This document shows, piece by piece, positions 1 through 64,000 of a stretch of DNA of 64,000 nt. Positions within the stretch are counted from its first letter, which is position 1. Every line of letters starts with the position of its first letter. The stretch comes from Candidatus Gastranaerophilales bacterium. Its GTDB lineage: Bacteria > Cyanobacteriota > Vampirovibrionia > Gastranaerophilales > Gastranaerophilaceae. Both the position numbers and the translations under genes were made by a program. The notes below the pieces were generated by a model, which worked only from the letters and a program-made list of their open reading frames with translations, did not search any database and was not told the origin of the DNA. The stretch covers positions 75,223 to 139,222 of the forward strand of contig CALVBS010000003.1 of NCBI GenBank assembly GCA_944325865.1. The letters are read 5' to 3'.

Positions 1-804
1 AATATTTATTACCCGCAGTCTTTTAGTGACTCTATGTACAGGATGAGTTTGGTAAATTCTGAGATTCCAAAGCTAAGAGATGTTGAAGAAATCAGGCAGA
101 GCAGAAAACCTGAACCGGATCCGATTTTTGCTAAAGATATAGAAAAGTATGAAGAAGAATCCGGACTTCTGGATAATATAGTACCTTATACACTGAATCT
201 TCAAAAAAAATATTCTGCTCCATGTCCTTTAGGAAGCTTTATGGCGGATTGTATGCAGCATACTGCAAATGCTGATGCTGCATTTATTTCAACAGGTTTT
301 TTAATGAAACCGATGTATTACAAACCTCATACTTATATTACAAACTATTTGTTCAGGAAAACCATGATAGCGGATACCCCGGTAAAAACGGTTAATCTTT
401 CTGCAGAAGAACTCAAATCAGTATTTGATAATGCTTTACGAACACATGGCTACGGTTATAGTAATCCTCGATTTTTGCAGTGTTCAAATAATATCAAAAT
501 TATCGGCAGAAATAATCTTTCTGCAGGACAATTTCAAGTAAGACAAATATATATTAACGGCACTCCTATTCTTGATAATCACGGCATCCCGATAAAATCT
601 TCCAGACGGTATAAATGCGTAATTGATTCTTTTATTGCTGATGGCGGTCAGGGATTTGAAACTCTAAAAAATGCCAGTAAGTCAGATGTTATAATTAACG
701 GAAGACCGATAAAAATTAATGAAATTCTTATGAACGGCTTAAAAGATGCATACGGCAAATATCCGCAAGGGTCGGAATATCCGTCATTTGAACTTATTGA
801 TTAA
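1..804 (+). CDS. 5'-nucleotidase/UshA-family C-terminal domain, partial at 5' end
   Basis: The reading frame is open from base 1, so the gene starts upstream of the window; the first internal ATG is at 34. What is visible is the C-terminal substrate-binding domain of the UshA/CpdB-type 5'-nucleotidase family: a PLGSFMADCM segment, then ADAAFISTGF, and near the end a YKCVIDSFIADGGQGF segment, which matches the family's conserved FxAxGGDGF region. The metal-binding N-terminal phosphoesterase domain must lie outside the window, so the enzyme may be complete. Family members are usually exported and hydrolyse nucleotides in the periplasm. The stop overlaps the stop of the convergent glycosyltransferase gene. 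The family call is fairly secure; the exact substrate is not. Confidence 0.75.
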   Translation, partial: NIYYPQSFSDSMYRMSLVNSEIPKLRDVEEIRQSRKPEPDPIFAKDIEKYEEESGLLDNIVPYTLNLQKKYSAPCPLGSFMADCMQHTANADAAFISTGFLMKPMYYKPHTYITNYLFRKTMIADTPVKTVNLSAEELKSVFDNALRTHGYGYSNPRFLQCSNNIKIIGRNNLSAGQFQVRQIYINGTPILDNHGIPIKSSRRYKCVIDSFIADGGQGFETLKNASKSDVIINGRPIKINEILMNGLKDAYGKYPQGSEYPSFELID

Positions 805-2888
805 AATAATCTTTTCCCTTTATGTACAAATGTGCAAAAGTTTTTATAATCAATTCTTGTGTTAGGAAAAGCAATAACATCATTGCAGTTTATATTATGT
901 TTCCATAAAACATACGGCAGAGAAAGCTGGTCTCTCTTAGTATAATTTTCAACCATATACCACCAGTCTTCCATAAGTGAAATAACTTTGGGTTTGTTAT
1001 GTTGACGGTAAATAAGATTATTTTCAGGCATTCCGTAATTTTTAGGAAAACCGCTGTCTTGTAAAAGTTTTAAATGAGCCTGCATAATTTCAGGTTTGTC
1101 AATTTTTGCACGCAAGACCCATTCAAATTCTTTATACAGGCAAATTGTATTAGCATGTGAGGCCAGTATTATATCTTTATTATTATTGTTAAGTATTTCA
1201 AAAAGCTTATTAGTTAAAATATTAATATTCGCATCAATATAGATACTTTCATCATATTCGGAAAGTATCAAGTGCGGATTAATTTTATGCCAGCGGTTAT
1301 TTCTAGTGTCATCAAGTTCAGTGAACTGTAGCGGTCTGATTTCCCAAATACCGAATTGTTTTTGATTAATAAGGTTTTGATTGTCTGTAAAACATACGTA
1401 ATCCCAGTCAAAATTTATATAAGTATAACCTTTGATTTCTTCCAAATCATCATAATTGCCGGTAATACAGGTATATACCACTTTATTTGATTTCCTTGAT
1501 TTTTTATATTCGGTATAAGCATTGAGTGAAGTTTCGTCATATTTAAATTTGTTATATAAAAAGGCATCTTTGTATTCATAACGCCCTTCATATAAAAAGT
1601 ATAAGAGCGGGTTATATTTTATTTTCGGATAGCGTTTGATATAGTTTTCTCCGTCAAAGACTGCAGAAGGATTAAGACCGTATTTCCAGCCTTTTGTCAA
1701 ATAATGTTTTACTGCAGAAAGTTTTTTCAGGTTTAAGTCCGGATTCTTTCGCATATAATATTCTGCATCCCATAATCCAGATTCCATCACTTCTTTTATT
1801 TCCATATTTAACAACCGTTCTTTTTGGGAAATATTGCAGAAGTATATTTTACGATTGTATTTGATTTTTATTTTTAATCCTAAAATACAAATAACAATAT
1901 ATTCCGCTAGGTCTTTGAATGAAAACAGTTTTTCAAATAAGGTATAGCTGTAAGTTTTTTCTATATATTTAATATCTTGTCTGATAATGGCTTTGATAAA
2001 TTCAGATTTATATAATTCCTGCAGGTTTATATTTTTTAAATCATTTGAACATTTTTCCAGAACTTCATGTTTACACCTGCCGTCCAAAAATCTAAAATCA
2101 TTTAAGAATAGTTTTTTGATATTCAATATTAATAACTCATAATGTATATCAGTAAGGTTATGATTTTTGTAGTAGTTGATAAGCGGGGGTATAAGTATAA
2201 TATTATCAAATATTTTGTCAGTATTTTTTAAACGTCTTTTCCACATAATGGAATTTTCTCGTTGTACATAGTTATATAGATATTCAGGGATATAATATCC
2301 TTTTTTGGTCCAGGGTGCATACCTAAGCCAGAATGCATTATCGTCATGTCCTGAACTTGTAGGAAATGATATTCCCTTTTCTTTTATTATTGATGTTTTA
2401 TAGAGTTTACTCCAGACAGTAACAACGGTTTTTCTGATTAAGTTGTCGTCAACTTCTTTTATTCCGGAATATTTGATTTTGTGATAATTCTTTTGATTTT
2501 TTGTGTTTTTATCATATGTTTCCGAAACGATATTTGCTCCCCAGCATACATAATCAACGTCATTATTTGTAATAGCTTTATATGCAAGTTCAAGTGTATT
2601 TTTTTCTATCCAGTCATCTCCGTCAACAAATGTCAAATATGGCGATTTGACTGCTTGTAATCCGGCATTCCATGCAGAAGAAAGGCCTCCGTTTGGCTTA
2701 TTTATTATTGTAATTCTATTATCTTTACGGGCATATTTTTCCAGAATAGCTAATGAGTTATCCGTAGAACCGTCATTGATACAGATAATTTCAATGTCGG
2801 AGAATGTTTGATTTATAACACTGTCCAGACAATTCTTCAGGTATTTTTCAATATTATAAACCGGTATAATTACAGAAATTTTAGGCAT
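801..2888 (-). CDS. Two-domain glycosyltransferase (GT2 plus DUF616-like)
   Basis: The 695-aa protein opens with a GT-A type family 2 glycosyltransferase domain (residues about 1-230): ISVIIPVYN at the start, INDGSTDNS near 38-46 and the metal-binding FVDGDDW at 87-93. The middle (about 370-450) holds AEYYxxxNPDL and HYLxxGxxxGLNP repeats, often found in bacterial rhamnan-type glycosyltransferases. The last 220 residues (VVYTCITGNYDDL..., YIDANINI) look like the DUF616 glycosyltransferase domain. It therefore probably adds two sugars to a surface glycan in the cytoplasm. Its ATG overlaps by 8 bp the end of the upstream GT2 gene, so the two are co-transcribed. Acceptor and donor cannot be read from sequence. 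Confidence 0.85.
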   Translation of the reverse strand: MPKISVIIPVYNIEKYLKNCLDSVINQTFSDIEIICINDGSTDNSLAILEKYARKDNRITIINKPNGGLSSAWNAGLQAVKSPYLTFVDGDDWIEKNTLELAYKAITNNDVDYVCWGANIVSETYDKNTKNQKNYHKIKYSGIKEVDDNLIRKTVVTVWSKLYKTSIIKEKGISFPTSSGHDDNAFWLRYAPWTKKGYYIPEYLYNYVQRENSIMWKRRLKNTDKIFDNIILIPPLINYYKNHNLTDIHYELLILNIKKLFLNDFRFLDGRCKHEVLEKCSNDLKNINLQELYKSEFIKAIIRQDIKYIEKTYSYTLFEKLFSFKDLAEYIVICILGLKIKIKYNRKIYFCNISQKERLLNMEIKEVMESGLWDAEYYMRKNPDLNLKKLSAVKHYLTKGWKYGLNPSAVFDGENYIKRYPKIKYNPLLYFLYEGRYEYKDAFLYNKFKYDETSLNAYTEYKKSRKSNKVVYTCITGNYDDLEEIKGYTYINFDWDYVCFTDNQNLINQKQFGIWEIRPLQFTELDDTRNNRWHKINPHLILSEYDESIYIDANINILTNKLFEILNNNNKDIILASHANTICLYKEFEWVLRAKIDKPEIMQAHLKLLQDSGFPKNYGMPENNLIYRQHNKPKVISLMEDWWYMVENYTKRDQLSLPYVLWKHNINCNDVIAFPNTRIDYKNFCTFVHKGKRLF

Positions 2889-3843
2889 TTAAGTTTTTCC
2901 TTTCAAGATAATAATTTGTACTTTTGGGGGATAATGTACCAATAAGTTTTCCTGTATTTTTCGCAGTAAGTCCGCAGCAGTTTAGAAAACAGGTTAAACC
3001 TAATAATAGCGAAAATATTGATATAACCAGATTGAGAATAACCGTGAAAAATTTTTCAACAATATAAAAAGTCTTTTTTATATTGAAAGTTCTTTCGTCG
3101 AATTTTAATTGTGATACAGCAAATCCGTTAAAATACTTTCTTGCCAGTATCCATTTAATATTTGCCCGTTCTTTAGTTATAATTTCATAATTTATGGCTT
3201 TTGGATTCCAGCCTATTTTATAACCGAATGCATTTACACGTTTGAAAAATTCAAAATCCTCACCTCCAGAAAAATTATATTTTTCCGAAAAATACAGGTT
3301 GTCATTTTTTACTATATCCAGAGGGAAAAATACATTTCCGCTTGCACAGGTTTTTCTAATCTGACCGAATTTCTTGGTTGTAGGTTTCTTGAATACGTCA
3401 TTATTTTCTATGTAATACGGGTATTGTTTATCAAATTTAACATATGTAGGACCGCTGCTTACGTATATTTCTTTTTGTGAGTTGTAAAATTCAATATGTT
3501 CCAGAATCCATTTTGTATCGCTGATTTCGTCATCATCAATAAATGCAATATGTGTCGCACCGAATTCTATAGAGGTATTCAGTGCTTTATTTCTTACATT
3601 TGCCAGTCCGGGAGCTTTTTCAACTGCATAGCGTATTGGAATTCCGGATATCGGCTGTATTTTTTCAACAATAGGTTTTGCAGAGCAGTGTTCATCATTG
3701 TCAACAATAAGAATTTCAACTTTTATATCAGCCGGTAATTCAAGTTCAAAAAGACTTTTAATAGTTGTTTCAAGTTTTTGGGGGCGTTTGTATGTACAAC
3801 ATGTTATCATTACATACTTAATATCGTTTTTTTCTTTTTGCAT
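2881..3843 (-). CDS. Family 2 glycosyltransferase, membrane-anchored
   Basis: This 320-aa GT2 protein has TCCTYKRPQKLETTIKSL at the N-terminus, LIVDNDE near 46-51 and the acidic metal site FIDDDE at 101-106. SGGEDFEFFKRV near 190-203 corresponds to the ED acceptor-site motif of the family. A hydrophobic segment around residues 262-288 anchors the C-terminus in the membrane. It is the first gene of a two-gene minus-strand unit with the DUF616-containing transferase, and together they probably build a surface polysaccharide or glycoprotein sugar. A purine-rich region upstream serves as the ribosome site. The class is certain; the specificity is unknown. Confidence 0.85.
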   Translation of the reverse strand: MQKEKNDIKYVMITCCTYKRPQKLETTIKSLFELELPADIKVEILIVDNDEHCSAKPIVEKIQPISGIPIRYAVEKAPGLANVRNKALNTSIEFGATHIAFIDDDEISDTKWILEHIEFYNSQKEIYVSSGPTYVKFDKQYPYYIENNDVFKKPTTKKFGQIRKTCASGNVFFPLDIVKNDNLYFSEKYNFSGGEDFEFFKRVNAFGYKIGWNPKAINYEIITKERANIKWILARKYFNGFAVSQLKFDERTFNIKKTFYIVEKFFTVILNLVISIFSLLLGLTCFLNCCGLTAKNTGKLIGTLSPKSTNYYLERKNLNA

Positions 3844-3902
3844 ACTCTTTTACTCCGTTTCTATCTTGTTAATTCCTTAAATGAAATCTCATCACTTTTT
3901 AT

Positions 3903-4072
3903 ACAAAATGTAATGAGATTATATATTCCTTTATTGGTAAGGGTTTCAGATAAGAAAAATTTCAAGAAACTCGAAAAATAAAACTTAATAAATAAACTAT
4001 AAAGTATATTTTTGTGATAATATGCATATAAAATGGTTATTAAAATTTATAATCACATTTTGTATAAAATGT
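3903..4072. promoter_or_regulatory. Operator-like palindrome in the pckA upstream region
   Basis: The 370-base gap 3844-4213 is very AT-rich and has no gene. It contains a perfect 7-bp inverted repeat with a 4-base spacer at 4055-4072 (ACATTTT / AAAATGT), and a related half-site (ACAAAATGTAA) at 3903-3913. This is the form expected of a dimeric regulator's operator before pckA. The regulator cannot be named. Confidence 0.35.
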
Positions 4073-4213
4073 AACGATATTTTGAAAATTTTTATGTTCA
4101 TAATTGTTAATTTTTTTGGTGGGGCTAACAAATATTTGCTGTTGCAATTTTAGACGATTTATAATACATTTATTTAATAAGATTGAAATTCTACATAAAA
4201 AGGGAGTTTGTTT

Positions 4214-5818
4214 ATGGAAACATATGGAATTGAAAAATTGGGAATTATTGAACCCAAAGCGGTTTATCGTAATTTGACACCGGCTCAACTTACGGAAGCT
4301 GCATTGCGTTTGGGCGAAGGCTCATTGAGTAATACAGGAGCTTTGGTTGTTACAACCGGCAAATATACGGGCCGTTCTCCAAAGGATAAATTTATTGTTG
4401 ATACAGACGGCGTTCATAATGAAATTGCCTGGGGTAAAGTAAATCGTCCTATCAGCAGAGAAAAATTTAATGCAATTAAAGGTAAAATCACAGCATATTT
4501 ACAAAATCGTGAGGTGTTTATTTTTGATGGTTTTGCAGGTGCGGATAAGAAATATACACAGAAATTCCGTGTAATTAATGAACTGGCAAGCCAGAACCTT
4601 TTTATCCATCAGCTTCTTATTCGACCTACAGCTGAAGAACTCGCAAATTACGGTGAACCTGATTATACTATTATTTGTGCACCCGGATTTAAATGCGATC
4701 CGGAAGTTGATGGGGTAAACAGTGAAGCAGCAATTATTATTGACTATGAAGCACATACTATTATTATTTGCGGCTCACAATACTCCGGAGAAATTAAAAA
4801 ATCCGTATTTGCAACAATGAATTATATTATGACAAAGAAAAATGTTCTTCCTATGCATTGTTCTGCAAATATGGATCCTGTATCAGGTGAAACAGCAGTA
4901 TTCTTCGGTTTATCCGGAACAGGTAAAACAACACTTTCAGCTGACCCAAATCGTAAATTAATCGGTGATGACGAACATGGTTGGTCTCCTGACGGTGTAT
5001 TTAATTTTGAAGGCGGATGCTATGCAAAATGTATTCATTTGTCTGCGGAGCATGAGCCTGAAATATATAATGCCATTAAATTTGGCTCACTTGTTGAGAA
5101 TGTTGTTATGGATCCGGAGACAAGAGAATTTGATTTTGATGATGGCAGTTTAACTGAAAATACACGTGTAGGTTATCCTATAAATTACATAGATAATGCA
5201 CAGATTCCGAGTGTTGGAGGAATTCCGAAAGTTGTTATTTTCTTAACAGCGGATGCGTTTGGCGTTTTGCCTCCTATTTCCAGATTGGATAAAAATGCAG
5301 CAATGTATCATTTTGTCACCGGTTTTACTTCAAAGCTTGCAGGAACAGAACGCGGGGTAACCGAACCGCAGCCGACATTCTCAACATTATTCGGTGAACC
5401 GTTTATGCCTATGGATGCTTCTGTGTATGCAACAATGCTCGGTGAAAAACTTGAAAAATACGGTACAAAAGTGTATCTGGTTAATACCGGATGGGCCGGA
5501 GGAAGTGCTTCTTCAGGTGCCAAGCGTATGAAACTAAGCTATACTCGAGCAATGGTTAGTGCGGCATTGAACGGCTCTTTTGATAATATTGAATTTAAAC
5601 ATCATGATGTATTTAATGTTGACTATCCGACATCTTGTCCGGGAGTTCCTGACGAACAGCTTGATGCACGTGGTATGTGGGCAGATAAAGCAGCTTATGA
5701 TGAACAGGCCAATAAACTTGCTCAAATGTTTGCTGATAATTTTGCCGCAAAATATCCTAATATGCCTGCAGAAATTGTCGCTGCAGGGCCGAAACCTAAA
5801 TCAGAGATACTGAAATAG
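4214..5818 (+). CDS. pckA: Phosphoenolpyruvate carboxykinase (ATP)
   Basis: PckA interconverts oxaloacetate + ATP and PEP + CO2 + ADP in the cytosol, for gluconeogenesis or, in fermenters, for CO2-fixing PEP carboxylation toward succinate. Visible hallmarks are TGKYTGRSPKDKF near the N-terminus, the kinase loop GLSGTGKTTLS (about 231-241), LIGDDEHGW just after it, and NTGWAGG toward the C-terminus. Length (534 aa) is typical of the ATP-dependent type. The ATG at 4214 is preferred over an in-frame TTG at 4208 because AAGGGAG at 4199-4205 sits at ideal distance. The gene is monocistronic, with an upstream palindrome and a strong downstream terminator. Confidence 0.97.
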   Translation: METYGIEKLGIIEPKAVYRNLTPAQLTEAALRLGEGSLSNTGALVVTTGKYTGRSPKDKFIVDTDGVHNEIAWGKVNRPISREKFNAIKGKITAYLQNREVFIFDGFAGADKKYTQKFRVINELASQNLFIHQLLIRPTAEELANYGEPDYTIICAPGFKCDPEVDGVNSEAAIIIDYEAHTIIICGSQYSGEIKKSVFATMNYIMTKKNVLPMHCSANMDPVSGETAVFFGLSGTGKTTLSADPNRKLIGDDEHGWSPDGVFNFEGGCYAKCIHLSAEHEPEIYNAIKFGSLVENVVMDPETREFDFDDGSLTENTRVGYPINYIDNAQIPSVGGIPKVVIFLTADAFGVLPPISRLDKNAAMYHFVTGFTSKLAGTERGVTEPQPTFSTLFGEPFMPMDASVYATMLGEKLEKYGTKVYLVNTGWAGGSASSGAKRMKLSYTRAMVSAALNGSFDNIEFKHHDVFNVDYPTSCPGVPDEQLDARGMWADKAAYDEQANKLAQMFADNFAAKYPNMPAEIVAAGPKPKSEILK

Positions 5819-5848
5819 TATTTAGTTTTAATTTAATTTAATTTAATT

Positions 5849-5886
5849 ATAAAAGGTCTTTGCATATTATATGCGGAGACCTTTTA
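5849..5886 (+). terminator. Rho-independent terminator of pckA
   Basis: AAAAGGTCTTTGCAT (5851-5865) pairs with ATGCGGAGACCTTTT (5871-5885), giving a long stem that ends in a T-rich tail. Confidence 0.8.
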
Positions 5887-5991
5887 TAGCTGATTATTTT
5901 TATATTGTTATATAATTTATATTTAGGATTGAAATTCTCTGTCAAATGGGTTATAATGGGTTATATAGGCATAATTGAGGAGATTCTTGTA

Positions 5992-7245
5992 ATGTTATTT
6001 AACGGAAGTTTTAAAGGATTTAAAAGTGCAATGTCAATGGCGGAAATTTTAATAGCACTGGCCATTATTGGTATAATAGCAGTAATGACTCTTCCGGCAT
6101 TAAAAAATGCACTACCGGATAAAGAAGAAACAATACATCAAAAGATGTCATATATTGTTGAACAAGTTGTTGCTCAGATTTATGATGACGATGTTATGTA
6201 TGCTAAAAAAAGCGATTTGTTTTCTCAAGGATTCCAAAACACGGAAAGAGCTACCGTTAATGGTATAGATTATGAAGGCGATACTAAATTTTGTGAACTT
6301 TTCGCAAGTAAATTTAATAGAATGCCAGGTGAGGTCGTTTGCGAAGAAGACAAAAAGTCATTTACGTCAACAGATAATGTTGATTGGTTTTTACCTGTGA
6401 CAGATTTTAAAGAAGGAAGTGCTGAAATAATGATTGACGTAAACGGTTCTCAAGGTGAGAATTGTCTAAAGGGCAGTGCCGGTTGTAAAAATCCCGACAG
6501 ATTTAAATATTACGTTAAACCAAACGGTACAGTTACTTTAGAGCAGCCTTCTGACGTATTGAATGATAAATTTATGATTACTGTTCATGTTACAAATCCT
6601 GAAGGTGGTGAATACAAAATTGCAAGGTTAAATGACAATGGTACTACCGGGCCATTTAACAGTGGTGCACAGTACTTTAAAGATTTGGACAGAAATACGA
6701 GATGGATTATTCAAGCTTACCCTAATACGGGGTATTATACAGATTGGCAGCTTAATAAAATGAGAGTTAATATTATTAGCTCGGATGTTGAAGTTAAGCT
6801 TGTTTTCCATGAAAGATCAACCTATTGTGTTATCCTGAATGTAGCCAACTGTGATGCGGCTAATCTGAATACTTGTGCTAATTATAAGGTTAAAACTGGC
6901 TGTCAATATGTTGATGTCGGTAGCGGAAACGGACATTATGCTCTTAATGAGGACGGAACCTTCCAATACGTAGGTCTGGAAATGTCTGAAGGTAAGTATG
7001 AATACAAATGTACGGGAACTGAAAAAGCAATGACTGCCGGCAAACCTATTATAAATGATGATGGCACGGTGACTGCTGATCCAAATTACAGTTCATTATT
7101 TACCTGTGGTTTGATGACCGGTGATTACCAGATTAATGTAACTCCAAAAGCCGGCTATACAATTTCTCCGGAGGGTACATATACTCAGGATGTGCGTCTT
7201 GGTACTGATAATCTTACCTTCGGGGTTACACTGAGACAAAATTAA
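5992..7245 (+). CDS. Prepilin-like protein with Ig-like C-terminal region
   Basis: The 417-aa product has a type III (prepilin) signal: a short basic leader, then A|MSMAEILIALAIIGIIAVMT, with the conserved Glu at mature position 5 and Ala instead of Gly before the cleavage site. Start 5992 has GAGGAG 9 bases upstream; an upstream start at 5905 would bury the leader. The next ~150 residues resemble the 7384-7992 protein (EGDTKFCELFASK, FLPVTDF, IDVNG, NC, CKNPDRF). The remainder looks like repeated beta-sandwich modules with Cys pairs. It is probably a minor pilin or pseudopilin of a type IV pilus or type II secretion machine. A terminator follows, so it is transcribed alone. Confidence 0.8.
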   Translation: MLFNGSFKGFKSAMSMAEILIALAIIGIIAVMTLPALKNALPDKEETIHQKMSYIVEQVVAQIYDDDVMYAKKSDLFSQGFQNTERATVNGIDYEGDTKFCELFASKFNRMPGEVVCEEDKKSFTSTDNVDWFLPVTDFKEGSAEIMIDVNGSQGENCLKGSAGCKNPDRFKYYVKPNGTVTLEQPSDVLNDKFMITVHVTNPEGGEYKIARLNDNGTTGPFNSGAQYFKDLDRNTRWIIQAYPNTGYYTDWQLNKMRVNIISSDVEVKLVFHERSTYCVILNVANCDAANLNTCANYKVKTGCQYVDVGSGNGHYALNEDGTFQYVGLEMSEGKYEYKCTGTEKAMTAGKPIINDDGTVTADPNYSSLFTCGLMTGDYQINVTPKAGYTISPEGTYTQDVRLGTDNLTFGVTLRQN

Positions 7246-7267
7246 TTCATTAATAAACTACAAATCT

Positions 7268-7298
7268 AAGCCGGTAAATTTTAAATTTACCGGCTTTA
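7268..7298 (+). terminator. Terminator of the 5992 pilin-like gene
   Basis: GCCGGTAAATT (7270-7280) pairs perfectly with AATTTACCGGC (7284-7294), followed by a short T-rich stretch. Confidence 0.65.
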
Positions 7299-7327
7299 AA
7301 ATTTATATAAGGTATTATTTGGGTTAA

Positions 7328-7362
7328 TAAAAAAGACTGTTTATAAGGACAGTCTTTTTTAT
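7328..7362. terminator. Bidirectional terminator
   Basis: AAAAAGACTGT (7330-7340) pairs with ACAGTCTTTTT (7349-7359), with A and T runs on both sides. It can stop the minus-strand prepilin gene ending at 7384 as well as leftover rightward transcription. Confidence 0.75.
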
Positions 7363-7383
7363 TAATTGCTGTATTGATAAATT

Positions 7384-7992
7384 TTATCTCATAGAGCTAT
7401 TAGATTTCAGATATTCTTTTTCTTTTTCTCCTTCAACGAGCATTTTGCCGTCAGGTTCAACTTTTATTTCGAATATATCAGGATCTTTACAATTATTTGA
7501 GTCAAATTCACAATTTGGCTCTTTATCAGTATTTACGTCAACATATATAGTTTCGGTATCTGTAAAATCACTGATAGGCATATACCAGGCGACACCATCT
7601 GTGGTTATGAAAGACGGTGTTGTGTAGGTTCCGTTTCCAACAGGGGTTGAATTAACAGTTTCACATTTTATTTCGTCATCATCTGTGGTGTTAACTTTTC
7701 TGGCAAATAAGCCGCAAAATTTATCCTGTCCTTCATAAGTATGTCCGAGATAACTGGCCAGAACTGTATTTGTAAAACCTACAGTTTCACCCTGAGTCGG
7801 ATAGAAGTCTTCATCATTTACCAGTTCAAAAATCATACGTTCAGCAACATAGTATGCTTTTCTGAACATAACTTTATTTTTATTAGGTCGAACATTTGCA
7901 ATAGCAGGTAGTAATAGAGCTGCTAAGATTCCGAACACCGCCAGAGTTACCATAACTTCAGCCAGTGTGAATGCATTTTTATTTTTTAACAT
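7384..7992 (-). CDS. Prepilin-like protein
   Basis: The 202-aa protein begins with MLKNKNA|FTLAEVMVTLAVFGILAALLLPAI, a classical prepilin leader except for Ala at -1. The body is homologous to the first 190 residues of the 5992 product: KFCGLFARK, a WYMPISDF segment, YVDVN, a PNCEF...CKDPD Cys pair, and a VEPDG segment. The pair therefore comes from a duplication, with the plus-strand copy carrying an extra C-terminal extension. Cleavage by a PilD-type peptidase would be needed; no pilD, pilT or pilB is in this window. It is expected to be inserted in the inner membrane before assembly. Confidence 0.8.
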   Translation of the reverse strand: MLKNKNAFTLAEVMVTLAVFGILAALLLPAIANVRPNKNKVMFRKAYYVAERMIFELVNDEDFYPTQGETVGFTNTVLASYLGHTYEGQDKFCGLFARKVNTTDDDEIKCETVNSTPVGNGTYTTPSFITTDGVAWYMPISDFTDTETIYVDVNTDKEPNCEFDSNNCKDPDIFEIKVEPDGKMLVEGEKEKEYLKSNSSMR

Positions 7993-8139
7993 AACAATCC
8001 TCGCTCAATTAAAAATAACAACCATTATTATTTTAACATATATTGAACAAAAATGCAATATATTCCTTGCTAATATTGACTTTTGGCACAATAAAAGTTA
8101 TAATATATATATAAGTAAAGAGTTGAATTCGGGGGTTGA

Positions 8140-9042
8140 ATGAGAATAAAAAAAGCATTTACGTTGGCTGAAGCTTTACTGGTATTTATCATAATCGGTA
8201 TAATTGCGGCAATAGGTATGAGTACGGTAAAGCCGTGGCAAAAATCATATAAATACTCATATTCCAGGATGTATAATGCGTTATCACTTGCAATTTACAA
8301 TCATATGATTAATTCAACAGAGGAAAATTCTTTCCCGGAAACTGCGGATGATTTTTGTAAGGCCCTACTTGAATGGATAAACACTGCGGATAATGCTACA
8401 ACCTGCCGAGGTTCTAATGTCGGTTTAAATCCGACATCATTCCCGGAAGAGAGGGTAAGAATGATGGCTTCAAACGGTACAAAAATCTGGATAGGTTCAA
8501 ATACCGATGAGACGCCGTTTATACTTAGCCAGAACATTGATGCATCTACCACAGATACTGTCAGATATTATATGGTATTTGTGGATATTAACGGAGACAG
8601 AGGGCCGAATACTGCTGAATGGAAACCAACACAAATGGCTGATATTGTTGCCTTTGCCGTAACTGATAAGTTTAAAGTAATTCCTCTTGGTTATCCGGAG
8701 GTTGACGGCAGATATCTGACGGCTCATGTAGTTTATCCTGTACTTGAGACTACTTATACGGATAATACAGGTACGGATTCATATACCGGTGACGAAGAGA
8801 TTGTTTCCGATCCTATGTCTTATTACGAAGCTAAAATTAATGCATATGGTAATGCTATAGTTGCAGGTAATATTGATACATATAATTTTAGGGATGTATT
8901 TCCTTATGGAAGTAATTTTAGAGTAGATAATTATAATGACTATTACGAAACTCCGCCTACATTTGATAATGTCTCTTGTGCCTTTGATGGAACAACTAAT
9001 CCTGAGCCGGTGTGCAGTGTAAAAATTTATGATTACCACTAA
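8140..9042 (+). CDS. Prepilin-like protein, 300 aa
   Basis: The leader MRIKKA|FTLAEALLVFIIIGIIAAIG has the basic pre-piece, Ala at -1, Glu at +5 and a hydrophobic N-terminal helix. GGGGG at 8131-8135 lies just upstream of the ATG and acts as the ribosome site. The body contains an MASNGTKIWIG segment and VDINGDRGPN, the Asp/Asn-rich turn common in bacterial pseudopilins. The start is divergent from the 7992 gene with about 150 bases between. It is likely a minor pilin or pseudopilin; its partners are the neighbouring genes. Confidence 0.78.
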   Translation: MRIKKAFTLAEALLVFIIIGIIAAIGMSTVKPWQKSYKYSYSRMYNALSLAIYNHMINSTEENSFPETADDFCKALLEWINTADNATTCRGSNVGLNPTSFPEERVRMMASNGTKIWIGSNTDETPFILSQNIDASTTDTVRYYMVFVDINGDRGPNTAEWKPTQMADIVAFAVTDKFKVIPLGYPEVDGRYLTAHVVYPVLETTYTDNTGTDSYTGDEEIVSDPMSYYEAKINAYGNAIVAGNIDTYNFRDVFPYGSNFRVDNYNDYYETPPTFDNVSCAFDGTTNPEPVCSVKIYDYH

Positions 9043-9055
9043 TATAATTAAGATA

Positions 9056-9088
9056 TAAAAAGACCTCCTGTAAAGGAGGTCTTTTTAA
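9056..9088 (+). terminator. Terminator of the 8140 gene
   Basis: A-run, then GACCTCC pairing with GGAGGTC around a CTGTAAA-type loop, then TTTTT. It is nearly identical to the hairpin at 9249-9283. Confidence 0.8.
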
Positions 9089-9099
9089 TATTAATAGCT

Positions 9100-9205
9100 T
9101 CGGCCCTCCTTGCCTCCCTTCCTAAGGGAGGTGACACGAAGTGTCGGTGGGTTTTATTCTTTACTACATTAAATCCCCCTTACCCCCTTTAAAAAGGGGG
9201 CTGTA
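9100..9205. repeat. Intergenic palindromic repeat cluster
   Basis: Four elements are packed into 105 bases: CCTCCCTT/AAGGGAGG (9113-9131), GACAC/GTGTC (9133-9145), and CCCCCTTT/AAAGGGGG (9183-9200), with G/C-rich links. The bases are far richer in G+C than the surrounding sequence. This resembles REP-type extragenic palindromes that are dispersed in many gut bacteria. Only one copy is in this window. Confidence 0.5.
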
Positions 9206-9248
9206 ATATGGCTAACTTCTTCAAGCAAAAGAAGAACTTGTGTCATAG

Positions 9249-9284
9249 TAAAAAAGACCTCCTATAAAGGAGGCCTTTTTATAT
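9249..9284 (-). terminator. Terminator of the minus-strand pseudopilin operon
   Basis: Read on the minus strand, AAGGCCTCC pairs with GGAGGTCTT and is followed by TTTTT. It lies 15 bases beyond the stop of the last gene of the operon (9298). Confidence 0.75.
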
Positions 9285-9297
9285 TTTAGGTGATTTA

Positions 9298-11949
9298 TTA
9301 CCACTTGATTAGCAATGCACCATCAGCACCCGGACCGGCCGGAACGTTATCCCAGTCATCACGACAATCTTCCGGTACATAGCGGTGTTCTGCAATAGCC
9401 TGTGTTGCCCCTGCAGCAGCAGCAGCTTCTTTGCTAGGGAATACACTGGTATCAAGCATTATTGACTGTTCAAATTCAACTTCAAACCTTCCTGCCCAGC
9501 ATCTATGTTCAACACCGCCGCCAGCACCGCCTCTGCCGTATTTGATAAATTTCTGGATAGCTTCAGAGTTGTCTGCAGTATTGAATATAAATGTCATAAT
9601 ACTTGAAGCAAATCCAACCGGTGTCGGGTATTCACCGAATGTACGGCCTGATACGATGTGGAACTTATAATCGCTGCCGCTTCCAAATACATTACATTCA
9701 GCAGGTCTGTCAGCTCCGCTTTTGCCGTAGCATCTTTCTTCCAAATCATATATTTCCTTGTCAAATTTAGGAAGTACAGAGCCGGTCTTGCTTATACCGC
9801 CTCTGCCGCCTTCACCGCCTTCAGCGTATATAATATTACCCATAGATGTAGCTGAACCTTTTGCACCATCCTGACCAAGGTTGAATGCTGCAGCAGAACC
9901 GCCTCTGCCGACTTTGATAGTGGTATCAACATCTTTTAATGAACGGACAATAACAGTCTTAAATTGACCAGGGGAACCGGCTTCACCATAGTTCAGGTAG
10001 TTATTGTCATATGAATAATCATATGAGTAATTACCATTTGGGGTTACAGTACCGTAAACGTGTTTTAGACAGTATCCGTAAGCACCGGTGCCGCAGACAC
10101 CAAGACCGGCATCACCCTCACATGTACCTGCAACTGCACTATTTTGATCTGCAGGTATTCCTTGATCGACACATTCACCTTCAGTATTAGGTGTACATGT
10201 TCTGCATGCTGCATCGCCGCCTTTAGAGGCACTATAGGCTTTTGCTGTTGATACGTCAGCACCATCTTTGTTTATGGTAAAGAATGATGAAGTAGGTCCA
10301 TTTGCTGAACCCGGAGCTCCACATTGATGAGCCATTCCGCCTTCACATGGGGCAAACCCTGCCTGAGCACAGGAACTGTCTCCAAAATATCCGCCTGTAA
10401 CAGTTGAACCTGTATCTACATCAGAACCATCCGTTCCGGTGGTTGCTGTAGAACCGGAACTATAGCCAAGATTAAAGTTACCTGCAACTGCCGGACCCGT
10501 ACAGCTTGCACCTGAAGCTCCAGGTGCTCCTGATACTGTTGATACACGATACTCATAAGTTTGTTCACTCCAAACATTACAGTTACTTGTTGTTTCAAGA
10601 TAATCTTCCCAATTTGTACACATCTCAACGCCATCACCCGTAACTGTTTCACATTCTGTTTCGCAGGTACAGTTGTTGTCAACTGTGGTATTTCTGTCTT
10701 CCGTAGGTGTACACTCTAAAACAGTATCATAGGTTGAACAATCGTATGCCTTATCCGGTCGTGGTGTCGTTGTCCATCCGCGACATTCACCTCTTTGACA
10801 TACTTCCTCTTCACCTATCTTTACCTGTTCACATTCCGGCGGACCTGTTATTGTTTCTTCTATAGTGCAAGAGCCGGTTGTTCTGCATCCATTGGATTGG
10901 TCACCTGTAATAGATGTAAGACTGCAATATGAAGAACCTCTGCAGGTAATCTGGAATCCCGGTTTTGTGATTGTCTCCGTTTTCGTTGTACAATCTTCTT
11001 CATATATAGGTTCCATATGGCAATTTTGTTCATAGCCGCCTGTGCATTCTACTAAAGGAGATTGCGGTTCATAGCAGGTTTTATAATCTCCAACCAGTAC
11101 TTTATGTGAGTCACAATCTTCACCGCGGGTAATTACTGTTATTGAACAAAGTTCACCGCCTGCAGCACCTGTTATCTTTCCTTTATTAAGAGGACCTTTG
11201 TTAAACGGTTTTAGAGCAAGTGTATCTTTGAAAATATTTGTGATTTTAGATGCTATTTTTACGAATGGATTATGACCGGTTGTCTCCCCGCCTTCACCTT
11301 CAGTTTCGCCTTCGCCTTCAGCGGGAGCTTCTTCTTTACAATAACATCTTTCTTCTTCAGAGCCATCTGTCGAAGTGTACCAGTTTGTACATCTGACTTT
11401 AGCTACTTTTTCATATTCAATACAGGTCAGAGGAAGTGCATTTTTGGTTGCGATACCGATATCACCTCCGGCACCTGAACCGCTGCTTTTTGCATAACCC
11501 CACAATTCCCCTGCATTGGCAAGGAAACCTTCTTTTGAAATATTAAGAGGTTCTAAGGCTTCTTCTGTTATACCCCATGGGGAAAGATCTCTTGCCCCGC
11601 TCCATCCGCCAATAGGATTACCTCCTGTGTAGCCGGCATCACCACCGCCGCCACCGCCGCCGATTGCGGATATCTGGAAGTATGCGGCCTTTTGAGGCGG
11701 TGAAAATACACACTGGTCTGTCGGTCTGTCGTAAACAACATTTTGTTGATTCTTTCCGGACCATTTTGCTTCGTATAGTTCACCGTTCTTGTAGTAACAC
11801 ATATAAGCACCGTGAACTACCACTGATGGTAATCTGAAATGCTTTTTGGTTACAACAGGAACAAGTGCTGCTATTATCAGTGATGAAACCAATAGCAGCA
11901 TCATTAATTCTACTAATGAAAACGCTCTTTTTTTGTGTTTAAATGCCAT
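9298..11949 (-). CDS. Cys- and Gly-rich giant pseudopilin (glycine-rich-domain fusion)
   Basis: The 883-aa protein has a prepilin leader MAFKHKKRA|FSLVELMMLLLVSSLIIAALVPVV. After it come a CYYKNGELYE segment, a CVFSPPQ motif, then ISAIGGGGGGGDAG at about 110-125, the entry to a glycine-rich domain. A middle block (about 270-500) is unusually rich in Cys, with many C-x(5-15)-C spacings. Later GRGG, DGAKGS and EGGEGGRGG stretches complete the glycine-rich fold. The chain ends DGALLIKW. The same order (prepilin, CYY, C-x-F-x-PP, GGGG, terminal W) is in both upstream genes. It is the last of three co-directional genes, 17 bases after the previous stop. Its role is inferred as a secreted filament or tip component. 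Confidence 0.75.
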   Translation of the reverse strand: MAFKHKKRAFSLVELMMLLLVSSLIIAALVPVVTKKHFRLPSVVVHGAYMCYYKNGELYEAKWSGKNQQNVVYDRPTDQCVFSPPQKAAYFQISAIGGGGGGGDAGYTGGNPIGGWSGARDLSPWGITEEALEPLNISKEGFLANAGELWGYAKSSGSGAGGDIGIATKNALPLTCIEYEKVAKVRCTNWYTSTDGSEEERCYCKEEAPAEGEGETEGEGGETTGHNPFVKIASKITNIFKDTLALKPFNKGPLNKGKITGAAGGELCSITVITRGEDCDSHKVLVGDYKTCYEPQSPLVECTGGYEQNCHMEPIYEEDCTTKTETITKPGFQITCRGSSYCSLTSITGDQSNGCRTTGSCTIEETITGPPECEQVKIGEEEVCQRGECRGWTTTPRPDKAYDCSTYDTVLECTPTEDRNTTVDNNCTCETECETVTGDGVEMCTNWEDYLETTSNCNVWSEQTYEYRVSTVSGAPGASGASCTGPAVAGNFNLGYSSGSTATTGTDGSDVDTGSTVTGGYFGDSSCAQAGFAPCEGGMAHQCGAPGSANGPTSSFFTINKDGADVSTAKAYSASKGGDAACRTCTPNTEGECVDQGIPADQNSAVAGTCEGDAGLGVCGTGAYGYCLKHVYGTVTPNGNYSYDYSYDNNYLNYGEAGSPGQFKTVIVRSLKDVDTTIKVGRGGSAAAFNLGQDGAKGSATSMGNIIYAEGGEGGRGGISKTGSVLPKFDKEIYDLEERCYGKSGADRPAECNVFGSGSDYKFHIVSGRTFGEYPTPVGFASSIMTFIFNTADNSEAIQKFIKYGRGGAGGGVEHRCWAGRFEVEFEQSIMLDTSVFPSKEAAAAAGATQAIAEHRYVPEDCRDDWDNVPAGPGADGALLIKW

Positions 11950-11966
11950 ATCTTAATCCTTTCAAA

Positions 11967-13010
11967 TTACCATAAGAATAGTACACCGCCATCATAGCCG
12001 GCGGCATTTTTTGCTCCGCCTGTTCCAACTTTTGCATCTTTCATTTTTGATGAGTATTGCATACTTTCGATATATCTTGCGAGATTTGACGGTGTTTCTC
12101 CGTCACCTTCTGCATTTGTATCCATTACAAGCTCCATTGTATAAAGTGAAGGTGTCCATAAATCATCAACTTTCGGCTCCCAATCAAATTGATAAACGGG
12201 GTTGGTTTCTTCACTGTAGTCGCTCCATAAGCTTATATCATGATATATCCAGACACTGTTGTCATCTGGCTTTTGTTCTGTATATACATCATTTACAATA
12301 AATCGAGGGTTATCAAGTATTAAATTCCCATCATCATCAAAATCTTTGTATGTTAACTGGGATGTTTTATAAAATTCTCTTGTACGACAGAAGCTTACTT
12401 GTATTTTACCGTCTTTTATTTCACAAGTCGGATAAATATTACAGTTATATTCATCACCTTCAGCGTATTCCGTAATTACACAGGTCAATATATCATTGAC
12501 GGTCGTATTTTCTAATGTTGCAAGAGCTTTTCCTCCGTTTGCAGTCATTAGTTCAACTCCGTTACCCATTACGACAGTATCACCGCCATGATTGTTTGCA
12601 AGGCCGCCTCTACCAGGTGTTGCCGTATATTTTGCGTGGACAGAAGCAAAGAATGTACTTGCAAATTGGCCTTCACTACCTCCGCCTGCAGGGCCGCCAC
12701 CGGCACCGCCTCCAACAGCATCAATAATCATGTATTTAGCATAATAAGGTGGTACAAACGAACAAGATGTCGATGTTCCGCCGGCATCAGCCGCTTTTTG
12801 TCTGCCCGTAGTACTTCCTTCCGTAAACATTTGCTGATACAAAGTACCGCCTTCATAGTAGCATTCAAATCTACCGTGAGCTTCAGATGCTACTTTTGAT
12901 TTAGCTTTGTGTGGAATAACATTTGCCATTACCGCAACAAAAATCGCAACAATAATCATTACGACGCAGGCTTCCATCAATGAAAATCCATTTTTAAAAT
13001 TTTTATCCAT
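11967..13010 (-). CDS. Glycine-rich-domain pseudopilin, 347 aa
   Basis: I choose the ATG at 13010, giving MDKNFKNG|FSLMEACVVMIIVAIFVAVMA, a canonical prepilin leader with Gly at -1. The longer frame to 13109 overlaps the upstream gene and would put a 33-residue basic stretch before the leader. Downstream are ECYYEGGTLYQ, CSFVPPYYAKYMIIDAVGGGAGGG and PGRGG...GGDTVV...ANGGKA, all shared with its two neighbours, and the chain ends DGGVLFLW. It starts 5 bases after the upstream stop, so translational coupling is likely. It is the shortest and simplest of the three and may show the minimal architecture of the family. Confidence 0.75.
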   Translation of the reverse strand: MDKNFKNGFSLMEACVVMIIVAIFVAVMANVIPHKAKSKVASEAHGRFECYYEGGTLYQQMFTEGSTTGRQKAADAGGTSTSCSFVPPYYAKYMIIDAVGGGAGGGPAGGGSEGQFASTFFASVHAKYTATPGRGGLANNHGGDTVVMGNGVELMTANGGKALATLENTTVNDILTCVITEYAEGDEYNCNIYPTCEIKDGKIQVSFCRTREFYKTSQLTYKDFDDDGNLILDNPRFIVNDVYTEQKPDDNSVWIYHDISLWSDYSEETNPVYQFDWEPKVDDLWTPSLYTMELVMDTNAEGDGETPSNLARYIESMQYSSKMKDAKVGTGGAKNAAGYDGGVLFLW

Positions 13011-13015
13011 AATTC

Positions 13016-14575
13016 TTACCATAAGATTACAACTGCTCCATCTCCGCCATCTTTTGCCTCGCATTTCATATTTCTGCCACTTCCGGTCGGCGTTTCTCCG
13101 TTTGCACATTTAAATGTTCCTGACGGGGTAGTACATTTGTGAACCTTTACATTTTGTAATTGTGTTTTACACCTAATTCTAAAAGTGTTCACATTAAATT
13201 CACAATTATAAAATTTTGTTGTAGGTGAATATGCTGTAGGGTTAGGTGTATCATCCGCAAATGTTGCTGTAGATGTACCATAATCATAATTAACTACAAA
13301 ATGTGAACAATTTGAAGGATCAGGACAGCTTGTATCAAGGGTGCTGGTGTTTGTACCTATTGTACAATCAAATTTGATAGCTGTTTGTGGTGTACAATAT
13401 CCTTCTCGTTCGATTACAACGCTTGACTCTGTCGCATCAGTACAATTTGATGTGTATCCGTAATTTCTGTAGAAATTTAAACCTATGGAATCGGTAATAA
13501 CTTCCCATTTACTGCCAATTCTTCTTGCATTTACAATACTGTCATTGTTATCCCATTCATAGAAAATATATCCTGAAGTGTCATCAACGAATTGAGTTTC
13601 TCCGTTTCCGCCGGCACCTGCATCATACGAAATTTTAGTTTTCAAAGCATCAAATTTTTCTGCACTTTCGGTAATATCTGAAAATCCGGCGTCTTTACCT
13701 GTTATTGAGGCTAAACTGCTTAAACCAAAATCTCCGGGATTACTGCCAATCATCATTTCTGAAATTTTGCCGTCAATCCCCCCGTTACCGCCAACGCCGC
13801 CACGTGCAACAAGACCTTCAAACCGTTTTTCTGCTCCGCCTTCTTCACCGGGTTCGTAAACAAATTCTACAATGGTATCGCCGCCGTCTTCACCGCTGCC
13901 ATCGCCATTTGTTGTAGCTTTACCTCCTTTTCCAGGTGTGAGTTCAAGTTTTACGTTCCCAGGAAGCTGCGGCACAAACAATGAAACTACTTTTGCCGCA
14001 GTACCGCCAAGACGATATCTAACTGTTTGTTGGAATGATACTTTATTTACATCAAACGCACCGTCTCCGGTAGCACCTATTTTAATATTCCAAGGAATTT
14101 CCGAAGTCGGTTTGCTCATTACAAAATCTACCCAATCCGGAAACAGTCCCGGTGAAGATTTATAAAGATAACTTACTGCTGATACTTGTTCCACAGGATC
14201 AAGTTGTGCCTTGTCTGTCGTCAATTTGGCCCCCGCACCGCCGCCGCCTACTGCGTGTATCATAAAGTATATGGTGTTTTGCGGCGGAGAAAAGACGCAT
14301 TTCCCTTCATCTGCATATGCTGACTCGGAAGAAATCGCTCTGCCGTTTTCTTCCGCCATATAGGTCATCAGTTTTTTACTGCCGTCCTCCTGAGTTTCCC
14401 AGTAACATTCGTATCTGCCGTGGCTTTTTCTCATATCATCCAGCTTGAAAACCTTTTTGGTTGCCATAGGTAACGATAGGATTATCAACATAATTATCGC
14501 CATTACAATAAGCATTTCAGCCAATGTATATGCAGATTCTTTCCAGTTTTTACCAGTATCAGCCAATCTTCGCAT
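13016..14575 (-). CDS. Glycine-rich-domain pseudopilin, 519 aa
   Basis: First gene of the operon. The leader is WKESA|YTLAEMLIVMAIIMLIILSLPMATKK with Ala at -1 and Tyr at +1. Next come RYECYWE, KCVFSPPQNTIYFMIHAVGGGGAGA, then LTPGKGG...GEDGGDTIVEF and ARGGVGGNGG, and a Cys-bearing region (residues about 390-500). The chain ends DGAVVILW. The AGAGG ribosome site lies 9 bases before ATG 14575. The glycine-rich region resembles in plan the glycine-rich domain of ALK/LTK-type receptors and of bacterial glycine-rich-domain proteins; this is an analogy from motif spacing, not a search result. Confidence 0.75.
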   Translation of the reverse strand: MRRLADTGKNWKESAYTLAEMLIVMAIIMLIILSLPMATKKVFKLDDMRKSHGRYECYWETQEDGSKKLMTYMAEENGRAISSESAYADEGKCVFSPPQNTIYFMIHAVGGGGAGAKLTTDKAQLDPVEQVSAVSYLYKSSPGLFPDWVDFVMSKPTSEIPWNIKIGATGDGAFDVNKVSFQQTVRYRLGGTAAKVVSLFVPQLPGNVKLELTPGKGGKATTNGDGSGEDGGDTIVEFVYEPGEEGGAEKRFEGLVARGGVGGNGGIDGKISEMMIGSNPGDFGLSSLASITGKDAGFSDITESAEKFDALKTKISYDAGAGGNGETQFVDDTSGYIFYEWDNNDSIVNARRIGSKWEVITDSIGLNFYRNYGYTSNCTDATESSVVIEREGYCTPQTAIKFDCTIGTNTSTLDTSCPDPSNCSHFVVNYDYGTSTATFADDTPNPTAYSPTTKFYNCEFNVNTFRIRCKTQLQNVKVHKCTTPSGTFKCANGETPTGSGRNMKCEAKDGGDGAVVILW

Positions 14576-14876
14576 CCATCAAACCTCTTAATCTCTAATT
14601 TCAACGCTGATAAATATCATCCTCGTTTAATATTTTAAATTATACTTGTTCCAATTTTAAATATTATATATTAATAATAACATATTGTGACTCCTTTTTC
14701 AAGAGGATTTTTGCCTAAAGATATACATTCGGATATGCTTAATATATTATGTTTATATCCTAGTGCCTAAGTTGCCCTTATAATGCCTGTTTTAGTAAGT
14801 TTTTAAATTCATATTTTTTCTTGAATTTTTTATTTTACTTTATATTTCGTAACAGAATATACATTAATCTATATAA

Positions 14877-15245
14877 TATCATTCTCTGACTGTATTTGGC
14901 TGTTTAATTCCTGTTGTATTTGTTGCTATAGTTAACTTTCGTAAAGTTTATGTTAAAACTTTTGCCGTTTTTATAAGTTTTTTATCCGGATTTTTAACTT
15001 TTGCACGTCTGGCAAAAGAAAAAGGTTATACAGTATCTACGTATAAAACCGGTAAAAAATACAGTCTTTTATATTATTCAGATTTACCATGCGTTGAATT
15101 TCAAATGAAAGATGATGAACTTTGGCTAAAGCATGAATTGGAGAAAAATAATAATTTGTTGATAGTGCGTAATAAAGATATTAATAACCTGCCTGTAAAG
15201 GTTGAATTTTCCGGAATTAAGTATTCGTTGGTTGGAAAATTATAG
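14877..15245 (+). pseudogene. Remnant: C-terminal part of a membrane (GT39-like?) protein
   Basis: A stop-to-stop open frame of 122 codons without a usable start. It reads VVFVAIVNFRKV, then a hydrophobic stretch (FAVFISFLSGFLTFA), then GKKYSLLYYSDLPCVEF and a coherent charged tail to VEFSGIKYSLVGKL. The pattern (last membrane helix plus short periplasmic domain with YYSDLP) recalls the C-terminus of ArnT/GT39-type glycosyltransferases. The preceding 300 bases (14576-14876) are AT-rich with stops in this frame and hold nothing else I recognise. It is best read as a truncated remnant; functional origin is uncertain. Confidence 0.4.
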
Positions 15246-15301
15246 AGTAAAGGGATAAATGTCTGATTTAAACTTGAAAATGTGTTGACAAAATCAAATA
15301 A

Positions 15302-15955
15302 GTGTTTTATTATTTTGTTATGAAAACAGAATGTTTTAACCGAAAAGTGACCTGTAACAGCACATGGGGTGGAAAACGACATAATGCGGGCAGAAAACGT
15401 ACTTGTCTCAAAAAGGTTCCGTTTAACAGAAGAATTAATGAAAATGTGTTAAAGATATTGAAGGATTTTGCCAATTTTCATAATATAACGGAAACAGAGG
15501 CCCTTGAGAGTGCTATTTTGTTGCAGGCTAATATAGATAAATTAAAAGGAGATAAAATTATGAAAATTGTTATTCCGACTCAAGACGGAAAGTTATGTTC
15601 ACATTTCGGACATTGTGAGTCTTTTACTTTTGTTGATGTTAATCCTCAAACAAAAGAAATTTTGAATATCGAATCAAAAATTCCTGATGAAGGTATTAGC
15701 TGTCAGTGTGCAAGCTGGATTTCAGAACAAGGAGCAAATATTATACTTGCCGGAGGGATGGGAGGGCGTCCGCTCGGAATATTCAACCAAAACGGCGTAA
15801 AAGTCGTAACAGGCTGTCCTGAAATTCCCGTTAATGATGTTGTAACATCTTACCTTGAGTCAACTCTCATTACAGGTGAAAATTCTTGTGGCGGAGAACA
15901 CAGTCATTGTCACGGACATACACATGGACACCACCATTGTCATCATGTAGAATAA
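15302..15955 (+). CDS. NifX/NafY-type FeMo-cofactor-domain protein with DNA-binding-like N-terminus
   Basis: The C-terminal part from Met at 15560 (MKIVIPTQDGKLCSHFGHC) is a dinitrogenase iron-molybdenum cofactor domain (NifX/MTH1175 family), including FGHCESF, an AGGMGGRPLG segment and a His-rich tail (HSHCHGHTHGHHHC) suited to metal binding. It probably carries a metal cluster or acts in Fe-S/metal trafficking; no nif genes are nearby, so nitrogen fixation is not implied. The upstream 86 residues (WGGKRHNAGRK, then an RHH-like helical segment) are unusual for this family. AAAGGAGA lies right before the ATG at 15560, so a separate short form is likely made. The 5'-most start (15302 or 15320) lacks a clear ribosome site. 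Confidence 0.75.
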   Translation: MFYYFVMKTECFNRKVTCNSTWGGKRHNAGRKRTCLKKVPFNRRINENVLKILKDFANFHNITETEALESAILLQANIDKLKGDKIMKIVIPTQDGKLCSHFGHCESFTFVDVNPQTKEILNIESKIPDEGISCQCASWISEQGANIILAGGMGGRPLGIFNQNGVKVVTGCPEIPVNDVVTSYLESTLITGENSCGGEHSHCHGHTHGHHHCHHVE

Positions 15956-15973
15956 TTAGTTGGATAACTAACA

Positions 15974-16010
15974 TAAAAGTCTGTCCTATTAAACCGGGCA
16001 GACTTTTATT
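15974..16010. terminator. Terminator between the NifX-like gene and the recombinase
   Basis: AAAAGTCTG pairs with CAGACTTTT across a CCTATTAAACCGG-type loop. A and T runs flank both sides, so it can serve the two convergent genes. Confidence 0.65.
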
Positions 16011-16014
16011 ATAT

Positions 16015-16557
16015 TTATAAAATAAAATTTACATAACTTTCGTCAATTTGATCCTGTTCAATTCCAATGTATCGGAGTGTAATTTGCGGGCTTGAATGAT
16101 TAAATATTTTTTGAAGCATTGCAACATCTTTGAATTTTTTATAATGATGATAGCCGAAGGTTTTTCTCATCGTGTGAGTTCCGACTTTTTCAATCAAACC
16201 TGCGGCTTTACAAGCGTCTTTTATAATATGATATGCTGCAAATCTATCAACTCTGTTTTTGAAAATGGTTTTAAATAGAGCCTCATCTGCACTTTTTCCC
16301 TCTGTATATTCTTCAAACATTGGCATTAGCTTTGAATTAATCGGAAACTTTTTAAATTTTCCGGTCTTTTTTTCAATTATTTGAATATGCGATTTCCCTC
16401 TGACATCACCTACATTTAGTGCAACAATATCAGATATCCTTAACCCGCAGTTTGTTCCGATTGTAAATAGCAATAAATCTCTCTGGCTTTTTTCTGCCAG
16501 AAATCTTTCAACTTTTTGTATATCTTCTATTTTTCGTATTGGTTCTACCGTTGTCAT
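16015..16557 (-). CDS. Orphan single-domain tyrosine recombinase
   Basis: The 180-aa product is only the catalytic domain of the tyrosine recombinase/integrase family: GLRISDIVAL (first Arg), KTGK, then HTMRKTF (HxxR), FNHSSPQITL and the nucleophile Tyr in LRYIGI. No N-terminal core-binding domain is present, as in the short XerC-like or Fim-type recombinases. Such enzymes act as integrases or as DNA invertases controlling surface genes. No paired inverted repeats or att sites were spotted next to it. It lies convergent to the NifX-like gene and alone. Confidence 0.85.
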   Translation of the reverse strand: MTTVEPIRKIEDIQKVERFLAEKSQRDLLLFTIGTNCGLRISDIVALNVGDVRGKSHIQIIEKKTGKFKKFPINSKLMPMFEEYTEGKSADEALFKTIFKNRVDRFAAYHIIKDACKAAGLIEKVGTHTMRKTFGYHHYKKFKDVAMLQKIFNHSSPQITLRYIGIEQDQIDESYVNFIL

Positions 16558-16755
16558 TCACATTCCTTTCTTCCGTAAACGGATGTTTATCGTCGAAATA
16601 GTTTTTAGGTTATAAAAACAGAATTAATATAAATTTCCTGTCGGTCAAGAGAACACTCGGCAGATTTTGTATATAATATTTCAAAAGCTTTACAAATACC
16701 GAATTTTTAACCTGCTTCTGATATAATAAATCGGTAATGAAATGAGGATGAGAGC

Positions 16756-17382
16756 ATGGAATTAATTAATTCAATTTTGGGAATACTTATAAAGTTTATT
16801 GAACATGTAATTACAGCAATGGGACCATGGGGAATAAGTCTTTTAATGGCAATAGAATCCTGTAATATTCCATTGCCGAGTGAGGCTGTCTTACCTTTTG
16901 CGGGTTATATTGTTAGTAAAGGTGAGATGAATTTTCATGTTGCCGCTCTGGCAGGAGCCTTCGGGTGTGTTTTAGGGTCAATTCCATCATATTATCTCGG
17001 TTATTTCGGAGGCAGAAAGTTTGTTGAAAAATACGGAAAATATTTTCTCATATCCCACAAAGACCTTGAAGAAGCTGATAAATGGGTTGAAAAATACGGA
17101 GATTGGGCTTTTTTCTTATGCAGAATGCTTCCTGTTGTAAGAACCTTTATTTCATTGCCTGCAGGAATTTTAAGGGCAAGAAAGAGAGTATTTTTTACAT
17201 TAACTTTTTTAGGTTCTCTTGTTTGGAGCTATGCTCTCGTTTATGTTGGCTTGAAAATGGGGCAGAATCTTGAAGCTTTTAAACATATATGGCATAAATT
17301 TGACATTGCAATAGTTTTAATTTTCGGAATTTTGGGAATTATTTATATTTATAAGCACGTTAAACATTTAAAAGAATCGTAA
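16756..17382 (+). CDS. DedA-family membrane protein
   Basis: The 208-aa protein has the hallmarks of the DedA/SNARE-associated family: ESCNIPLPSEAVLPFAGY near 35-55, an A...GCVLGSIPSYYLGYFGGRKFVEKYG segment and the CRMLPVVRTFISLPAG motif, plus four to five membrane spans. DedA proteins are thought to flip undecaprenyl or phospholipid carriers and maintain envelope homeostasis. GAGGATGAGAG lies just upstream of ATG 16756. A promoter-like TATAAT stretch precedes it (about 16720). Monocistronic. Confidence 0.92.
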   Translation: MELINSILGILIKFIEHVITAMGPWGISLLMAIESCNIPLPSEAVLPFAGYIVSKGEMNFHVAALAGAFGCVLGSIPSYYLGYFGGRKFVEKYGKYFLISHKDLEEADKWVEKYGDWAFFLCRMLPVVRTFISLPAGILRARKRVFFTLTFLGSLVWSYALVYVGLKMGQNLEAFKHIWHKFDIAIVLIFGILGIIYIYKHVKHLKES

Positions 17383-17511
17383 GTTATATGTTCTATATTA
17401 ATAAAATAACACTGATTCTAATTATATAAATCTATATATGATATGTTAAAATTTTTTATTTTTTATATTTTGGGTGGCAAAATTTATATTTAGCTGTTTT
17501 AAAAAAGTATA

Positions 17512-19806
17512 ATGAATATAATTTCAACTAATAATATCAATTCACCATCTTTTACGGCAAATATAAATAAAATCTCACAGGCTATAAAAAATAATGAACG
17601 CCTCCAAAATGTCCCGAACATGTCAAAAAGTATCTTGCTGCAGAAGTTTAATGAATTATATGGAGAGCCCATAGCGGCTGAATTTGTTCAACATTTGAAA
17701 ACTGAGAATTTGAAATATCTATATTCGCTTGCTTCAAAAGTTGATCTAAGTGGTTATTGCAGAATTGAGCTGGAGAAGCTCCCGCAATTTTCCGAGATAG
17801 AAATGCATAAATTGAAAGAGATTGAACCCTTGTTGTTATCAAAAAATGATCTGGGGCTATGGAATTATCCTGCAGAGTATGTGTTGAATTTCGGATGTCT
17901 GAACAAAAAGCAGCAGGCAACATTATTGAATTTGGTGCAGTGTAATGTGACACCGTTTAGTGCAAAAAGTATTATTGAATATCCTGATTTAAATTGGGAT
18001 AAAACGGTTGACAAAGCAAGAGCAATAAAAAATCATTATGGAGATGATTTACGTGAAATTGAGTTTTACAGTAATTCAAAGGGTGAAAATTTCTTTCTTG
18101 CGGATGTGCAACTTCATGATAATAAAAAGCCTGCGTGGCTTAATTATAAACGAATTACCGTAAAGCTTGATGATGATGTGAATGCGTTTGCCGGAATTAA
18201 TAAACAGACAAAAATAGCAGCTTTGGTTGATGATTTGTATGCAAAAATTACAAGGCAACTGAACATCTATTCAGAAAAAAATCTGGAAGATGATATTGCG
18301 AAAATATCTAAAGCTGTTCCTGAGGCGACACTATCTGAGATTTTAACAACAATTCAAAAAATTACCCAGTTTGCAAATTATTCATCTCTTTCTGATATTG
18401 CAGAACAGTTGACACATAACCGAATTACTGCGTTTGATTCTGTTGGAGAATTGAATAAGTATTTTGAGTATTTTCACGAAAATAAAGGGCTATTTAAGCT
18501 GAGTAATTCGGAGGAAAAGCTTGGCAGTATTGTAACTTTGAATGATCTTAATAATAAAGACACTCTTCAAATAATTACTGAAAATGTAGCGGCTAATAAT
18601 TTGACATTGATAAATCTGGAAGGGTTCAGCGATGGTGTCAATTTGTTTGGAGATGATAGAAATTTACCGTTAAAGGCAGTGAGTGTTTTGAAAAAAGCTA
18701 AAGCTTTTCAGACTAAATACCCTGATGCAGATTTTGCGGAATGTGTTTCGTTCGTTTTGAATAATCCTATTGAAGCAAAATTGAAAAAGCTGGGATTGAG
18801 TGCTATTCGTGTTAGTATTGAAAATCCTGCTACCAAAACCGGTATATTAAAACAAATTCAACCGGTTGTTCCGTCAAAAGAAAGGATTAAAACAACCATA
18901 GAATCTATCGCAGATAGGTATTCAATTACTAAGAGGTCTTATAACAATCTTAGTAAATCTATTGCTGAGTATTTTAACTCAAATGTTCAAGTATATTCAA
19001 AACAGTCGATGATACAGGCTCTTGAAGAATTAAATAATAAGATTGCTGAGTATTTACAGAGTCATAATATTCCGAAAGAAAATTTGTATCTGCTTCAGCA
19101 TAGGATGAGAAATGTAAAGAGCTTTGATATATTGATGAAAATGTATAAGGATTTGTTCAATTTTCCTGAAAGTAGAATGATTCAGGCAGATGATGTTCAA
19201 GATTTAAATAAATATCCTAAAAACAGTGCCTTTTTGATATTGGATGATATTATAGGAAGCGGAGATTCCATGATTGGAACCGCTGATTACTGCACAAGTG
19301 CGAAGAAACTCAACAAGGATAAATTTATAATTTTTGTACCAATAACTGCAACAGAAACAGGCTTGGCAAATGTTAATAAATATATAACAAAACATTCAAG
19401 GTCAAAAAATGATACAATTATTTTTCTTGATAAAAATGTCTTAGAAAAAGCTGACGGTTATAAAATATTTAAAAATTGGTACCTTAAAATGAAAAGCTTT
19501 TTTGGTTCTTCAAACATCAATGATAAAGGTTTTAAAGAGCAGGCATTGAATGTTTCTTTTCCATATATGGCACCTGATAATAACTCATTTATTTCTGCCA
19601 ATCTTCAGGATTTGTTTCTGGTTAATGCTTCTTGTATAAAAAATAAGCCTTATTCATTTGAAAAATTGAAAAAGAAAGCTGCCGACTATGATTTATTCGG
19701 TCAAGATGAAAAATATATCCTCCAAAATTCCGTAAATGACAAGGCTCCGACATTCATAGATAAGATAAAGTTCTTAATAAGAACAAAATTAAGAAAAGAA
19801 AAATAA
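17512..19806 (+). CDS. Large protein with PRPP-binding-type loop, SFxA leader
   Basis: A 764-aa protein not recognised as a whole. The first residues (MNIISTNNINSPSFTAN) carry the N-terminal motif shared by seven other proteins in the window. The middle is helical and charged. At about 577-588 is SAFLILDDIIGSGDSMIG, an excellent match to the PRPP-binding loop of type I phosphoribosyltransferases (two acidic residues then GSGDS), and it sits after a predicted beta strand as in that fold. The C-terminal tail is basic. It may act on a nucleobase or on protein/nucleic acid, but that is not shown. No clear ribosome site precedes the ATG. A perfect 10-bp hairpin follows the gene. Confidence 0.6.
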   Translation: MNIISTNNINSPSFTANINKISQAIKNNERLQNVPNMSKSILLQKFNELYGEPIAAEFVQHLKTENLKYLYSLASKVDLSGYCRIELEKLPQFSEIEMHKLKEIEPLLLSKNDLGLWNYPAEYVLNFGCLNKKQQATLLNLVQCNVTPFSAKSIIEYPDLNWDKTVDKARAIKNHYGDDLREIEFYSNSKGENFFLADVQLHDNKKPAWLNYKRITVKLDDDVNAFAGINKQTKIAALVDDLYAKITRQLNIYSEKNLEDDIAKISKAVPEATLSEILTTIQKITQFANYSSLSDIAEQLTHNRITAFDSVGELNKYFEYFHENKGLFKLSNSEEKLGSIVTLNDLNNKDTLQIITENVAANNLTLINLEGFSDGVNLFGDDRNLPLKAVSVLKKAKAFQTKYPDADFAECVSFVLNNPIEAKLKKLGLSAIRVSIENPATKTGILKQIQPVVPSKERIKTTIESIADRYSITKRSYNNLSKSIAEYFNSNVQVYSKQSMIQALEELNNKIAEYLQSHNIPKENLYLLQHRMRNVKSFDILMKMYKDLFNFPESRMIQADDVQDLNKYPKNSAFLILDDIIGSGDSMIGTADYCTSAKKLNKDKFIIFVPITATETGLANVNKYITKHSRSKNDTIIFLDKNVLEKADGYKIFKNWYLKMKSFFGSSNINDKGFKEQALNVSFPYMAPDNNSFISANLQDLFLVNASCIKNKPYSFEKLKKKAADYDLFGQDEKYILQNSVNDKAPTFIDKIKFLIRTKLRKEK

Positions 19807-19867
19807 ACTGGTTCTAGTGCATAGGCATACATAAAAGGTAACATCTTTTAAATTTTGAATGACAAAA

Positions 19868-19893
19868 CGGAAAGGGGCTCGTCGCCCCTTTCC
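19868..19893 (+). terminator. Hairpin downstream of the 17512 gene
   Basis: GGAAAGGGGC pairs perfectly with GCCCCTTTCC around TCGTC. The T run after it is weak, so it could be a terminator or an mRNA-end stabiliser. Confidence 0.45.
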
Positions 19894-20001
19894 ATTCAAG
19901 ATGAACATAAAGACAGTATTTTTAACTGTTGTATATATAAAGTATATTTCATACAGAGGATTGCAGAAGATAAATAAAATTGTAATAAATATTTACAACA
20001 A

Positions 20002-21030
20002 TCAGTTTTTTGGATGTATAATCGGTGAGTAACTTACAAATTCATTTATCCATGGAATAATCTGTTCTTCGATTTCTTGTTGCATCCGGGTTTTTATTTC
20101 TGTAGTATTCAATAAATGTTCGGATGTCAATGTATATCCTTTGGTTTTTAATCGTTTTAATATATCTTTCGGGTTTTGGTTAAATGATTTGCAGTATTTA
20201 TTAAATGCAACTTCATTTATAAGCTTTTCATTTTGATATCGGGTTTTTATAATATTTGCTGCACTGCTGCCGTAATCTTCCGGCATTAATAATTTTCCGC
20301 CTTCCATTTTATCAAAAATATCAAATGCTCTTTTCCTGTCACGTGGTAAGTGTTCACAATGCATTTCTTTTTTGTAATCTGATGAACAATTTTCTAAATT
20401 AATTGCCATTGCTTTTTGCCGGAGCGGTCGGGGTAATACCTGAAATCCTACTATTCTTACATCAGGGTTATGAGGATGCTCGAGTTTGCTTCCAAATGAG
20501 GAATAAAGGCAAGGTTGTCTGTTGTTAAAATCTTCAATAGGTACAAGTTTGCCATTTACATAATGTGTGTAAGCAAAAAATTCTGCAATTTCTCTTTTTG
20601 TTGTTATGTCAAGATAATTTGTATGGAATTCATAATGCTGGGCAATAGCCTCAAAGTCAAAACAAAACTTATAACCCTGCCCTTCCGGAATATTCGGATA
20701 TGGTGCAAATTCAGACTTATAAGCAAAATGCTCAAAGTAAGGTGTTGACATAAACCACTCGATAAATTCCTGTTTTTGTAACCACCCTATACATTTTTCA
20801 AAGTTATTTTGTAATCTTTGCCAGCTTGTCTTAAAAGTAGGAAATTTGTCATTTTCTCCTCTGAAATACATTGAGGTCTCAAAGCTAAAGTTGTCAAATA
20901 TCATAATTTTATACATTTTTGATTCTTGATTAATGATAATATGACCTTTTATATCAGTATCAATAAATCCGAAAGGAGTACGAATAATATTGTGATTGTA
21001 AGGATTTGGAGGCATTGGCAGATTCATCAT
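20002..21030 (-). CDS. FRG-domain protein
   Basis: The 342-aa protein carries the FRG domain: YFRGENDKFPTF near residue 53, then FDFEAIAQHYEFHTNYLDITTKREIAEFFAY around 130-160, matching the conserved AQHYG-x-PTRLLDxT/AxxFA core. The C-terminal third is basic and helical (residues 240-330). FRG proteins are common in variable genome regions and have been linked to toxins and anti-phage systems, but their biochemical role is not settled. It is divergent from an XRE repressor 430 bases away, which may control it. No antitoxin is adjacent. Confidence 0.75.
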   Translation of the reverse strand: MMNLPMPPNPYNHNIIRTPFGFIDTDIKGHIIINQESKMYKIMIFDNFSFETSMYFRGENDKFPTFKTSWQRLQNNFEKCIGWLQKQEFIEWFMSTPYFEHFAYKSEFAPYPNIPEGQGYKFCFDFEAIAQHYEFHTNYLDITTKREIAEFFAYTHYVNGKLVPIEDFNNRQPCLYSSFGSKLEHPHNPDVRIVGFQVLPRPLRQKAMAINLENCSSDYKKEMHCEHLPRDRKRAFDIFDKMEGGKLLMPEDYGSSAANIIKTRYQNEKLINEVAFNKYCKSFNQNPKDILKRLKTKGYTLTSEHLLNTTEIKTRMQQEIEEQIIPWINEFVSYSPIIHPKN

Positions 21031-21061
21031 GTTAAATTGTATCCTGTATTACATTAAAAAT

Positions 21062-21101
21062 GTTTGACCCTGTATTGTATATTTATTATACAGGGTCAAA
21101 C
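21062..21101. repeat. Perfect 13-bp inverted repeat upstream of the FRG gene
   Basis: GTTTGACCCTGTA (21062-21074) and its exact complement (21089-21101) flank a 14-base AT loop. It lies within 35 bases of the FRG start. No U-tract follows on either strand, so an operator or 5' leader hairpin is more likely than a terminator. Confidence 0.6.
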
Positions 21102-21272
21102 CTGGATTCAAAACAGAATAAAAGTTTGCAGTTACAGACTGTTAGAGCAATGTTCTTTATCAATATTAGAAATTCTCCTGACACTATTTTTTTATTTTTG
21201 CCGGAGGTGTCTGCTAAATCTATTTTGATATCTCAAGGAGAATAGTTAAATTTTTACAATGTAAAAAGACAA

Positions 21273-21409
21273 ATGGTTTGATTTCAATTTACAGATGGTT
21301 TGATTTTTTTTGGTAAACTAACACGCTAATTTTTCTCAAAATTGTTGGCAATTTTTCTCAAACTCCTTGTCACTTTTAATTTGACAAATTATAGGCATAT
21401 AAGTATAAA
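21273..21409 (+). promoter_or_regulatory. XRE-gene promoter with paired 22-bp-spaced direct repeats
   Basis: The 426-base gap 21031-21456 holds two sets of direct repeats: ATGGTTTGATTT at 21273 and 21295, and AATTTTTCTCAAA at 21328 and 21350. Both pairs are spaced 22 bases, two helical turns. Just downstream is a near-ideal promoter: TTGACA at 21381-21386, 17 bases, TATAAA at 21404-21409. The repeats look like binding sites for the XRE protein encoded next. Confidence 0.6.
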
Positions 21410-21456
21410 TTAAGATAATTGTTTTAAAAATAAAGAATATGAGAAAGGAGTTTAGA

Positions 21457-21681
21457 ATGTGTACACAAGGAGCAAGGATAAGAAAAGCGAGAAAAAATTT
21501 GCAGTTATCATTACAGCAATTAGGACAAGTTTTAAATGTATCTAAACAATATCTATCAAAAATTGAAAAAAATGAAAGACTTTTAAATAATCATAAACTT
21601 TCAATACTAATTTCCGAATATGGAATTAATGCAAATTATATTCTTGTAGGAAAAGGAAATATTTTTATATCCACAAAATAA
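21457..21681 (+). CDS. XRE-family repressor, 74 aa
   Basis: The ATG at 21457 is preferred because GAAAGGAG lies 7-10 bases before it; the in-frame ATG at 21439 is inside that site. The product is almost only an XRE helix-turn-helix: GARIRKARKNLQLSLQQLGQVLNVSKQYLSKIEKNER, with helix 3 in VSKQYLSKIE. Similar small repressors are found in phages and toxin-type modules. It has its own strong promoter with direct repeats, suggesting autoregulation, and is divergent from the FRG gene. Confidence 0.85.
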   Translation: MCTQGARIRKARKNLQLSLQQLGQVLNVSKQYLSKIEKNERLLNNHKLSILISEYGINANYILVGKGNIFISTK

Positions 21682-21807
21682 ATATATTTACAACAATATC
21701 TTACATATAAAATATTAATATATATTTATTATTTGTATTAATTTGTTATTAATTAAATTACGATAATAAGCTAAATTTATTTTTCAAGAAAATAACAAAT
21801 ACTGTTT

Positions 21808-22092
21808 TTAATTAGTTTCAAGAATTTTATTTAAACAATTGAAAAAATCTCCCATGCAACAAATTTTAAGAGAATAATATACATTTAAACCTTCATTTCT
21901 GTCTTTTATTAGACCTGCTTCTTTTAATTTAATTAAGCTCTTTGAAATATGCGGCTGTTCATAATTTAAATTTTCTACAATTTCACAGACACACTTTTCT
22001 CCATCCGCTAAAAAATCCATTATTTCAAGTCTCACAGGATTAGAAAGAGCTTTGAATATTTGAGCTTTTTTTTCATATAAATTACTTTTCAT
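21808..22092 (-). CDS. arsR: ArsR-family metalloregulatory repressor
   Basis: The 94-aa protein has a winged helix with LSNPVRLEIMDFLADGEKCVCEIVENLNYEQPHISKSLIKLKEAGLI. The CVC pair in helix 3 (residues about 30-34) is the classical ArsR As(III)/Sb(III) site ELCVC. Two more Cys near the C-terminus (ICC) may add ligands. The ATG at 22092 has AGGAG 6 bases upstream; the longer frame to 22119 lacks one. It is divergent from arsM and separated from it by two operator palindromes, so it represses both. Confidence 0.9.
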   Translation of the reverse strand: MKSNLYEKKAQIFKALSNPVRLEIMDFLADGEKCVCEIVENLNYEQPHISKSLIKLKEAGLIKDRNEGLNVYYSLKICCMGDFFNCLNKILETN

Positions 22093-22112
22093 AAAAATTC
22101 TCCTAGTAGGTA

Positions 22113-22186
22113 TTGACAATATTCCAAAAATGGAATACTATAATATTATATATTCCAATTATGGCATATTTAATATTATTTGTCAA
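22113..22186. promoter_or_regulatory. Bidirectional ars promoter with two ArsR operators
   Basis: Operator 1 (22120-22137) is TATTCCA-aaaa-TGGAATA; operator 2 (22151-22168) is TATTCCA-atta-TGGCATA with one mismatch. For arsM: TTGACA at 22113-22118 and TACTAT (22136-22141), 17 bases apart. For arsR on the minus strand: TTGACA at 22186-22181 and CATAAT at 22164-22159, 16 bases apart. Each operator covers a -10 region, which gives simple repression. Confidence 0.75.
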
Positions 22187-22205
22187 TTTTTAAGGAGGCT
22201 AAAAT

Positions 22206-23000
22206 ATGGATTTTGACATAAAAAAAGAAGTTAAAAATTTTTACGGTAATATTGCTCAAAAAGTTCAAGAAGATACACATAGTACATGTTCTTGCTGTCA
22301 AGAGATTTCACGAGCTGAAAGAAATTATGCAGGACAAAACCTTGATGACCTCCCAAAAGAAGCAATAGACGCATCTTTGGGATGTGCAAATCCTCTTGTT
22401 TTTGCTCAAATTAAAGAAGGTGAGATAATTCTTGATTTAGGTTCAGGTGGTGGCATCGATGTTTTAATGGCATCTAAATATGTTGGTGAGTCTGGAAAAA
22501 TCTATGGACTTGATATGACAGATGAAATGCTTGAACTTGCAAATAAAAATAAAGAAAAAATGGGTGTTAAAAATGTAGAATTTATAAAAGGATACATTGA
22601 AGATATCCCGCTTGAAGATGGGAAACTAGATGCAATAATTTCAAATTGTGTTATCAATCTATCAGATAATAAGCAAAAAGTTTACAACGAGGCTTATAGG
22701 GTACTAAAAGAAGGTGGCAGAGTTGCAATAGCAGACGTTGTATCACTAAAGCCTGTTTCCGAACATATAAAAAAACAAGCTCAGCTTTGGGCAGGATGCA
22801 TTTCAGGAGCTATGCCAATACCTGAATACAAAAAGATTTTAGAACTTGCAGGGTTTAGGAATATTTCAATTGAGCCTGTGCATATTTACACGAAAGAAAT
22901 TATTGATGGATTGTCTTTTGATAAAAATTTAATAACAGAAGATGAATTAGATGAAATGAATGGTGCTTTTGCAGGAGCACACATTAAAGCATGGAAATAA
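22206..23000 (+). CDS. arsM: Arsenite methyltransferase
   Basis: The 264-aa SAM-dependent enzyme methylates As(III) to mono-, di- and trimethyl products in the cytosol. Seen are CSCC near residue 28, a GCANP segment at 60-64, the SAM motif ILDLGSGGGIDVLMA, DMTDEM, and ISNCVINLS with the third conserved Cys at about 155. These residues match the ArsM set. It starts after GGAGGCTAAAAT-type site 22193-22204. It is divergent from arsR, with shared operators, and no other ars gene is adjacent; detoxification by volatilisation is the inferred role. Confidence 0.93.
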   Translation: MDFDIKKEVKNFYGNIAQKVQEDTHSTCSCCQEISRAERNYAGQNLDDLPKEAIDASLGCANPLVFAQIKEGEIILDLGSGGGIDVLMASKYVGESGKIYGLDMTDEMLELANKNKEKMGVKNVEFIKGYIEDIPLEDGKLDAIISNCVINLSDNKQKVYNEAYRVLKEGGRVAIADVVSLKPVSEHIKKQAQLWAGCISGAMPIPEYKKILELAGFRNISIEPVHIYTKEIIDGLSFDKNLITEDELDEMNGAFAGAHIKAWK

Positions 23001-23007
23001 TAGCCAG

Positions 23008-23025
23008 TAGGTTGGGCATACCTTG
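23008..23025 (+). repeat. Third, partial copy of the GTTGGGC repeat
   Basis: GTAGGTTGGGCATACC at 23008-23023 matches the start of the 24-base arm at 23080. It has no CTGCCCAAC tail, so it is a solo partial copy. Confidence 0.5.
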
Positions 23026-23079
23026 CAATGTCCTACTGACTGATTACGTTTTTAGTAAGTAAAATCCCAAATTAGATTA

Positions 23080-23289
23080 GTAGGTTGGGCATACCTGCCC
23101 AACGATAAAATTGGACATTAATTGGACTGTAAAAATTCTTAAATTTGAATAAGCATCAGGCTAATTTAAAAGTATCATTTGTAAATCAAAGTCCTAATAA
23201 AGTCCTGTTCAGTCCAGTTTAAAAACAATGCATCACAGAACTTCCGACGGCTAATGTTTAGAGTTGTTGGGCAGGTATGCCCAACCTAC
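23080..23289. mobile_element. MITE-like unit with 24-bp perfect terminal inverted repeats
   Basis: The arm at 23080-23103 and its exact reverse complement at 23266-23289 enclose 162 bases without a gene. Each arm itself folds (GTTGGGCA/TGCCCAAC with a 4-base loop). The rest of the 409-base gap 23001-23409 shows no ORF. The interior repeats GGAC/GTCC-type short words. Without a second chromosomal copy in this window, mobility is not proven; such GTTGGGC palindromes are dispersed in many genomes. Confidence 0.45.
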
Positions 23290-23361
23290 AATTTATTCTA
23301 TAGACAACGAACTGGACATTAAAATACAGTCACCTAAAATTTAATTTTTAAAAATTAAAAT

Positions 23362-23399
23362 AAAATAGCGATAAGTCTTTTAGACTTATCGCTATTACT
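23362..23399 (-). terminator. Terminator of tRNA-Arg
   Basis: AATAGCGATAAGTCT pairs perfectly with AGACTTATCGCTATT around TTT (23364-23396); read on the minus strand it is followed by TTTTATTTT. Confidence 0.7.
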
Positions 23400-23409
23400 T
23401 TCTAAACCT

Positions 23410-23483
<74 letters not shown>

Positions 23484-23630
23484 TTATTAGGGGTTTGTAC
23501 CTGTTAGGTTCTATTCTATACTAGCAAGAAAATATTTATTTTCAAGTGTCATTTCTTAATAATTCTTAAATTTTTAGCAAATTTTTTATTTTGACGGTTT
23601 AAAATTTTATACACAACTTTTGGAGTACGT

Positions 23631-25988
23631 ATGATTAATAAGATTTTACCGCTGTCTTTTGATAAAAAGCCTATTCAGCAGAATTCAATACAAAAAACTA
23701 ATCCTGCAGGAAATATTCAATATAAGCCTGATGTGTTTTTGAAGAATATGGCTTTAATGTCACTAAACAGATTGCCTAATATTTCTTTTACGGGCAAAAG
23801 TTATGAAAAAACTCTCGAGGAAAACTATTTTAAACTTCCGCAGGGTGCCTCTCCTGATATCTTTCAAAAAGCCAGTGCCGCTAATTTATATGCAGGAAAT
23901 GATGTTCTTGTGACAGCTCCTACCGGAACCGGAAAAACCGCTATTGCTCTTTATGTAATTACTAAAAATCTTGAGGAAGGTAAAAAAACTTTTTATACAA
24001 CTCCGTTAAAAGCATTAAGTAATGAAAAATTCAGGAATTTTCAAAAGATTTACGGGGAAGAAAATGTCGGGCTTATTACCGGAGATACAAAGATTAATAA
24101 AGATGCTCCGATAGTAATTATGACAACTGAAGTTTACAGAAATATGATTTTCGGAGAACGTTTTAATGAACATAATCCGATTTTGGATAATTTGAAAACG
24201 GTTGTTTTTGATGAGCTTCATTATCTTGGAGATATGGATAGAGGAGGCGTCTGGGAGCAATCAATAATCCTTTCAGACCCGAAAACACAACTATTATCAC
24301 TTTCTGCAACTATAGGTAATAATGAGGATGTAGCACGCTGGATGGCTCGTTGCCGGGATTTAGGATATTCAAGATATTTTGCAAATTCCCTTAACCCGCA
24401 AGGCAAAAGTTCAATATTTGACCATCCTTTGAAAACATCATTCAGGACACTTAATCTTGTTAATGTGCCTTCCGAATACAGACATGTGCCTTTAGAGTTT
24501 GAAAATGTTCTGATGAGCGGAAGTAAAAAACAGATTTCAAAACCTAAAAAGGACAAGCACGGTAATGTAATTCAGGATAGAAGAATTCCTGTGCCGCAGA
24601 ATGAGGATTATCAAAGAATGGTCACGATGCTTAAGAAAAATGACCAACTTCCTGCAATATTTTTTGTATTTAACAAAAAAGGAAGCAAGGCTATTCTTGA
24701 ACATCTGGCAAAATTCGGTGAAAAACTCAATAGTGAAAGCGAAATTGAGCAAATTAAAGAAACTATTGAACGCTATAAATCCGAAGGTAAATATCTCGGC
24801 GAAACATTAAATATGAAAGCCCTCTATAAAGGTTATGCAATTCATAACGCAGGGCTTTTGCCGACACAAAAAGAACTGATTGAAGAACTTTTCCAGAGAA
24901 AGTTAGTTAAAGTTGCAATAGCAACGGAAACACTCTCTGCAGGGATAAATATGCCTGCCAGAACAACAGTCATAAGTTCCTATATAAAACCAACCTCAGA
25001 TCCTGATGCTGTCGGCGGAAGACGTGAGCTTACACCGAATGAGTTTCATCAGATGGCAGGTCGTGCCGGAAGACGCGGTATTGATAAAATTGGCTATTGC
25101 TACACCATGAGTATGGATTCTAACCAGAAGGCAGAGTTTGATTTCCTTATAAGTTCAGAGCCTAATGAATTGAAAAGTGCATTCAATCCTGATTATTCTT
25201 TTGTTGCAGGGTATTATGATTCTTGTAAAACCGATGATTTTATAAAAGAAATTGCCGATAAATCCTTCTATACATATGATAGAAACGGAGATATCTCAGC
25301 AAAGAAAAGTAAAGAATTTTTGAAAAACTTCGGTACAAAACGGAAAGTTTTAAGAAAATTTGATTATCTGGATTCTGCTCACAATTTGTCCACTAAAGGG
25401 AAACTCCTTGCAAAGCTTAACGGATATGAACAGATTCCTGTTATAGAAGCTGTTGTTACGCAAAAATTCGGCGGGATGAGTCCTGTGGAACTTGCAGCGG
25501 CCGTCGGAACAATGGCTAATATTCAAATAAAATATAAGCCGAAGAATCCTCTCGGTGAAATTAGAGAAAAACCTCAATTTTCACATCCTAATAATGTAAT
25601 AGATTATTTTGTGACAAAGCAGGAAAATGTTTTGAAAAAATACAATGATGATATGGCAAAGATTGATGAAGATTTCAGAGAAGTCGAAATTGATACCAGA
25701 GCAACAAACCATATTTATGACTGGGCAGCTTTGAATAATGAAAATCAGGATTCAACAGAAAATTGGGCGAAACTAATTGAAAATTCCAAAGCTAATCCCA
25801 TTAGAGATGAAGGCAGTTTGTTTAAGGAAATTACAATGACTGCGGATTTACTTAAGCAGATTATGGAAATTTCTGAAGAAGGACTTTATCTTGCTGAAAA
25901 TAAACTTGAGGCAAGATATTATTCAGAATTGAAAGAAACGGCTAAGGAAGCAGTTAAACTAATTGCGAGAGAACCCGTAACAGCTTAA
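23631..25988 (+). CDS. Ski2-like DExH RNA/DNA helicase with SFTG leader
   Basis: The 785-aa protein has a 70-residue leader with NISFTGK at 51-56, then the helicase core: Walker A APTGTGKTA (96-104), a DELHYLGD box (about 194-201, DExH form), SATIG (motif III), CETLSAGINMPA (motif IV/V) and QMAGRAGRRGID (motif VI). This arrangement (a long post-core winged/ratchet region, about 480-785) resembles Mtr4/Ski2 and cyanobacterial DEVH helicases. It likely unwinds RNA in decay or ribosome maturation, using ATP. GGAG lies 5 bases before ATG 23631. The polar leader before the core is unusual for the family. Confidence 0.88.
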   Translation: MINKILPLSFDKKPIQQNSIQKTNPAGNIQYKPDVFLKNMALMSLNRLPNISFTGKSYEKTLEENYFKLPQGASPDIFQKASAANLYAGNDVLVTAPTGTGKTAIALYVITKNLEEGKKTFYTTPLKALSNEKFRNFQKIYGEENVGLITGDTKINKDAPIVIMTTEVYRNMIFGERFNEHNPILDNLKTVVFDELHYLGDMDRGGVWEQSIILSDPKTQLLSLSATIGNNEDVARWMARCRDLGYSRYFANSLNPQGKSSIFDHPLKTSFRTLNLVNVPSEYRHVPLEFENVLMSGSKKQISKPKKDKHGNVIQDRRIPVPQNEDYQRMVTMLKKNDQLPAIFFVFNKKGSKAILEHLAKFGEKLNSESEIEQIKETIERYKSEGKYLGETLNMKALYKGYAIHNAGLLPTQKELIEELFQRKLVKVAIATETLSAGINMPARTTVISSYIKPTSDPDAVGGRRELTPNEFHQMAGRAGRRGIDKIGYCYTMSMDSNQKAEFDFLISSEPNELKSAFNPDYSFVAGYYDSCKTDDFIKEIADKSFYTYDRNGDISAKKSKEFLKNFGTKRKVLRKFDYLDSAHNLSTKGKLLAKLNGYEQIPVIEAVVTQKFGGMSPVELAAAVGTMANIQIKYKPKNPLGEIREKPQFSHPNNVIDYFVTKQENVLKKYNDDMAKIDEDFREVEIDTRATNHIYDWAALNNENQDSTENWAKLIENSKANPIRDEGSLFKEITMTADLLKQIMEISEEGLYLAENKLEARYYSELKETAKEAVKLIAREPVTA

Positions 25989-26071
25989 TGTTTCTTCATA
26001 AACCTCTGTAAACTTCTTAAAATACACGTTAAAATATTTATAGGCATTATATTGTTACGGGAGTTTAGAGA

Positions 26072-27460
26072 ATGAAGAAGTTTGCATGTTTATGGCTTTA
26101 TATTGTTGCAATAGTAGCCTCGTTGGGCGGATTGTTATCAGGTTATGATACGGGTGTAATATCCGGAGCCTTACTTTTTATTAATGAATCGTGGAATTTG
26201 TCTGATTCAATGCAGGGCATACTTGTAAGTTCCGTTTTAATTGGTGCGGTTATAGGTGCAGCTACAAACGGAATTCTTGCAGATATTTTCGGACGTAAAA
26301 AAATTATTATGGCCACAGCAATTATTTTTATAGTTGGTTCTATTCTATGCGGTTTGGCCCCGAATATTTATGTGTTGATTTTATCGAGAATTTTAGTCGG
26401 ATTAGCAGTTGGTATTGTTAATTTTGTTGTTCCTTTGTATTTGTCTGAAGTTTCACCGAAAGCTTTGAGGGGAACCTTGGTATCACTTTATCAATGGGCG
26501 ATTACAGCAGGTATATTATTTTCTTATTTTATAAACGCGGCATTTGCAGAGGCGGTATATAGCTGGCGTTGGATGCTGCTGGCAGGCGTTCTGCCTGGTA
26601 CGGTGCTGTTAATAGGTATGTGTTTTATGGGGGATACCCCACGATGGCTTGTAAGTAAAAACAGAGATGATGAAGCCAAAAAGGTATTCAAGAAAATTGA
26701 ACCTGATGCTGATGTGGAAATGGAAATTCAGCACATAAAGGAGACTATTAATGCGGAAAGCGGTGAATCAAATAAGAAATTCAGATTCAGAAAATGGATG
26801 ATAATGCCGTTTGTTGTCGGAATTGGTATAATGTTTGCTCAGATTTGCACAGGTATAAACACTATTATTTATTATGCACCGACTATATTTAAAAATGCCG
26901 GTTTTGATTCTAATTTAAATGCAATATATGCAACAACAGGTATTGGTGTTGTAAATTTCTTAATGACGATAGTTGCAATATATTTTACTGACAGATTGGG
27001 CAGAAAACCTTTGTTATATTTTGGTTTGACAGGTGTAATGCTTAGTTTGCTTGCACTGGGCAGTGCTTTCGCTTTTGAATCACTCCTCGGTGATAATTTA
27101 AAATGGGTTGCTGTCGGCAGTCTTGTAACATATATCATTTGTTTTGCAATGAGTTTGGGGCCTATCGGATGGATTATTGTATCAGAAGTTTTTCCTCTGA
27201 AAATTCGAGGGATTGCAATGAGTATTTGTACGGTTGCCAACTTTGCATTTAACTTTTTTGTCGTTGGAAGTTTTCCTGTACTTATGCACAGAGTCGGAGG
27301 TGCCGTAACTTTCTGGGGTTTTGCAGTTGTTTCATTCCTGTGTATAGTATTTGTTTACTTCTTTGTTCCGGAGACCAAGGGTATTTCGCTGGAGCAGATA
27401 GAATCGAACTGGTTAAAAGGCGTTAAGCCAAGAAATTTTGGGAAAGAGGTGTCTGAGTAA
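26072..27460 (+). CDS. MFS sugar porter (proton symporter type)
   Basis: The 462-aa protein has 12 predicted membrane spans and the sugar porter signatures: GGLLSGYDTGVISGALLFI near the N-terminus, DIFGRKK in loop 2-3, SEVSPKALRG, CTGINTIIYYAPTIFK, DRLGRKPLLYFG in loop 8-9 and PETKGISLEQIE at the C-terminus. This is the XylE/GalP/IolT group; it imports hexoses, pentoses or inositol with H+. The exact sugar cannot be read. GGGAG precedes ATG 26072. It ends 5 bases before the convergent response-regulator gene. Confidence 0.93.
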   Translation: MKKFACLWLYIVAIVASLGGLLSGYDTGVISGALLFINESWNLSDSMQGILVSSVLIGAVIGAATNGILADIFGRKKIIMATAIIFIVGSILCGLAPNIYVLILSRILVGLAVGIVNFVVPLYLSEVSPKALRGTLVSLYQWAITAGILFSYFINAAFAEAVYSWRWMLLAGVLPGTVLLIGMCFMGDTPRWLVSKNRDDEAKKVFKKIEPDADVEMEIQHIKETINAESGESNKKFRFRKWMIMPFVVGIGIMFAQICTGINTIIYYAPTIFKNAGFDSNLNAIYATTGIGVVNFLMTIVAIYFTDRLGRKPLLYFGLTGVMLSLLALGSAFAFESLLGDNLKWVAVGSLVTYIICFAMSLGPIGWIIVSEVFPLKIRGIAMSICTVANFAFNFFVVGSFPVLMHRVGGAVTFWGFAVVSFLCIVFVYFFVPETKGISLEQIESNWLKGVKPRNFGKEVSE

Positions 27461-27465
27461 GTTAG

Positions 27466-28134
27466 TTAAACGAGACCTTCCTTTAAAGCTTTTACTGCAG
27501 CCTGCGTTCTGTCATCTACAACAAGTTTTTGTATAATATTGCAGACGTGGGCTTTTGCTGTGTGTTCGGAGATTGTAAGCTCCTGTGCGATTTCATTATT
27601 GGATTTACCGTCAACAACAAGTTTTAGAACTTCGTATTCCCGTTGTGTAAGATTTGCGTGCTGTTCTTTGAACATTGCTCTGGACATTTGACGCGGCGGA
27701 ACTACTCCGCAATTTTTTTCTCTCAAGATAGGAACGGCCTGTGGATCAAGCCACATTGCACCGTCTTTGACTGTTCGTACAATCATTTTTAGAATTTCAA
27801 TGTTTATATCTTTCATAACATATGCACACGCACCGGCATGAAGAGAATCAATGACTTCCTGTTCTGACAAATGCGATGTAAGTATTATAATTTTGGCACT
27901 GCTGCTGTTTTCAATAATTCTTTTTGTGGCTTCAATTCCGCTTATATCAGGAAGTCCTATGTCCATTAGCACAACATCAGGATGTGAAATTTTATAATTT
28001 TCAATAGCTTCTTTTCCGCTCTGGGCTTCTGAAATTACTTCTAATTCTTTGTGCTCTTCAAACAAAGATTTAAGACCTACTCTCATAAGTTTATGATCTT
28101 CTACTAAAAGAATTCTGATAGGCGTTATCGGCAT
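27466..28134 (-). CDS. NarL/FixJ-type response regulator
   Basis: The 222-aa protein has a receiver domain with the acidic pair VEDHK (11-15), phosphorylated Asp in VVLMDIGLPD (D58), T/S and K toward 110, and a LuxR-type HTH at about 158-215 (LTQREYEVLKLVVDGKSNNEIAQELTISEHTAKAHV). A two-component partner kinase is not in the window. Its 3' end meets the sugar-porter gene. It is probably a cytosolic transcription activator; targets are unknown. Confidence 0.95.
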   Translation of the reverse strand: MPITPIRILLVEDHKLMRVGLKSLFEEHKELEVISEAQSGKEAIENYKISHPDVVLMDIGLPDISGIEATKRIIENSSSAKIIILTSHLSEQEVIDSLHAGACAYVMKDINIEILKMIVRTVKDGAMWLDPQAVPILREKNCGVVPPRQMSRAMFKEQHANLTQREYEVLKLVVDGKSNNEIAQELTISEHTAKAHVCNIIQKLVVDDRTQAAVKALKEGLV

Positions 28135-28406
28135 GGTTTTCTCCCCTGTTTATACTGTTTTCCTATCATATATATAACCCTGCGGATTTGCATTTTAATC
28201 ACTCCAGTAAAATTTTATTTTACTAATATTAATGTTTTATGAATTTGGATTAAAAAGTTAATAGAGAGGATAAATTGTGATGGGATTGTATTTAATTTTT
28301 ATTCTTAACAAAAATTTTATCTTTTAACAGTAGTATTTTTTTTATTTTGGTTTATCATGTACATTGATAGGATTACGTGAAAGGTAATTTAAAAAAAGGT
28401 TTTATT

Positions 28407-30026
28407 ATGAAATATTCAAGATACTCAACCATTATTGTAGGAAGCGGTATTGCAGGATTATATGCAGCTTTGAAAATTGAGCAGCAGGCAAACCTTCCTG
28501 ACGGCATTTTGCTTCTGACAAAATCGAAACTTGGAGAAAGCAATTCACGCTATGCTCAAGGCGGCATGGTTGCAGTTTTGAAAGAAAATAAAGCAGATTC
28601 TACTGCCTCTCATATTAGTGATACTATTAAAGCCGGAGCGGGACTTAGTGATTTTAATACTGTTAAATTTATTTCAGAGCATTCTGATACGGTAGTGAAG
28701 GATTTACTAAAGTTTGGCGTTGAATTTGACCGTGATGAAAATAATAATTTATGCTTTACAAGAGAAGCTGCTCACAGTGTAAGAAGAATCCTGCATTCAG
28801 GCGGGGATGCTACCGGTAAAATGATTGAAAAAGCTCTTTGCAGAAAAGTCAAAGAAAATTCTAATATTGATATTTATGAAGAGGGCACGGCAGTTGAACT
28901 TCTTGTCAACGGAAAATCCGAATGCAAGGGTATTCTTGTATTTAATAATTTTACGCATGAATATGAGGCGGTTTATTCACCTGTTGTTATTCTTGCAACA
29001 GGCGGTATCGGTCAGTTATATAAATATACAACCAATCCTGCAGGTGCAACCGGTGACGGGCTGGCACTTGCTTATAACGCAGGAGCTGTTATGCAGGATA
29101 TGGAATTTGTACAGTTCCATCCGACTGCACTTGCATTTGATGACGATGTGAACAGATTTTTGATATCAGAAGCTGTCAGAGGCGAAGGGGCAAAACTCGT
29201 TGATGCTGACGGAATTGAATTTATGCATAAGTATGACGAACGCAAAGAACTTGCCCCGCGAGATATTGTTACCCGTGCGAATTTTAATGAAATGCAGGAA
29301 CATAGCCTTGATAATGTATATTTGAATGCAACTTGTATTGATAAAGATGTTCTTTTTAAACGTTTTCCTAATATCGCTAATAAATGCCTTGAACACGGAA
29401 TCGATATTTCAAAAGATTTTATTCCTGTTGCACCTGCTGCTCACTATTTTATGGGCGGTATTAAGACAAATGTTGAAGGTGAAACTACTATAAAAGGGTT
29501 ATTTGCTATTGGAGAAGTCTCGTCAACAGGCCTGCATGGAGGTAACAGACTCGCTAGCAACTCACTTTTGGAATGTGTTGTTTGTGCTTATGAAACCGCA
29601 GAGTTTTTGAAAAAAGAACCTCTTGTTTCGCCTAAACAGATTGACGGTGAAATTAAGTCTATTATTGACCGATACGCTGAAGATGATTTTGATTTTGAAC
29701 CTGTTGATGTCGATGCTTTAAAAGCCGGATTAAAAGATATAATGTGGACTTATTGCGGAATTCTTCGCAGTGAAAAATCTCTTATTACCGCCCTTGAAAA
29801 ATTGGAAGAGTTAAAAAATAAATTCCCGAGACAGGATAAGTGTTTGAGCAAAGAAGAATATGAGTTTAAAAATATGCTTATTGTTGCAAAAATAATTGTT
29901 AATTCGGCTCTCAATCGTAAAGAATCAAGGGGAGCTCATTACAGGCTTGATTATTTGAATACTAATGAGGAATGTATTCACAGCCATATTTCTAAAAAAG
30001 ACGGAGAATTAGATTTTGTTAAGTAA
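28407..30026 (+). CDS. nadB: L-aspartate oxidase
   Basis: Flavoenzyme that oxidises L-aspartate to iminoaspartate in de novo NAD synthesis. Visible: IIVGSGIAGLYAALKI (FAD beta-alpha-beta), RYAQGGMVAV, AAHSVRRILHSGGDATG, ATGGIGQLYKYTTNP, PRDIVTRA and a HYFMGGI...GLFAIGEVSSTGLHGGNRLASNSLLE segment. The C-terminal helical region and length (539 aa) fit. I use the ATG at 28407; a GTG at 28377 is less likely. It overlaps the next gene, nadC. In anaerobes fumarate can replace O2 as electron acceptor. nadA is not in this window. Confidence 0.95.
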   Translation: MKYSRYSTIIVGSGIAGLYAALKIEQQANLPDGILLLTKSKLGESNSRYAQGGMVAVLKENKADSTASHISDTIKAGAGLSDFNTVKFISEHSDTVVKDLLKFGVEFDRDENNNLCFTREAAHSVRRILHSGGDATGKMIEKALCRKVKENSNIDIYEEGTAVELLVNGKSECKGILVFNNFTHEYEAVYSPVVILATGGIGQLYKYTTNPAGATGDGLALAYNAGAVMQDMEFVQFHPTALAFDDDVNRFLISEAVRGEGAKLVDADGIEFMHKYDERKELAPRDIVTRANFNEMQEHSLDNVYLNATCIDKDVLFKRFPNIANKCLEHGIDISKDFIPVAPAAHYFMGGIKTNVEGETTIKGLFAIGEVSSTGLHGGNRLASNSLLECVVCAYETAEFLKKEPLVSPKQIDGEIKSIIDRYAEDDFDFEPVDVDALKAGLKDIMWTYCGILRSEKSLITALEKLEELKNKFPRQDKCLSKEEYEFKNMLIVAKIIVNSALNRKESRGAHYRLDYLNTNEECIHSHISKKDGELDFVK

Positions 30027-30846
30027 TTTTTATATAGAAAAACATGTAAAGGATGCATTGCAGGAAGATATCGGGTTTGGTGACATTACAACGGAAAATC
30101 TTGCAGAGGACGGCGATTTTCTGAAAGCTGAATTGAATACACGTAATGAAGGAATTCTATGCGGAACAGATGTTTTCAAGACTGTTTTTAAAATTTTGTC
30201 AGATGATGTTAAAGTAAAATTTCATTTTAAAGATGGTGATATAATTAAAAAAGGCGACAAAATTGCCGATTTGGAAGGTCCTGCAAAATATCTTCTCATG
30301 GGAGAACGTGTTGCTCTTAATTATGTTCAGCGAATGAGCGGAATTGCTACAGAAACAAAAAAATATCAAGATGCAATAGGAAATTATCCTGCTAAAATTG
30401 TGGATACCAGAAAAACTACCCCTAATTTCAGAGCTTTTGAAAAATATGCTGTTTTTACCGGCGGCGGGCATATGCACAGATTTAACCTTTCTGACTGTGC
30501 TATGATTAAAGATAATCACATTCGTCTTGCAGGAAGTATTACAAAAGCAGTTAACAAATTGAGAGATAAAATTTCTTTTACTCATAAAATAGAAGTAGAA
30601 TGTGACACTTTTGAACAGGTTAAGGAAGCCGTTGCTGTCGGTGCGGATATAATAATGCTTGATAATATGGATTTGGAGACTATGAAAAGTGCCTGTGATT
30701 ATATAAATCACAGAGCTATCGTTGAAGCCAGCGGGAATGTTACGCTTGCAACTGTTAATAATATTGCAGCATGCGGTGTTGATATTATTTCATCAAGTGC
30801 CATTGTTGCAAAAGCTCCGACATTGGATCTGGCATTAGATATGTAG
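30016..30846 (+). CDS. nadC: Quinolinate phosphoribosyltransferase
   Basis: NadC condenses quinolinate with PRPP to nicotinate mononucleotide. Seen are ALQEDIGFGDITTENL, ALNYVQRMSGIAT, DTRKTTPNFRAFEKYAVFTGGGHMHRFNLSD, MIKDNH and the ASGNVT/IISSS phosphate loop. It starts at TTG 30016, within nadB and ahead of its stop (11-bp overlap), with GGAG 9 bases upstream; no ATG lies in a position that keeps the conserved N-terminus. The overlap means coupled translation with nadB. Confidence 0.93.
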   Translation: MLSNFYIEKHVKDALQEDIGFGDITTENLAEDGDFLKAELNTRNEGILCGTDVFKTVFKILSDDVKVKFHFKDGDIIKKGDKIADLEGPAKYLLMGERVALNYVQRMSGIATETKKYQDAIGNYPAKIVDTRKTTPNFRAFEKYAVFTGGGHMHRFNLSDCAMIKDNHIRLAGSITKAVNKLRDKISFTHKIEVECDTFEQVKEAVAVGADIIMLDNMDLETMKSACDYINHRAIVEASGNVTLATVNNIAACGVDIISSSAIVAKAPTLDLALDM

Positions 30847-30865
30847 TGTATATATAAAGTGTAGT

Positions 30866-30910
30866 AAAAACACTAAATGTTAAGAGGTTTAAGATTTAGT
30901 GTTTTCTTTT
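30866..30910 (+). terminator. Terminator of nadBC
   Basis: AAAACACTAAAT (30867-30878) pairs with ATTTAGTGTTTT (30894-30905), then a T-rich tail. Confidence 0.75.
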
Positions 30911-31029
30911 GTATCTTATATTTTACTTATTTTTATAAAAATAATTGTAAACTTTCTTAAAATTATTAGCAAAAAAAATTTTGCTTTGATTTAAAATAAA
31001 TGTACAGACAGTTAATTTAATGGTGGGAC

Positions 31030-31923
31030 ATGAAAATTAATTCAATATCAAATGATTTTACCCTGAAATCGGGTTATTTAGAGGTCTATAAAGACCCGCA
31101 TAACTCAAAGGATACGAGTGTGGGTTTGTGTGGAAAAAATAATAAGGAATATAATGTATCGTTTAACGGCGGCTTACCAATACAAAGTGAGGCTGCCGTT
31201 AATGCTATTAAGTCAAAAAAGATGAAAGCTCTTGATTGGCTCTTGAAATTTGTAAAAGACCACAATGTTTCAGGCAGTGCATTGATGGCGTTATTCCTTG
31301 CAGGTGTTTTAAGACCGCTTACGATTATGGCACTTCCGGGCAAAAAAGATAAGGAAGATAAAATTTATGCTTCCGGTCACTCAATAGCTTCCGGCTTAAT
31401 CGGTTTCGGTGTTTCAACGGTGTTGACTACTCCTTGGGACAACGGAGTTATGTCGGTTATGCAAAATTATCAAAAGCACTATGATACAGTAATTAAAAAT
31501 ATAAAAGATGGAACTAATGAAGAACCTGAACCTTTGAAATACAAGTTTGATATTTTAAATAAACGTTATGAAAGACTTGTAGAAATTGCTAAAGAACAGG
31601 GTACAAAGGCAACGGCTCTTGAAAAGAGAATGCTCAAAAAACAAATCGATAATATGGGCTTGATGATGAAAAACATTACGGAATGGGCAATCGCAGTTCC
31701 CCGTTCAATTCTTACAATCGCACTTATTCCGCCGATTTTGAAATATGTATTCGGAGTAGAAAAGAAAAAATCAGAGCCGGCACCGGTAAAAAAACATTCG
31801 GAAGAAGTGTTAAATAATGTCGAAAATTACAGAAAGATGACCGGAATGCCGTCTAAAGATTTTTATTCCAGTTTCCGTTTTGAACCGAAGTGGTTTAACC
31901 AGGCAAAAGGAGGTAACAACTAA
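31030..31923 (+). CDS. Lineage-specific membrane protein with SFNG leader
   Basis: The 297-aa product is not recognised. The leader ends in YNVSFNGG at 41-48, the motif shared by seven other proteins. Two hydrophobic segments follow (SGSALMALFLAGVLRPLTIMAL at about 80-100 and SIASGLIGFGVSTVL at about 120-134), and one near 230-250 (ILTIALIPPILKYVFGV). It is followed directly by a similar protein, and its TAATG junction shows coupled translation. GGTGGGAC before ATG 31030 acts as a ribosome site. Confidence 0.6.
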   Translation: MKINSISNDFTLKSGYLEVYKDPHNSKDTSVGLCGKNNKEYNVSFNGGLPIQSEAAVNAIKSKKMKALDWLLKFVKDHNVSGSALMALFLAGVLRPLTIMALPGKKDKEDKIYASGHSIASGLIGFGVSTVLTTPWDNGVMSVMQNYQKHYDTVIKNIKDGTNEEPEPLKYKFDILNKRYERLVEIAKEQGTKATALEKRMLKKQIDNMGLMMKNITEWAIAVPRSILTIALIPPILKYVFGVEKKKSEPAPVKKHSEEVLNNVENYRKMTGMPSKDFYSSFRFEPKWFNQAKGGNN

Positions 31924-32768
31924 TGCAAGTTTTAATGAATACAGTATCTCCAAAATATAACACATATAATAATTTTAATAATACTAATAAACAACAGTAT
32001 AATCAGCAGCCGTCATTCGGGGCAAATACCGATGAAGTTGTTATTAAGGTAGTAAAAAAATCTAATTTCCTTAAAAAAACAATAACAGCAATAAAATCTG
32101 TTCCGAAAAAACTTACACAGGCATCGGCCTGGCTTGTTCCTAAACTTTTTGATAACAAGTTTATGGATAAGTTGTCTGTAAAATTACAGAACAGCGATAA
32201 CTTATTCAAGCATTTTCTTGCAATAGGCTCTGCTATTACGAGCGGTATGTATATGTATAAAACTCTTCAGAATGACAAGTTAGATAAGGACAGAAAAAAT
32301 ACGCTCGCAGTTAATCAGTTCTTAACTTTTGTTCTCTCAACTGCCGGTGCTTATGCTATTGACGGTTCTATAAATGACTGGTGGCAGAAAATGACAGCAA
32401 AATATGCTGCCGCTTCTCTGGAAGATAAAACACTTTTAGATGATTTTGTGAAAGAGTTCAAAGAAGCAAAAGAAGAAAACAAGAAAATTAAAGCATTTAA
32501 TAAAACAGCGTCAGCAGCAGATAAGAAAGATTTGAAATCAGTAAGAGCAGATGCCTTTATAAAAGATCGTCTGGGAAAATATCTTGTTGACGCAAAAGAC
32601 AGAAGTCTGTTTATGGACAGGATTAAAGGTATGAGTTTCTTGAAATCAATGCTTGTATTTGCACTTGTTTACAGATACATTGTACCGGTTGCAGTTACAA
32701 AACCTGCAAATATCCTTTGTGAAAAATATCTTGCTCATAAGAAAAATGAAGAAAAAGATGACGATTAA
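31923..32768 (+). CDS. Lineage-specific membrane protein with PSFGAN leader
   Basis: A 281-aa product that shares the plan of the preceding one: a polar N/Q/T/Y-rich leader ending in QPSFGAN at 29-35, then a basic stretch, and hydrophobic segments near 93-110, 126-146 and about 247-265. The ATG overlaps the upstream stop by one base. No family is recognised. Together with 31030 and the 32857 CheR-like gene it forms a three-gene cluster in which every gene carries the leader. Confidence 0.6.
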   Translation: MQVLMNTVSPKYNTYNNFNNTNKQQYNQQPSFGANTDEVVIKVVKKSNFLKKTITAIKSVPKKLTQASAWLVPKLFDNKFMDKLSVKLQNSDNLFKHFLAIGSAITSGMYMYKTLQNDKLDKDRKNTLAVNQFLTFVLSTAGAYAIDGSINDWWQKMTAKYAAASLEDKTLLDDFVKEFKEAKEENKKIKAFNKTASAADKKDLKSVRADAFIKDRLGKYLVDAKDRSLFMDRIKGMSFLKSMLVFALVYRYIVPVAVTKPANILCEKYLAHKKNEEKDDD

Positions 32769-32783
32769 TTTTAATTTATAAAA

Positions 32784-32816
32784 GAACGGGTTGAGTTTAT
32801 TCAACCCGTTTTTTAT
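32784..32816 (+). terminator. Terminator of the 31030-32768 pair
   Basis: AACGGGTTGA (32785-32794) pairs with TCAACCCGTT (32801-32810) around GTTTAT-type loop, then TTTTTT. Confidence 0.8.
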
Positions 32817-32856
32817 CAAAATAGCAAATTTTAAATTTAGAGGTTTTCTAATTCAT

Positions 32857-33621
32857 ATGCTAATAACCCCTGTCTCAAATTGTAATTATAACACAAAACC
32901 TTCTTTTCAGAGCAATTCAAGAGTTGTTCGGGATAAGGTTGGCAATCTTTTATATCGAAATACTACTAACTTTTTCCGCAGTGATTTGAATTGGGAGGCA
33001 TTTGTCAGTTTTTTACGCAAGAAATACCGGAATGCAAACAAAGTTAATACTTATTGTTTCGGATGTTCAGACGGGTCGGAGCCGATGTCATTGGTTATGC
33101 TATTGAAAGAGCGGTTTCCGAATAGTAATGCAAAGTTTTTCCCAATACAGGCAAAAGATATTGATAGTACCGTAATATACGCCGCAAGGGGCAGTTATAT
33201 ATCTTTAGGAATATATGATTATACAATGATAAATATGTTTACCGGACAAAAGTTTCAAAAGTATTTTAAAATGCCAAATATGGCATTTGGAGAAGACCCT
33301 ATTCCGGTAAAGAAAATGATGGATTTTAACAGATATATTCAATATTCTGTCGGCAATATCAGTCATGGTATTTCAACTATTCCTTCTGAAAATTCTATTG
33401 TAATGTGTCGAAATTTCTGGCCGTATTTACGCTCAAATTCTGACAGATTAATGCTCGTAAAACAACTAGCCGCACAGTTGAGAAATAATTGTACTATTGT
33501 TGTAGGAAATTATGACAGAACTGCCGGAGTACATAATCTCCTAAAAAGTGTTGGTTTTACCCCAGTAGAAGGTGTCGCTAATGTTTTTGAAAATAAATCG
33601 AGGCTTGTTACTTTATTGTAA
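32857..33621 (+). CDS. CheR-like methyltransferase-fold protein with PSFQSN leader
   Basis: The 254-aa protein resembles the C-terminal SAM-binding domain of CheR: FRSDLNWEAFVSFL, CFGCSDGSEPMSLVMLL (like the CheR GCSTGEEPYSLAM loop), QAKDIDSTVIYAARGSYI (like AxDIDxxVLxxAxxGxY), NISHGI and VMCRNFWPYL (like VFCRNVLIYF). The catalytic fold is therefore clear, but the substrate is not: no chemoreceptor or Che genes are near. The start at 32857 is preferred because upstream codons lie in a terminator; the leader ends in KPSFQSN (14-20). Confidence 0.7.
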   Translation: MLITPVSNCNYNTKPSFQSNSRVVRDKVGNLLYRNTTNFFRSDLNWEAFVSFLRKKYRNANKVNTYCFGCSDGSEPMSLVMLLKERFPNSNAKFFPIQAKDIDSTVIYAARGSYISLGIYDYTMINMFTGQKFQKYFKMPNMAFGEDPIPVKKMMDFNRYIQYSVGNISHGISTIPSENSIVMCRNFWPYLRSNSDRLMLVKQLAAQLRNNCTIVVGNYDRTAGVHNLLKSVGFTPVEGVANVFENKSRLVTLL

Positions 33622-33688
33622 ACTTGCTAAAAAAACGCATTTGTAGTATATTCAAATCAGTGGTAATAAGTGGAAGATAAAAAGTAAA

Positions 33689-34666
33689 TTGGATTTAGAA
33701 GCGATAGCAAAAGAATGCAATTTGTTTGATGTCAGTGCGGATTCGGGTCTCGAAAATGTTATCCGCAAGATTAACTCTCTTGACGAACGATATGAAAGGG
33801 ATAATCTGGTTCTTATATACAATTACTTTTTGACTGTTTGCAAAGTTCCAGAGATACTGATGACAATTATTCAGTGTATTGACAGATTTAGAGATAAGTC
33901 TTCGTTAAGTCCGCTGTTAGATATCCTTTTATGGAAAATTGACGGCGACGAGTTAAAAAAAGAAAATTTTATTAATGTAAGGGTAATGGCGGCAAAAGCT
34001 ATAGCCAATATAAAGGATACTTCTGCTGTTACTCCGCTATTGTATTGCTTGAATAATAAGGATGAAAACTACAAGGTTCGTTTTGCATGTGCGGATGCAC
34101 TCGGCAGAATCGGGGACAGATATGCTGTTGCACCTTTGATTGATGTAGTTAAAGATGAGGATGAGCGTTCCGTTTATCTTAGAGAATCTGCGGCATCTGC
34201 TCTTGGCATGCTCGGAGATTTGAGAGCTGTTGATCCGCTTGTCAGTATTCTTGAAACTAAACAGGGGATTATTGATAAATTTACATTTTTGAAAGAAAGA
34301 GTTATTGAAGCACTCGGAAAACTTCGTCTTGATAATAACGATAGAGTTTTTAATGCATTAAAAAGTTCTTTGATGGATGAATCTTCTCAGATCAGGATTA
34401 ATGCCATTGAGGCTCTTATGGACTCAGACCATCCTGAAGCTTATGATGCCATAAAGAGTTGTTTGAATGATGTAAATGACGAAGTTAAGAAAAATGCCCT
34501 GATTGCTTTATATAATATGGTCGGAAGGCGTATTCTTGATGAGGTTATAAGAGAAACTGATTATCCGGATGTATTAAAAGTGGAAGCTGTTTCAATTCTG
34601 GAAGAGTATGAGCATGATGATGAAGATGAATTGACACAGCGGGTTCGCAGGGAGCTTGATGAGTAG
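33689..34666 (+). CDS. HEAT-repeat protein
   Basis: The 325-aa protein has 5-7 HEAT/PBS-lyase-like repeats, visible as recurring VRxxAAxALGxIGDxxAVxPLIxxLKDExxxVR (about 95-300). This fold binds proteins or chromophore lyase-type substrates. It starts at TTG 33689 with GGAAG 12 bases upstream; no ATG exists before the repeats. It is the first gene of a run ending at 39300 and overlaps queC at its end. An E-Z-type phycobilin role is not implied. Confidence 0.8.
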   Translation: MDLEAIAKECNLFDVSADSGLENVIRKINSLDERYERDNLVLIYNYFLTVCKVPEILMTIIQCIDRFRDKSSLSPLLDILLWKIDGDELKKENFINVRVMAAKAIANIKDTSAVTPLLYCLNNKDENYKVRFACADALGRIGDRYAVAPLIDVVKDEDERSVYLRESAASALGMLGDLRAVDPLVSILETKQGIIDKFTFLKERVIEALGKLRLDNNDRVFNALKSSLMDESSQIRINAIEALMDSDHPEAYDAIKSCLNDVNDEVKKNALIALYNMVGRRILDEVIRETDYPDVLKVEAVSILEEYEHDDEDELTQRVRRELDE

Positions 34667-35327
34667 TAGTAATAGTGCAGTTATCCTTTTGTCCGGAGGT
34701 TTAGATTCCTTGGTGAGTCTCGGGCTTGTAAGAAATGAATATGAAAAAATTCTCGCTTTGACTTTTGATTACGGACAGAAGGTCTTTAAGCAAGAAGCTG
34801 CTGCTGCTGAAAAAATATCGGAATATTATAATATAAAGTGTGAAATTATTAAGCTTGATTGGCTTAAAAATATTACAAATACAGCACTTGTTTCGGATAA
34901 TGAAGTTCCTGAGAATATAACGGATTACACCCTATCAATGAAATCTGTATGGGTTCCTAACAGAAACGGTTTGTTTTTAAATATAGCAGCCTGTTATGCT
35001 GATTCTTTCGGGTACTCTGATATTATCATCGGGGCAAATAAAGAAGAAGCCGCAACTTTTTCTGATAATACCGAAGAGTTTGTAAATAGAGTAGCCGCCG
35101 AATTTGAATATTCAACTCTGGTAAAACCGAAAGTCCGTGTTCCGTTGATAAAGTATGATAAACGAAAAACAGTTGAACTTGCACTGGAGCATAAAATGCC
35201 TCTGGATCTTGTATGGAGCTGCTACAATGATGGGGAAAAACACTGCGGAAAATGCGAATCCTGTATCCGTTTAAAAGCAGCACTGCAAGCCTGTGGGGAT
35301 TCGTACTTTATTAACAGACTTTTTTAG
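34659..35327 (+). CDS. queC: 7-cyano-7-deazaguanine synthase
   Basis: QueC makes preQ0 from CDG, ammonia and ATP for queuosine tRNA modification. Seen are the PP-loop ILLSGGLDSLVSL (residues about 9-21), FDYGQ, VPNRNGLFLNIAACYA, IIIGAN and the zinc site CYNDGEKHCGKCESCIRLKAAL with four Cys. Length is 222 aa, normal. The ATG at 34659 lies inside the end of the HEAT gene; TTG 34656 is also possible. folE2 at 51446 supplies an earlier step of the same pathway. Confidence 0.95.
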   Translation: MSSSNSAVILLSGGLDSLVSLGLVRNEYEKILALTFDYGQKVFKQEAAAAEKISEYYNIKCEIIKLDWLKNITNTALVSDNEVPENITDYTLSMKSVWVPNRNGLFLNIAACYADSFGYSDIIIGANKEEAATFSDNTEEFVNRVAAEFEYSTLVKPKVRVPLIKYDKRKTVELALEHKMPLDLVWSCYNDGEKHCGKCESCIRLKAALQACGDSYFINRLF

Positions 35328-35342
35328 GTTATAGTAAAGATT

Positions 35343-35900
35343 ATGATGAAAACAAAACTAATAGAAAAAGAAATTAAATACGAAGGCTGGCAGCTTTCCC
35401 CGCACTGGATTTATAAAAATTTTAAAATTCAAGGTGATGCAACTGTTGCTTTTATCGGCGAATGCGAGGTTAAGCTGGATGAGATGGTTGATATTGAAGA
35501 TGTTATTAACAATGAACCTATCTACAGTAAATCAATGCTGAGTTTTATCTCGGAACAATTTAATGTTAATCTCGTTGAAGGTGTTTTCAGGCAGAGGTTA
35601 TTAATTTGTAAAATAAAAGAAGCTCTTGAAGCAAGAGGAATTTTTGTAGTTAGAAGCGGTGACGATTTATTTGTTGACGGGAAAAAATTGACAGTTTCCA
35701 TCGCGACTAAATCCCTCACTTCAATACTTATTCATACAGGTGTGAATATTGATTCAACAGGTGCACCGGTAAAAGCCTGCGGATTAATGAATGATCTGGG
35801 TATCAATGATATTGAAAATTTTGCACTGGAAGTTATGAAAAATTATTCTGAAGAAATTGATGATATAATATTGGCAAGTACAAAGGTTAGAGGAGTATAA
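35343..35900 (+). CDS. DUF366-family protein
   Basis: The 185-aa protein fits DUF366 (VAFIGECEVKLDEMVDIED near 38-56, MLSFISEQF, RQRLL, RSGDDLFVDGKKLTVSIAT and AxTKVRGV at the C-terminus). The family has no fixed function and is found in many archaea and bacteria. It lies 15 bases after queC, so it is likely in the same transcript and may act in the same or a related modification pathway. This link is only by position. Confidence 0.8.
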   Translation: MMKTKLIEKEIKYEGWQLSPHWIYKNFKIQGDATVAFIGECEVKLDEMVDIEDVINNEPIYSKSMLSFISEQFNVNLVEGVFRQRLLICKIKEALEARGIFVVRSGDDLFVDGKKLTVSIATKSLTSILIHTGVNIDSTGAPVKACGLMNDLGINDIENFALEVMKNYSEEIDDIILASTKVRGV

Positions 35901-35903
35901 TTT

Positions 35904-36695
35904 ATGAAAAATGAAGACTACTCACAGCAAACGCAGTCAAATTCCCATATAAGCTATAAAGATTATAAAAAAATGCTTAAAGATTCCAATAAAAAATATG
36001 CATTTAAGCTTTTCTTCTGGGCTTTTTGTGTTTTACTTTTAATCTTTCTCGGAATAGCAAAAACAATGTCGCCTGATGTTGACATTACACTCGGCGATGA
36101 GAGTAATAATGAAATGAGTATTGAAAGTGAGGATTACTATACACCCCGCGGAGAAATTGACGACAGGTTAAGAGATATTCAGATGGAAGATGAGCTATCT
36201 CCTGCAGGTTCTGAATCTTTAGAAGTTGAAGATGGTGAAAAAGTTTCTATTCCTGAGCATACTAACAGATTTGAGGGAACTGAAAACAAATTACCTGAAG
36301 AACTTCTCGGCCAAAAAGCCGTAAAAGATGTTGTAGGGTCTGTTCAGTCACCGGTTGAGGGCTTGAATAGACAGGATACTTCTGCTCATCAGGTTCAGCA
36401 AAATCATCCTTCTCAAACCGCAGCCCCTGCTCCGGCAGCAGCTCCGACACCGGCAGTCCCGACAGTAACAGCAAGAGTTATTGTTGGAAATTATCCGACA
36501 ACCGAACAGGCGGAAGTTGCTAAAGGAATTTTGCAGGAAGCCGGACTCGGGGTTACTCCGTTTGTAAGAAAAATGGGCAGCGGATATACTTTGCAGGTCG
36601 CCTCTTACAGTTCAAAAGAAAAAGCTATGAGTGTTGCTGAGAGTCTTTTGAACCAGAATTTCCCGGCAAAAGTTGTTGTAGAATATAAAAATTAG
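35904..36695 (+). CDS. SPOR-domain inner-membrane protein
   Basis: The 263-aa protein has one membrane span at about 32-52 (LFFWAFCVLLLIFLGIA), a long acidic and Pro/Ala-rich linker, and a C-terminal SPOR domain (about 192-262: ARVIVGNYPTTEQAEVAKGILQEAGL...GYTLQVASYSSKEKAMSVAESLLNQNF). SPOR domains bind denuded glycan strands of septal peptidoglycan, so it is probably a cell-division or envelope protein. It is 3 bases after the DUF366 stop, in the same operon. Confidence 0.9.
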   Translation: MKNEDYSQQTQSNSHISYKDYKKMLKDSNKKYAFKLFFWAFCVLLLIFLGIAKTMSPDVDITLGDESNNEMSIESEDYYTPRGEIDDRLRDIQMEDELSPAGSESLEVEDGEKVSIPEHTNRFEGTENKLPEELLGQKAVKDVVGSVQSPVEGLNRQDTSAHQVQQNHPSQTAAPAPAAAPTPAVPTVTARVIVGNYPTTEQAEVAKGILQEAGLGVTPFVRKMGSGYTLQVASYSSKEKAMSVAESLLNQNFPAKVVVEYKN

Positions 36696-36699
36696 GGTT

Positions 36700-36742
36700 T
36701 GCACAGCTTGTACGTTTGTGTTAAGCTGTGTGCATAAGGAGA
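36700..36742 (+). promoter_or_regulatory. Leader hairpin before gatB
   Basis: CACAGCTT (36702-36709) pairs with AAGCTGTG (36723-36730), followed two bases later by the gatB ribosome site AAGGAGA (36736-36742). No U-tract follows, so it is not a usual terminator. It may stabilise or modulate translation of gatB. Confidence 0.4.
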
Positions 36743-36746
36743 AGCT

Positions 36747-38189
36747 ATGGAAAGTTTAAGAGATAAATATGAAGTTGTTATAGGTTTGGAAGTTCATGCA
36801 CAGTTGAAAACCAAATCAAAAATATTTGCCCCTGACGGTACTGAATTCGGTAAAGAACCAAATTCTGAAACAAGTGCTATTACGCTCGGTATGCCGGGTG
36901 TTTTGCCTGTTTTGAACAGAGAAGTTGTTAATATGGGAATTTTAACAGGGCTTGCTTTGAACTGTGAAATTCCTTCAAGATGTAAATTTGACAGAAAACA
37001 GTATTTTTATCCTGATTTGCCGAAAGGGTATCAAATTTCACAGTATGATGAACCTATTTGTGTAAACGGTCATATTGATATTAAAGGTAAAAGAATCGGT
37101 ATAACAAGAGCTCATTTGGAAGAAGATGCCGGCAAATTGGTTCATGCAGGTTCTGCAGGTATTGCAGGTTCAAGCTATTCTCTTGTTGACCTTAACAGAG
37201 CCGGAACTCCGCTTTTGGAAATAGTTTCCGAACCTGATATGAGAAGTTCTGATGAAGCAAGAGCTTATATGGAAGAACTTAGAAATATCGTAAGATATAT
37301 TGGTGTCTGCGACGGTAACCTTGAAGAAGGTTCAATGAGATGTGATGCGAATATTTCTATCATGCCTAAAGGTTCAAAAGTTTTCGGAACACGTGCTGAA
37401 ATCAAAAACGTAAATAGTTTTTCAGCTTTACAGAGAGCTATTGAATATGAAATTGACAGACAGATTGAAATTGTAGAAGAAGGCGGTCAAGTTGTTCAGG
37501 AAACCAGACTCTGGGACGATAACGCAAGAGAAACCCGCTCAATGAGAGGTAAGGAAGATGCTCATGATTATAGATATTTCCCTGAACCTGATTTAATGCC
37601 TCTTGAAATTTCGAGAGAGTGGGTTCAGGAAATTAAAGACAAAATGCCTGAACTTCCGGAACAAAAACGCCAAAGATATATGGGGCTTGGCTTGAGTGAA
37701 TATGATGCCTGTGTTATTGTTGAACAAATGGGACTTGCTCTTTTCTTTGATAAAGTTCTGGAACTAGGAGCTACTCCGAAAATAGCTGTAAACTTTATAA
37801 TGGGTGAAATTGCGGCTTATCTAAAAGAAGAACACAAAGAAATAACTGAAACAAAGTTAACTCCTGAAAACCTTGTTGAATTAATTGCGTTAATTGAAAA
37901 AAATACAATTTCTAATAATATAGGTAAGCAAATTATCGTTGATATGATGAAAGATGGTACTAAGGCTTCTGAAATTGTTGAAAAACGCGGTTTGAGTCAA
38001 ATTTCAGATGAAGGTGCCATTAAAGAAGTGTGTGAAAAAGTTGCTGCGGCTCATCCGAATGAAGTTGCGGCTTACAAAAACGGTAAAGTCCAGCTTTTGG
38101 GCTTCTTTGTCGGTCAGGTAATGAAAGAAACCAAGGGACGTGCTAATCCGAAAGCCGTTAATGAACTTATGAAAGAAATTCTGGGATAG
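36747..38189 (+). CDS. gatB: Asp-tRNA(Asn)/Glu-tRNA(Gln) amidotransferase subunit B
   Basis: GatB converts misacylated Glu-tRNA(Gln) and Asp-tRNA(Asn). Clear hallmarks: VIGLEVHAQLKTKSKIF, NSETSAITLGMPGVLPVLN, DRKQYFYPDLPKGYQISQYDEP, VDLNRAGTPLLEIVSEPDM and DANISI. Length 480 aa is typical. gatA and gatC are not in the window. AAGGAGA precedes ATG 36747 at 4 bases. It is expressed with queC/DUF366/SPOR or from its own leader. Confidence 0.97.
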   Translation: MESLRDKYEVVIGLEVHAQLKTKSKIFAPDGTEFGKEPNSETSAITLGMPGVLPVLNREVVNMGILTGLALNCEIPSRCKFDRKQYFYPDLPKGYQISQYDEPICVNGHIDIKGKRIGITRAHLEEDAGKLVHAGSAGIAGSSYSLVDLNRAGTPLLEIVSEPDMRSSDEARAYMEELRNIVRYIGVCDGNLEEGSMRCDANISIMPKGSKVFGTRAEIKNVNSFSALQRAIEYEIDRQIEIVEEGGQVVQETRLWDDNARETRSMRGKEDAHDYRYFPEPDLMPLEISREWVQEIKDKMPELPEQKRQRYMGLGLSEYDACVIVEQMGLALFFDKVLELGATPKIAVNFIMGEIAAYLKEEHKEITETKLTPENLVELIALIEKNTISNNIGKQIIVDMMKDGTKASEIVEKRGLSQISDEGAIKEVCEKVAAAHPNEVAAYKNGKVQLLGFFVGQVMKETKGRANPKAVNELMKEILG

Positions 38190-38217
38190 GCAGGTTTTAC
38201 CTGCTTTCCCTTTTTTA
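38188..38217 (+). terminator. Terminator after gatB
   Basis: GCAGGT pairs with ACCTGC around TTTT, followed by a T-rich stretch ending in TTTTTT. Confidence 0.7.
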
Positions 38218-38241
38218 GGAGTTATATTTTAAAGGTAAATT

Positions 38242-39300
38242 ATGTTTTTTAAAAAAGATGAAAAATCCAGTATGGAACAGGAAATTTTCGAACAGGCAGC
38301 TGTTCTGGATAATCTCCTGAAAACTCACGTTAATGACAATAATTATATTCTTTTTGATATTCCTACTGATATAAAAAAGATAGTAATTGTCGCAAGCGGT
38401 TCTTCTTACCATTGTGCCAGATATGCTGCTGATTTGTTTGGTAATGTTGCGGATATTGAGGCTCGTGCAATGTATTCCAGCGAATTTTTATTAAAATCGG
38501 TTGTTCCTCACGCCAGTGATATTTTATACGTATTTATTACACAGTCGGGAGAAACTTCTGACACCAACAATGCATTAACAAAAGCTAAAGAATTTGGAAT
38601 GCGGACTCTTTGTATTACTAATAAAAAGGATTCAACAATTTGGCAGGCAGCAGATTTTAAAATAGATTGCTGTGCGGGTGAAGAAAAAAGTATTGCCGCT
38701 ACTAAATCTCTTACAACTCAGATGCTCTGCTGTACTCTTTTGGTTTTAAAATATGCTGCACATAAGGGAATTGATATAGCTCCTTATCTTGAAGATTTGA
38801 AAGCCCTTTCTAACGCTGTTTTAGATACTTACGGGCTTCATAATGAAATTAAAAAGGTCGCAAAACCTCTTTCAAAGTTCAAAAATCTTGTAGTAACTGC
38901 TGATGGAATCTCTTATGCGATTGCAAAGGAAGCTTCTTTAAAAATAAAAGAAACTTCTTATATAAATGTTTATTCAAATATTCTCGGTGAATTTATGCAC
39001 GGACATGTTGCCGTATTAAATAATCATATTGCACAAATCCACATATCTGTCGATGATTTGAGTTATACAGCAATAAAAAATTTGAATAAAATTCAGGAAG
39101 ATTATAATCCGCTTTTATGTATTATAGGTAATTCAAATGAAAAAGTTGAGGCTGATTATAATATAAATATTTCCTGCGAAAGTGAAATTGTCAAAATCTT
39201 TTGTATTGTAGTAATTATTCAGCTTCTTGCATTGGAAATAGCGAAGTGTCTTCATAGAAATGTCGATAAACCGCATGGACTTCATAAAGTTGTGAAGTAG
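38242..39300 (+). CDS. Double SIS-domain protein, GlmS-isomerase-like
   Basis: The 352-aa protein matches the isomerase half of GlmS: VASGSSYHCARYAAD (about 53-67), ITQSGETSDTNNALTKAKEFGM, EKSIAATKSLTTQ, KEASLKIKETSYINVY, GEFMHGHVAVL and the C-terminal NVDKPHGLHKVVK. The N-terminal glutaminase domain (Cys2 nucleophile) is absent, so it either uses ammonia or acts as a sugar-phosphate isomerase/deaminase (AgaS/FrlB-like). A full glmS is not in the window. The start at 38242 is preferred (MFFKKDEKSSMEQEI), though the ribosome site is poor. Confidence 0.85.
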   Translation: MFFKKDEKSSMEQEIFEQAAVLDNLLKTHVNDNNYILFDIPTDIKKIVIVASGSSYHCARYAADLFGNVADIEARAMYSSEFLLKSVVPHASDILYVFITQSGETSDTNNALTKAKEFGMRTLCITNKKDSTIWQAADFKIDCCAGEEKSIAATKSLTTQMLCCTLLVLKYAAHKGIDIAPYLEDLKALSNAVLDTYGLHNEIKKVAKPLSKFKNLVVTADGISYAIAKEASLKIKETSYINVYSNILGEFMHGHVAVLNNHIAQIHISVDDLSYTAIKNLNKIQEDYNPLLCIIGNSNEKVEADYNINISCESEIVKIFCIVVIIQLLALEIAKCLHRNVDKPHGLHKVVK

Positions 39301-39347
39301 AAAAAACTTTACAGGATTTCTAACACTCAAAAAGGTTCTCATATTGA

Positions 39348-39668
39348 AATTCTTATGAGAGGTTTAGATTTTGCCCAGACTTTTTAAAAATTGTTACAAC
39401 GATACATTATTTGTTTGATTATAACTGTGCGGATAATCCGAATAAAGAAAATGAAGATATTTTTAAGTTTGTGACACGATTCGTCAATAATAAAGGAACT
39501 TTATTCAGTGCCGGAAACTGGCGTACATATGAAATTCAAGATAGAGATACTCTGCTGGAGTATTGCAAAACCTCCGATACCGGTGATGAACGCGGTAGCG
39601 GTTCCTGTACCAGATTAATAGAGTATGACGGATGGGAAATTAGAGACGATTATCCATGGATAAGATAA
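39348..39668 (+). pseudogene. Start-less short frame, possible gene tail
   Basis: A 106-codon stop-to-stop frame without ATG (an 85-codon reading would begin at TTG 39411). The end has GNWRTYEIQDRDTLLEYCKTSD and GSCTRLIEYDGWEIRDDYPWIR, a well-structured acidic/aromatic sequence. It may be the tail of a pseudopilin-like or other surface gene, or a real small gene with a TTG start. No function can be given. Confidence 0.3.
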
Positions 39669-39681
39669 ATATTTCTAAAAT

Positions 39682-40716
39682 TTAGAATTGTTTTAAGAAT
39701 CTTACATCATTATTGAAGAATAATCTGATATCGTCGATTGCGTATTTTAGCATAGCTAGTCTTTCAACCCCCATACCAAAGGCAAACCCTGTATAAACAT
39801 CCGGGTCAATTCCGACATTTTCCAATACGTTCGGGTCAACCATACCGCAGCCGAGAACTTCCAGCCAGCCGGTGCCTGAACATGTGCGGCAGCCTTTTCC
39901 TTCACACATAATACACTGAACATCAACTTCCGCAGATGGTTCTGTGAACGGGAAGAAACTGCTTCTGAATCTTGTAGGACGGCTTGAACCGAAATATATT
40001 CTGATAAATTCGTTCAATACCCCTTTTAAATCACCGAATGTGATGTCTTTGTCAACATATAAACCTTCAATCTGATGGAAGAAGTTATTCTTACGTGCAT
40101 TTATATTTTCATTTCGGTAAACTCTGCCCGGTGAAATAACTCTGATTGGAGGTTTTGCATTTTCCATTGCATGAATTTGAGCACCTGATGTTTGACTTCT
40201 AAGTACAATATTTTGAGCGATTGTTGTGTAGAAAGTGTCCTGTACATCTCGTGCAGGATGGTCTTTTGGAACATTCAATGCATCAAAATTATAGTAATCA
40301 GTTTCTACTTCCGGAGATTGTGCATCAGGGACAACAGAAAATCCCAAACTTTGTAAACTTGCAACGATTTCGTTTGTTGTAGATGTTATCGGATGAACTT
40401 TCCCGCGTGGAATATATTTGCCCGGTAAAGTTACATCAAGCCTTTCTTTTGCAAGTTTTGCATCTAATTCTTTTTTGTAAAATTCTTCATGTTTTGTTTT
40501 TAAGGCTTGTTCTAATTTTTGAGTAATTTCATTTGCCAGTGAGCCAACTATACGTTTGTCTTCATCTGATAAATTTTTCAGGTTCTTTTTAATTTCATTA
40601 AATTCACCTTTTCTGCTCAAATATTTACTTCTTATTTCATCTAAGTCATTAATGCAAGATGCTTTTGTTAAATCAGATGTTGCGTTTTCGTATATTTTTT
40701 CCAGTTGTTCTTTCAT
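39682..40716 (-). CDS. pheS: Phenylalanyl-tRNA synthetase alpha subunit
   Basis: Class II aminoacyl-tRNA synthetase subunit that charges tRNA-Phe. Seen are LPGKYIPRGKVHPIT, FDALNVPKDHPARD, LRSQTSGAQIHAME, RVYRNENINARKNNFFHQIEG, motif 2-type FRSSFFPFTEPSAEVD and GFAFGMGVERLAML (motif 3). A CIMCEGKGCRTCSGTGW segment is normal for bacterial PheS. It is the last gene of the minus-strand operon starting at 44796. pheT is not next to it, unlike many bacteria. Confidence 0.96.
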   Translation of the reverse strand: MKEQLEKIYENATSDLTKASCINDLDEIRSKYLSRKGEFNEIKKNLKNLSDEDKRIVGSLANEITQKLEQALKTKHEEFYKKELDAKLAKERLDVTLPGKYIPRGKVHPITSTTNEIVASLQSLGFSVVPDAQSPEVETDYYNFDALNVPKDHPARDVQDTFYTTIAQNIVLRSQTSGAQIHAMENAKPPIRVISPGRVYRNENINARKNNFFHQIEGLYVDKDITFGDLKGVLNEFIRIYFGSSRPTRFRSSFFPFTEPSAEVDVQCIMCEGKGCRTCSGTGWLEVLGCGMVDPNVLENVGIDPDVYTGFAFGMGVERLAMLKYAIDDIRLFFNNDVRFLKQF

Positions 40717-40725
40717 TTCAGCCTC

Positions 40726-41352
40726 TTATCTGTATTTGTTGATTTCGTTGTGAGCTTTTTCTGCTCCTATTGTTGTTGCAATATCATGTCCCGGATAAAC
40801 TTTTGTTTCATCTGGAAGATAGAACAACACATTTAAAATACTGTGTTTTAATTTTTGGAAGTTTCCGCTGTATAAATCAGTTCTCCCAAAACTATTGCAG
40901 AACAGAGTATCGCCCGAGAACAGAACACCGTTTCCGTAGATACAGGCTCCGCCTTCAGTATGTCCGGCAGTTTTAATAACATTAAATTCAAGATTCCCGA
41001 TTTTAAATACAATGCCAGGAGCATAAGTTTTATCATATTTAGGAATACTCTCTACTTCTTGTGCAAATTGTTTTGCAAACTGATTAATGTTTTCAATCAG
41101 GATAATATCTTCAGTAGGAACATAAACTTCTGCTCCGAGAGCTTCTTTCATTTTATTTATGCCCAATACGTGATCAAAATGTCCATGCGTAATCAAAATA
41201 TATTTTACATTTAGCCCCATACTGTTGACATCCTGAATGATTTCCGGTTTGTAGCCGGAACAATCAATCAACATAGCTTCTTTTGAATGTTTATCAATTA
41301 CAAGATAGTTATTTGTATCAAGTGGTCCTGCCTGATATGTATTTATAAGCAT
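40726..41352 (-). CDS. Metallo-beta-lactamase-fold hydrolase (glyoxalase II-like)
   Basis: The 208-aa protein has ITHGHFDHVLGI (HxHxDH, residues 55-60 region), TAGHTEGGACI and SGDTLFCNSFGRTDLYSG, then VYPGHDIATTIGAEK at the C-terminus. This fits the small MBL hydrolase (YcbL/GloB-like) group with di-Zn/Fe site. It may cleave S-lactoylglutathione or a related thioester. Only one base separates it from kdsA, so it is translationally coupled. Confidence 0.9.
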   Translation of the reverse strand: MLINTYQAGPLDTNNYLVIDKHSKEAMLIDCSGYKPEIIQDVNSMGLNVKYILITHGHFDHVLGINKMKEALGAEVYVPTEDIILIENINQFAKQFAQEVESIPKYDKTYAPGIVFKIGNLEFNVIKTAGHTEGGACIYGNGVLFSGDTLFCNSFGRTDLYSGNFQKLKHSILNVLFYLPDETKVYPGHDIATTIGAEKAHNEINKYR

Positions 41353-41353
41353 C

Positions 41354-42175
41354 CTATCTCCTTACAAGTTCAAAAATATCTTTACAAGTTTTAAATAATT
41401 CTTCAGCTTTATCGAGTGCTACCATATTCGGTCCGTCGCATAATGCCTTATCCGGATCGGGGTGAATTTCAAAGAAAAGAACATTTGCACCTGCTGCCAT
41501 TGCAGCTTTTGCCAAAACCGGAACAAATCTTCTGTCACCTCCCGAAGAACATCCGTTTGCTCCGGGAAGCTGCACACTGTGAGTGGCATCAAATACTACA
41601 GGATATCCGAAACTTTGCATAATCGGAATTCCTCTGAAATCTACAACAAGATTATTGTAACCGAAGGATGTACCTCTGTCAGTTACAAGTATATTATTAT
41701 TTCCGCTGTCTTCAACCTTTTTAATTAATGGTCCCATTTGTTCAGGAGCGAGAAATTGTCCTTTTTTAATATTAACTATTTTACCGGTTTTCGCAGCAGC
41801 AACAAGCAAATCTGTCTGTCTGCATAAAAATGCCGGAATTTGTAAAATATCTGCAACCTCGGCTGTAGCCGCAGCTTGATCCGGAGTGTGGATATCAGTT
41901 ACTATTGGTATGTCAAACTCTTTTTTTACTTTTTCAAGCATTGTCAGGCCTTTTTCAAGTCCCGGACCTCTAAAAGAATTTATGGACGAACGGTTTGCCT
42001 TGTCAAAAGAGGATTTAAAAACAAAATTAATGTCAAGTTTTGTTGTTATTTCTTTTAATTTTTCAGCAGTTTTATTTAAAATTTCCTGACTTTCTATTGC
42101 ACATGGACCGGCAAGAATTGTTAATTTATCACCACCGATTTCAAAATTGTTTAATTTAATTCTCTTCATATTCAT
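41354..42175 (-). CDS. kdsA: 3-deoxy-8-phosphooctulonate (Kdo8P) synthase
   Basis: KdsA condenses PEP and arabinose 5-phosphate to Kdo8P for LPS inner core. Hallmarks: ILAGPCAIES, FKSSFDKANRSS, GPGLEKGL, TDIHTPDQA, ILQIPAFLCRQTDLL, KKGQFLAPEQM, DATHSVQLPG and FFEIHPDPDKALCDGPN. I use MNMKRIKLN at 42175 (ATG at 42169 equally possible); the ORF to 42241 overlaps the upstream methyltransferase and lacks support. This shows an LPS-type outer membrane in the organism. Confidence 0.95.
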   Translation of the reverse strand: MNMKRIKLNNFEIGGDKLTILAGPCAIESQEILNKTAEKLKEITTKLDINFVFKSSFDKANRSSINSFRGPGLEKGLTMLEKVKKEFDIPIVTDIHTPDQAAATAEVADILQIPAFLCRQTDLLVAAAKTGKIVNIKKGQFLAPEQMGPLIKKVEDSGNNNILVTDRGTSFGYNNLVVDFRGIPIMQSFGYPVVFDATHSVQLPGANGCSSGGDRRFVPVLAKAAMAAGANVLFFEIHPDPDKALCDGPNMVALDKAEELFKTCKDIFELVRR

Positions 42176-42203
42176 ACCACGCATATTATATAGGAAAAGT
42201 GTT

Positions 42204-42956
42204 TTATTTACAAGTAAAAATTTCGTAAAGAACAATAGCACAGGAGATACTGAGGTTTAGGGATTCAACATTTTGTGACATTTCTATTTTGACAGAATCT
42301 GTCGCAAAATCAATCAATGTTTGGCTTAATCCGTCGGCTTCGGAACCAAACATAATGATACACCTGTCTTTTGCAATAAAATTTTTTAATAAATTCTTCG
42401 CTTTTGGCAGCGTAGCAATTTTCTGATAGTCTGAAAATACCCGCATTTCGTTGATATTTTTTAGATTCACCACCGGAACTTTCCACAAATTCCCGACTGA
42501 TGAACGGACACATTTAGGGTTATATAAATCTGCACAATCCCCGAAAAGAATAACTGCATCAAAATTAAATGCAGCAGATGTCCTTAATATTGTTCCGAGA
42601 TTGCCTAAGTCCTTTATATTTTCCAGAAGTACAATTTTTTTGCAGTTTTTAATATCATTAATTGAAAAATGCTTTTGTTCAGCTACTGCTACTGCATCAG
42701 GTGCGGAATCAGCTGCTGAAATTTTCTTTAAAACGGCTTCTGTTGTAAGAATTAATTCTTTATTTAAAAACCGGTATTTGTTTGCTTTTTCTTTTAATAC
42801 AAAAATTTTTTTTATATCAATACCGAATCGGAAGGCTTCTTCCACGGCTTTAAATCCTTCCAGAAGAAATAGGTTTGTTTCATCCCTGTATTTTTTCTGC
42901 AAAAGTTTTGCGGTTTCTTTGACAACGGTGTTGTTGACGCTTGTAATCTCCATCAT
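42204..42956 (-). CDS. SpoU/TrmH-family RNA 2'-O-methyltransferase
   Basis: The 250-aa protein carries an N-terminal substrate-binding region and a C-terminal SPOUT knot: VLLENIKDLGNLGTILRTSAAF, IIMFGSEADGLSQ and VKIEMSQNVESLNLSISCAIVLYEI. It methylates a ribose of rRNA or tRNA. Its ATG overlaps the pepP-like stop by four bases (ATGA). It sits in the operon between pepP-like and kdsA. Confidence 0.9.
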   Translation of the reverse strand: MMEITSVNNTVVKETAKLLQKKYRDETNLFLLEGFKAVEEAFRFGIDIKKIFVLKEKANKYRFLNKELILTTEAVLKKISAADSAPDAVAVAEQKHFSINDIKNCKKIVLLENIKDLGNLGTILRTSAAFNFDAVILFGDCADLYNPKCVRSSVGNLWKVPVVNLKNINEMRVFSDYQKIATLPKAKNLLKNFIAKDRCIIMFGSEADGLSQTLIDFATDSVKIEMSQNVESLNLSISCAIVLYEIFTCK

Positions 42957-44509
42957 TTAACCTCAAACTCTTTCAACCATTCTTTTTCCTGTTCTGTGAG
43001 CAGGGTATAATCTATAAGTTTTTTTTCAAAATTCATTTTTACAAAAGATGTTATTTTTCTGTTTTTCATATAGCATGAATTTTCTAATCTCACGCCGAAA
43101 TGTTCTTTGTTATATAAGCCCGGCTCAATAGTAAAGCACATGTTATCCTCTATGTTTACTTTTGCAAGTTCATTTGGTGAAAGATTCGGCGGATATTCAT
43201 GTACGCTTATTCCGATTCCGTGCCCGAGGCCATGATTAAACTCAAAGCCTTCTATTTGATTTTTTGCAAAGATTTCTCGTGCCAGTTTATCAATATCATA
43301 GCCGGTTGAGTTTTCCTGAATATTAAAATTATAAGAATTTAAAAAAGCTTTAAGAACAGTTGTGTAAACTCTTTTTTGTAAATTCGAAGGAGTGCCTTTT
43401 ACAAATACACGGGTGATATCAGTGGCAAGCCCCCCTTCGTAGTAGGCTCCACAGTCAATTAAAACAAGTGAACCATCTTTTACTATTTCATCTTTTGAAC
43501 ATTTTGAATAGTGTGCAAGTGCCGAATTTTTATCCTTTGCGACTATCGATTTAAAACTCAGACTTTTTGCCCCAAATTTTTTGAAATATTCTTCCAGTTT
43601 TTGAGCAATGTCGTATTCTGATATGTTGTCATTTTTTTCTATGTAATCCCGTATTGCAGATACTGCCATATCAGTTCTTTCAAAACTTTTTATATAGTTG
43701 AAAATTTCAGCTTCATTTTTTACTGATTTCATTTTCTGAACAGGACTCTGTTTTAAAACGGCAATTCTTGAACCGGCCAGTTTGTAATCATAAGCACTGA
43801 TGGAGCTTTTATCAACAAAAATTTGTCCTTTAATAAGTTTCAAATCCTGTTCAAATTTTTCCATATCCTTATAAATTGCAGAAAGTTTTTTACCTGCAAT
43901 CGCCTTGGCCTTAACTTTTGCCGTATATGGTTTTGAAAAATCTCTAATGTTAAAAAGATAAGAAACTTCCTCTGCATTGGTAATTAAAATTGCGTCGTCA
44001 GGTGCCAGATTTTTTGTAATTTGTCTGAGTTTATCAGGTGTAGGGCGACCTGTAAATGCTATATTTAAAGGTTCAGCATTATCTTTAGGTGTTTCTTTGT
44101 TTATCGGAATTAATTCATTATCAAAAAGCTGTACTTTAAAATATTCCGAAAATTTTTCCACCCTGCTCCGGGAATTTTTCTTTGAGCAGATTCCTAGTTT
44201 TGCTTTTTTAGGTAATAATTTTTGCATTTCCGAAAGCATTGTCTGACCGGTTTGAAGTTTTACTACTGTTACTATATCAGGGTTAACTTCCATATCAGCC
44301 TGAATATGATATCTTCCGTCAACAAATAAATAAACATTATCCGCAGTCACAACAGCATCACCTGTTGAGCCTGAAAACTCTGTCAGTATGTAACGGGCAT
44401 TTTCTGACAGCGGTGTATATTCTTCCAAAAATTCATTTGTAGAATTAACCAGCACGCAGTCAAGGTTGTTTACAGTTATAAACTTGCGGATATTGTTTAA
44501 CATTTCCAT
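42953..44509 (-). CDS. Xaa-Pro aminopeptidase (M24B)
   Basis: The 518-aa protein has a creatinase-like N-terminal domain and an M24 pita-bread catalytic domain. Metal ligands appear in LIDCGAYYEGGLATDITRVF (two Asp), GLGHGIGISVHE (His), TIEPGLY (Glu) and GVRLENS (Glu). It removes N-terminal residues before Pro in the cytosol. It precedes the SpoU gene and overlaps it, in the six-gene minus operon. Confidence 0.92.
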   Translation of the reverse strand: MEMLNNIRKFITVNNLDCVLVNSTNEFLEEYTPLSENARYILTEFSGSTGDAVVTADNVYLFVDGRYHIQADMEVNPDIVTVVKLQTGQTMLSEMQKLLPKKAKLGICSKKNSRSRVEKFSEYFKVQLFDNELIPINKETPKDNAEPLNIAFTGRPTPDKLRQITKNLAPDDAILITNAEEVSYLFNIRDFSKPYTAKVKAKAIAGKKLSAIYKDMEKFEQDLKLIKGQIFVDKSSISAYDYKLAGSRIAVLKQSPVQKMKSVKNEAEIFNYIKSFERTDMAVSAIRDYIEKNDNISEYDIAQKLEEYFKKFGAKSLSFKSIVAKDKNSALAHYSKCSKDEIVKDGSLVLIDCGAYYEGGLATDITRVFVKGTPSNLQKRVYTTVLKAFLNSYNFNIQENSTGYDIDKLAREIFAKNQIEGFEFNHGLGHGIGISVHEYPPNLSPNELAKVNIEDNMCFTIEPGLYNKEHFGVRLENSCYMKNRKITSFVKMNFEKKLIDYTLLTEQEKEWLKEFEVK

Positions 44510-44514
44510 AATTC

Positions 44515-44796
44515 TTACTTTTTATCAGTTACTACAATTAAGTGCCATCCGAATTGAGTTTGAACCGGTTTTGAGATTTCTCCTACTTCAAGTTCAAATG
44601 CTGCATCTTCAAATGGCTTAACCATCATTCCTTTACCGAAAAATCCGAGGTCTCCGCCTGCAGAACCTGACGGACATTGTGAATATTCAGCGGCGATAGC
44701 GGCAAAATCTTTTCCGTTAATTATTTCTTCACGCAATCTATTTGCCTCGTCTTCTGTTGCTACGAGAATATGGCTTGCTCTTACTTCCGTTGTCAT
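44515..44796 (-). CDS. Single-domain parvulin peptidyl-prolyl isomerase
   Basis: The 93-aa protein is only a PpiC/parvulin domain: [69 protein letters not shown]. It isomerises X-Pro bonds of folding proteins in the cytosol (no signal peptide). First gene of the operon; TATAAT at 44829-44834 (minus) and AAGGAG before ATG 44796 support the start. It is preceded by the candidate small RNA. Confidence 0.95.
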
Positions 44797-44846
44797 AAAT
44801 TTTACTCCTTATAATTTCTACAAGATAAATTATAGCAAAAATATAC

Positions 44847-44881
44847 AAAAGAGAAAACCTGTTTGTGTGCTTCAAACAGGC
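44847..44881 (-). terminator. Intrinsic terminator of the candidate sRNA
   Basis: Perfect 8-bp stem CCTGTTTG/CAAACAGG, seven-base loop, then TTTTCTCTTTT on the minus strand. Confidence 0.7.
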
Positions 44882-45015
44882 TAAGTATATCTAACGTGAA
44901 ATCTATTATAAAGAGTGAAGGATTTTTGTAGGGAATAAGCCCACCGTATTTTAAACCAAACCGCTCAAAGAAAAATCTTGTCGCAACCCCGAAAAAAGTG
45001 CCTGGATACAGTAAG
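44847..45015 (-). ncRNA. Candidate small RNA with promoter and intrinsic terminator
   Basis: The 511-base gap 44797-45307 contains, on the minus strand, TTGAAA (about 45044-45039), a TATACT-like -10, then about 165 non-coding bases with several GC-containing segments, and a terminator hairpin CCTGTTTG/CAAACAGG (44865-44858 / 44880-44873) with a T-rich tail. Length and structure are of the order of 6S RNA, but no conserved 6S bulge could be confirmed by eye. Expression is unproven. Confidence 0.4.
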
Positions 45016-45307
45016 CTTATAGTATAATAATAACCTATTTTTCAAGCCTTTTCACCCTTCTAAGGAGTGGACTTTTTATTATGTTCTAATATTTCATAAT
45101 TAATACTAAAGTATTAGACTGTTTTAGAATTTATTAATCTGAGCATATTAACAGAAAATATGAGAATTACTCGCAAAAATAATATTTTTGATATCTTCCG
45201 TCATATATTTGTCTTATAAAAAGTTAGTATAAGAATAAATTGTTACTATTTTGCTCTTGCAAATTTTTTATTTTTATATTAAATTAAATTTTGTGCTGAT
45301 GCTGCAT

Positions 45308-45380
45308 GCGGAAGTAGCTCAGTTGGTAGAGTATCTGCCTTCCAAGCAGACTGTCGCGAGTTCGAGTCTCGTCTTCCGCT
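45308..45380 (+). tRNA. tRNA-Gly (anticodon TCC)
   Basis: The 73-nt sequence folds with acceptor GCGGAAG/CTTCCGC, D arm GCTCAGTTGGTAGAGT, anticodon stem TCTGC/GCAGA with loop CTTCCAA (TCC), and T arm CGAGT-type. Discriminator T; CCA is not encoded. Confidence 0.96.
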
Positions 45381-45386
45381 AATAAA

Positions 45387-45416
45387 GAACACTCATCTTA
45401 AGATGAGTGTTTTTTA
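45387..45416 (+). terminator. Terminator of tRNA-Gly
   Basis: AACACTCATCTT pairs perfectly with AAGATGAGTGTT, followed by TTTT. Confidence 0.85.
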
Positions 45417-45516
45417 TTAGCCGGAATATAATGTGAGAAGGTTATAATTTGTGAGTGAGGAGCAAATTCAAAATAAATACTGTCTTGTGTTCCGTAAAAA
45501 TTAATGAGGGTCTGTT

Positions 45517-46083
45517 TTATTTCAATTTTTTTTCTTTAAGTGCAAGAAAATGATCAATGTTTCTGTATTTAAATACTTTTGCAGGGTTTCCTCCCGCTAT
45601 TGCGAAAGCCGGAATTTCTCCATGAACTACTGCACCGGCTTGAATGATTGCCCCCTCTCCGATTTTTGTTCCGGGTAAAATGATTACTTTAGCTCCAATC
45701 CAAACAAAATCTCCAATTTCTATATCTTTTGAAATAACGGTTTTGTCATAAGGAATGTCGTCTCCTTCATAATTATGACTATCTGATATAATCTGTGAAT
45801 CAAATCCGGCAACAAAATAATTGCCCAGTACTACCTTACCTGAACCGCTGATATGCAAACCGTTTAATTTAACATTATTTTTTATAATTGTATTTTTGTT
45901 TACTGTAGAAAATTTCCCGCAATACAAATTTTTCCCGATAGCTTTTGCTGTAAATATTATTTGTATGCTGTTGCAAAATTGTCGAAATTTTATTCTTAAT
46001 ATTTTAATTGGAATTAAACAGGATAATAACTTAATCATATTTCGTGAATAATTATATTTATTGTAAAGTAATCTGTCAAGCAC
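45517..46083 (-). CDS. Hexapeptide-repeat acyltransferase (WbbJ-like)
   Basis: The 188-aa protein has an N-terminal amphipathic part and then left-handed beta-helix repeats (GNYFVAGFDSQIISD, IGDFVWIGAKVIILPGTKIGEGAIIQAGAVVHGEIPAFAIAGGNPAKVFKYR). It is typical of O-acetyltransferases that modify surface sugars. Start GTG 46083 is used; ATG 46038 is also possible. Neither has a clear ribosome site. Confidence 0.85.
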   Translation of the reverse strand: MLDRLLYNKYNYSRNMIKLLSCLIPIKILRIKFRQFCNSIQIIFTAKAIGKNLYCGKFSTVNKNTIIKNNVKLNGLHISGSGKVVLGNYFVAGFDSQIISDSHNYEGDDIPYDKTVISKDIEIGDFVWIGAKVIILPGTKIGEGAIIQAGAVVHGEIPAFAIAGGNPAKVFKYRNIDHFLALKEKKLK

Positions 46084-46157
46084 TTTTTTATATAAAGTGA
46101 TTAGTAGGAGGTTTTTGAAATTTGCATTGTAAGCTATCCTTATAAAAAAGGAGATTT

Positions 46158-46511
46158 ATGTTTCTTATTGATAAACATAATATAGGACTTGTGATACGTG
46201 AAGCTCGTAAAAAAGCCAGGCTAAAACAATATGAACTTGCAGAAATGGCCGGATTTACAGAGAAACATTTGTGCCGTATTGAAAACGGAAAGTATCTTCC
46301 TAAACTTGAACATTTTTTAATGTTAGTATCGATACTTCATTTGACATTAGATGATTTCGGGTTGAATGTTGAAGAAAATAAAATTTCTAAGGATAAACAA
46401 TACCTGGTAAATAAAATTATAACAGCCGGTGAAGACCGTCTTAAGCTTTATCATGATATGCTTGATTATACAGATAAAATAATAGAGGTTTCTAAAACTA
46501 AAAATATTTAA
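46158..46511 (+). CDS. XRE-family transcriptional regulator, 117 aa
   Basis: An N-terminal HTH (about 10-66: IREARKKARLKQYELAEMAGFTEKHLCRIENGKYLPKLEHFLMLVSIL) is followed by a helical C-terminal extension. AAAAAGGAG precedes ATG 46158. It is divergent from the acyltransferase gene and 60 bases before the MscS gene; it may control one of them. Target unknown. Confidence 0.88.
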   Translation: MFLIDKHNIGLVIREARKKARLKQYELAEMAGFTEKHLCRIENGKYLPKLEHFLMLVSILHLTLDDFGLNVEENKISKDKQYLVNKIITAGEDRLKLYHDMLDYTDKIIEVSKTKNI

Positions 46512-46578
46512 TTAATTTTACTTGTATTTCCTTTTTGCTCCTGATATTATTTTTGTAATAATTACTGAGGATATGCTG

Positions 46579-47442
46579 ATGAGAGAAGTTATTGCAGAAT
46601 TTTTGGAATATATTGATGATATAAAAAAAGTTTTAGTTTCAATACATTTTGATTTGATTCTTGAAGTTTTGGTTAATCTTATTGTCCTCGGAATACTTTT
46701 TAAACTGATAAATGTTCTGGAGGTCAAGCTTAAAACAAAATTCGCCAAAAATAAAAACGACCAGATTATTCAATTTATACCGGGGTTGTCGAGAATTTTA
46801 AAGTTTATTGTATTTTTTATAATGCTTGCCGCATTTTTACAAAACCATGGTTATTCCGTTTCGTCACTGATTGCCGGATTCGGAATTACAGGTTTGGCTG
46901 TAGGATTTGCTGCTAACGCTACGATTGCAAATGTTTTTGGTACTATTGCAATACTGTCTGATAAATCTTATCGTGTGGGTGATTATATTGAGGTTGGAAC
47001 TATTGAAGGAACCGTTGATGATATTAATCTTCGCTCAACAAAAATCCGCACTCTTGATAATAAGCTAATTACTGTTCCTAATGGTAATATTGCCGGCGGT
47101 GATATTGTCAATGTTTCAAGAATTCATAAAAGGAGATTTTTTGAAACTTTCGGAATTACATATGATACTGATAATCAAAAACTTGAGCGTGCCATAAAAA
47201 TTATTGAAGACATTTTTCAAAAGGATGAAGATGTTTATAATGACTATATTGTATTTTTGGATGAACTTGCGGACAGCTCAATTAATATTAAAGCACAGGC
47301 TTATGTAAGAACAAAAGATTTGAACAAATTCAGAAAAATTAAAGAACGTCTTATGCTTGAAATAGTTAGACAATACCGACATGAAGGTATTGATTTCGCC
47401 TTTCCTTCACGCTCTATTTATATGGTTAATAATGAAAATTAA
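46579..47442 (+). CDS. MscS-family mechanosensitive channel
   Basis: The 288-aa protein has two or three N-terminal membrane spans and the pore-lining TM3 plus beta domain: SLIAGFGITGLAVGFAANATIANVFGTIAILSDKSYRVGDYIEVGTIEGTVDDINLRSTKIRTLDNKLITVPNGNI, a near-perfect MscS signature. It opens under membrane tension to release solutes. ATG 46579 has GAGG 8 bases upstream; the frame to 46522 begins at TTG without a site. Its end overlaps rlmH. Confidence 0.95.
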   Translation: MREVIAEFLEYIDDIKKVLVSIHFDLILEVLVNLIVLGILFKLINVLEVKLKTKFAKNKNDQIIQFIPGLSRILKFIVFFIMLAAFLQNHGYSVSSLIAGFGITGLAVGFAANATIANVFGTIAILSDKSYRVGDYIEVGTIEGTVDDINLRSTKIRTLDNKLITVPNGNIAGGDIVNVSRIHKRRFFETFGITYDTDNQKLERAIKIIEDIFQKDEDVYNDYIVFLDELADSSINIKAQAYVRTKDLNKFRKIKERLMLEIVRQYRHEGIDFAFPSRSIYMVNNEN

Positions 47443-47902
47443 GATTATTGCACTCGGTAAAATTAAAGAAAAATTTTTGAAAGATGGAACAGATGAATTT
47501 TTAAAGCGTCTTACCCCATATGCAGCTGTTGAGATTTTGGAGCTTTCTCCTATAGAAATAAAAGACGAAAATTTAATTGAAAAAGTTCTGGATGAAGAGG
47601 GTGAAAAAATTTTATCTCATATCAAGCCTCAATCGTATGTTATTACGCTTGAAATTCAAGGTAAGCAGCTTTCATCGGAAGAATTTGCTGAAAAAATTGA
47701 AGATTTGACTAATGAAGGGCTTAGCGAGTTAGTATTTGTAATCGGTTCTTCCTGCGGATTATCAAAGAATGTTTCTGCCCGTGCAAATTTTAAATTGAGT
47801 ATGTCAAAAATGACTTTTTTGCATCAATTTGCAAGACTGCTTCTTGTGGAACAAATTTACAGAGCTTTTAAAATAATAAAAGGTGAAACCTATCATAAGT
47901 AA
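47432..47902 (+). CDS. rlmH: 23S rRNA pseudouridine-1915 N3-methyltransferase
   Basis: The 157-aa SPOUT enzyme methylates pseudouridine 1915 in helix 69 of 23S rRNA. Hallmarks: MKIKIIALGKIKEKFLKDG at the start, FVIGSSCGLSKNV, LSMSKMTFLHQFARLLLVEQIYRAFKIIKGETYHK at the end. The ATG at 47432 lies inside the MscS gene, whose product ends NEN, so translation is coupled. The longer frame to 47381 is not needed. Confidence 0.96.
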   Translation: MKIKIIALGKIKEKFLKDGTDEFLKRLTPYAAVEILELSPIEIKDENLIEKVLDEEGEKILSHIKPQSYVITLEIQGKQLSSEEFAEKIEDLTNEGLSELVFVIGSSCGLSKNVSARANFKLSMSKMTFLHQFARLLLVEQIYRAFKIIKGETYHK

Positions 47903-47954
47903 TTTAATTTTCTTATGCTCTTGCGAAAGTTAAAAAAACTGCTATAATAAGCCT

Positions 47955-49838
47955 ATGGAAGTAAATAAAATTACCTCAAATAAAGTAAATACACGTTATC
48001 TTACCGTAAAAAAAGAGAGTACAACCGCAGTATCTTCTGCCAATATTGACAGAAGTGATGCGTTAATGAAGGAGCTGAATATTATGGCGAATAGAAATAA
48101 TATTTCTTTTAAAGGAAGTTTTGAGCTTAATCTTTCTACTGATGAGCTTGAAAAACGTACAAATAAAGACTACTTGATTACAAAAAAAATGCTTAAGGCA
48201 GATGCTCCTGAGTATTTGAATCTGGAAGAAGGTGACAAAGAAGCTCTTAAACACCTTGTAAAAGCCGCTTATATTCTTGAAGATATTAATATGAAGATTG
48301 ATAATCCGCATAATATACCTTTTAGAGAGTATTTAAAAAGTGAAGTTGCAAAAGGAAATAAGAATGCAGAACTTACAAAAATACTTTTTGATGCTCAGAA
48401 GGGTATAAATGCGATAGATAATATGTCAAATAAAATCAATCTTGCAAAGGGATACACAGAACATCCGGGAAAGGGTGTTTATCCTGAAGATTTGTCAAAG
48501 GAAGAGTTTCATCAGATTTTGATTAAAATGTTGAACGAGGGTAAGGACGATGAAGTCAAAAAAATTCTGACACAGCGTTCTGTTGTTGAAAGAAATGGAG
48601 ATGAACTCGTCGGAATTGACTACGTTGACAAGTTTAAGGAAGAATTTTCTCACATGGCGGATGAATTGGATGCAGCAGCAGAAACTTCTACTGACAGAAA
48701 TTTTACAAAATATTTGATATTGCAGGCTCAGGCTTTAAGAATGGCAAATCCTATGCTTGATGCTTATGCGGATAAACAGTGGGCAACATTGCAGGACACC
48801 CCTCTCGAATTTACAATTACCAGAGAAAATTATGAAGATGAAATGACAGGAACTATTGTTGAGAATAAAGAATTGAGCAAAATGCTTGAAGAACGCGGAA
48901 TTTCTCCTATTCCTAAAGATTTTCTCGGTGCAAGAGTCGGTATTGTAAATAAAGACGGAACGGAAGCTCTTATGGCGATTAAAAAGTATCTTCCGACACT
49001 TGCAAAAAATATGCCTTATGCAGATGAATATGAACAGAACATATCAACAGAAGGCGATACTAAACAAACAATGGTTGATGTTGATCTTGTAGCCGTAGCA
49101 GGAGATGTCGGAGCTTATAGAGGCGGGATTACTCTTGCAGAAAATCTCCCTAACGACGATAAGCTTTCTTTGCAAATAGGTGGCGGCAGACGTAACGTTT
49201 ATCACAGACAAATAAGATTTATCAGTGATATGGCAAAACTTCAGGAGAGATTGGATGCTATTCTCGATAAAGAGCAGCATCAATATTATCTTGATGAGGC
49301 GGATCACTGGTTTACCATCGGGCATGAAAATGCTCATTCACTCGGTCCTAAAAAGGCTTGTGAAACACTCGGTAAGTATAGAAATATTGTAGAAGAGAAC
49401 AAGGCTGATATGGGGTCTCTTGCCTTTGTTGATTTGTTGACGGAGCTTGGAATGTACACTCCTGAACAAAGAAAACAAATTATCGTAACAACAATGACCG
49501 ATAATTTCCTAAAATCAAAACCAACCTTAAGTCAGGCTCACAGAGTCAGAACAGTTATGCAGAACAAGTATTTTGCAGACCGGGGAGGGTATGAGATTAC
49601 ACCTGAAGGCAAAATTCATGTAAATATAGATAAGGTTGTTCCGATTGCGAAAGAAATGCTGTCTGAAATTATAAGAATTCAACTTGACGGGGATTTCGAA
49701 AAAGCTGAAAAATATGTTAATGATAACTTTGTCTGGACAGATAATATGGAACTTATTGCTCAAAAATTGCAGAAAGTTAACAAAGCTCTTAACGGTAGAA
49801 CCGAATCAGAGCTTGCCGAAAAACTTCTTTCTGAATAA
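47955..49838 (+). CDS. M49-like metallopeptidase with SFKG leader
   Basis: The 627-aa protein resembles the dipeptidyl-peptidase III fold: a zinc site HENAHSLGPKK (HExxH at about 456-460), then YRNIVEENKADMGSLAF (EExKAD at 480-485, matching the EExRAD third-ligand motif), and a long helical upper lobe. M49 enzymes classically use HEXXGH; here it is the 5-residue HExxH of the bacterial/plant Nudix-linked branch. The leader ends in NNISFKGS at 48-55. It probably degrades peptides or acts on a surface substrate. It starts 52 bases after rlmH with its own promoter-like region. Confidence 0.75.
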   Translation: MEVNKITSNKVNTRYLTVKKESTTAVSSANIDRSDALMKELNIMANRNNISFKGSFELNLSTDELEKRTNKDYLITKKMLKADAPEYLNLEEGDKEALKHLVKAAYILEDINMKIDNPHNIPFREYLKSEVAKGNKNAELTKILFDAQKGINAIDNMSNKINLAKGYTEHPGKGVYPEDLSKEEFHQILIKMLNEGKDDEVKKILTQRSVVERNGDELVGIDYVDKFKEEFSHMADELDAAAETSTDRNFTKYLILQAQALRMANPMLDAYADKQWATLQDTPLEFTITRENYEDEMTGTIVENKELSKMLEERGISPIPKDFLGARVGIVNKDGTEALMAIKKYLPTLAKNMPYADEYEQNISTEGDTKQTMVDVDLVAVAGDVGAYRGGITLAENLPNDDKLSLQIGGGRRNVYHRQIRFISDMAKLQERLDAILDKEQHQYYLDEADHWFTIGHENAHSLGPKKACETLGKYRNIVEENKADMGSLAFVDLLTELGMYTPEQRKQIIVTTMTDNFLKSKPTLSQAHRVRTVMQNKYFADRGGYEITPEGKIHVNIDKVVPIAKEMLSEIIRIQLDGDFEKAEKYVNDNFVWTDNMELIAQKLQKVNKALNGRTESELAEKLLSE

Positions 49839-49854
49839 ATCTTAACAAAAAGGC

Positions 49855-49912
49855 AATTCTCCTGAATGAAAATCCTTTATATACATATAGGGGATAATTC
49901 AGGAGAATTTTT
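49855..49912 (+). promoter_or_regulatory. Hairpin that hides the ribosome site of the 49913 gene
   Basis: AATTCTCCTGAAT (49855-49867) is perfectly complementary to ATTCAGGAGAATT (49897-49909). The latter contains the AGGAG ribosome site (49901-49905) for ATG 49913. The same hairpin plus TTTTT could terminate the upstream peptidase gene. It may be an RNA thermometer or an RNA-switch. Confidence 0.6.
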
Positions 49913-50440
49913 ATGCCGGTAAATGGATCAGAACTAAATGCATCAGTAAGTACTTATCAGGGAATTGACGGCAGTAATACTACTATTGCCGGTCTTGAAG
50001 AAAAGATTATGGGGAAAAGAGGTTCGGCTTCTGTGTTTACAGGAATCGGGACTGATTTTTCGTCATATGCATCTTATGTTGTAGATTTTAAAGGAAGTTT
50101 TAATTATGACAGGAATGGAATATTAGGGCAAAATCTCAGGGTAAGAAATAATATCAAAACCAATAAACAAAGTACTACACAGGTTCGTTATTCGCCTCTG
50201 ACTGTCAATGTTCCTGTAGGAGATAAGACTAGTGTTTACATAAATCCGCATTATTCTGGTACGATAAATTATCAAAGCGGTAAATGGACAAACAGTGCAG
50301 GTGTTTTTGCCGGTGTAACGCAAAAAATTGGCGATAATACAGCTATATCACTGGAGGCTCAACGTTATAACCTTCAAGATATAAAAGATAACTCTTCAAA
50401 AAACTGGAGTATCAATGCGATTGTAAGCTATAAGTTTTAA
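49913..50440 (+). CDS. Small beta-barrel-like protein, 175 aa
   Basis: The protein is not recognised. It is rich in alternating Thr/Ser/Tyr/Asn and Gly, ends in SINAIVSYKF with a C-terminal Phe, and has strands of alternating polarity (NYQSGKWTNSAGVFAGV, TAISLEAQRYNLQD). This is the outer-membrane barrel or autotransporter-like pattern. No Sec signal peptide is seen at the N-terminus (MPVNGSELNASVSTYQG), which is odd for a barrel. Translation depends on opening the preceding hairpin. Confidence 0.45.
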   Translation: MPVNGSELNASVSTYQGIDGSNTTIAGLEEKIMGKRGSASVFTGIGTDFSSYASYVVDFKGSFNYDRNGILGQNLRVRNNIKTNKQSTTQVRYSPLTVNVPVGDKTSVYINPHYSGTINYQSGKWTNSAGVFAGVTQKIGDNTAISLEAQRYNLQDIKDNSSKNWSINAIVSYKF

Positions 50441-51427
50441 TTATTTTCTTTTGAACTCAAGCTTAAATCCGAGTATATAAATCTTTTTATGAATTTTGTC
50501 AGACGAATTTCTAATTGAAAACAGTTTTTGAGAAAGAAATTTGAATCTGTTTTGCGGATTTATAACTGGACAGCCGAGAGCATTTTCTTTGTATTTTTCT
50601 TTTAAATGACTAAAATAAAATGATGAAATGTATTCCATCATAAACCCTGTTATTCTTGGATAAATATTATTATTGTTTTCTGTTTCTTTTTTTATTGTTA
50701 AATACGTTTCCTCTGTCCAATTTTCCTTGACCCAGTCTAAAAACATTGCATTTACTTCCTCTTGAGGCTTTGCAAGAAAATCAAACATTAGCGGGAAAAT
50801 TTCTTCACAATATTCAAAAAAATCTTCCTTTTTCATTATAAACATATTATTAAAATAATAAATTTTTTCTTTTTGAAATTTTTGATACTGTTTGTATAAT
50901 ATTGGATGATATTTTGCAGAAAGATTTACTATTTTCTGATAACCGTCAAATGAATGAGGTTGTTTAAAAACGTCGGTTCCTTCTCGAAAAACTGTTTCAT
51001 ATTTTGAAAATATTTTATTTAAACATTTATTGTTTAAACCTATTAGATTTAATAATCTAAAACTGTGAATTTTTAAAATATCTGAAAAATCAAAAAATCG
51101 TCTATAGTGGCATAGGCCTATATAATCAGGATTCCCGAGTTTGTCATAATTTTTCCACGCCCAGTATATTGCGGTCATTTCATTGACATCGCGATTAAGT
51201 TTTGAGATATTATCTCCCGTATCGTCGCCAATCATATTATCTAACATCCACTGATAATCTTCCTGACTCATTTTTCCGTCTTTGGATGTTTCGCAGGCTA
51301 AAGCTCTTCCGCAGTGGATTGGAACTAAAACGTCATTTTTAAATAACTTGTCTTTTTTGTGGTAGCAGACAAGGATTTTACCCCCCCCCCCCTGTCTGAA
51401 ATTATCTCTACGATTGTGTTTTAGCAT
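50441..51427 (-). CDS. DUF4422 glycosyltransferase-like protein with G12 tract (phase ON)
   Basis: The 328-aa protein matches the DUF4422 capsule-type family: KILVCYHKKD near the start, PIHCGRALA, GDDTGDNISKLNRDVNEMTAIYWAWKNYDKL and PDYIGLCHYRRFFDF (residues about 17-115). The start ATG 51427 has GGGAGG 7 bases upstream. Codons 12-16 are a run of 12 G (51392 to 51381 on the minus strand) that gives four Gly. Gain or loss of 1-2 G would shift frame at residue 12 with no restart nearby. In this sequence the frame is intact. It most likely makes a surface polysaccharide that varies among cells. Confidence 0.85.
   Translation of the reverse strand: MLKHNRRDNFRQGGGGKILVCYHKKDKLFKNDVLVPIHCGRALACETSKDGKMSQEDYQWMLDNMIGDDTGDNISKLNRDVNEMTAIYWAWKNYDKLGNPDYIGLCHYRRFFDFSDILKIHSFRLLNLIGLNNKCLNKIFSKYETVFREGTDVFKQPHSFDGYQKIVNLSAKYHPILYKQYQKFQKEKIYYFNNMFIMKKEDFFEYCEEIFPLMFDFLAKPQEEVNAMFLDWVKENWTEETYLTIKKETENNNNIYPRITGFMMEYISSFYFSHLKEKYKENALGCPVINPQNRFKFLSQKLFSIRNSSDKIHKKIYILGFKLEFKRK
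51381..51392. repeat. Poly-G(12) coding homopolymer (contingency tract)
   Basis: Twelve C on the plus strand (G on the coding strand) in the fourth turn of the DUF4422 gene. Surrounding coding DNA is AT-rich, so the run is not composition noise. Long poly-G tracts are hypermutable by slipped-strand mispairing. Confidence 0.9.
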
Positions 51428-51445
51428 ACTTGTTACCTCCCTGGT

Positions 51446-52225
51446 TTATTTTATTTCTTTCTGGTAAGCCCAGGCCGAATGGTTGTGAATACTTTCAAAA
51501 GCTTCACATTCTACTTCAAATTCTTTTACAACTTCATGTTCCCTGAGCTTAACAACCACATCTCGCAGAACATCCTCTACAAATTTCGGATTATCCCAGG
51601 CTTTTTCCGTTACGTATTTTTCATCTTCACGTTTTAATAAAGGATAAACCGGACAGGATGCACAGCTTTCAATAAGTTCTATTAAATCCTCAAGCCAGAT
51701 GTGTTTATCCTCATCATACGAAACTTTAACGGTAATAAAAGCACGCTGGTTATGAGCTCCGTTATCGGAAATCTCTTTTGAACAAGGACATAGTGTAGTG
51801 ACAGGAACTTTTACTCCCAGTATAAATTTATATCCGTTTTCATCAATTTTGCCTTCAAATGAGCAGTCATAACCCATTTGTGCAGAAAGTTTTGTTACCG
51901 GAGATTTCTTCTCTATAAAATACTTAAACTTGAATTGGACCTCGCCGCTTTGGGCATTGAGATGTTCTATTATTTTTTCGAGGCATCCTTTTATATCAAC
52001 GCCGAGAAGGTTTTTGTTCTGCCATTCATTTAAAACTTCTACAAAACGAGACATATGAGTGCCTTTATAATCTTTCGGCAAAGAAACATTCACCTTTGCT
52101 TTACCGCTTACAACCTGATTTGATTTGTTTTTTCTCTGGATTGTAAGCGGTAGTTCAAGGTGTTTTATTCCTACTTTTTGAATATCGACATTTCGTGTGT
52201 CTTTAAGGTTTTGAATGTCTTTCAT
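51446..52225 (-). CDS. folE2: GTP cyclohydrolase FolE2
   Basis: The 259-aa protein is the MptA/FolE2 (COG1469) type that makes 7,8-dihydroneopterin triphosphate for folate and deazaguanine (queuosine) synthesis. Seen: VNVSLPKDYKGTHMSRFVEVLN, TTLCPCSKEISDNGAHNQRAF (metal-binding Cys), SCASCPVYPLLKREDEKYVTE and ECEAFESIHNHSAWAY. It fits with queC upstream in the window. It begins after a TTAATGAAAGAC start at 52225. Confidence 0.95.
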   Translation of the reverse strand: MKDIQNLKDTRNVDIQKVGIKHLELPLTIQRKNKSNQVVSGKAKVNVSLPKDYKGTHMSRFVEVLNEWQNKNLLGVDIKGCLEKIIEHLNAQSGEVQFKFKYFIEKKSPVTKLSAQMGYDCSFEGKIDENGYKFILGVKVPVTTLCPCSKEISDNGAHNQRAFITVKVSYDEDKHIWLEDLIELIESCASCPVYPLLKREDEKYVTEKAWDNPKFVEDVLRDVVVKLREHEVVKEFEVECEAFESIHNHSAWAYQKEIK

Positions 52226-52341
52226 TAAGATTTAAATATCCATGTTAAGATTTATTAAAAAAATGCATCAAAACTAGCAATTTTTTTTATCGACTGTACT
52301 TTATATAAATATAAAGCTCTCTCTTCTTATTTAAACGGATA

Positions 52342-52376
52342 GGCCTTGAAAAGATTAATCAAGGTCTTTTTTTTAT
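52342..52376 (+). terminator. Plus-oriented hairpin terminator between folE2 and the thioredoxin gene
   Basis: GGCCTTGA pairs with TCAAGGTC, followed by TTTTTTTT on the plus strand. Both flanking genes are on the minus strand, so it could end an unannotated short transcript starting near 52280 or act in the folE2 leader. Confidence 0.45.
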
Positions 52377-52380
52377 GCAA

Positions 52381-52866
52381 TTATTTGCCTTGAGTGCATT
52401 CAGCACCTTTGTCAAGAAGAGATCTTATTCTTAAATATCTGTCCAATTCTTTTTGCAGACTTGGTTTATCCAGATATAAAGCATTATTTAACAAAAGTCT
52501 GTTATCATACTTAGGGTCGATTATGTATAAAGTCGGAAATCCGGTAAGTTTGACGTCTGCAACAAGTGATTGATTTTTCGGTTCTTCCGCATTTAACATT
52601 ACAACACTGAATTTATCTTTGTAAGCTGAGTGAATCTCTTTGTATTTAGGCATAAATCTTAAGCAGTACCCGCACCAGTCAACATAGAACAATGCAAGCA
52701 TCGGTTTATCCGATTTAAGAGCCTGTTCGTAAGGGATTCCTATTTTATAATCAGACGGTACTTTTTTCTTGTTATTTTCAATAGCGTTATTTACGGCAAG
52801 AGATATTGCAGATGTAGCAATTACCAAAAGTAAAACGCTTAATGATATAATGATTTTCTTTTTCAT
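52381..52866 (-). CDS. Membrane-anchored thioredoxin-like protein
   Basis: The 161-aa protein has an N-terminal signal anchor (residues 3-23) and a thioredoxin fold with the redox motif WCGYC (C65 and C68) and the cis-Pro loop GFPTLY. It faces the periplasm and reduces or oxidises thiols, for example for cytochrome or envelope proteins. No Dsb or Ccm gene is adjacent. A ribosome site GGAG precedes ATG 52866. Confidence 0.88.
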   Translation of the reverse strand: MKKKIIISLSVLLLVIATSAISLAVNNAIENNKKKVPSDYKIGIPYEQALKSDKPMLALFYVDWCGYCLRFMPKYKEIHSAYKDKFSVVMLNAEEPKNQSLVADVKLTGFPTLYIIDPKYDNRLLLNNALYLDKPSLQKELDRYLRIRSLLDKGAECTQGK

Positions 52867-53097
52867 ATTATACTCTCCTCACCACTATTATATAGCAAAT
52901 ACTTCTAAATACCACTATTACAGTACAACGTATCTGCAAATTTAATAAAACTTAACAACAGGGTTGAATTTTTATATACTTTAGTATATACTAAGTATAT
53001 ATCAAGTGTTGTTTCGTGTTACTAACCTCTTTAATCTGCAGGGTTTAAGGGGTGTGTCCGCCGCGGATACGGTCGGTAAAGCAAGGAGTAGAGATTT

Positions 53098-53979
53098 ATG
53101 AGCAAAGATTTACCCGTCAATATGAAAAAAACTGAACCGGTTCCTAATGACAGTGTACTTGCCGGTTATTTAAGAGAGATATCAAATTATCCGTCTTTGA
53201 GTGCTGCAGAAGAACGTGAAATTGCAAAACTTGCAAAGAATGGAGATAAAGAAGCAAAGAAAAAGCTTATTCAGGCAAATTTAAAATTGGTTGTTGGTAT
53301 TGCCAAAAAGACAATTCATATGTCAGGTCTTCCTATGATTGATTTGATACAGGAAGGAAATCTGGGCTTAATGATAGCTGCTGAAAAATTTAATTATAAG
53401 CTTGGATATAAGTTTGCTACATATGCGGGCTGGTGGATAAAACAGTCAATGTTTAAGGCAATATCCGAACAGTCTCATTGTATGAAAATTCCTGTTTATA
53501 TTCAGGAAACTCTTTCAAAATTTTCGAAACTTAAATCCCAAATGGAAAAAGAATATAACTGTCAGGTAAAAACTCAGGATGTTGCAAAGAAAATGAATAT
53601 TGAACCTGATAAGATAGAAACTTTTTTGTCAGCATATTCCAAATCAATTTCAATAGAAAGCGGTTTGGAGAGAGAAAACGGTAAAGATATGAATATCGCA
53701 GATATTTTGGAAGATGAAAAAGCTTCCGTCACCAGGGATGTTGAATATAAAAATCTGCAAAACGATATTAATATTGTCGTATCAACATTAAAAGAGCGGG
53801 AGCAGGAGGTCGTAAGAATGCGTTACGGACTCGGGGATGCCGCAAGGATGACTTTAGAGGAAATAGGCAATCTTTACGGTGTAACAAAAGAATGCATAAG
53901 ACAGACTGAACTTCGTGCATTAAAGAAGATTAGAATGTCTGCATTAGGGCAGGAGCTTTTAATCAGTTATATGGAATAA
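53098..53979 (+). CDS. RpoD-family sigma factor without region 1.1
   Basis: The 293-aa protein holds sigma70 regions 1.2-4: LAGYLREISNYPSLSAAEEREIAKLAKNGD, NLKLVVGIAKKTIHMSGLPMIDLIQEGNLGLMIAAEKFNYKLGYKFATYAGWWIKQSM (2.1-2.4), a region 3, and ERxxEVVRMRYGLGDAARMTLEEIGNLYGVTKECIRQTELRALKKIR (4.1-4.2 HTH). Size and lack of 1.1 point to a group 2 (cyanobacterial-type SigB/C/D) factor. It is not the housekeeping factor by size, although this cannot be excluded. AAGGAG precedes ATG 53098. Confidence 0.9.
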   Translation: MSKDLPVNMKKTEPVPNDSVLAGYLREISNYPSLSAAEEREIAKLAKNGDKEAKKKLIQANLKLVVGIAKKTIHMSGLPMIDLIQEGNLGLMIAAEKFNYKLGYKFATYAGWWIKQSMFKAISEQSHCMKIPVYIQETLSKFSKLKSQMEKEYNCQVKTQDVAKKMNIEPDKIETFLSAYSKSISIESGLERENGKDMNIADILEDEKASVTRDVEYKNLQNDINIVVSTLKEREQEVVRMRYGLGDAARMTLEEIGNLYGVTKECIRQTELRALKKIRMSALGQELLISYME

Positions 53980-54027
53980 AGGTGTGTGTTTAATCCTCGT
54001 AAAGTGTATATTTTATTTCTTGTGAAG

Positions 54028-54051
54028 CAAAGCGGCAATGCCGCTTTTTTT
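54028..54051 (+). terminator. Terminator of the sigma-factor gene
   Basis: AAAGCGGCA pairs with TGCCGCTTT, then TTTTT. Confidence 0.85.
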
Positions 54052-54105
54052 ATGTTTACTTTATATGTACGTTTACAAAATTCTAAAAATCATTAAAATA
54101 GAATT

Positions 54106-54660
54106 ATGAAGAAGTTTTTTATTCTATTAAGTATAATAATATTTGCATCAGGGAGTGTTTTTGCTGATGATTTTGGCACGACGGGAGACTTGTGGGATAA
54201 TTACAACGATGATACTGCAACTCAGGCAGGACAGCAAAAACCGGTTACAGATGAGCAATTTAATTCAATTTTAGAAAAATTAAAGTCTAAAAGGCAGAAA
54301 AAGCCAAAGCAGATGAAAGGCGAAAGTATTCAGCAGAGTAACGAAACAAAACAAATTGTTGAAACGGCTGAAGAGCTTCCTATTATTTGTATATCAATTC
54401 CATTAAAGTTGAATGAGGATTCAGTTCTTCCTGTCGGTCATTATCAGGCAAAGGGTGAAATGGTTGATGGTCATCCAAGAATCAAATTGTATCAGTCTCA
54501 GTTTCTGATGGCTGATTTTCCGGCCATAGAAACTGCTGATGATTTTAATGAACCGGAATTGAATTTTATCAAAATGAAAGATTATAATGAAAATCAGGTA
54601 AAAATAATTTTCGGTTCAATGGATTTTAATGCTTATGCTCTCGTTGATATTGCACAATAA
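54106..54660 (+). CDS. Secreted protein of unknown function, 184 aa
   Basis: The protein has a clear Sec signal peptide (KKFFILLSIIIFASGSVFA|DD, cleavage near residue 21), an acidic Gln-rich first part, a basic KRQKKPKQMKG patch and a beta-rich C-terminal half (ELPIICISIPLKLNEDSVLPVGHYQAKGEMVDGHPRIKLYQSQFLMADFPAIE). It is not recognised; the beta-rich half could be a periplasmic domain. It is not linked to a transporter. The 54661-54727 gap is short. Confidence 0.6.
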   Translation: MKKFFILLSIIIFASGSVFADDFGTTGDLWDNYNDDTATQAGQQKPVTDEQFNSILEKLKSKRQKKPKQMKGESIQQSNETKQIVETAEELPIICISIPLKLNEDSVLPVGHYQAKGEMVDGHPRIKLYQSQFLMADFPAIETADDFNEPELNFIKMKDYNENQVKIIFGSMDFNAYALVDIAQ

Positions 54661-54727
54661 ATCATAGATGTATATTTTAAATTTGGTTTTCGGGGGTGAA
54701 TATTAATATCCTGCTGTCGTTTTCAGA

Positions 54728-54862
54728 TTAAATAATAAAAAACATAAATGCGAACATAACACAGAATGAAACTGCACTTATCAAAAACCAGCTGTGCATA
54801 ACCGGATGCTGATAATCCCAAACTTCTTTTATTGTAGCTGCTGCTGTTTCAATTACTTGCAT
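54728..54862 (-). CDS. 44-aa membrane protein
   Basis: A small minus-strand gene too short for standard finders. It reads MQVIETAAATIKEVWDYQHP, then a membrane span VMHSWFLISAVSFCVMFAFMFFII up to the stop. GGAGA lies 5 bases before the ATG. It has a single transmembrane helix at the C-terminal end. Function unknown. Confidence 0.6.
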   Translation of the reverse strand: MQVIETAAATIKEVWDYQHPVMHSWFLISAVSFCVMFAFMFFII

Positions 54863-54969
54863 ATCTGTTCTCCAAAAACATATCTGACATTATCTATTGT
54901 CTTTATTTATGAGAAATTAACATCACCCAATCAGTTGATTATTTATAATCTTTCGGGTATTATACGGTT

Positions 54970-56211
54970 ATGCATGATATTGAACTTTTGATGCCGGCAG
55001 GCAATTTGGAAAAACTTGAATATGCCGTACGATATGGTGCAAATGCAGTTTACCTCGGTGTCGTTGATTTTAGTCTGCGGGCTATGCGTAAGGGTGAATT
55101 GATTACTCTTGAAAATCTTAAAGAGGCGGTAAATCTGGCACATTCCCTCGGGGCAAAGGCATATCTCACTTTAAATATATTCGCATTTAATGAGGATATC
55201 AAGCAGCTGGAAGGGTGTATTGATGTATTTAAAGATGCAAATCCTGATGCTGTTATATTGAGTGATTTCGGTGTATTTAATCTCGTACGAAAATATATGC
55301 CTGATACTCCGGTTCATATCAGTACGCAAACTAATACTTTAAATTACGAAAGTGTAAAGTTCTGGAGAGATTTAGGTGCAACAAGAGTTATTCTGGCAAG
55401 AGAACTCGCAATCAAAGATATTGCAAAAATCAGAGAAAATGTTCCGGATATAGAATTGGAATGTTTTGTCCATGGTTCCCAATGTGTTTCTTTTTCCGGA
55501 AGATGTCTTTTAAGTGATTATTTTACTGACGGAGAACGAAAAGCTAATCACGGAAACTGCTCACAGCCTTGCCGGTGGAGTTATAAACTTGTTGAAGAAA
55601 CCCGTCCGGGGCAGTATTATGAAATTCATCAGGATGGAAGGGGGTCGCATATTTTAAGCCCGAAAGATTTGTGTCTTGTTGAATATTTACCTCAGCTTAT
55701 TGAAGCAGGTGTTGATTCTTTGAAAGTTGAAGGCCGAACAAAAAGCCTTTATTATGTTTCTGCTGTTGCTAAGACTTATCGTCAGGCGATAGATGAGTGT
55801 CTGAAAAATCCTAATCCTGATTTGCATAAATATTTTATAGAACTTAAAAAGGTCGGTAACAGAGGCTATACAACAGGATTTGCTCTCGGTAATAATAATG
55901 GTGACAGTTACAGTTACGATATTTCGAAAGGACTTGCCGGTGCTGACTTTTTATGTGAATTTAAAGGTATTGAAAAAGACGGTTTTTACCTTGTAAAAGT
56001 TAAAAATAAAATACTCTCCGGTGATGAAGTGGAAATTATTACACCTGATGAACAATTTATTACAAGAGTATGCGGTTTTATGAAGGAAGACGGTGAATCT
56101 GCAGAACTCGGAAATACAAATGATGATATTTTCATTAAGTTTGAGCACGCTCCGAAAGATTATAACTATGCAATAGCACGAACCGTGGGAGTTAAAGAGT
56201 ATGTTTCTTAA
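54970..56211 (+). CDS. Peptidase U32-family protein (TrhP/YegQ-like)
   Basis: The 413-aa protein fits the U32 family: LMPAGNLEKLEYAVRYGANAVYLG, HISTQTNTLNYESVKFWRDLGATRVILARELAI, ELECFVHGSQCVSFSGRCLLSDYFTDGERKANHGNCSQPCRWSYKL and a C-terminal beta domain. Cys in GRC, NC, and PCR are the Fe-S-type ligands. TrhP-like members take part in tRNA 5-hydroxyuridine formation with prephenate; collagenase activity is historical. It overlaps YqeG by 11 bases. Confidence 0.9.
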   Translation: MHDIELLMPAGNLEKLEYAVRYGANAVYLGVVDFSLRAMRKGELITLENLKEAVNLAHSLGAKAYLTLNIFAFNEDIKQLEGCIDVFKDANPDAVILSDFGVFNLVRKYMPDTPVHISTQTNTLNYESVKFWRDLGATRVILARELAIKDIAKIRENVPDIELECFVHGSQCVSFSGRCLLSDYFTDGERKANHGNCSQPCRWSYKLVEETRPGQYYEIHQDGRGSHILSPKDLCLVEYLPQLIEAGVDSLKVEGRTKSLYYVSAVAKTYRQAIDECLKNPNPDLHKYFIELKKVGNRGYTTGFALGNNNGDSYSYDISKGLAGADFLCEFKGIEKDGFYLVKVKNKILSGDEVEIITPDEQFITRVCGFMKEDGESAELGNTNDDIFIKFEHAPKDYNYAIARTVGVKEYVS

Positions 56212-56680
56212 ACCGGATTATAACTTGAAAAATATTTACGAAATTAATTTGGAAGAGTTGAAGCAACGCGGTATCAAGAATATTCTTTTTGATTTGGACA
56301 GTACAATAATGCAGTCAAAAACAGCAAGTTATACGGAAAAGACTCTTGAATGGCTAAAAAAAGTAAGAAAAGACTTTTTTATAGCTGTATTGTCTAATAA
56401 TCATAATGAAGAATACATAGCAAAAGTTAAACCTATCACTGATTTCCCGATGGTATTTTGTGCGGCAAAACCGGATACAAAAGCTGCAGAAAACTTTCTT
56501 AAAGATAATAATTTAAAAGTATCGGAAACAGCAATAGTGGGTGATAGGCCTCTTTCCGACATATGGTGCGGAAAACGGCTAGGTTGTATGACCATTCTTG
56601 TGGATTCCATTTCTGCTGATGTGGAAAAACCCATAGTAAGGTTTGCAAGAAAGTTGGAGAGGCTTACAATTCGAAAATAG
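56201..56680 (+). CDS. YqeG-family HAD-IIIA phosphatase
   Basis: The 159-aa protein has KNILFDLDSTIMQSK (DxD variant, DLDST), VLSNNH (motif II), and AKPDTKAAENFLK with AIVGDRPLSDIWCGKRLG (motif III/IV). YqeG is a HAD phosphatase of unresolved substrate, possibly phosphatidylglycerol phosphate related. It overlaps the U32 gene and is followed 10 bases later by a short gene. Confidence 0.92.
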   Translation: MFLKPDYNLKNIYEINLEELKQRGIKNILFDLDSTIMQSKTASYTEKTLEWLKKVRKDFFIAVLSNNHNEEYIAKVKPITDFPMVFCAAKPDTKAAENFLKDNNLKVSETAIVGDRPLSDIWCGKRLGCMTILVDSISADVEKPIVRFARKLERLTIRK

Positions 56681-56690
56681 GAGATAAGAT

Positions 56691-57134
56691 ATGGTTGAGG
56701 TTGAAATTATAGGCGGGGCGGCTTTCCCTAAAAACAGTTTGACAAAAGCTTATGCTAATCCGGAAGCAAATAAATATACTGTTGAGTTTAAAGACGGCAC
56801 AGTGTTGGTATTTCCTGAACAACCTTATGAGCGGGAAGCTGAAGCAAAAGTGACATTGGAAGGAAGAATTGACTTTTACGGATTTGCTGATGCCGAAATT
56901 ATTGATACTCCAAAGAACGATGTTTACAGACTTCTAGGTTGCTCTAATGTTCTTGTAAAAGCTGATGATGCAATAGACAGTGACTGGATTCAGGTTACTG
57001 ACAGACGTCTTTCCACAGGAGAAATTCAAAAAAGTCATAATAATCGCATCTGTCTTAACAAAAATGATATTTATATTGGACCTAATGCTGAAAATATTGA
57101 GGTTGAATTAAAAGATACCGATATAAATGTTTGA
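56691..57134 (+). CDS. Hypothetical protein, 147 aa
   Basis: It begins MVEVEIIGGAAFPKNS and has a mostly beta-rich, acidic sequence (EFKDGTVLVFPEQPYEREAEAKV..., RICLNKNDIYIGPNAENIEVELKD). GGAG precedes the ATG 56691. It lies 10 bases after yqeG-like, so it is co-transcribed with it. No family is recognised; no signal peptide or membrane span is seen. Confidence 0.5.
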   Translation: MVEVEIIGGAAFPKNSLTKAYANPEANKYTVEFKDGTVLVFPEQPYEREAEAKVTLEGRIDFYGFADAEIIDTPKNDVYRLLGCSNVLVKADDAIDSDWIQVTDRRLSTGEIQKSHNNRICLNKNDIYIGPNAENIEVELKDTDINV

Positions 57135-57237
57135 TTTATTAAAATTTGTAAAATTTTTAGTAAATTATATCAATATTTTATATGTTTATACATTAAATAT
57201 GTATAAGTTTATAAAATTTGAAAGGTAGTTAAAATTT

Positions 57238-58212
57238 ATGTGTGCAGTAATTTCAACAAATGATGGAAAACAGTATCAAACCCCTGGTTTTTGGCCTCAA
57301 ACAGGTGCTGTAATTGTTGGAGGTATGGCCGGTAATGCAGTAAATGGTATTTCTCACAGTGTAAGTTCCCATTTAATGAACAGTATGAAAGAATTGAATA
57401 AGGGTATAGATACAGTTGAATTAAGAAAAGCTGTGGATAATGCTCTTGAATCTTCAGGAATGAAAGCCAAAGGCGTTGAACTTATTGATGTTACTGCTTC
57501 CGGTAAGAAACCTAAATTTGATTTTTCTTTTAAATTCCCTATGGGTGGAGTAAAAGATGCTGTAGAAGATACTGCAGAGCATACTATTCAAAAAGTGACT
57601 CCTAATTTTAAACTAAAAAAGGCGTTACTTACAGAAATGCCTGCCAAACTGCGTAAAACCCCGATTGGCAAATCCTATATTTCTATGCTAGAAGATATGT
57701 TGACAAATGGTAATAATGCATGTTATCTGCCTAAAGCTAATAAAGTAGTTGTAAACCTTGAAAAATTAGGAACCTCAGCTTTTCATGAAATTGGTCATTC
57801 AATGAATAGAAATGCAAGTAAATTCTGGAAAGTTATGCAGAAAGTAAGAACACCTTCAATGCTGCTTGCAGGTACAGTTCCTATAATTGGTTTGTTCAAG
57901 CGTAAAAAGGTAGAGGGTGAAGAGCCTAAAAATGTTGTTGACAAAGCTACAACATTTATAAAAAATCATTGCGGCGTCTTAACAACTGCAGCATTTGTAC
58001 CGGTTGTGGCAGAAGAATTGAAAGCTTCACAACGCGGCAATAAACTTGCAAAACAACTTTTATCTCCTGAAAATTATAAAAAAGTTGTTAAATCGAATAG
58101 GTTAGGGGCTGCTTCTTATATATTAACAGCTTTGGTTGCCGGTGTTGGTGCGTTTGTTGCTTCTCACGTAAGGGATTTGTGTTCAAAACCTAAAGAAATT
58201 AAACAGGCTTAA
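57238..58212 (+). CDS. Membrane protein with HEIGH zinc-protease motif
   Basis: The 324-aa protein has an HEXXH site (HEIGH, residues about 183-187) in the context LGTSAFHEIGHSMNRN, followed by 2-3 membrane spans (SMLLAGTVPIIGLF, CGVLTTAAFVPVVAEEL, SYILTALVAGVGAFVASHV). The first 170 residues are soluble and Gly-rich at the start. This recalls small M48- or M50-type membrane proteases, but the third ligand is not clear. Unlike its neighbours it lacks the SFxG leader. AAAGGT precedes ATG 57238. Confidence 0.6.
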   Translation: MCAVISTNDGKQYQTPGFWPQTGAVIVGGMAGNAVNGISHSVSSHLMNSMKELNKGIDTVELRKAVDNALESSGMKAKGVELIDVTASGKKPKFDFSFKFPMGGVKDAVEDTAEHTIQKVTPNFKLKKALLTEMPAKLRKTPIGKSYISMLEDMLTNGNNACYLPKANKVVVNLEKLGTSAFHEIGHSMNRNASKFWKVMQKVRTPSMLLAGTVPIIGLFKRKKVEGEEPKNVVDKATTFIKNHCGVLTTAAFVPVVAEELKASQRGNKLAKQLLSPENYKKVVKSNRLGAASYILTALVAGVGAFVASHVRDLCSKPKEIKQA

Positions 58213-58230
58213 TATAAATATAAATACATA

Positions 58231-58259
58231 AAATTCCCGATATACAGTCGGGAATTTTT
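58231..58259 (+). terminator. Terminator of the HEIGH gene
   Basis: AAATTCCCGA pairs with TCGGGAATTT, then TTTT. Confidence 0.85.
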
Positions 58260-58290
58260 GTATCCATATTTTTGGGGCAAGAATATGGGG

Positions 58291-58334
58291 AAACCAGTAC
58301 AAAGTAAAAAAAAGACTGGGCTCAGAGGGGCTCG
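58291..58334 (+). repeat. Displaced copy of the tRNA-Lys 3' end and flank
   Basis: About 44 bases here match 58446-58488 with a few differences: AAACCAGTACAAA, an A-run, then CTGGGCTCAGAGGGGCTCG, which is the T-arm and acceptor 3' half of tRNA-Lys (58471-58488 in the intact gene). The two copies lie about 155 bases apart. The interval holds a GC-rich palindromic piece (58330-58380) and a 25-base hairpin (around 58400-58425). Confidence 0.7.
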
Positions 58335-58470
58335 CCTGAATCGTAGGCGAGGAACACGAGCCTAACGAGTCAGGATACCCTGCGGGTAGAACCAAATCAT
58401 ATTTTTTGAACCAAAAAATATGAGTGAGAGCCAATAACCATAGTAAAACCAGTACAAAATAAAAAAAAAC

Positions 58471-58543
<73 letters not shown>

Positions 58544-58674
58544 AAAGATAAACGCTATAAGCATCTATGCAAAATGATTTTAGCAAAGTCAAGACCTGTT
58601 GTCAATTATAAAATACAAATAATAAATTTTAATAATATTATTTCCGTTTTTTGTTTATATGATACAATAAAATT

Positions 58675-59952
58675 ATGAACCAAACTATATCATATTGTCA
58701 GCATGGTTTAAAAGGAGAAATAACAATACCTGCAGACAAGTCTATATCCCACAGAGCCGTCATGTTCGCCTCATTAATTAAAGGAAAAACTTTAATAAAG
58801 GGTTTCTCAAAGGCTCAAGACCCGTTATCAACAGTTAATGTATGCAAAACTCTTGGTGTAGAAATTGAAAGTATTAATGAAAGTGATATCGTTGTAACTT
58901 CTTCCGGAATCTTAAAAAAGCATTCTCAATATTTGAATTGCGGAAATTCCGGAACTACAATGCGTCTTATGAGCGGGATTGTTTCTTCAAGAAATATTAA
59001 TTGTACGCTAATTGGAGATGAGAGTCTTTCAAAAAGACCAATGAGAAGAATTATTGAACCTCTTACAAAGATGGGTGCTGTAATATATACGATAGATAAT
59101 TGTTCTCCTTTGTATATTTGCGGACGGAATCTTCATAGTATCAATTATCATTCCCAGCTTGCTTCTGCACAGGTAAAATCCTGTGTTCTTTTAGCTGGTT
59201 TGAATGCAGAAGGCAGGACAACTTTTACAGAGCCTTCTCTTTCCAGAAATCATACTGAGCTTTTAATGTCTTATTTAAATGCGGATATAAAAGTTGACGG
59301 ATTGTCGGTTTCTGTTAAGCGTTCTCAAATGGAGCCAAAAACTATAGAGATTCCCGGAGATATGTCCTCTGCCGCATTTTTTATTGCTGCAGCTTTGATA
59401 GTGCCGCATTCTGATATTATATTGAAGAATGTAGGACTTAATCCAACCAGAACCGGATTACTTGAGGTTGTCTCTAAAATGGGCGGTAATGTTGAAATTC
59501 TGGATAAGCGTATTGTTTGTGGCGAAACTGTAGGCGATTTAAGGGTTAAATATTCCGAACTAAAGGGAACTGTTATTGATGGTGATTTAATCCCAAAACT
59601 GATTGACGAAATTCCAATTATTGCAGTTATGGCTACGCAAGCTGAAGGCACAACAATCGTAAGAAATGCACAGGATTTGAGATATAAAGAATCTGATAGA
59701 ATTTCTGCGGTGGCAGGTATTTTAAAAAAGCTTGGTGCGGATATAACGGAAACATCTGATGGCTTTATTATTAACGGCAAATGTAATTTGAGCGGTGGTG
59801 TTGATGTTGATTCGCTCTGGGATCACAGACTTGCCATGAGTGCTTATATTGCCGGATTTCTTTGCAAAAATGAGATTTTGGTCAGAAATTTTGATTGTGT
59901 TGATATATCTTTTCCGGAATTTGAGCAATACATAAATTATTTGCATATGTAA
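58675..59952 (+). CDS. aroA: 5-enolpyruvylshikimate-3-phosphate synthase
   Basis: AroA transfers enolpyruvyl from PEP to shikimate 3-phosphate in aromatic amino acid synthesis. Hallmarks: PADKSISHRAVMFASL, LNCGNSGTTMRLMSG, GDESLSKRPMRRI, SAQVKSCVLLAGL, DMSSAAFFIAAALI, DEIPIIAVMATQAEGTT and RYKESDRISA. Length (425 aa) is standard. Class II-type sequence details were not assessed for glyphosate sensitivity. A TATGATACAATAA -10-like string lies before ATG 58675. Confidence 0.97.
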   Translation: MNQTISYCQHGLKGEITIPADKSISHRAVMFASLIKGKTLIKGFSKAQDPLSTVNVCKTLGVEIESINESDIVVTSSGILKKHSQYLNCGNSGTTMRLMSGIVSSRNINCTLIGDESLSKRPMRRIIEPLTKMGAVIYTIDNCSPLYICGRNLHSINYHSQLASAQVKSCVLLAGLNAEGRTTFTEPSLSRNHTELLMSYLNADIKVDGLSVSVKRSQMEPKTIEIPGDMSSAAFFIAAALIVPHSDIILKNVGLNPTRTGLLEVVSKMGGNVEILDKRIVCGETVGDLRVKYSELKGTVIDGDLIPKLIDEIPIIAVMATQAEGTTIVRNAQDLRYKESDRISAVAGILKKLGADITETSDGFIINGKCNLSGGVDVDSLWDHRLAMSAYIAGFLCKNEILVRNFDCVDISFPEFEQYINYLHM

Positions 59953-60048
59953 ACTTTTATTAATAAAAATTTAAATCCTGTCAATTTTGTTCTGAAAATT
60001 TTCTTTATAGAAGTATAGGTAGCAAAATTGTGGAAAGGTAGTATTGTT

Positions 60049-60981
60049 ATGAGTGGTAATGGTATTTCTGCATACAATTATAATTATATGTATCCGAATT
60101 ATTCTGCATATAATGATGATTTTATGGCACAACAGGTATTAGGTAATAATAACCAAAATACTTCAATTTATTCATCTCAGGGAAATCCTCAGGTTGATAC
60201 CGTATCATTTTCCGGAAAAGAGCAGAAAGAAGATGAAGGCAGCGGGTTAGGTACTGCCGTTGTTGCAGGTGGTCTTGCAATCGGAGCCTTTTTACTGGGT
60301 AAAAACTGGAAAGCTGTTAAAGGTTATATTAATAAATTTTTAAACGGTAAGACTGCAAAAACTGCTAAAACAGCTTTACAAAAAGCTAAAAATAGAGTTA
60401 CCGGAATGGTTACCAAGAGCAAAAAGCAAAGTATCAAAGGTACATCCGTTACAGGAGCAGCCTCACCGATTACAAATGCTCAGGAAGCTAAAGTTATACA
60501 AAATATAGATACCAAACATGCAAATTCAGCCTCAAGAAAACTTGTTGAACAGCATATGGATGATGTCGTGACGCCAAAGATGCAGGCAAAATATGATGCG
60601 GATATCGCTTATCAGCCTTTAACCCCTAAACAGAAAGCGGTAAAAGCACAGCTAGATGCTAAAAATGCTGCTCAAAGGGCAGAATTAAATTCAATAAAAA
60701 ATAACAGCCGCGGAGCAGAAAAATTGGAAAGTGTTGCACAGGCTGCTGCTAAATCGGAAGCTGCCGCAAAAGCTATTAAAGACGGTGCACATCTTAATCC
60801 GGCCAATAAAAATATTTACTTTACTAAAAACGGGCAGGTTACTCAGATACGAACGGCAGTTCCGAACAGTAACGGTGAATATGTAATTACTGACCCGAAA
60901 AAAATTGCTAAACATCTTTCAAAACATAATATTAAACTGGAAGAATTTGCACTCGGAAATACCGCAACACGTGCAGCATAA
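60049..60981 (+). CDS. Lineage-specific Ala/Lys-rich protein with SFSG leader
   Basis: The 310-aa protein begins with an Asn/Tyr-rich leader ending VDTVSFSGK (51-57), then one membrane span (SGLGTAVVAGGLAIGAFLLG, about 70-90), then a Lys/Ala/Gln-rich, low-complexity helical body. Not recognised. The ATG at 60049 has AAAGGT 12 bases upstream; the TTG at 60028 is less likely. Confidence 0.6.
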   Translation: MSGNGISAYNYNYMYPNYSAYNDDFMAQQVLGNNNQNTSIYSSQGNPQVDTVSFSGKEQKEDEGSGLGTAVVAGGLAIGAFLLGKNWKAVKGYINKFLNGKTAKTAKTALQKAKNRVTGMVTKSKKQSIKGTSVTGAASPITNAQEAKVIQNIDTKHANSASRKLVEQHMDDVVTPKMQAKYDADIAYQPLTPKQKAVKAQLDAKNAAQRAELNSIKNNSRGAEKLESVAQAAAKSEAAAKAIKDGAHLNPANKNIYFTKNGQVTQIRTAVPNSNGEYVITDPKKIAKHLSKHNIKLEEFALGNTATRAA

Positions 60982-61013
60982 ATACCAATAAACCCTTGAA
61001 TATACATTTACCG

Positions 61014-61048
61014 GAATACCTCCGATTTCATATCGGAGGTATTAATTT
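61014..61048 (+). terminator. Terminator of the 60049 gene
   Basis: AATACCTCCGAT pairs with ATCGGAGGTATT around TTCAT, followed by AATTT. Confidence 0.75.
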
Positions 61049-61076
61049 GTATAAGAGTTGAAGGCAGATTTAAATT

Positions 61077-61382
61077 TTATATCTTTATGAGGAAAAATTT
61101 ACTGTCTTTTAATGCGACAACTTTGTGCTGTTCATCTTTTTTAAACATAAGTATTTCACCTTTATCAACAGTAAATTTCTGTGCATCAAAATGGAGTTCA
61201 ATTTCTCCGTCAATTACATAAACTGCCGCATCGCAGACTGAAGTGTGGGTATCTATTATTTCATTTTTCTTAATTGCAATTATACTAAGACAACTATTGT
61301 CCTTTTCCATTAATGTTTCTTTTTGAAATTTTCCATCATCAAGATTTACAATATCTTTTGCTTTCAAAACGTTATAGAACAT
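61077..61382 (-). CDS. Cupin-domain protein, 101 aa
   Basis: The protein is a single cupin: IDTHTSVCDAAVYVIDGEIELHFDAQKFTVDKGEILMFKKDEQHKVVAL (residues about 45-93), with one His, Glu and later His that may bind metal. ATG 61382 has AAAGGAG 4-6 bases upstream; the longer frame to 61445 is not needed. It is on the minus strand downstream of the 61470 gene. Such proteins are often sugar-binding or stress regulators. Confidence 0.8.
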   Translation of the reverse strand: MFYNVLKAKDIVNLDDGKFQKETLMEKDNSCLSIIAIKKNEIIDTHTSVCDAAVYVIDGEIELHFDAQKFTVDKGEILMFKKDEQHKVVALKDSKFFLIKI

Positions 61383-61469
61383 AAATACTCCTTTCTGTTT
61401 AAAAGTTCCGGTATTAAATTTAAAAAGAAAGGAACAAAAAAGCATTACCTGTGTTTATATAAACCGGTA

Positions 61470-62612
61470 TTATTCTAAATGTTTTGACATATACTGATAA
61501 TGTTTTTCTGCCATTTCTGTGTGGAGTTTGTCCATAAGCGAATGTGACGGTACTGACATTACCTTTTTGTAAAATGCTATAAATTCTTCTTTAGTTGTAA
61601 TGTTTTTGAGTTCATTAAGCAATATCTTTTCCCTATTTAATCTAAATACATCCCAGAAAGTATTCAGATTATGTAATTCAAATTCCTGTTCAAGTTTATA
61701 TGAAGTATCAAGCGAATTACAGGCTTTAATTTCTTTAATTTTTTCGGCTCTTTGGTTTAGAATTCTGTTTAAAACTGATAGCATTTCGTTATTATAACCT
61801 TGTTTTCTGAAAAAATATTTTAATTTACTGACCTCTTTTAGGGTTCTGCAGTGATATTCTATTCGGTCAAAAGTATTATAGCCCTGTATATCCATAATTT
61901 TAAAACTTGCCTGACCTTCATCTGAGATATAATCTCCGCAGTTCTCCTGTCTTTGTACTGTGAGGTTGGGAATTTCATATGTTTTACCTTTATAGCCTAC
62001 AATTTCAGGATATTTTGTTGACTCACAGTAAACATTAATTATTGAATTTTTATTATATCTTTTCATTGCTGCAAACATATTTTTTAAGTTATCAGCATGT
62101 CTGTCATACCAGTAAGAATCTCCTGGTGTTATAGAACCATGGGTTATCCCCTCGGGCATAAGTGTTTCAATCATAAAATCAAGTTTTTCCGGTAAACAGT
62201 CATATGCGGCATGATATAGACTGTGGGTTCCTGTTTTTTGATTATAAAGATACATAACAGAGCAGTCGTGTACAAAAGAGGTAGATATCGGAACATCAGA
62301 TTTTGCTTTTAAAAAACAATGTGGAAATCCGTCTTTATTGGTAGAAATACCTTTTGCTCTGATTTCATTAAATGAATCCGGATCAAACATAGACCAGAAA
62401 TTTTTCATTGTAATTGCTCCGTTACAGGTGGTTCCCGGACCATTTTTACCGCTGATACCGCTTATATGAGTCAATCCATATTCTTTTGGAAGTGTGGATA
62501 TTTTACTTTTTATAAAAATATCTTTAAAAAGTTTTGTCTTATGACCGCAGAAACTCGGTTCGGTTGTAATTGGTTTATTATATGTAATTGCCGGATTAAA
62601 TGTTACTATCAT
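61470..62612 (-). CDS. Lineage-specific protein with PSFCGH leader, 380 aa
   Basis: The protein is not recognised. It has the shared leader (TEPSFCGH, 17-24), then a soluble alpha/beta domain with YHAAYDCLPEKLDFMIETLMPEGITHGSITPGDSYWYDRHADNLKNMFAAMKRY and a helical C-terminal part. It could be an enzyme on a small substrate. No signal peptide or membrane span is seen. Confidence 0.5.
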   Translation of the reverse strand: MIVTFNPAITYNKPITTEPSFCGHKTKLFKDIFIKSKISTLPKEYGLTHISGISGKNGPGTTCNGAITMKNFWSMFDPDSFNEIRAKGISTNKDGFPHCFLKAKSDVPISTSFVHDCSVMYLYNQKTGTHSLYHAAYDCLPEKLDFMIETLMPEGITHGSITPGDSYWYDRHADNLKNMFAAMKRYNKNSIINVYCESTKYPEIVGYKGKTYEIPNLTVQRQENCGDYISDEGQASFKIMDIQGYNTFDRIEYHCRTLKEVSKLKYFFRKQGYNNEMLSVLNRILNQRAEKIKEIKACNSLDTSYKLEQEFELHNLNTFWDVFRLNREKILLNELKNITTKEEFIAFYKKVMSVPSHSLMDKLHTEMAEKHYQYMSKHLE

Positions 62613-62740
62613 TATGGTTATTATAAACTATGAACAAAATTTTTTTTGCGAAAAAATTGAGACTGTTGTAATAACTTTATATTGTAATTTTATATTATGC
62701 ATACTATAATTAAGCAATAAAAGTCATGGAATAAGAGCTG

Positions 62741-64000
62741 ATGATTATTAAAAAGAGAGTATGCATTTCAGTTATATTAACTGTTTTTGCGATTATTTTT
62801 ACCAATCATTTCTGGCTGGTGAGAAAACCTTTAGATGTCAAGCTGTATGCATCGGGTGATAATATAAAACAGATAGAGGTACAGCTTAGTAAAGAAAACT
62901 CTCCAGAATTTAAAAAGTTTAAGTCGAGGATATCATCAGAGGATATATTATACGGAACAACCCTTGAGTATATCTTTAAAAAGCCGAGGAATCCCAAATG
63001 GCTGAAAATCGTTGCAGTATCTGACACCACCGGGGGGGGGGGCACGCCTAACTCTTAGCAATATCAGTATTAAGAACCATAAATACAAGCTAAGTGATTT
63101 AGAAAATTTTTCCGCTAAAAATGCATCTTTAAGAATTCAGGAAAATCAATTAATTATAATTCCTGACAATAAGGAATTTGAGATTAGTTATAATAAATCT
63201 CTTGATATCAGAGGAAGTATAAAATTTGATATAAAAATTTTACTGATAATAGTAATTCTGACGTATTTAGCATCTTATAAGTTAACATCCTATCTTGCAG
63301 ATTTTAAAGTTTCAGAAAATAAATCAAGACTGGATATTATATTTTTAACAATATTTTTCATTTTATTGTATATACCAATGATGAAAATTTCAGATGAGGA
63401 AATCTCCCCAAAAGAAAACCGGAGACTAGCAGCATATAAACCATTTATCGAGCATAATGAAATAAATTATAATTTCGGCAAAGATTTCGACAGCTGGTTT
63501 TCCGATAGATTCTTGTTAAGAGATGTCTTAATACCGCTATATAATAAAATTAATTTGACCTTAAGAAGTGATTTTGTTGAAACTCGAAAAGTTGATTTAA
63601 TAAAAAGTAACGGTTGGATGTTTGAAAAATATCCAAATATATTAACACAAGAAGAGCTTATCAAAATAGCTTCTAATTTAAATACACTAAATCAATTTTG
63701 TATTAATCATAATATAAAATTATATATACTTATCCCTCCAGCTAAAGAATTTTACTATAGAAAATATTATTCCAGATATAAAAATGCACCGAAAGATCCT
63801 ACCCCTTACTTAGTAAACTATGCAAAAGAAAAATATAAGTTGGATATAATTTATCCGGAAAAAGAATTAAGGCAAGAAGAAAAAGAAAATTATATCTATT
63901 TTAAAACTGATCATCATTTAACTGATTATGGGAGTTATATTGTTTATAAGGTGTTAATGACTAAAATGTCTCATGAGTTACCTATGTTAAAACCTACTTC
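62741..64000 (+). CDS. AlgX/AlgJ-like O-acetyltransferase, frame-shifted at G11 (phase OFF), 3' end outside window
   Basis: ATG 62741 opens a frame with a membrane span (residues 8-28) that ends prematurely at 63058. The G11 tract at 63032-63042 is followed, in the +1-shifted frame from 63042, by a continuous open frame to the window end. That part has two membrane spans (about 63225-63300 and 63330-63385), then ISDEEISPKENRRLAAY, FDSWFSDRFLLRDVL and KTDHHLTDYG, i.e. the SGNH-like AlgX/AlgJ/DHHW signature. Removing one G (G10) joins the parts. So it is a cell-surface polysaccharide acetyltransferase in the OFF state, or a sequencing error. Confidence 0.8.
63032..63042. repeat. Poly-G(11) coding homopolymer (contingency tract)
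   Basis: Eleven G in an AT-rich gene, exactly at the point where the reading frame changes. G10 or G13 would restore the acetyltransferase frame; G11 gives a stop codon 5 codons after the tract. Confidence 0.9.

What the first reader, a model, noticed from the sequence alone, without database searches (positions are those of the whole stretch)
9298..14575. Three-gene operon of pseudopilins fused to glycine-rich domains with terminal Trp
All three proteins have the same order: prepilin leader, CYY-type segment, C-x-F-x-PP, a [I/V]-x-A-[V/I]-GGGGxG entry, G/D-rich blocks and a C-terminal DG[A/G][L/V][L/V][I/F][L/K]W ending. The plan is like the glycine-rich domain known from ALK/LTK receptors and some phage and bacterial proteins, but here joined to a type IV pilus-type leader. 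This would be a new kind of secreted filament or tip.
Basis: partly seen in the sequence, partly recalled or inferred. Interest (0 to 1): 0.78.

Follow-up and report, generated by a model that had tools for sequence, protein, structure and literature searches.

The report
Pilins carrying phage-fibre-like glycine-rich heads
A group of gut bacteria (non-photosynthetic relatives of cyanobacteria) carries a conserved set of three genes whose products look like the base of a type IV pilus fused to the glycine-rich tip of a virus tail fibre, so these cells may build pili whose tips grip other surfaces the way a virus grips its host.

Summary
The three adjacent minus-strand ORFs (519, 347, 883 aa) each have a prepilin leader with an invariant Glu+5, an HGxxxC hairpin, CxFxPP, a GGG entry and a terminal Trp. 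They are an old paralogous trio (G1-G2-G3), confined in our sample to one family of Gastranaerophilales: 62 of 386 Cyanobacteriota genomes are positive, 35 of them with exactly three hits. Of 126 homologues found without using the C-terminus (non-redundant loci, window excluded), 125 end in Trp. AlphaFold models of G1 and G2 (pLDDT 88 and 86) show a short transmembrane helix, a flexible linker, then the TNF-like plus glycine-rich (TG) fold of cyanophage Pam3 tail fibre (Z 12.4 and 11.8) and ALK/LTK (Z about 8-9); unrelated folds reach 3.4. Homologues of all three hit Pfam Gly_rich_2. The genome encodes a type IV pilus machine. Best reading: TG-headed modular minor pilins that present a receptor-binding, possibly heterotrimeric, tip on a type IV filament. 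Fold and conservation are shown by computation; tip location, trimerisation and adhesion are inferred. It is a new head on a known kind of part (modular pilins), not a new kind of filament.

The parts
13016..14575 (-). G1: 519-aa prepilin with TG (TNF-like + glycine-rich) head; first gene of the trio
   Evidence: ORF; AF2 model pLDDT 88.1; VIA Z 12.4 to Pam3 fibre, about 8 to ALK/LTK; orthologues in A2/A4
14459..14530 (-). G1 residues 16-39: hydrophobic alpha1-N stick after the A15|Y16 prepilin cleavage site, Glu at +5 (E20)
   Evidence: sequence; helix 11-39 in model; E20 invariant in A2
13019..14428 (-). G1 residues 50-519: TG head including the terminal GAVVILW strand
   Evidence: aligned range 50..519 to 7ypx
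11967..13010 (-). G2: 347-aa prepilin with TG head; second gene
   Evidence: ORF with ATG at 13010; AF2 pLDDT 85.8; Z 11.8 to Pam3 fibre; A1/A6
12918..12986 (-). G2 residues 9-31: alpha1-N stick after the G8|F9 prepilin cleavage site, Glu+5 (E13)
   Evidence: helix 11-31; E13 invariant
11970..12881 (-). G2 residues 44-347: TG head ending GGVLFLW
   Evidence: aligned range 44..347 to 7ypx
9298..11949 (-). G3: 883-aa prepilin with glycine-rich head and a large Cys-rich insert; third gene
   Evidence: ORF; Gly_rich_2 in 18/27 homologues, best 2.5e-9; N-terminal paralogy to G1 and G2; not modelled
10069..11424 (-). G3 residues 176-627: Cys-rich, fast-changing middle, candidate distal receptor-binding part
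   Evidence: identity to nearest orthologues falls to 6-48% here against 70-80% in the first 100 residues and in residues 651-700
9246..9280 (-). terminator-like hairpin (GGCCTCC-TTTATA-GGAGGTC then T-run) after G3
   Evidence: sequence; plus-strand half listed in the scan
8140..9042 (+). PY: 300-aa prepilin of the same neighbourhood
   Evidence: PY-type pilin found near the trio in many relatives
7384..7992 (-). PX: 202-aa prepilin with an ordinary leader (N_methyl 29.4 bits)
   Evidence: PX-type pilin near the trio in many relatives
5905..7245 (+). 446-aa prepilin whose N-terminal half resembles PX, with an added C-terminal part
   Evidence: same place next to the trio in L031, L032, L084-L086

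Best explanation
The three genes encode minor type IV pilins whose globular head is replaced by a TG module, the TNF-like beta-sandwich with a glycine-rich distal bundle found in phage tail-fibre tips and in ALK/LTK receptors. Proposed working: (1) the prepilin peptidase cuts the leader before the F/Y+1 residue (inferred from the motif and the peptidase gene); (2) the short hydrophobic helix with Glu+5 docks into a type IV filament built by the PilB/PilC/secretin machine (inferred); (3) a flexible linker lets three TG heads, one each from G1, G2 and G3, pack through their TNF-like platforms as a heterotrimer, most likely at the filament tip (inferred); (4) the variable glycine-rich and Cys-rich loops bind a receptor on gut mucus, a eukaryotic cell or another microbe, and PilT-type ATPases may retract the filament (inferred). 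The TG fold of G1 and G2, the conserved trio and the conserved terminal Trp strand are shown by computation.
For: Fold: the G1 and G2 models match 7ypx (Pam3 fibre) at Z 12.4 and 11.8, Bxb1 tail tip at Z 10.2 and 9.8, ALK/LTK at 7.4-8.9; unrelated folds are at or below 3.4. For G1, glycine-rich-domain phage and giant-virus proteins lead the viral-structure list. [quoted passage not shown] Number three: profile A1 gives exactly three hits in 35 of 62 positive genomes and six where two sets exist. G1, G2 and G3 form three separate groups, each spanning the genera. Where G3 is unlinked, the genome still has all three (G041 and G044). Natural dissection: in genus g14 the G2 gene has shrunk to 159-188 aa, losing every glycine-rich loop but keeping the stick, HGxxxC hairpin, CxFxP and Trp-ending strand, as expected if it is needed as a platform. 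Variability sits in the middle of G3 and the distal part of G1. Machine: secretin, PilB-like and PilC-like genes in one cluster, two PilT-sized ATPases, one prepilin peptidase. Neighbouring pilins PX and PY recur beside the trio.
Against: No protein has been seen in a filament. No complex was modelled, so the heterotrimer rests on the number three, the trimeric fold of the phage relative and the GRD-less G2. In known type IV pili the tip complex is capped by a subunit lacking Glu5 (PMC10191384), and all three proteins keep it. G3 was not modelled. The window's own three proteins score below the Pfam cut-offs for N_methyl and Gly_rich_2 when scanned alone. Some genomes have one, two or scattered single genes. 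No ligand is known. Not every genome of the order has the trio (42 of 146 by G1 similarity).
Confidence: 0.55

Rival explanations
1. They are modular minor pilins that each bind a ligand independently, along or at the tip of the filament, with no heterotrimer.
For: Known modular pilins such as PilB and PilC of S. sanguinis act as single grafted adhesins (PMC8179133). Some genomes carry scattered single genes: G075, G100, G107, G139.
Against: Exactly three members in most positive genomes and an ordered G1-G2-G3 operon. A GRD-less G2 is kept in g14, which makes little sense for an independent adhesin.
Confidence: 0.25
2. They are not assembled into filaments but stay in the inner membrane, held by the uncut or cut helix, as sensors with a periplasmic TG head (receptor-like, as ALK/LTK).
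For: The helix is short and no classical pilin alpha1-C or pilin beta-sheet is evident in the models. The TG fold occurs in receptors.
Against: Invariant Glu+5 and prepilin leader in all three alignments. Linked to further prepilins and present in a genome with a pilus machine. No cytoplasmic signalling domain is present; the leader is short.
Confidence: 0.12
3. They are pseudopilins of a type II secretion system whose TG heads select or push out an exoprotein.
For: The ATPase/platform/secretin set is shared between T2SS and type IV pili; only one secretin is present.
Against: PilT-sized second and third ATPases argue for retractable pili. The TG fold in phages is receptor-binding, not cargo-selecting. 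The T2SS core proteins GspL and GspM were not sought.
Confidence: 0.08

Closest known systems
Modular (bimodular) type IV pilins, e.g. PilB and PilC of Streptococcus sanguinis (PMC8179133)
   Same: Class III leader and hydrophobic stick carry a domain not specific to pilus biology, presumed to be displayed for binding.
   Different: The head is a TG module. In the G1 and G2 models it follows the short stick directly, with no pilin beta-sheet module seen in between. They come as a conserved trio.
Cyanophage Pam3 tail fibre gp24 (7ypx; PMC9608196)
   Same: Same TNF-like plus glycine-rich fold over residues 44/50 to the end (Z 11.8 and 12.4); conserved platform, variable tip.
   Different: Phage protein, homotrimer with an N-terminal helical stalk that docks to the baseplate and a dedicated chaperone. 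Here there is a prepilin stick and three different genes.
ALK/LTK receptor TG domain (7nx1, 7nx3, 7n00 and others)
   Same: Same fold, Z 7.4-8.9.
   Different: Eukaryotic receptor tyrosine kinases, no prepilin stick. The Pfam ALK_LTK_GRD model finds nothing in this genome.
Minor pilin tip complexes: PilHIJK/GspHIJK, and the CofB tip trimer (PMC10191384, PMC8179133)
   Same: Small sets of minor pilins that prime and cap the filament; CofB forms a trimeric tip with a beta-sandwich.
   Different: Heads unrelated in sequence; all three proteins here keep Glu5, whereas the known cap lacks it.
Pfam PF21722 Gly_rich_2
   Same: Matches many homologues of G1 and G3 and a few of G2.
   Different: The window's own proteins fall below the cut-off. 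Hits checked elsewhere in the phylum had no prepilin leader at the printed N-terminus.

Membership tests
Type IV pilins (class III signal peptide) | Leader ending G/A, hydrophobic +1, Glu at +5, about 20 hydrophobic residues | tested here: met
   Glu+5 invariant in alignments A1-A3; the G1 frame is over the N_methyl cut-off in the genome scan (24.7 bits), G2 and G3 just below at 20.7 and 20.2
Type IV pilins (class III signal peptide) | Long alpha1 (about 50 residues) packed on a pilin beta-sheet head | tested here: inconclusive
   Models show a helix of about 21-29 residues, a low-confidence linker and then the TG head; the helix ends may be mis-modelled; G3 not modelled
Type IV pilins (class III signal peptide) | Processed by prepilin peptidase and found in filaments | not testable with these tools
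   One Peptidase_A24 gene present; needs biochemistry
Modular pilins | Prepilin N-terminus joined to a domain not specific to pilus biology | tested here: met
   TG fold in G1 and G2; Gly_rich_2 in G3 homologues
TG (TNF-like + glycine-rich) fold | Structural match to solved TG domains well above unrelated folds | tested here: met
   Z 11.8 and 12.4 against 3.4 or less for unrelated rows, for G2 and G1; G3 not tested by structure
Pfam Gly_rich_2 (PF21722) | Score over the curated cut-off | tested here: not met
   Not met by the window proteins. Homologues match with best E-values of 1.2e-5, 4.6e-6 and 2.5e-9 and several relatives exceed the cut-off
Pfam ALK_LTK_GRD (PF12810) | Profile match | tested here: not met
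   No match at E up to 10 in the own genome
Core minor pilin tip complex (HIJK type) | One subunit lacks Glu5 and caps the filament | tested here: not met
   Glu5 kept in G1, G2 and G3; PX and PY also show it; other pilins of the genome were not examined
Phage tail fibres | Trimer of the TNF-like platform | not testable with these tools
   No multimer prediction available; indirect support only

The most novel reading that the evidence does not exclude
Three different prepilins jointly form a heterotrimeric tail-fibre-like TG tip on a type IV filament, so a bacterial lineage has put a virus-type receptor-binding tip on its own retractable pili. One subunit may act in some genera as a bare platform without glycine-rich loops.
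Probability: 0.35. Interest if true: 0.82.

Novelty: new variant of a known kind. Interest (0 to 1): 0.66.

Why it matters
How gut Gastranaerophilales attach, and to what, is as far as I know open; these bacteria are common in animal guts and hardly cultured. The trio gives a concrete, testable adhesin candidate. It also adds bacterial pili to the places where the TG fold is used for recognition, beside phage fibres and ALK/LTK receptors, and it adds to modular pilins a case in which three paralogues have stayed together across genera.

Tried and rejected
Low-complexity or chance glycine runs: rejected, since structure, paralogy and conservation agree. Phage or prophage genes: a viral-contig scan with the G2 alignment found no relative, and the loci are flanked by housekeeping genes such as PEPCK here (recognised from the sequence) and UvrA or peptidase U32 in relatives. 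Outer-membrane beta-barrel C-terminal signal as the reason for the Trp: not tested directly; disfavoured because the Trp ends the last strand of the TG head. Sequence search of solved structures with the A1 and A3 profiles gave only weak hits, geopilin N-terminus and ribosomal protein L2. Foldseek alone on G2 gave nothing at E<=0.001, although ALK chains led the list; the second-look aligner resolved it. Literature: no paper held both 'glycine-rich domain' and 'prepilin'. Heterotrimer precedents in mycobacteriophage baseplates were read, but their relation to the TG fold was not established. One search was a stray call with a placeholder accession and returned nothing.
Full report
What is there. 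Three minus-strand ORFs lie head to tail: G1 13016-14575 (519 aa), G2 11967-13010 (347 aa, with the ATG at 13010 rather than the longer mechanical start) and G3 9298-11949 (883 aa). The gaps are 5 and 17 nt, and a terminator-like hairpin follows G3, so co-transcription is likely but not shown. Each has a prepilin leader (A15|Y16, G8|F9, A9|F10), Glu at +5, an HGxxxC segment, CxFxPP, a GGG entry and a last strand ending in Trp. Of 61 stop-to-stop frames of 120 aa or more in the window, only these three end in Trp.

Where it lives. The closest relative outside the window's own genome is Candidatus Scatousia excrementipullorum, with other Gastranaerophilales MAGs next. The genome has 2.03 Mb and 77 N_methyl matches at E<=1, most over the cut-off. 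G1 homologues occur in 42 of 146 genomes of the order. Profile A1 finds 62 of 386 genomes of the phylum, all in the same family, and 35 of the 62 have exactly three hits (my count from the table). The scan scored only a handful of candidates per genome, so counts above about five may be low; a count of three is not an effect of that limit.

An old trio. Profile-profile comparison makes the three paralogues. In a tree of the N-terminal region (94 columns, quick method), G1 (29 rows), G2 (29) and G3 (31) are each one side of a branch, with SH-aLRT 15, 92 and 99. The G1 group is therefore the weak one; a phylogeny on more columns is needed. The gene order G1-G2-G3, with G2 the smallest and G3 usually the largest, is kept from genus to genus. 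In G041 and G044 G3 lies elsewhere on the genome, but all three genes are present. Pilins of types PX and PY recur beside the trio; the labels PX and P446 overlap because those proteins share their N-terminal half.

The terminal Trp. ORFs collected only by similarity to the first 125-130 residues end in Trp within the last three residues in 224 of 225 cases, or 125 of 126 among the genome-search loci (window excluded). The one exception has its Trp four residues from the end. The 225 include repeated records of the same genomes.

Fold. AlphaFold2 with alignments of 34 and 35 sequences gives G2 at pLDDT 85.8, pTM 0.70 and G1 at 88.1, pTM 0.75. Both have a short helix, a low-confidence linker and then a beta-rich head. 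Against solved structures, G2 residues 44-347 match cyanophage Pam3 fibre (Z 11.8, rmsd 2.5, 124 aligned), Bxb1 tail tip (9.8) and ALK/LTK (7.9-8.9), with the next unrelated row at 3.4. G1 residues 50-519 match Pam3 fibre (Z 12.4, rmsd 2.8, 156 aligned), Bxb1 (10.2) and ALK/LTK (7.4-8.2), with the next row at 3.3. Foldseek against viral models lists glycine-rich-domain proteins for G1. By sequence, Gly_rich_2 matches 18/27 G3, 11/26 G1 and 3/27 G2 homologues. A shared fold does not prove a shared function.

How it may work. In Pam3 gp24 three identical TG heads make a trimeric tip; the glycine-rich stem is conserved and the distal residues are hypervariable and proposed to bind the host (PMC9608196). 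The trio here has the same pattern. Identity to the nearest orthologues (L031, L032) is 70-80% in the first 100 residues of G3 and in residues 651-700, but 6-48% in most of the stretch between. In genus g14 G2 has lost every glycine-rich loop and keeps the stick, hairpin, CxFxP and last strand, as expected of a platform that must still assemble. I therefore propose a heterotrimeric tip; this is inference. An alternative is three independent adhesins.

Machine. The genome has a secretin, PilB- and PilC-like proteins in the same cluster, further T2SSE-family ATPases of 358 and 365 aa that fit PilT in size and a Peptidase_A24. Retraction is thus possible. PilM, PilN, PilO and PilY1 were not sought. 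Published accounts report partial or fuller pilus gene sets in this order (PMC5877343) and type IV pilus genes in Vampirovibrio (PMC4451040).

Comparison. Modular pilins are widespread, with 264 architectures reported (PMC8179133). I could not read that paper's data set to see whether a glycine-rich head is among them, so priority is not claimed. The Cyanobacteriota hits of PF21722 outside this family that were looked at did not show a prepilin leader at the printed N-terminus. Phyla beyond Cyanobacteriota were scanned only with the G2 peptide pattern through genome contigs, which is a narrow test.

Limits. The sequences are from MAGs, and no transcription, processing or binding data exist. 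E-values from small candidate databases are for the genome or candidate set, not for all proteins.

Noticed in passing
G000, whole genome: 77 frames with a prepilin N-terminal motif at E<=1 in a 2.03 Mb genome, 72 of them over the Pfam cut-off: an unusually large stock of prepilin-like genes.
   Followed up: no
window 5905-7245 (+): 446-aa prepilin whose N-terminal half resembles the 202-aa PX pilin and carries an extra C-terminal part; it sits next to the trio in several relatives.
   Followed up: partly
G318 and G320 (genus g18), e.g. L162: 34-36 first-look candidates for Gly_rich_2 per genome and runs of adjacent prepilin/glycine-rich genes, suggesting a large expansion in that genus.
   Followed up: partly
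G391:C1:876659-917869 (minus strand): An open frame reported as 20,437 aa with at least seven Gly_rich_2 domains in another Cyanobacteriota genome.
   Followed up: no
L061 5525-6091, L066 4933-5448, L071 7792-8340, L080 1386-1865 and 5618-6112: Short G2 proteins (159-188 aa) without glycine-rich loops but with the Trp-ending strand.
   Followed up: yes

Follow-up and report, generated by a model that had tools for sequence, protein, structure and literature searches.

An 11-base guanine homopolymer (G11) separates the two reading frames of a putative SGNH O-acyltransferase gene of a Gastranaerophilales bacterium. It is very probably a slipped-strand (simple-sequence-repeat) contingency switch that was sampled in its closed state, as part of a genome-wide set. 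The DNA analysed was a stretch of 64,000 nucleotides (G000:C3:75223-139222, referred to as the window) from a genome of 2.03 Mb and 99% completeness (G000, the host genome), whose proteins are consistent with the Gastranaerophilales.

Reading frames and domains of the interrupted gene

The features of the gene were laid out as follows:

62741..63031, plus strand: 5' part of the SGNH O-acyltransferase-like gene (ATG, membrane span and first strands of the N-terminal domain; 97 codons), from frames, homologue alignment and a dN/dS of 0.13 against the sister species G173
63032..63042, plus strand: G11 homopolymer that would act as the slippage switch, located in the N-terminal domain in a variable loop; G7-G13 or C10-C11 at the homologous position
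63043..63058, plus strand: out-of-frame tail and premature stop as assembled, from reading-frame inspection
63045..64000 and beyond the window, plus strand: 3' part of the SGNH O-acyltransferase-like gene in the other frame, with two membrane spans and the SGNH-like domain (ALGX/DHHW), from Pfam and the PDB relative PatB1

The run was found to consist of exactly 11 G (63032-63042). The left frame begins with ATG at 62741, continues for 97 codons up to the tract and terminates at 63056-63058, and the right frame is open from 63045 for 434 codons as far as G000:C3:139568, past the window end; the registers of the two frames differ by one base. By inspection, one hydrophobic span is present in the left half (VCISVILTVFAIIFTNHFWL) and two in the right half (IKILLIIVILTYLASYKL and LDIIFLTIFFILLYIPMM), the latter being followed by TDHHLTDYG and, past the window end, by LLLLGDSF. 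The right half matched the Pfam family ALGX (PF16822, E 7e-9, 36 bits, cut-off 26.5), and DHHW (PF14286) was also above its cut-off; the nearest solved structure by sequence was that of PatB1 from B. cereus (PDB 5v8d, E 4e-10). The catalytic DxH and GDS motifs are present as DHHL and GDSF; some homologues miss the simple patterns that were used. The preliminary description of an AlgX/AlgJ-like gene broken at an 11-base poly-G with both halves intact, one span to the left and two spans with TDHHLTDYG to the right, was confirmed by the tract, the two open frames and the ALGX/DHHW matches. No strong Shine-Dalgarno (SD) sequence was seen before the start of the gene. Internal starts that would bypass the tract were also considered, and none was present in the right frame ahead of the membrane spans.

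An MBOAT gene (PF03062, E 3e-36) lies about 110 bases downstream (G000:C3:139681-141072, outside the window) and, to judge by their sequences, the two genes have the layout of MBOAT-SGNH O-acyltransferase pairs (PMC4148444, PMC12148441). Single-base changes of the tract during replication would bring the frame behind it into line with the start or take it out of line. With the frames aligned, the full SGNH protein would be made and, together with the adjacent MBOAT protein, would acetylate a polysaccharide of the surface or cell wall; otherwise the product would be no more than a short stub anchored in the membrane, and acetylation by the SGNH-MBOAT pair would stop. In the assembled state the closed SGNH gene would yield only this stub, and the MBOAT pair should therefore not acetylate its target.

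Homologous tracts and selection on closed genes

Relatives of the gene were found at E < 1e-30 in 99 of 383 genomes of the family. Among the 30 best loci, a homopolymer occupies the homologous place in 12 independent genomes including the host, with lengths of G11 (host), G8, G12, G11, G11, G12, G13, C10, C11, G12, G7 and G12; about 10 further loci of the 30 are free of a tract, and all of these are open. As assembled, seven of the 12 tract-bearing homologues are closed and five are open. The nearest named relative, Candidatus Gastranaerophilales BRZ_GG__bin5 (L051), is identical to G114 over the gene and was counted once with it, and L057, with G17 beside a contig end, was excluded from the counts of homologous sites. 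Sequence alignment placed the tract between two strands of the N-terminal domain, in a variable loop; in other homologues a tract is found in a second loop of this domain.

Poly-C replaces poly-G at the homologous loop in two genomes, and the position of the tract has been conserved while the proteins diverged by about 50%. Such conservation, with either base and with open as well as closed frames, would be expected of a maintained switch. The same gene had been expected to occur with different tract lengths in other genomes, as it does. The preliminary description had named, as evidence that would count against its own reading, a single fixed length and an open frame throughout the genomes, and this is refuted by the differences in length and state.

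Selection was estimated from dN/dS. Between the host and G173, in both of which the gene is closed, the ratio was 0.13 for the left half and 0.20 for the right half, values that are approximate at a dS of about 1.5. Ratios of 0.10 between two closed prepilin paralogues, of 0.07 for an orthologous prepilin pair of which one copy is open and one closed, and of 0.07 for a DUF4422 gene against its G173 orthologue were obtained as well. Closed genes are thus not decaying, because dN/dS is low in closed copies. Simple decay, in which a pseudogene became frameshifted at a fragile homopolymer, could account for the closed state of the gene in G000, G173 and G114, but both halves are intact and have evolved at a dN/dS of 0.13-0.20 between two closed copies, open copies retain the tract, and drift would erode a long tract that is instead kept in place; we regard this explanation as extremely unlikely. 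Together, homologous tracts of variable length and purifying selection on the halves exclude ordinary decay and argue strongly against an artefact of assembly or sequencing.

G tracts in prepilin leaders and across the family

Runs were counted genome-wide by pattern searches. In the host genome, 18 runs of G10-12 were observed, compared with about 0.26-0.31 runs of at least 10 G expected from the Markov composition of the window. The spectrum of run lengths is bimodal (54 runs of G6, five of G7-8, none of G9 and 18 of G10-12), so the long runs form a separate, maintained class. Thirteen of the 18 tracts lie in type IV prepilin-like genes; the other five lie in the SGNH gene, in a DUF4422 gene (in frame), in an autotransporter-like gene (in frame), at the 3' end of a GT8/TupA ATP-grasp gene, and at one apparently intergenic site. 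The earlier reading of the SGNH gene as phase-variable and in the OFF state is supported by this set of G10-12 tracts in surface genes, by the homologous tracts and by the selection on both halves. The DUF4422 gene lies within the window:

50441..51427, minus strand: DUF4422 (PF14393) glycosyltransferase-like gene, in frame (ON) as assembled; dN/dS 0.07 against G173
51381..51392, minus strand: G12 homopolymer in the DUF4422 gene, 11 codons past the start; GGGAGGGGGGGG in the G173 orthologue, of equal length and interrupted

The leaders of the 13 tract-bearing prepilins share one order: an SD-preceded ATG, 9-11 codons, the tract, 7-52 residues and the motif FTLAEV(L/I). The SD-preceded ATG was found 9-11 codons ahead of the tract in 13 of 13 cases, and in all 13 the tract is in the leader, upstream of the predicted cleavage site; two are in frame and 11 out of frame. 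Most of these genes share a DNA cassette, TTTC-Gn-CAAG..AATTTAAGCTCTCC; a scan of viral contigs for the prepilin cassette gave no match. Between tract and cleavage motif there was no in-frame start in 10 of the 13 prepilins, and one is possible in the other three. N_methyl (PF07963) scored above its cut-off in some tract prepilins and slightly below it in others, TIGR02532 scored above its own cut-off, and DUF6613 (PF20318) was found in several. With the tract ahead of the predicted cleavage site, the mature prepilin should be the same whatever the tract length, as established prepilin processing would imply; a change in length would switch the gene and leave the mature protein as it is. Pili and flagella genes including pilD have been reported for a Gastranaerophilales genome (PMC5877343).

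The 2.03 Mb host genome has 77 N_methyl places, which is unusually many, 13 of them with G tracts; among 30 N_methyl loci examined (L082-L111), the tract-free prepilin-like loci have mostly short leaders of 4-25 residues. Stretches resembling repeats (e.g., ...GGGTNVPE...) are scattered through the leaders of L035, L036, L044, L089 and L090, in tract-bearing leaders between tract and cleavage motif; L089 and L090 are repeat-like leaders without a tract. Within the window, several weak N_methyl matches occur at 7384-14575 in long frames (202-883 aa), mostly without a Pfam match, and this cluster is possibly a pilus or secretion operon.

Within the family, the number of G9+ tracts ranges from 0 to about 176 per genome (genomes of 1.6-2.3 Mb), with sharp differences between sister genera; 0-4 were counted in the other families of the order and 0-9 in the class, with few genomes sampled, and larger, more GC-rich Cyanobacteria also have many G runs by count. 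The tracts of relatives lie in prepilins, flagellins and glycosyltransferases. Prepilin leaders accounted for 24 of 29 sampled tracts in G009 and for 16 of 30 in G041, and 24 and 11 prepilin-leader tracts were found in G022 and G058, respectively; the leader cassette differs by genus, each having its own. One tract of G041 splits a GT2 glycosyltransferase. In G077 (L222-L241) there are many G9-G11 tracts, none of those sampled being in prepilins and several being in membrane-protein frames or intergenic. At least six of 10 sampled tracts of G092 share one flank, with G11-G12 (L250-L253, L258, L259); at the one locus tested against Pfam (L250), Flagellin_N lies on one side of the tract and Flagellin_C on the other, with GLUG repeats. 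By their sequences, the G092 tract genes appear to be phase-variable flagellins in another genus of the family. Many tracts of G041 lie within about 200 bases of contig ends, which is consistent with repeated leader cassettes breaking assemblies.

The frame state of prepilin-leader tracts was tabulated for six genomes. Only 14 of 91 tracts (15%) were in frame, below the one third expected from random frames; this figure describes a pattern and not a probability, the paralogues being non-independent. For the first four genomes, 42 of 56 prepilin tracts had one G too many, nine were in frame and five had one too few, and for five further, held-out genomes the numbers were 27 with one too few, five in frame and three with one too many. 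A universal frame rule (always one G too many) thus failed the held-out test, in which the bias was reversed, and the excess of closed frames held in both genome sets. The offset tends to recur within a genome, being one too many in G000, G009 and G041 and one too few in G022.

G runs can promote frameshifting. If the ribosome or RNA polymerase slipped on the run during decoding, the gene would be expressed to some extent whatever the length in the DNA, and this could explain that most tract genes are out of frame and that the offset often recurs within a genome despite differing tract lengths. A single decoding mechanism, however, predicts one direction, whereas the preferred offset is opposite between genera; the length differences between close species fit slippage in the DNA, and the tract-free open homologues need no decoding slippage. 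This explanation is considered unlikely.

An artefact, either a miscounted homopolymer or spurious poly-G from two-colour chemistry, was weighed against the same data. No part of a consensus is less reliable than the length of a homopolymer, many of the genomes probably come from metagenome assembly, contig ends are the site of some tracts in other genomes, and the ON share of the prepilin tracts is low (15%). The tracts nevertheless lie inside contigs with both flanks conserved. Many independent assemblies have them at homologous sites, they occur on either strand and in some cases consist of C instead of G, and they cluster in surface genes, where their distance from the start codon is fixed; the other families of the order and the class yielded only the small numbers given above. 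Spurious poly-G is rejected because of positional conservation and the substitution by poly-C. A one-base miscount confined to the site in the SGNH gene is possible; as a general explanation, an artefact is judged quite improbable.

Comparison with the sister species G173, which shares 91-97% DNA identity with the host at common loci, gave G12 in the host and G11 in G173 for one orthologous prepilin tract. In the DUF4422 gene, G12 of the host corresponds to GGGAGGGGGGGG in G173, where an A interrupts the tract, the total length is equal and the frame is kept; to judge by its sequence, the interrupted tract should be more stable, as if locked open. L140 and L042 have a common upstream flank and different pilins, and L141 and L049 have a common pilin and different leaders, so that the comparison of the sister species suggests a possible exchange of leaders or pilins around the tract or at the conserved FTLAEV region. 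In Neisseria, G runs near pilin loci promote recombination. These two pairs would also suit a tract that served mainly as a recombination element (a G-quadruplex or a crossover for cassette exchange) rather than as a frame switch. Against this, the SGNH gene, the DUF4422 gene and the flagellins bear tracts without such cassettes, the tracts lie in coding frames between the start codon and the domain to be switched, and poly-C replaces poly-G at the homologous place in the SGNH gene family; a role mainly in recombination is therefore very unlikely.

Directly supported are the tract and its enrichment, the frames, the conserved position, the differing lengths from species to species and the purifying selection that acts on closed genes. 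Four attributes of a contingency locus are present: a tract far beyond chance, an effect of its length on the frame of an otherwise intact gene, differences in length and state among homologues, and selection while closed.

Probable extent of switching and relation to known systems

For the family as a whole, it seems rather likely that the slippage-controlled surface repertoire of the Gastranaerophilaceae ranks among the largest known. In each genome, tens to over 100 prepilin-like genes would each be switched by poly-G within a common leader cassette that is cleaved off, the majority being closed at any given moment, and flagellins, glycosyltransferases and O-acetylation would be under the same kind of control; each cell would present a different small subset of pili, and cassettes may be exchanged between paralogues. 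The benefit of switching would be surface heterogeneity.

Many-gene switching of the poly-G kind has so far been described mainly in pathogens, and here it would occur in a bacterium of the gut that is a distant relative of the photosynthetic cyanobacteria. A 2025 review (PMC11868660) named as a major open question the reason for the apparent restriction to pathogens of genomes rich in phase-variable loci. The Gastranaerophilaceae are a widespread, uncultured gut lineage of the cyanobacterial phylum, are not known as pathogens and have between 0 and about 176 G9+ tracts per genome; because tract numbers vary sharply between sister genera, the question can be tested within one family. When genes for pili, flagella and surface acetylation seem broken or absent in assemblies of this lineage, they may simply be in the off state, and gene content should therefore be inferred with care.

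The mechanism had been described in advance as unreported for this lineage, in agreement with our searches of open-licence PMC papers, in which no paper combining Gastranaerophilales with phase variation was found, an absence that is no proof, and in which the Melainabacteria literature contained only unrelated mentions. Contingency loci with poly-G or poly-C are known from Neisseria, Campylobacter and Helicobacter (PMC5084427, PMC2823697, PMC11868660). Like these, the present tracts are long runs of G or C within coding sequences, most of which belong to surface genes; their lengths differ from species to species, and both on and off frames occur. The present case differs in that the organisms are non-photosynthetic gut relatives of Cyanobacteria, prepilin leaders dominate, up to 176 G9+ tracts are present, and switching is deduced from sequence.

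Phase-variable O-acetylation is on record for oafA of Haemophilus influenzae, according to the citation of Wills et al. 2023 in PMC11868660. Both cases concern a repeat-controlled acetyltransferase that would alter a surface glycan. The oafA product is an acyltransferase-3 protein switched by another repeat, whereas the gene studied here would encode the SGNH partner of an MBOAT pair and has a poly-G tract. Known MBOAT-SGNH pairs are AlgI with AlgJ/AlgX (PMC4148444), PatA with PatB (PMC12148441) and PatA1 with PatB1 (PDB 5v8d). The gene resembles their SGNH members in its match to Pfam ALGX, the order of DxH before GDS, the adjacent MBOAT gene and PatB1 as the nearest solved sequence; unlike AlgJ, AlgX and PatB, it has an extra membrane-anchored N-terminal domain with a G tract in a loop.

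Slippage in leader-coding sequence occurs in opa and pilC of Neisseria. As in those genes, the repeat of the tract prepilins lies in the part that encodes the cleaved leader, where its length would leave the mature protein unaltered; here, in contrast, the leader is that of a prepilin, and a family-specific DNA cassette is common to many prepilin paralogues. The mechanism itself, slippage at G tracts, is known; judged by the papers that were searched, the novelty lies in the lineage, the scale and the prepilin-leader arrangement.
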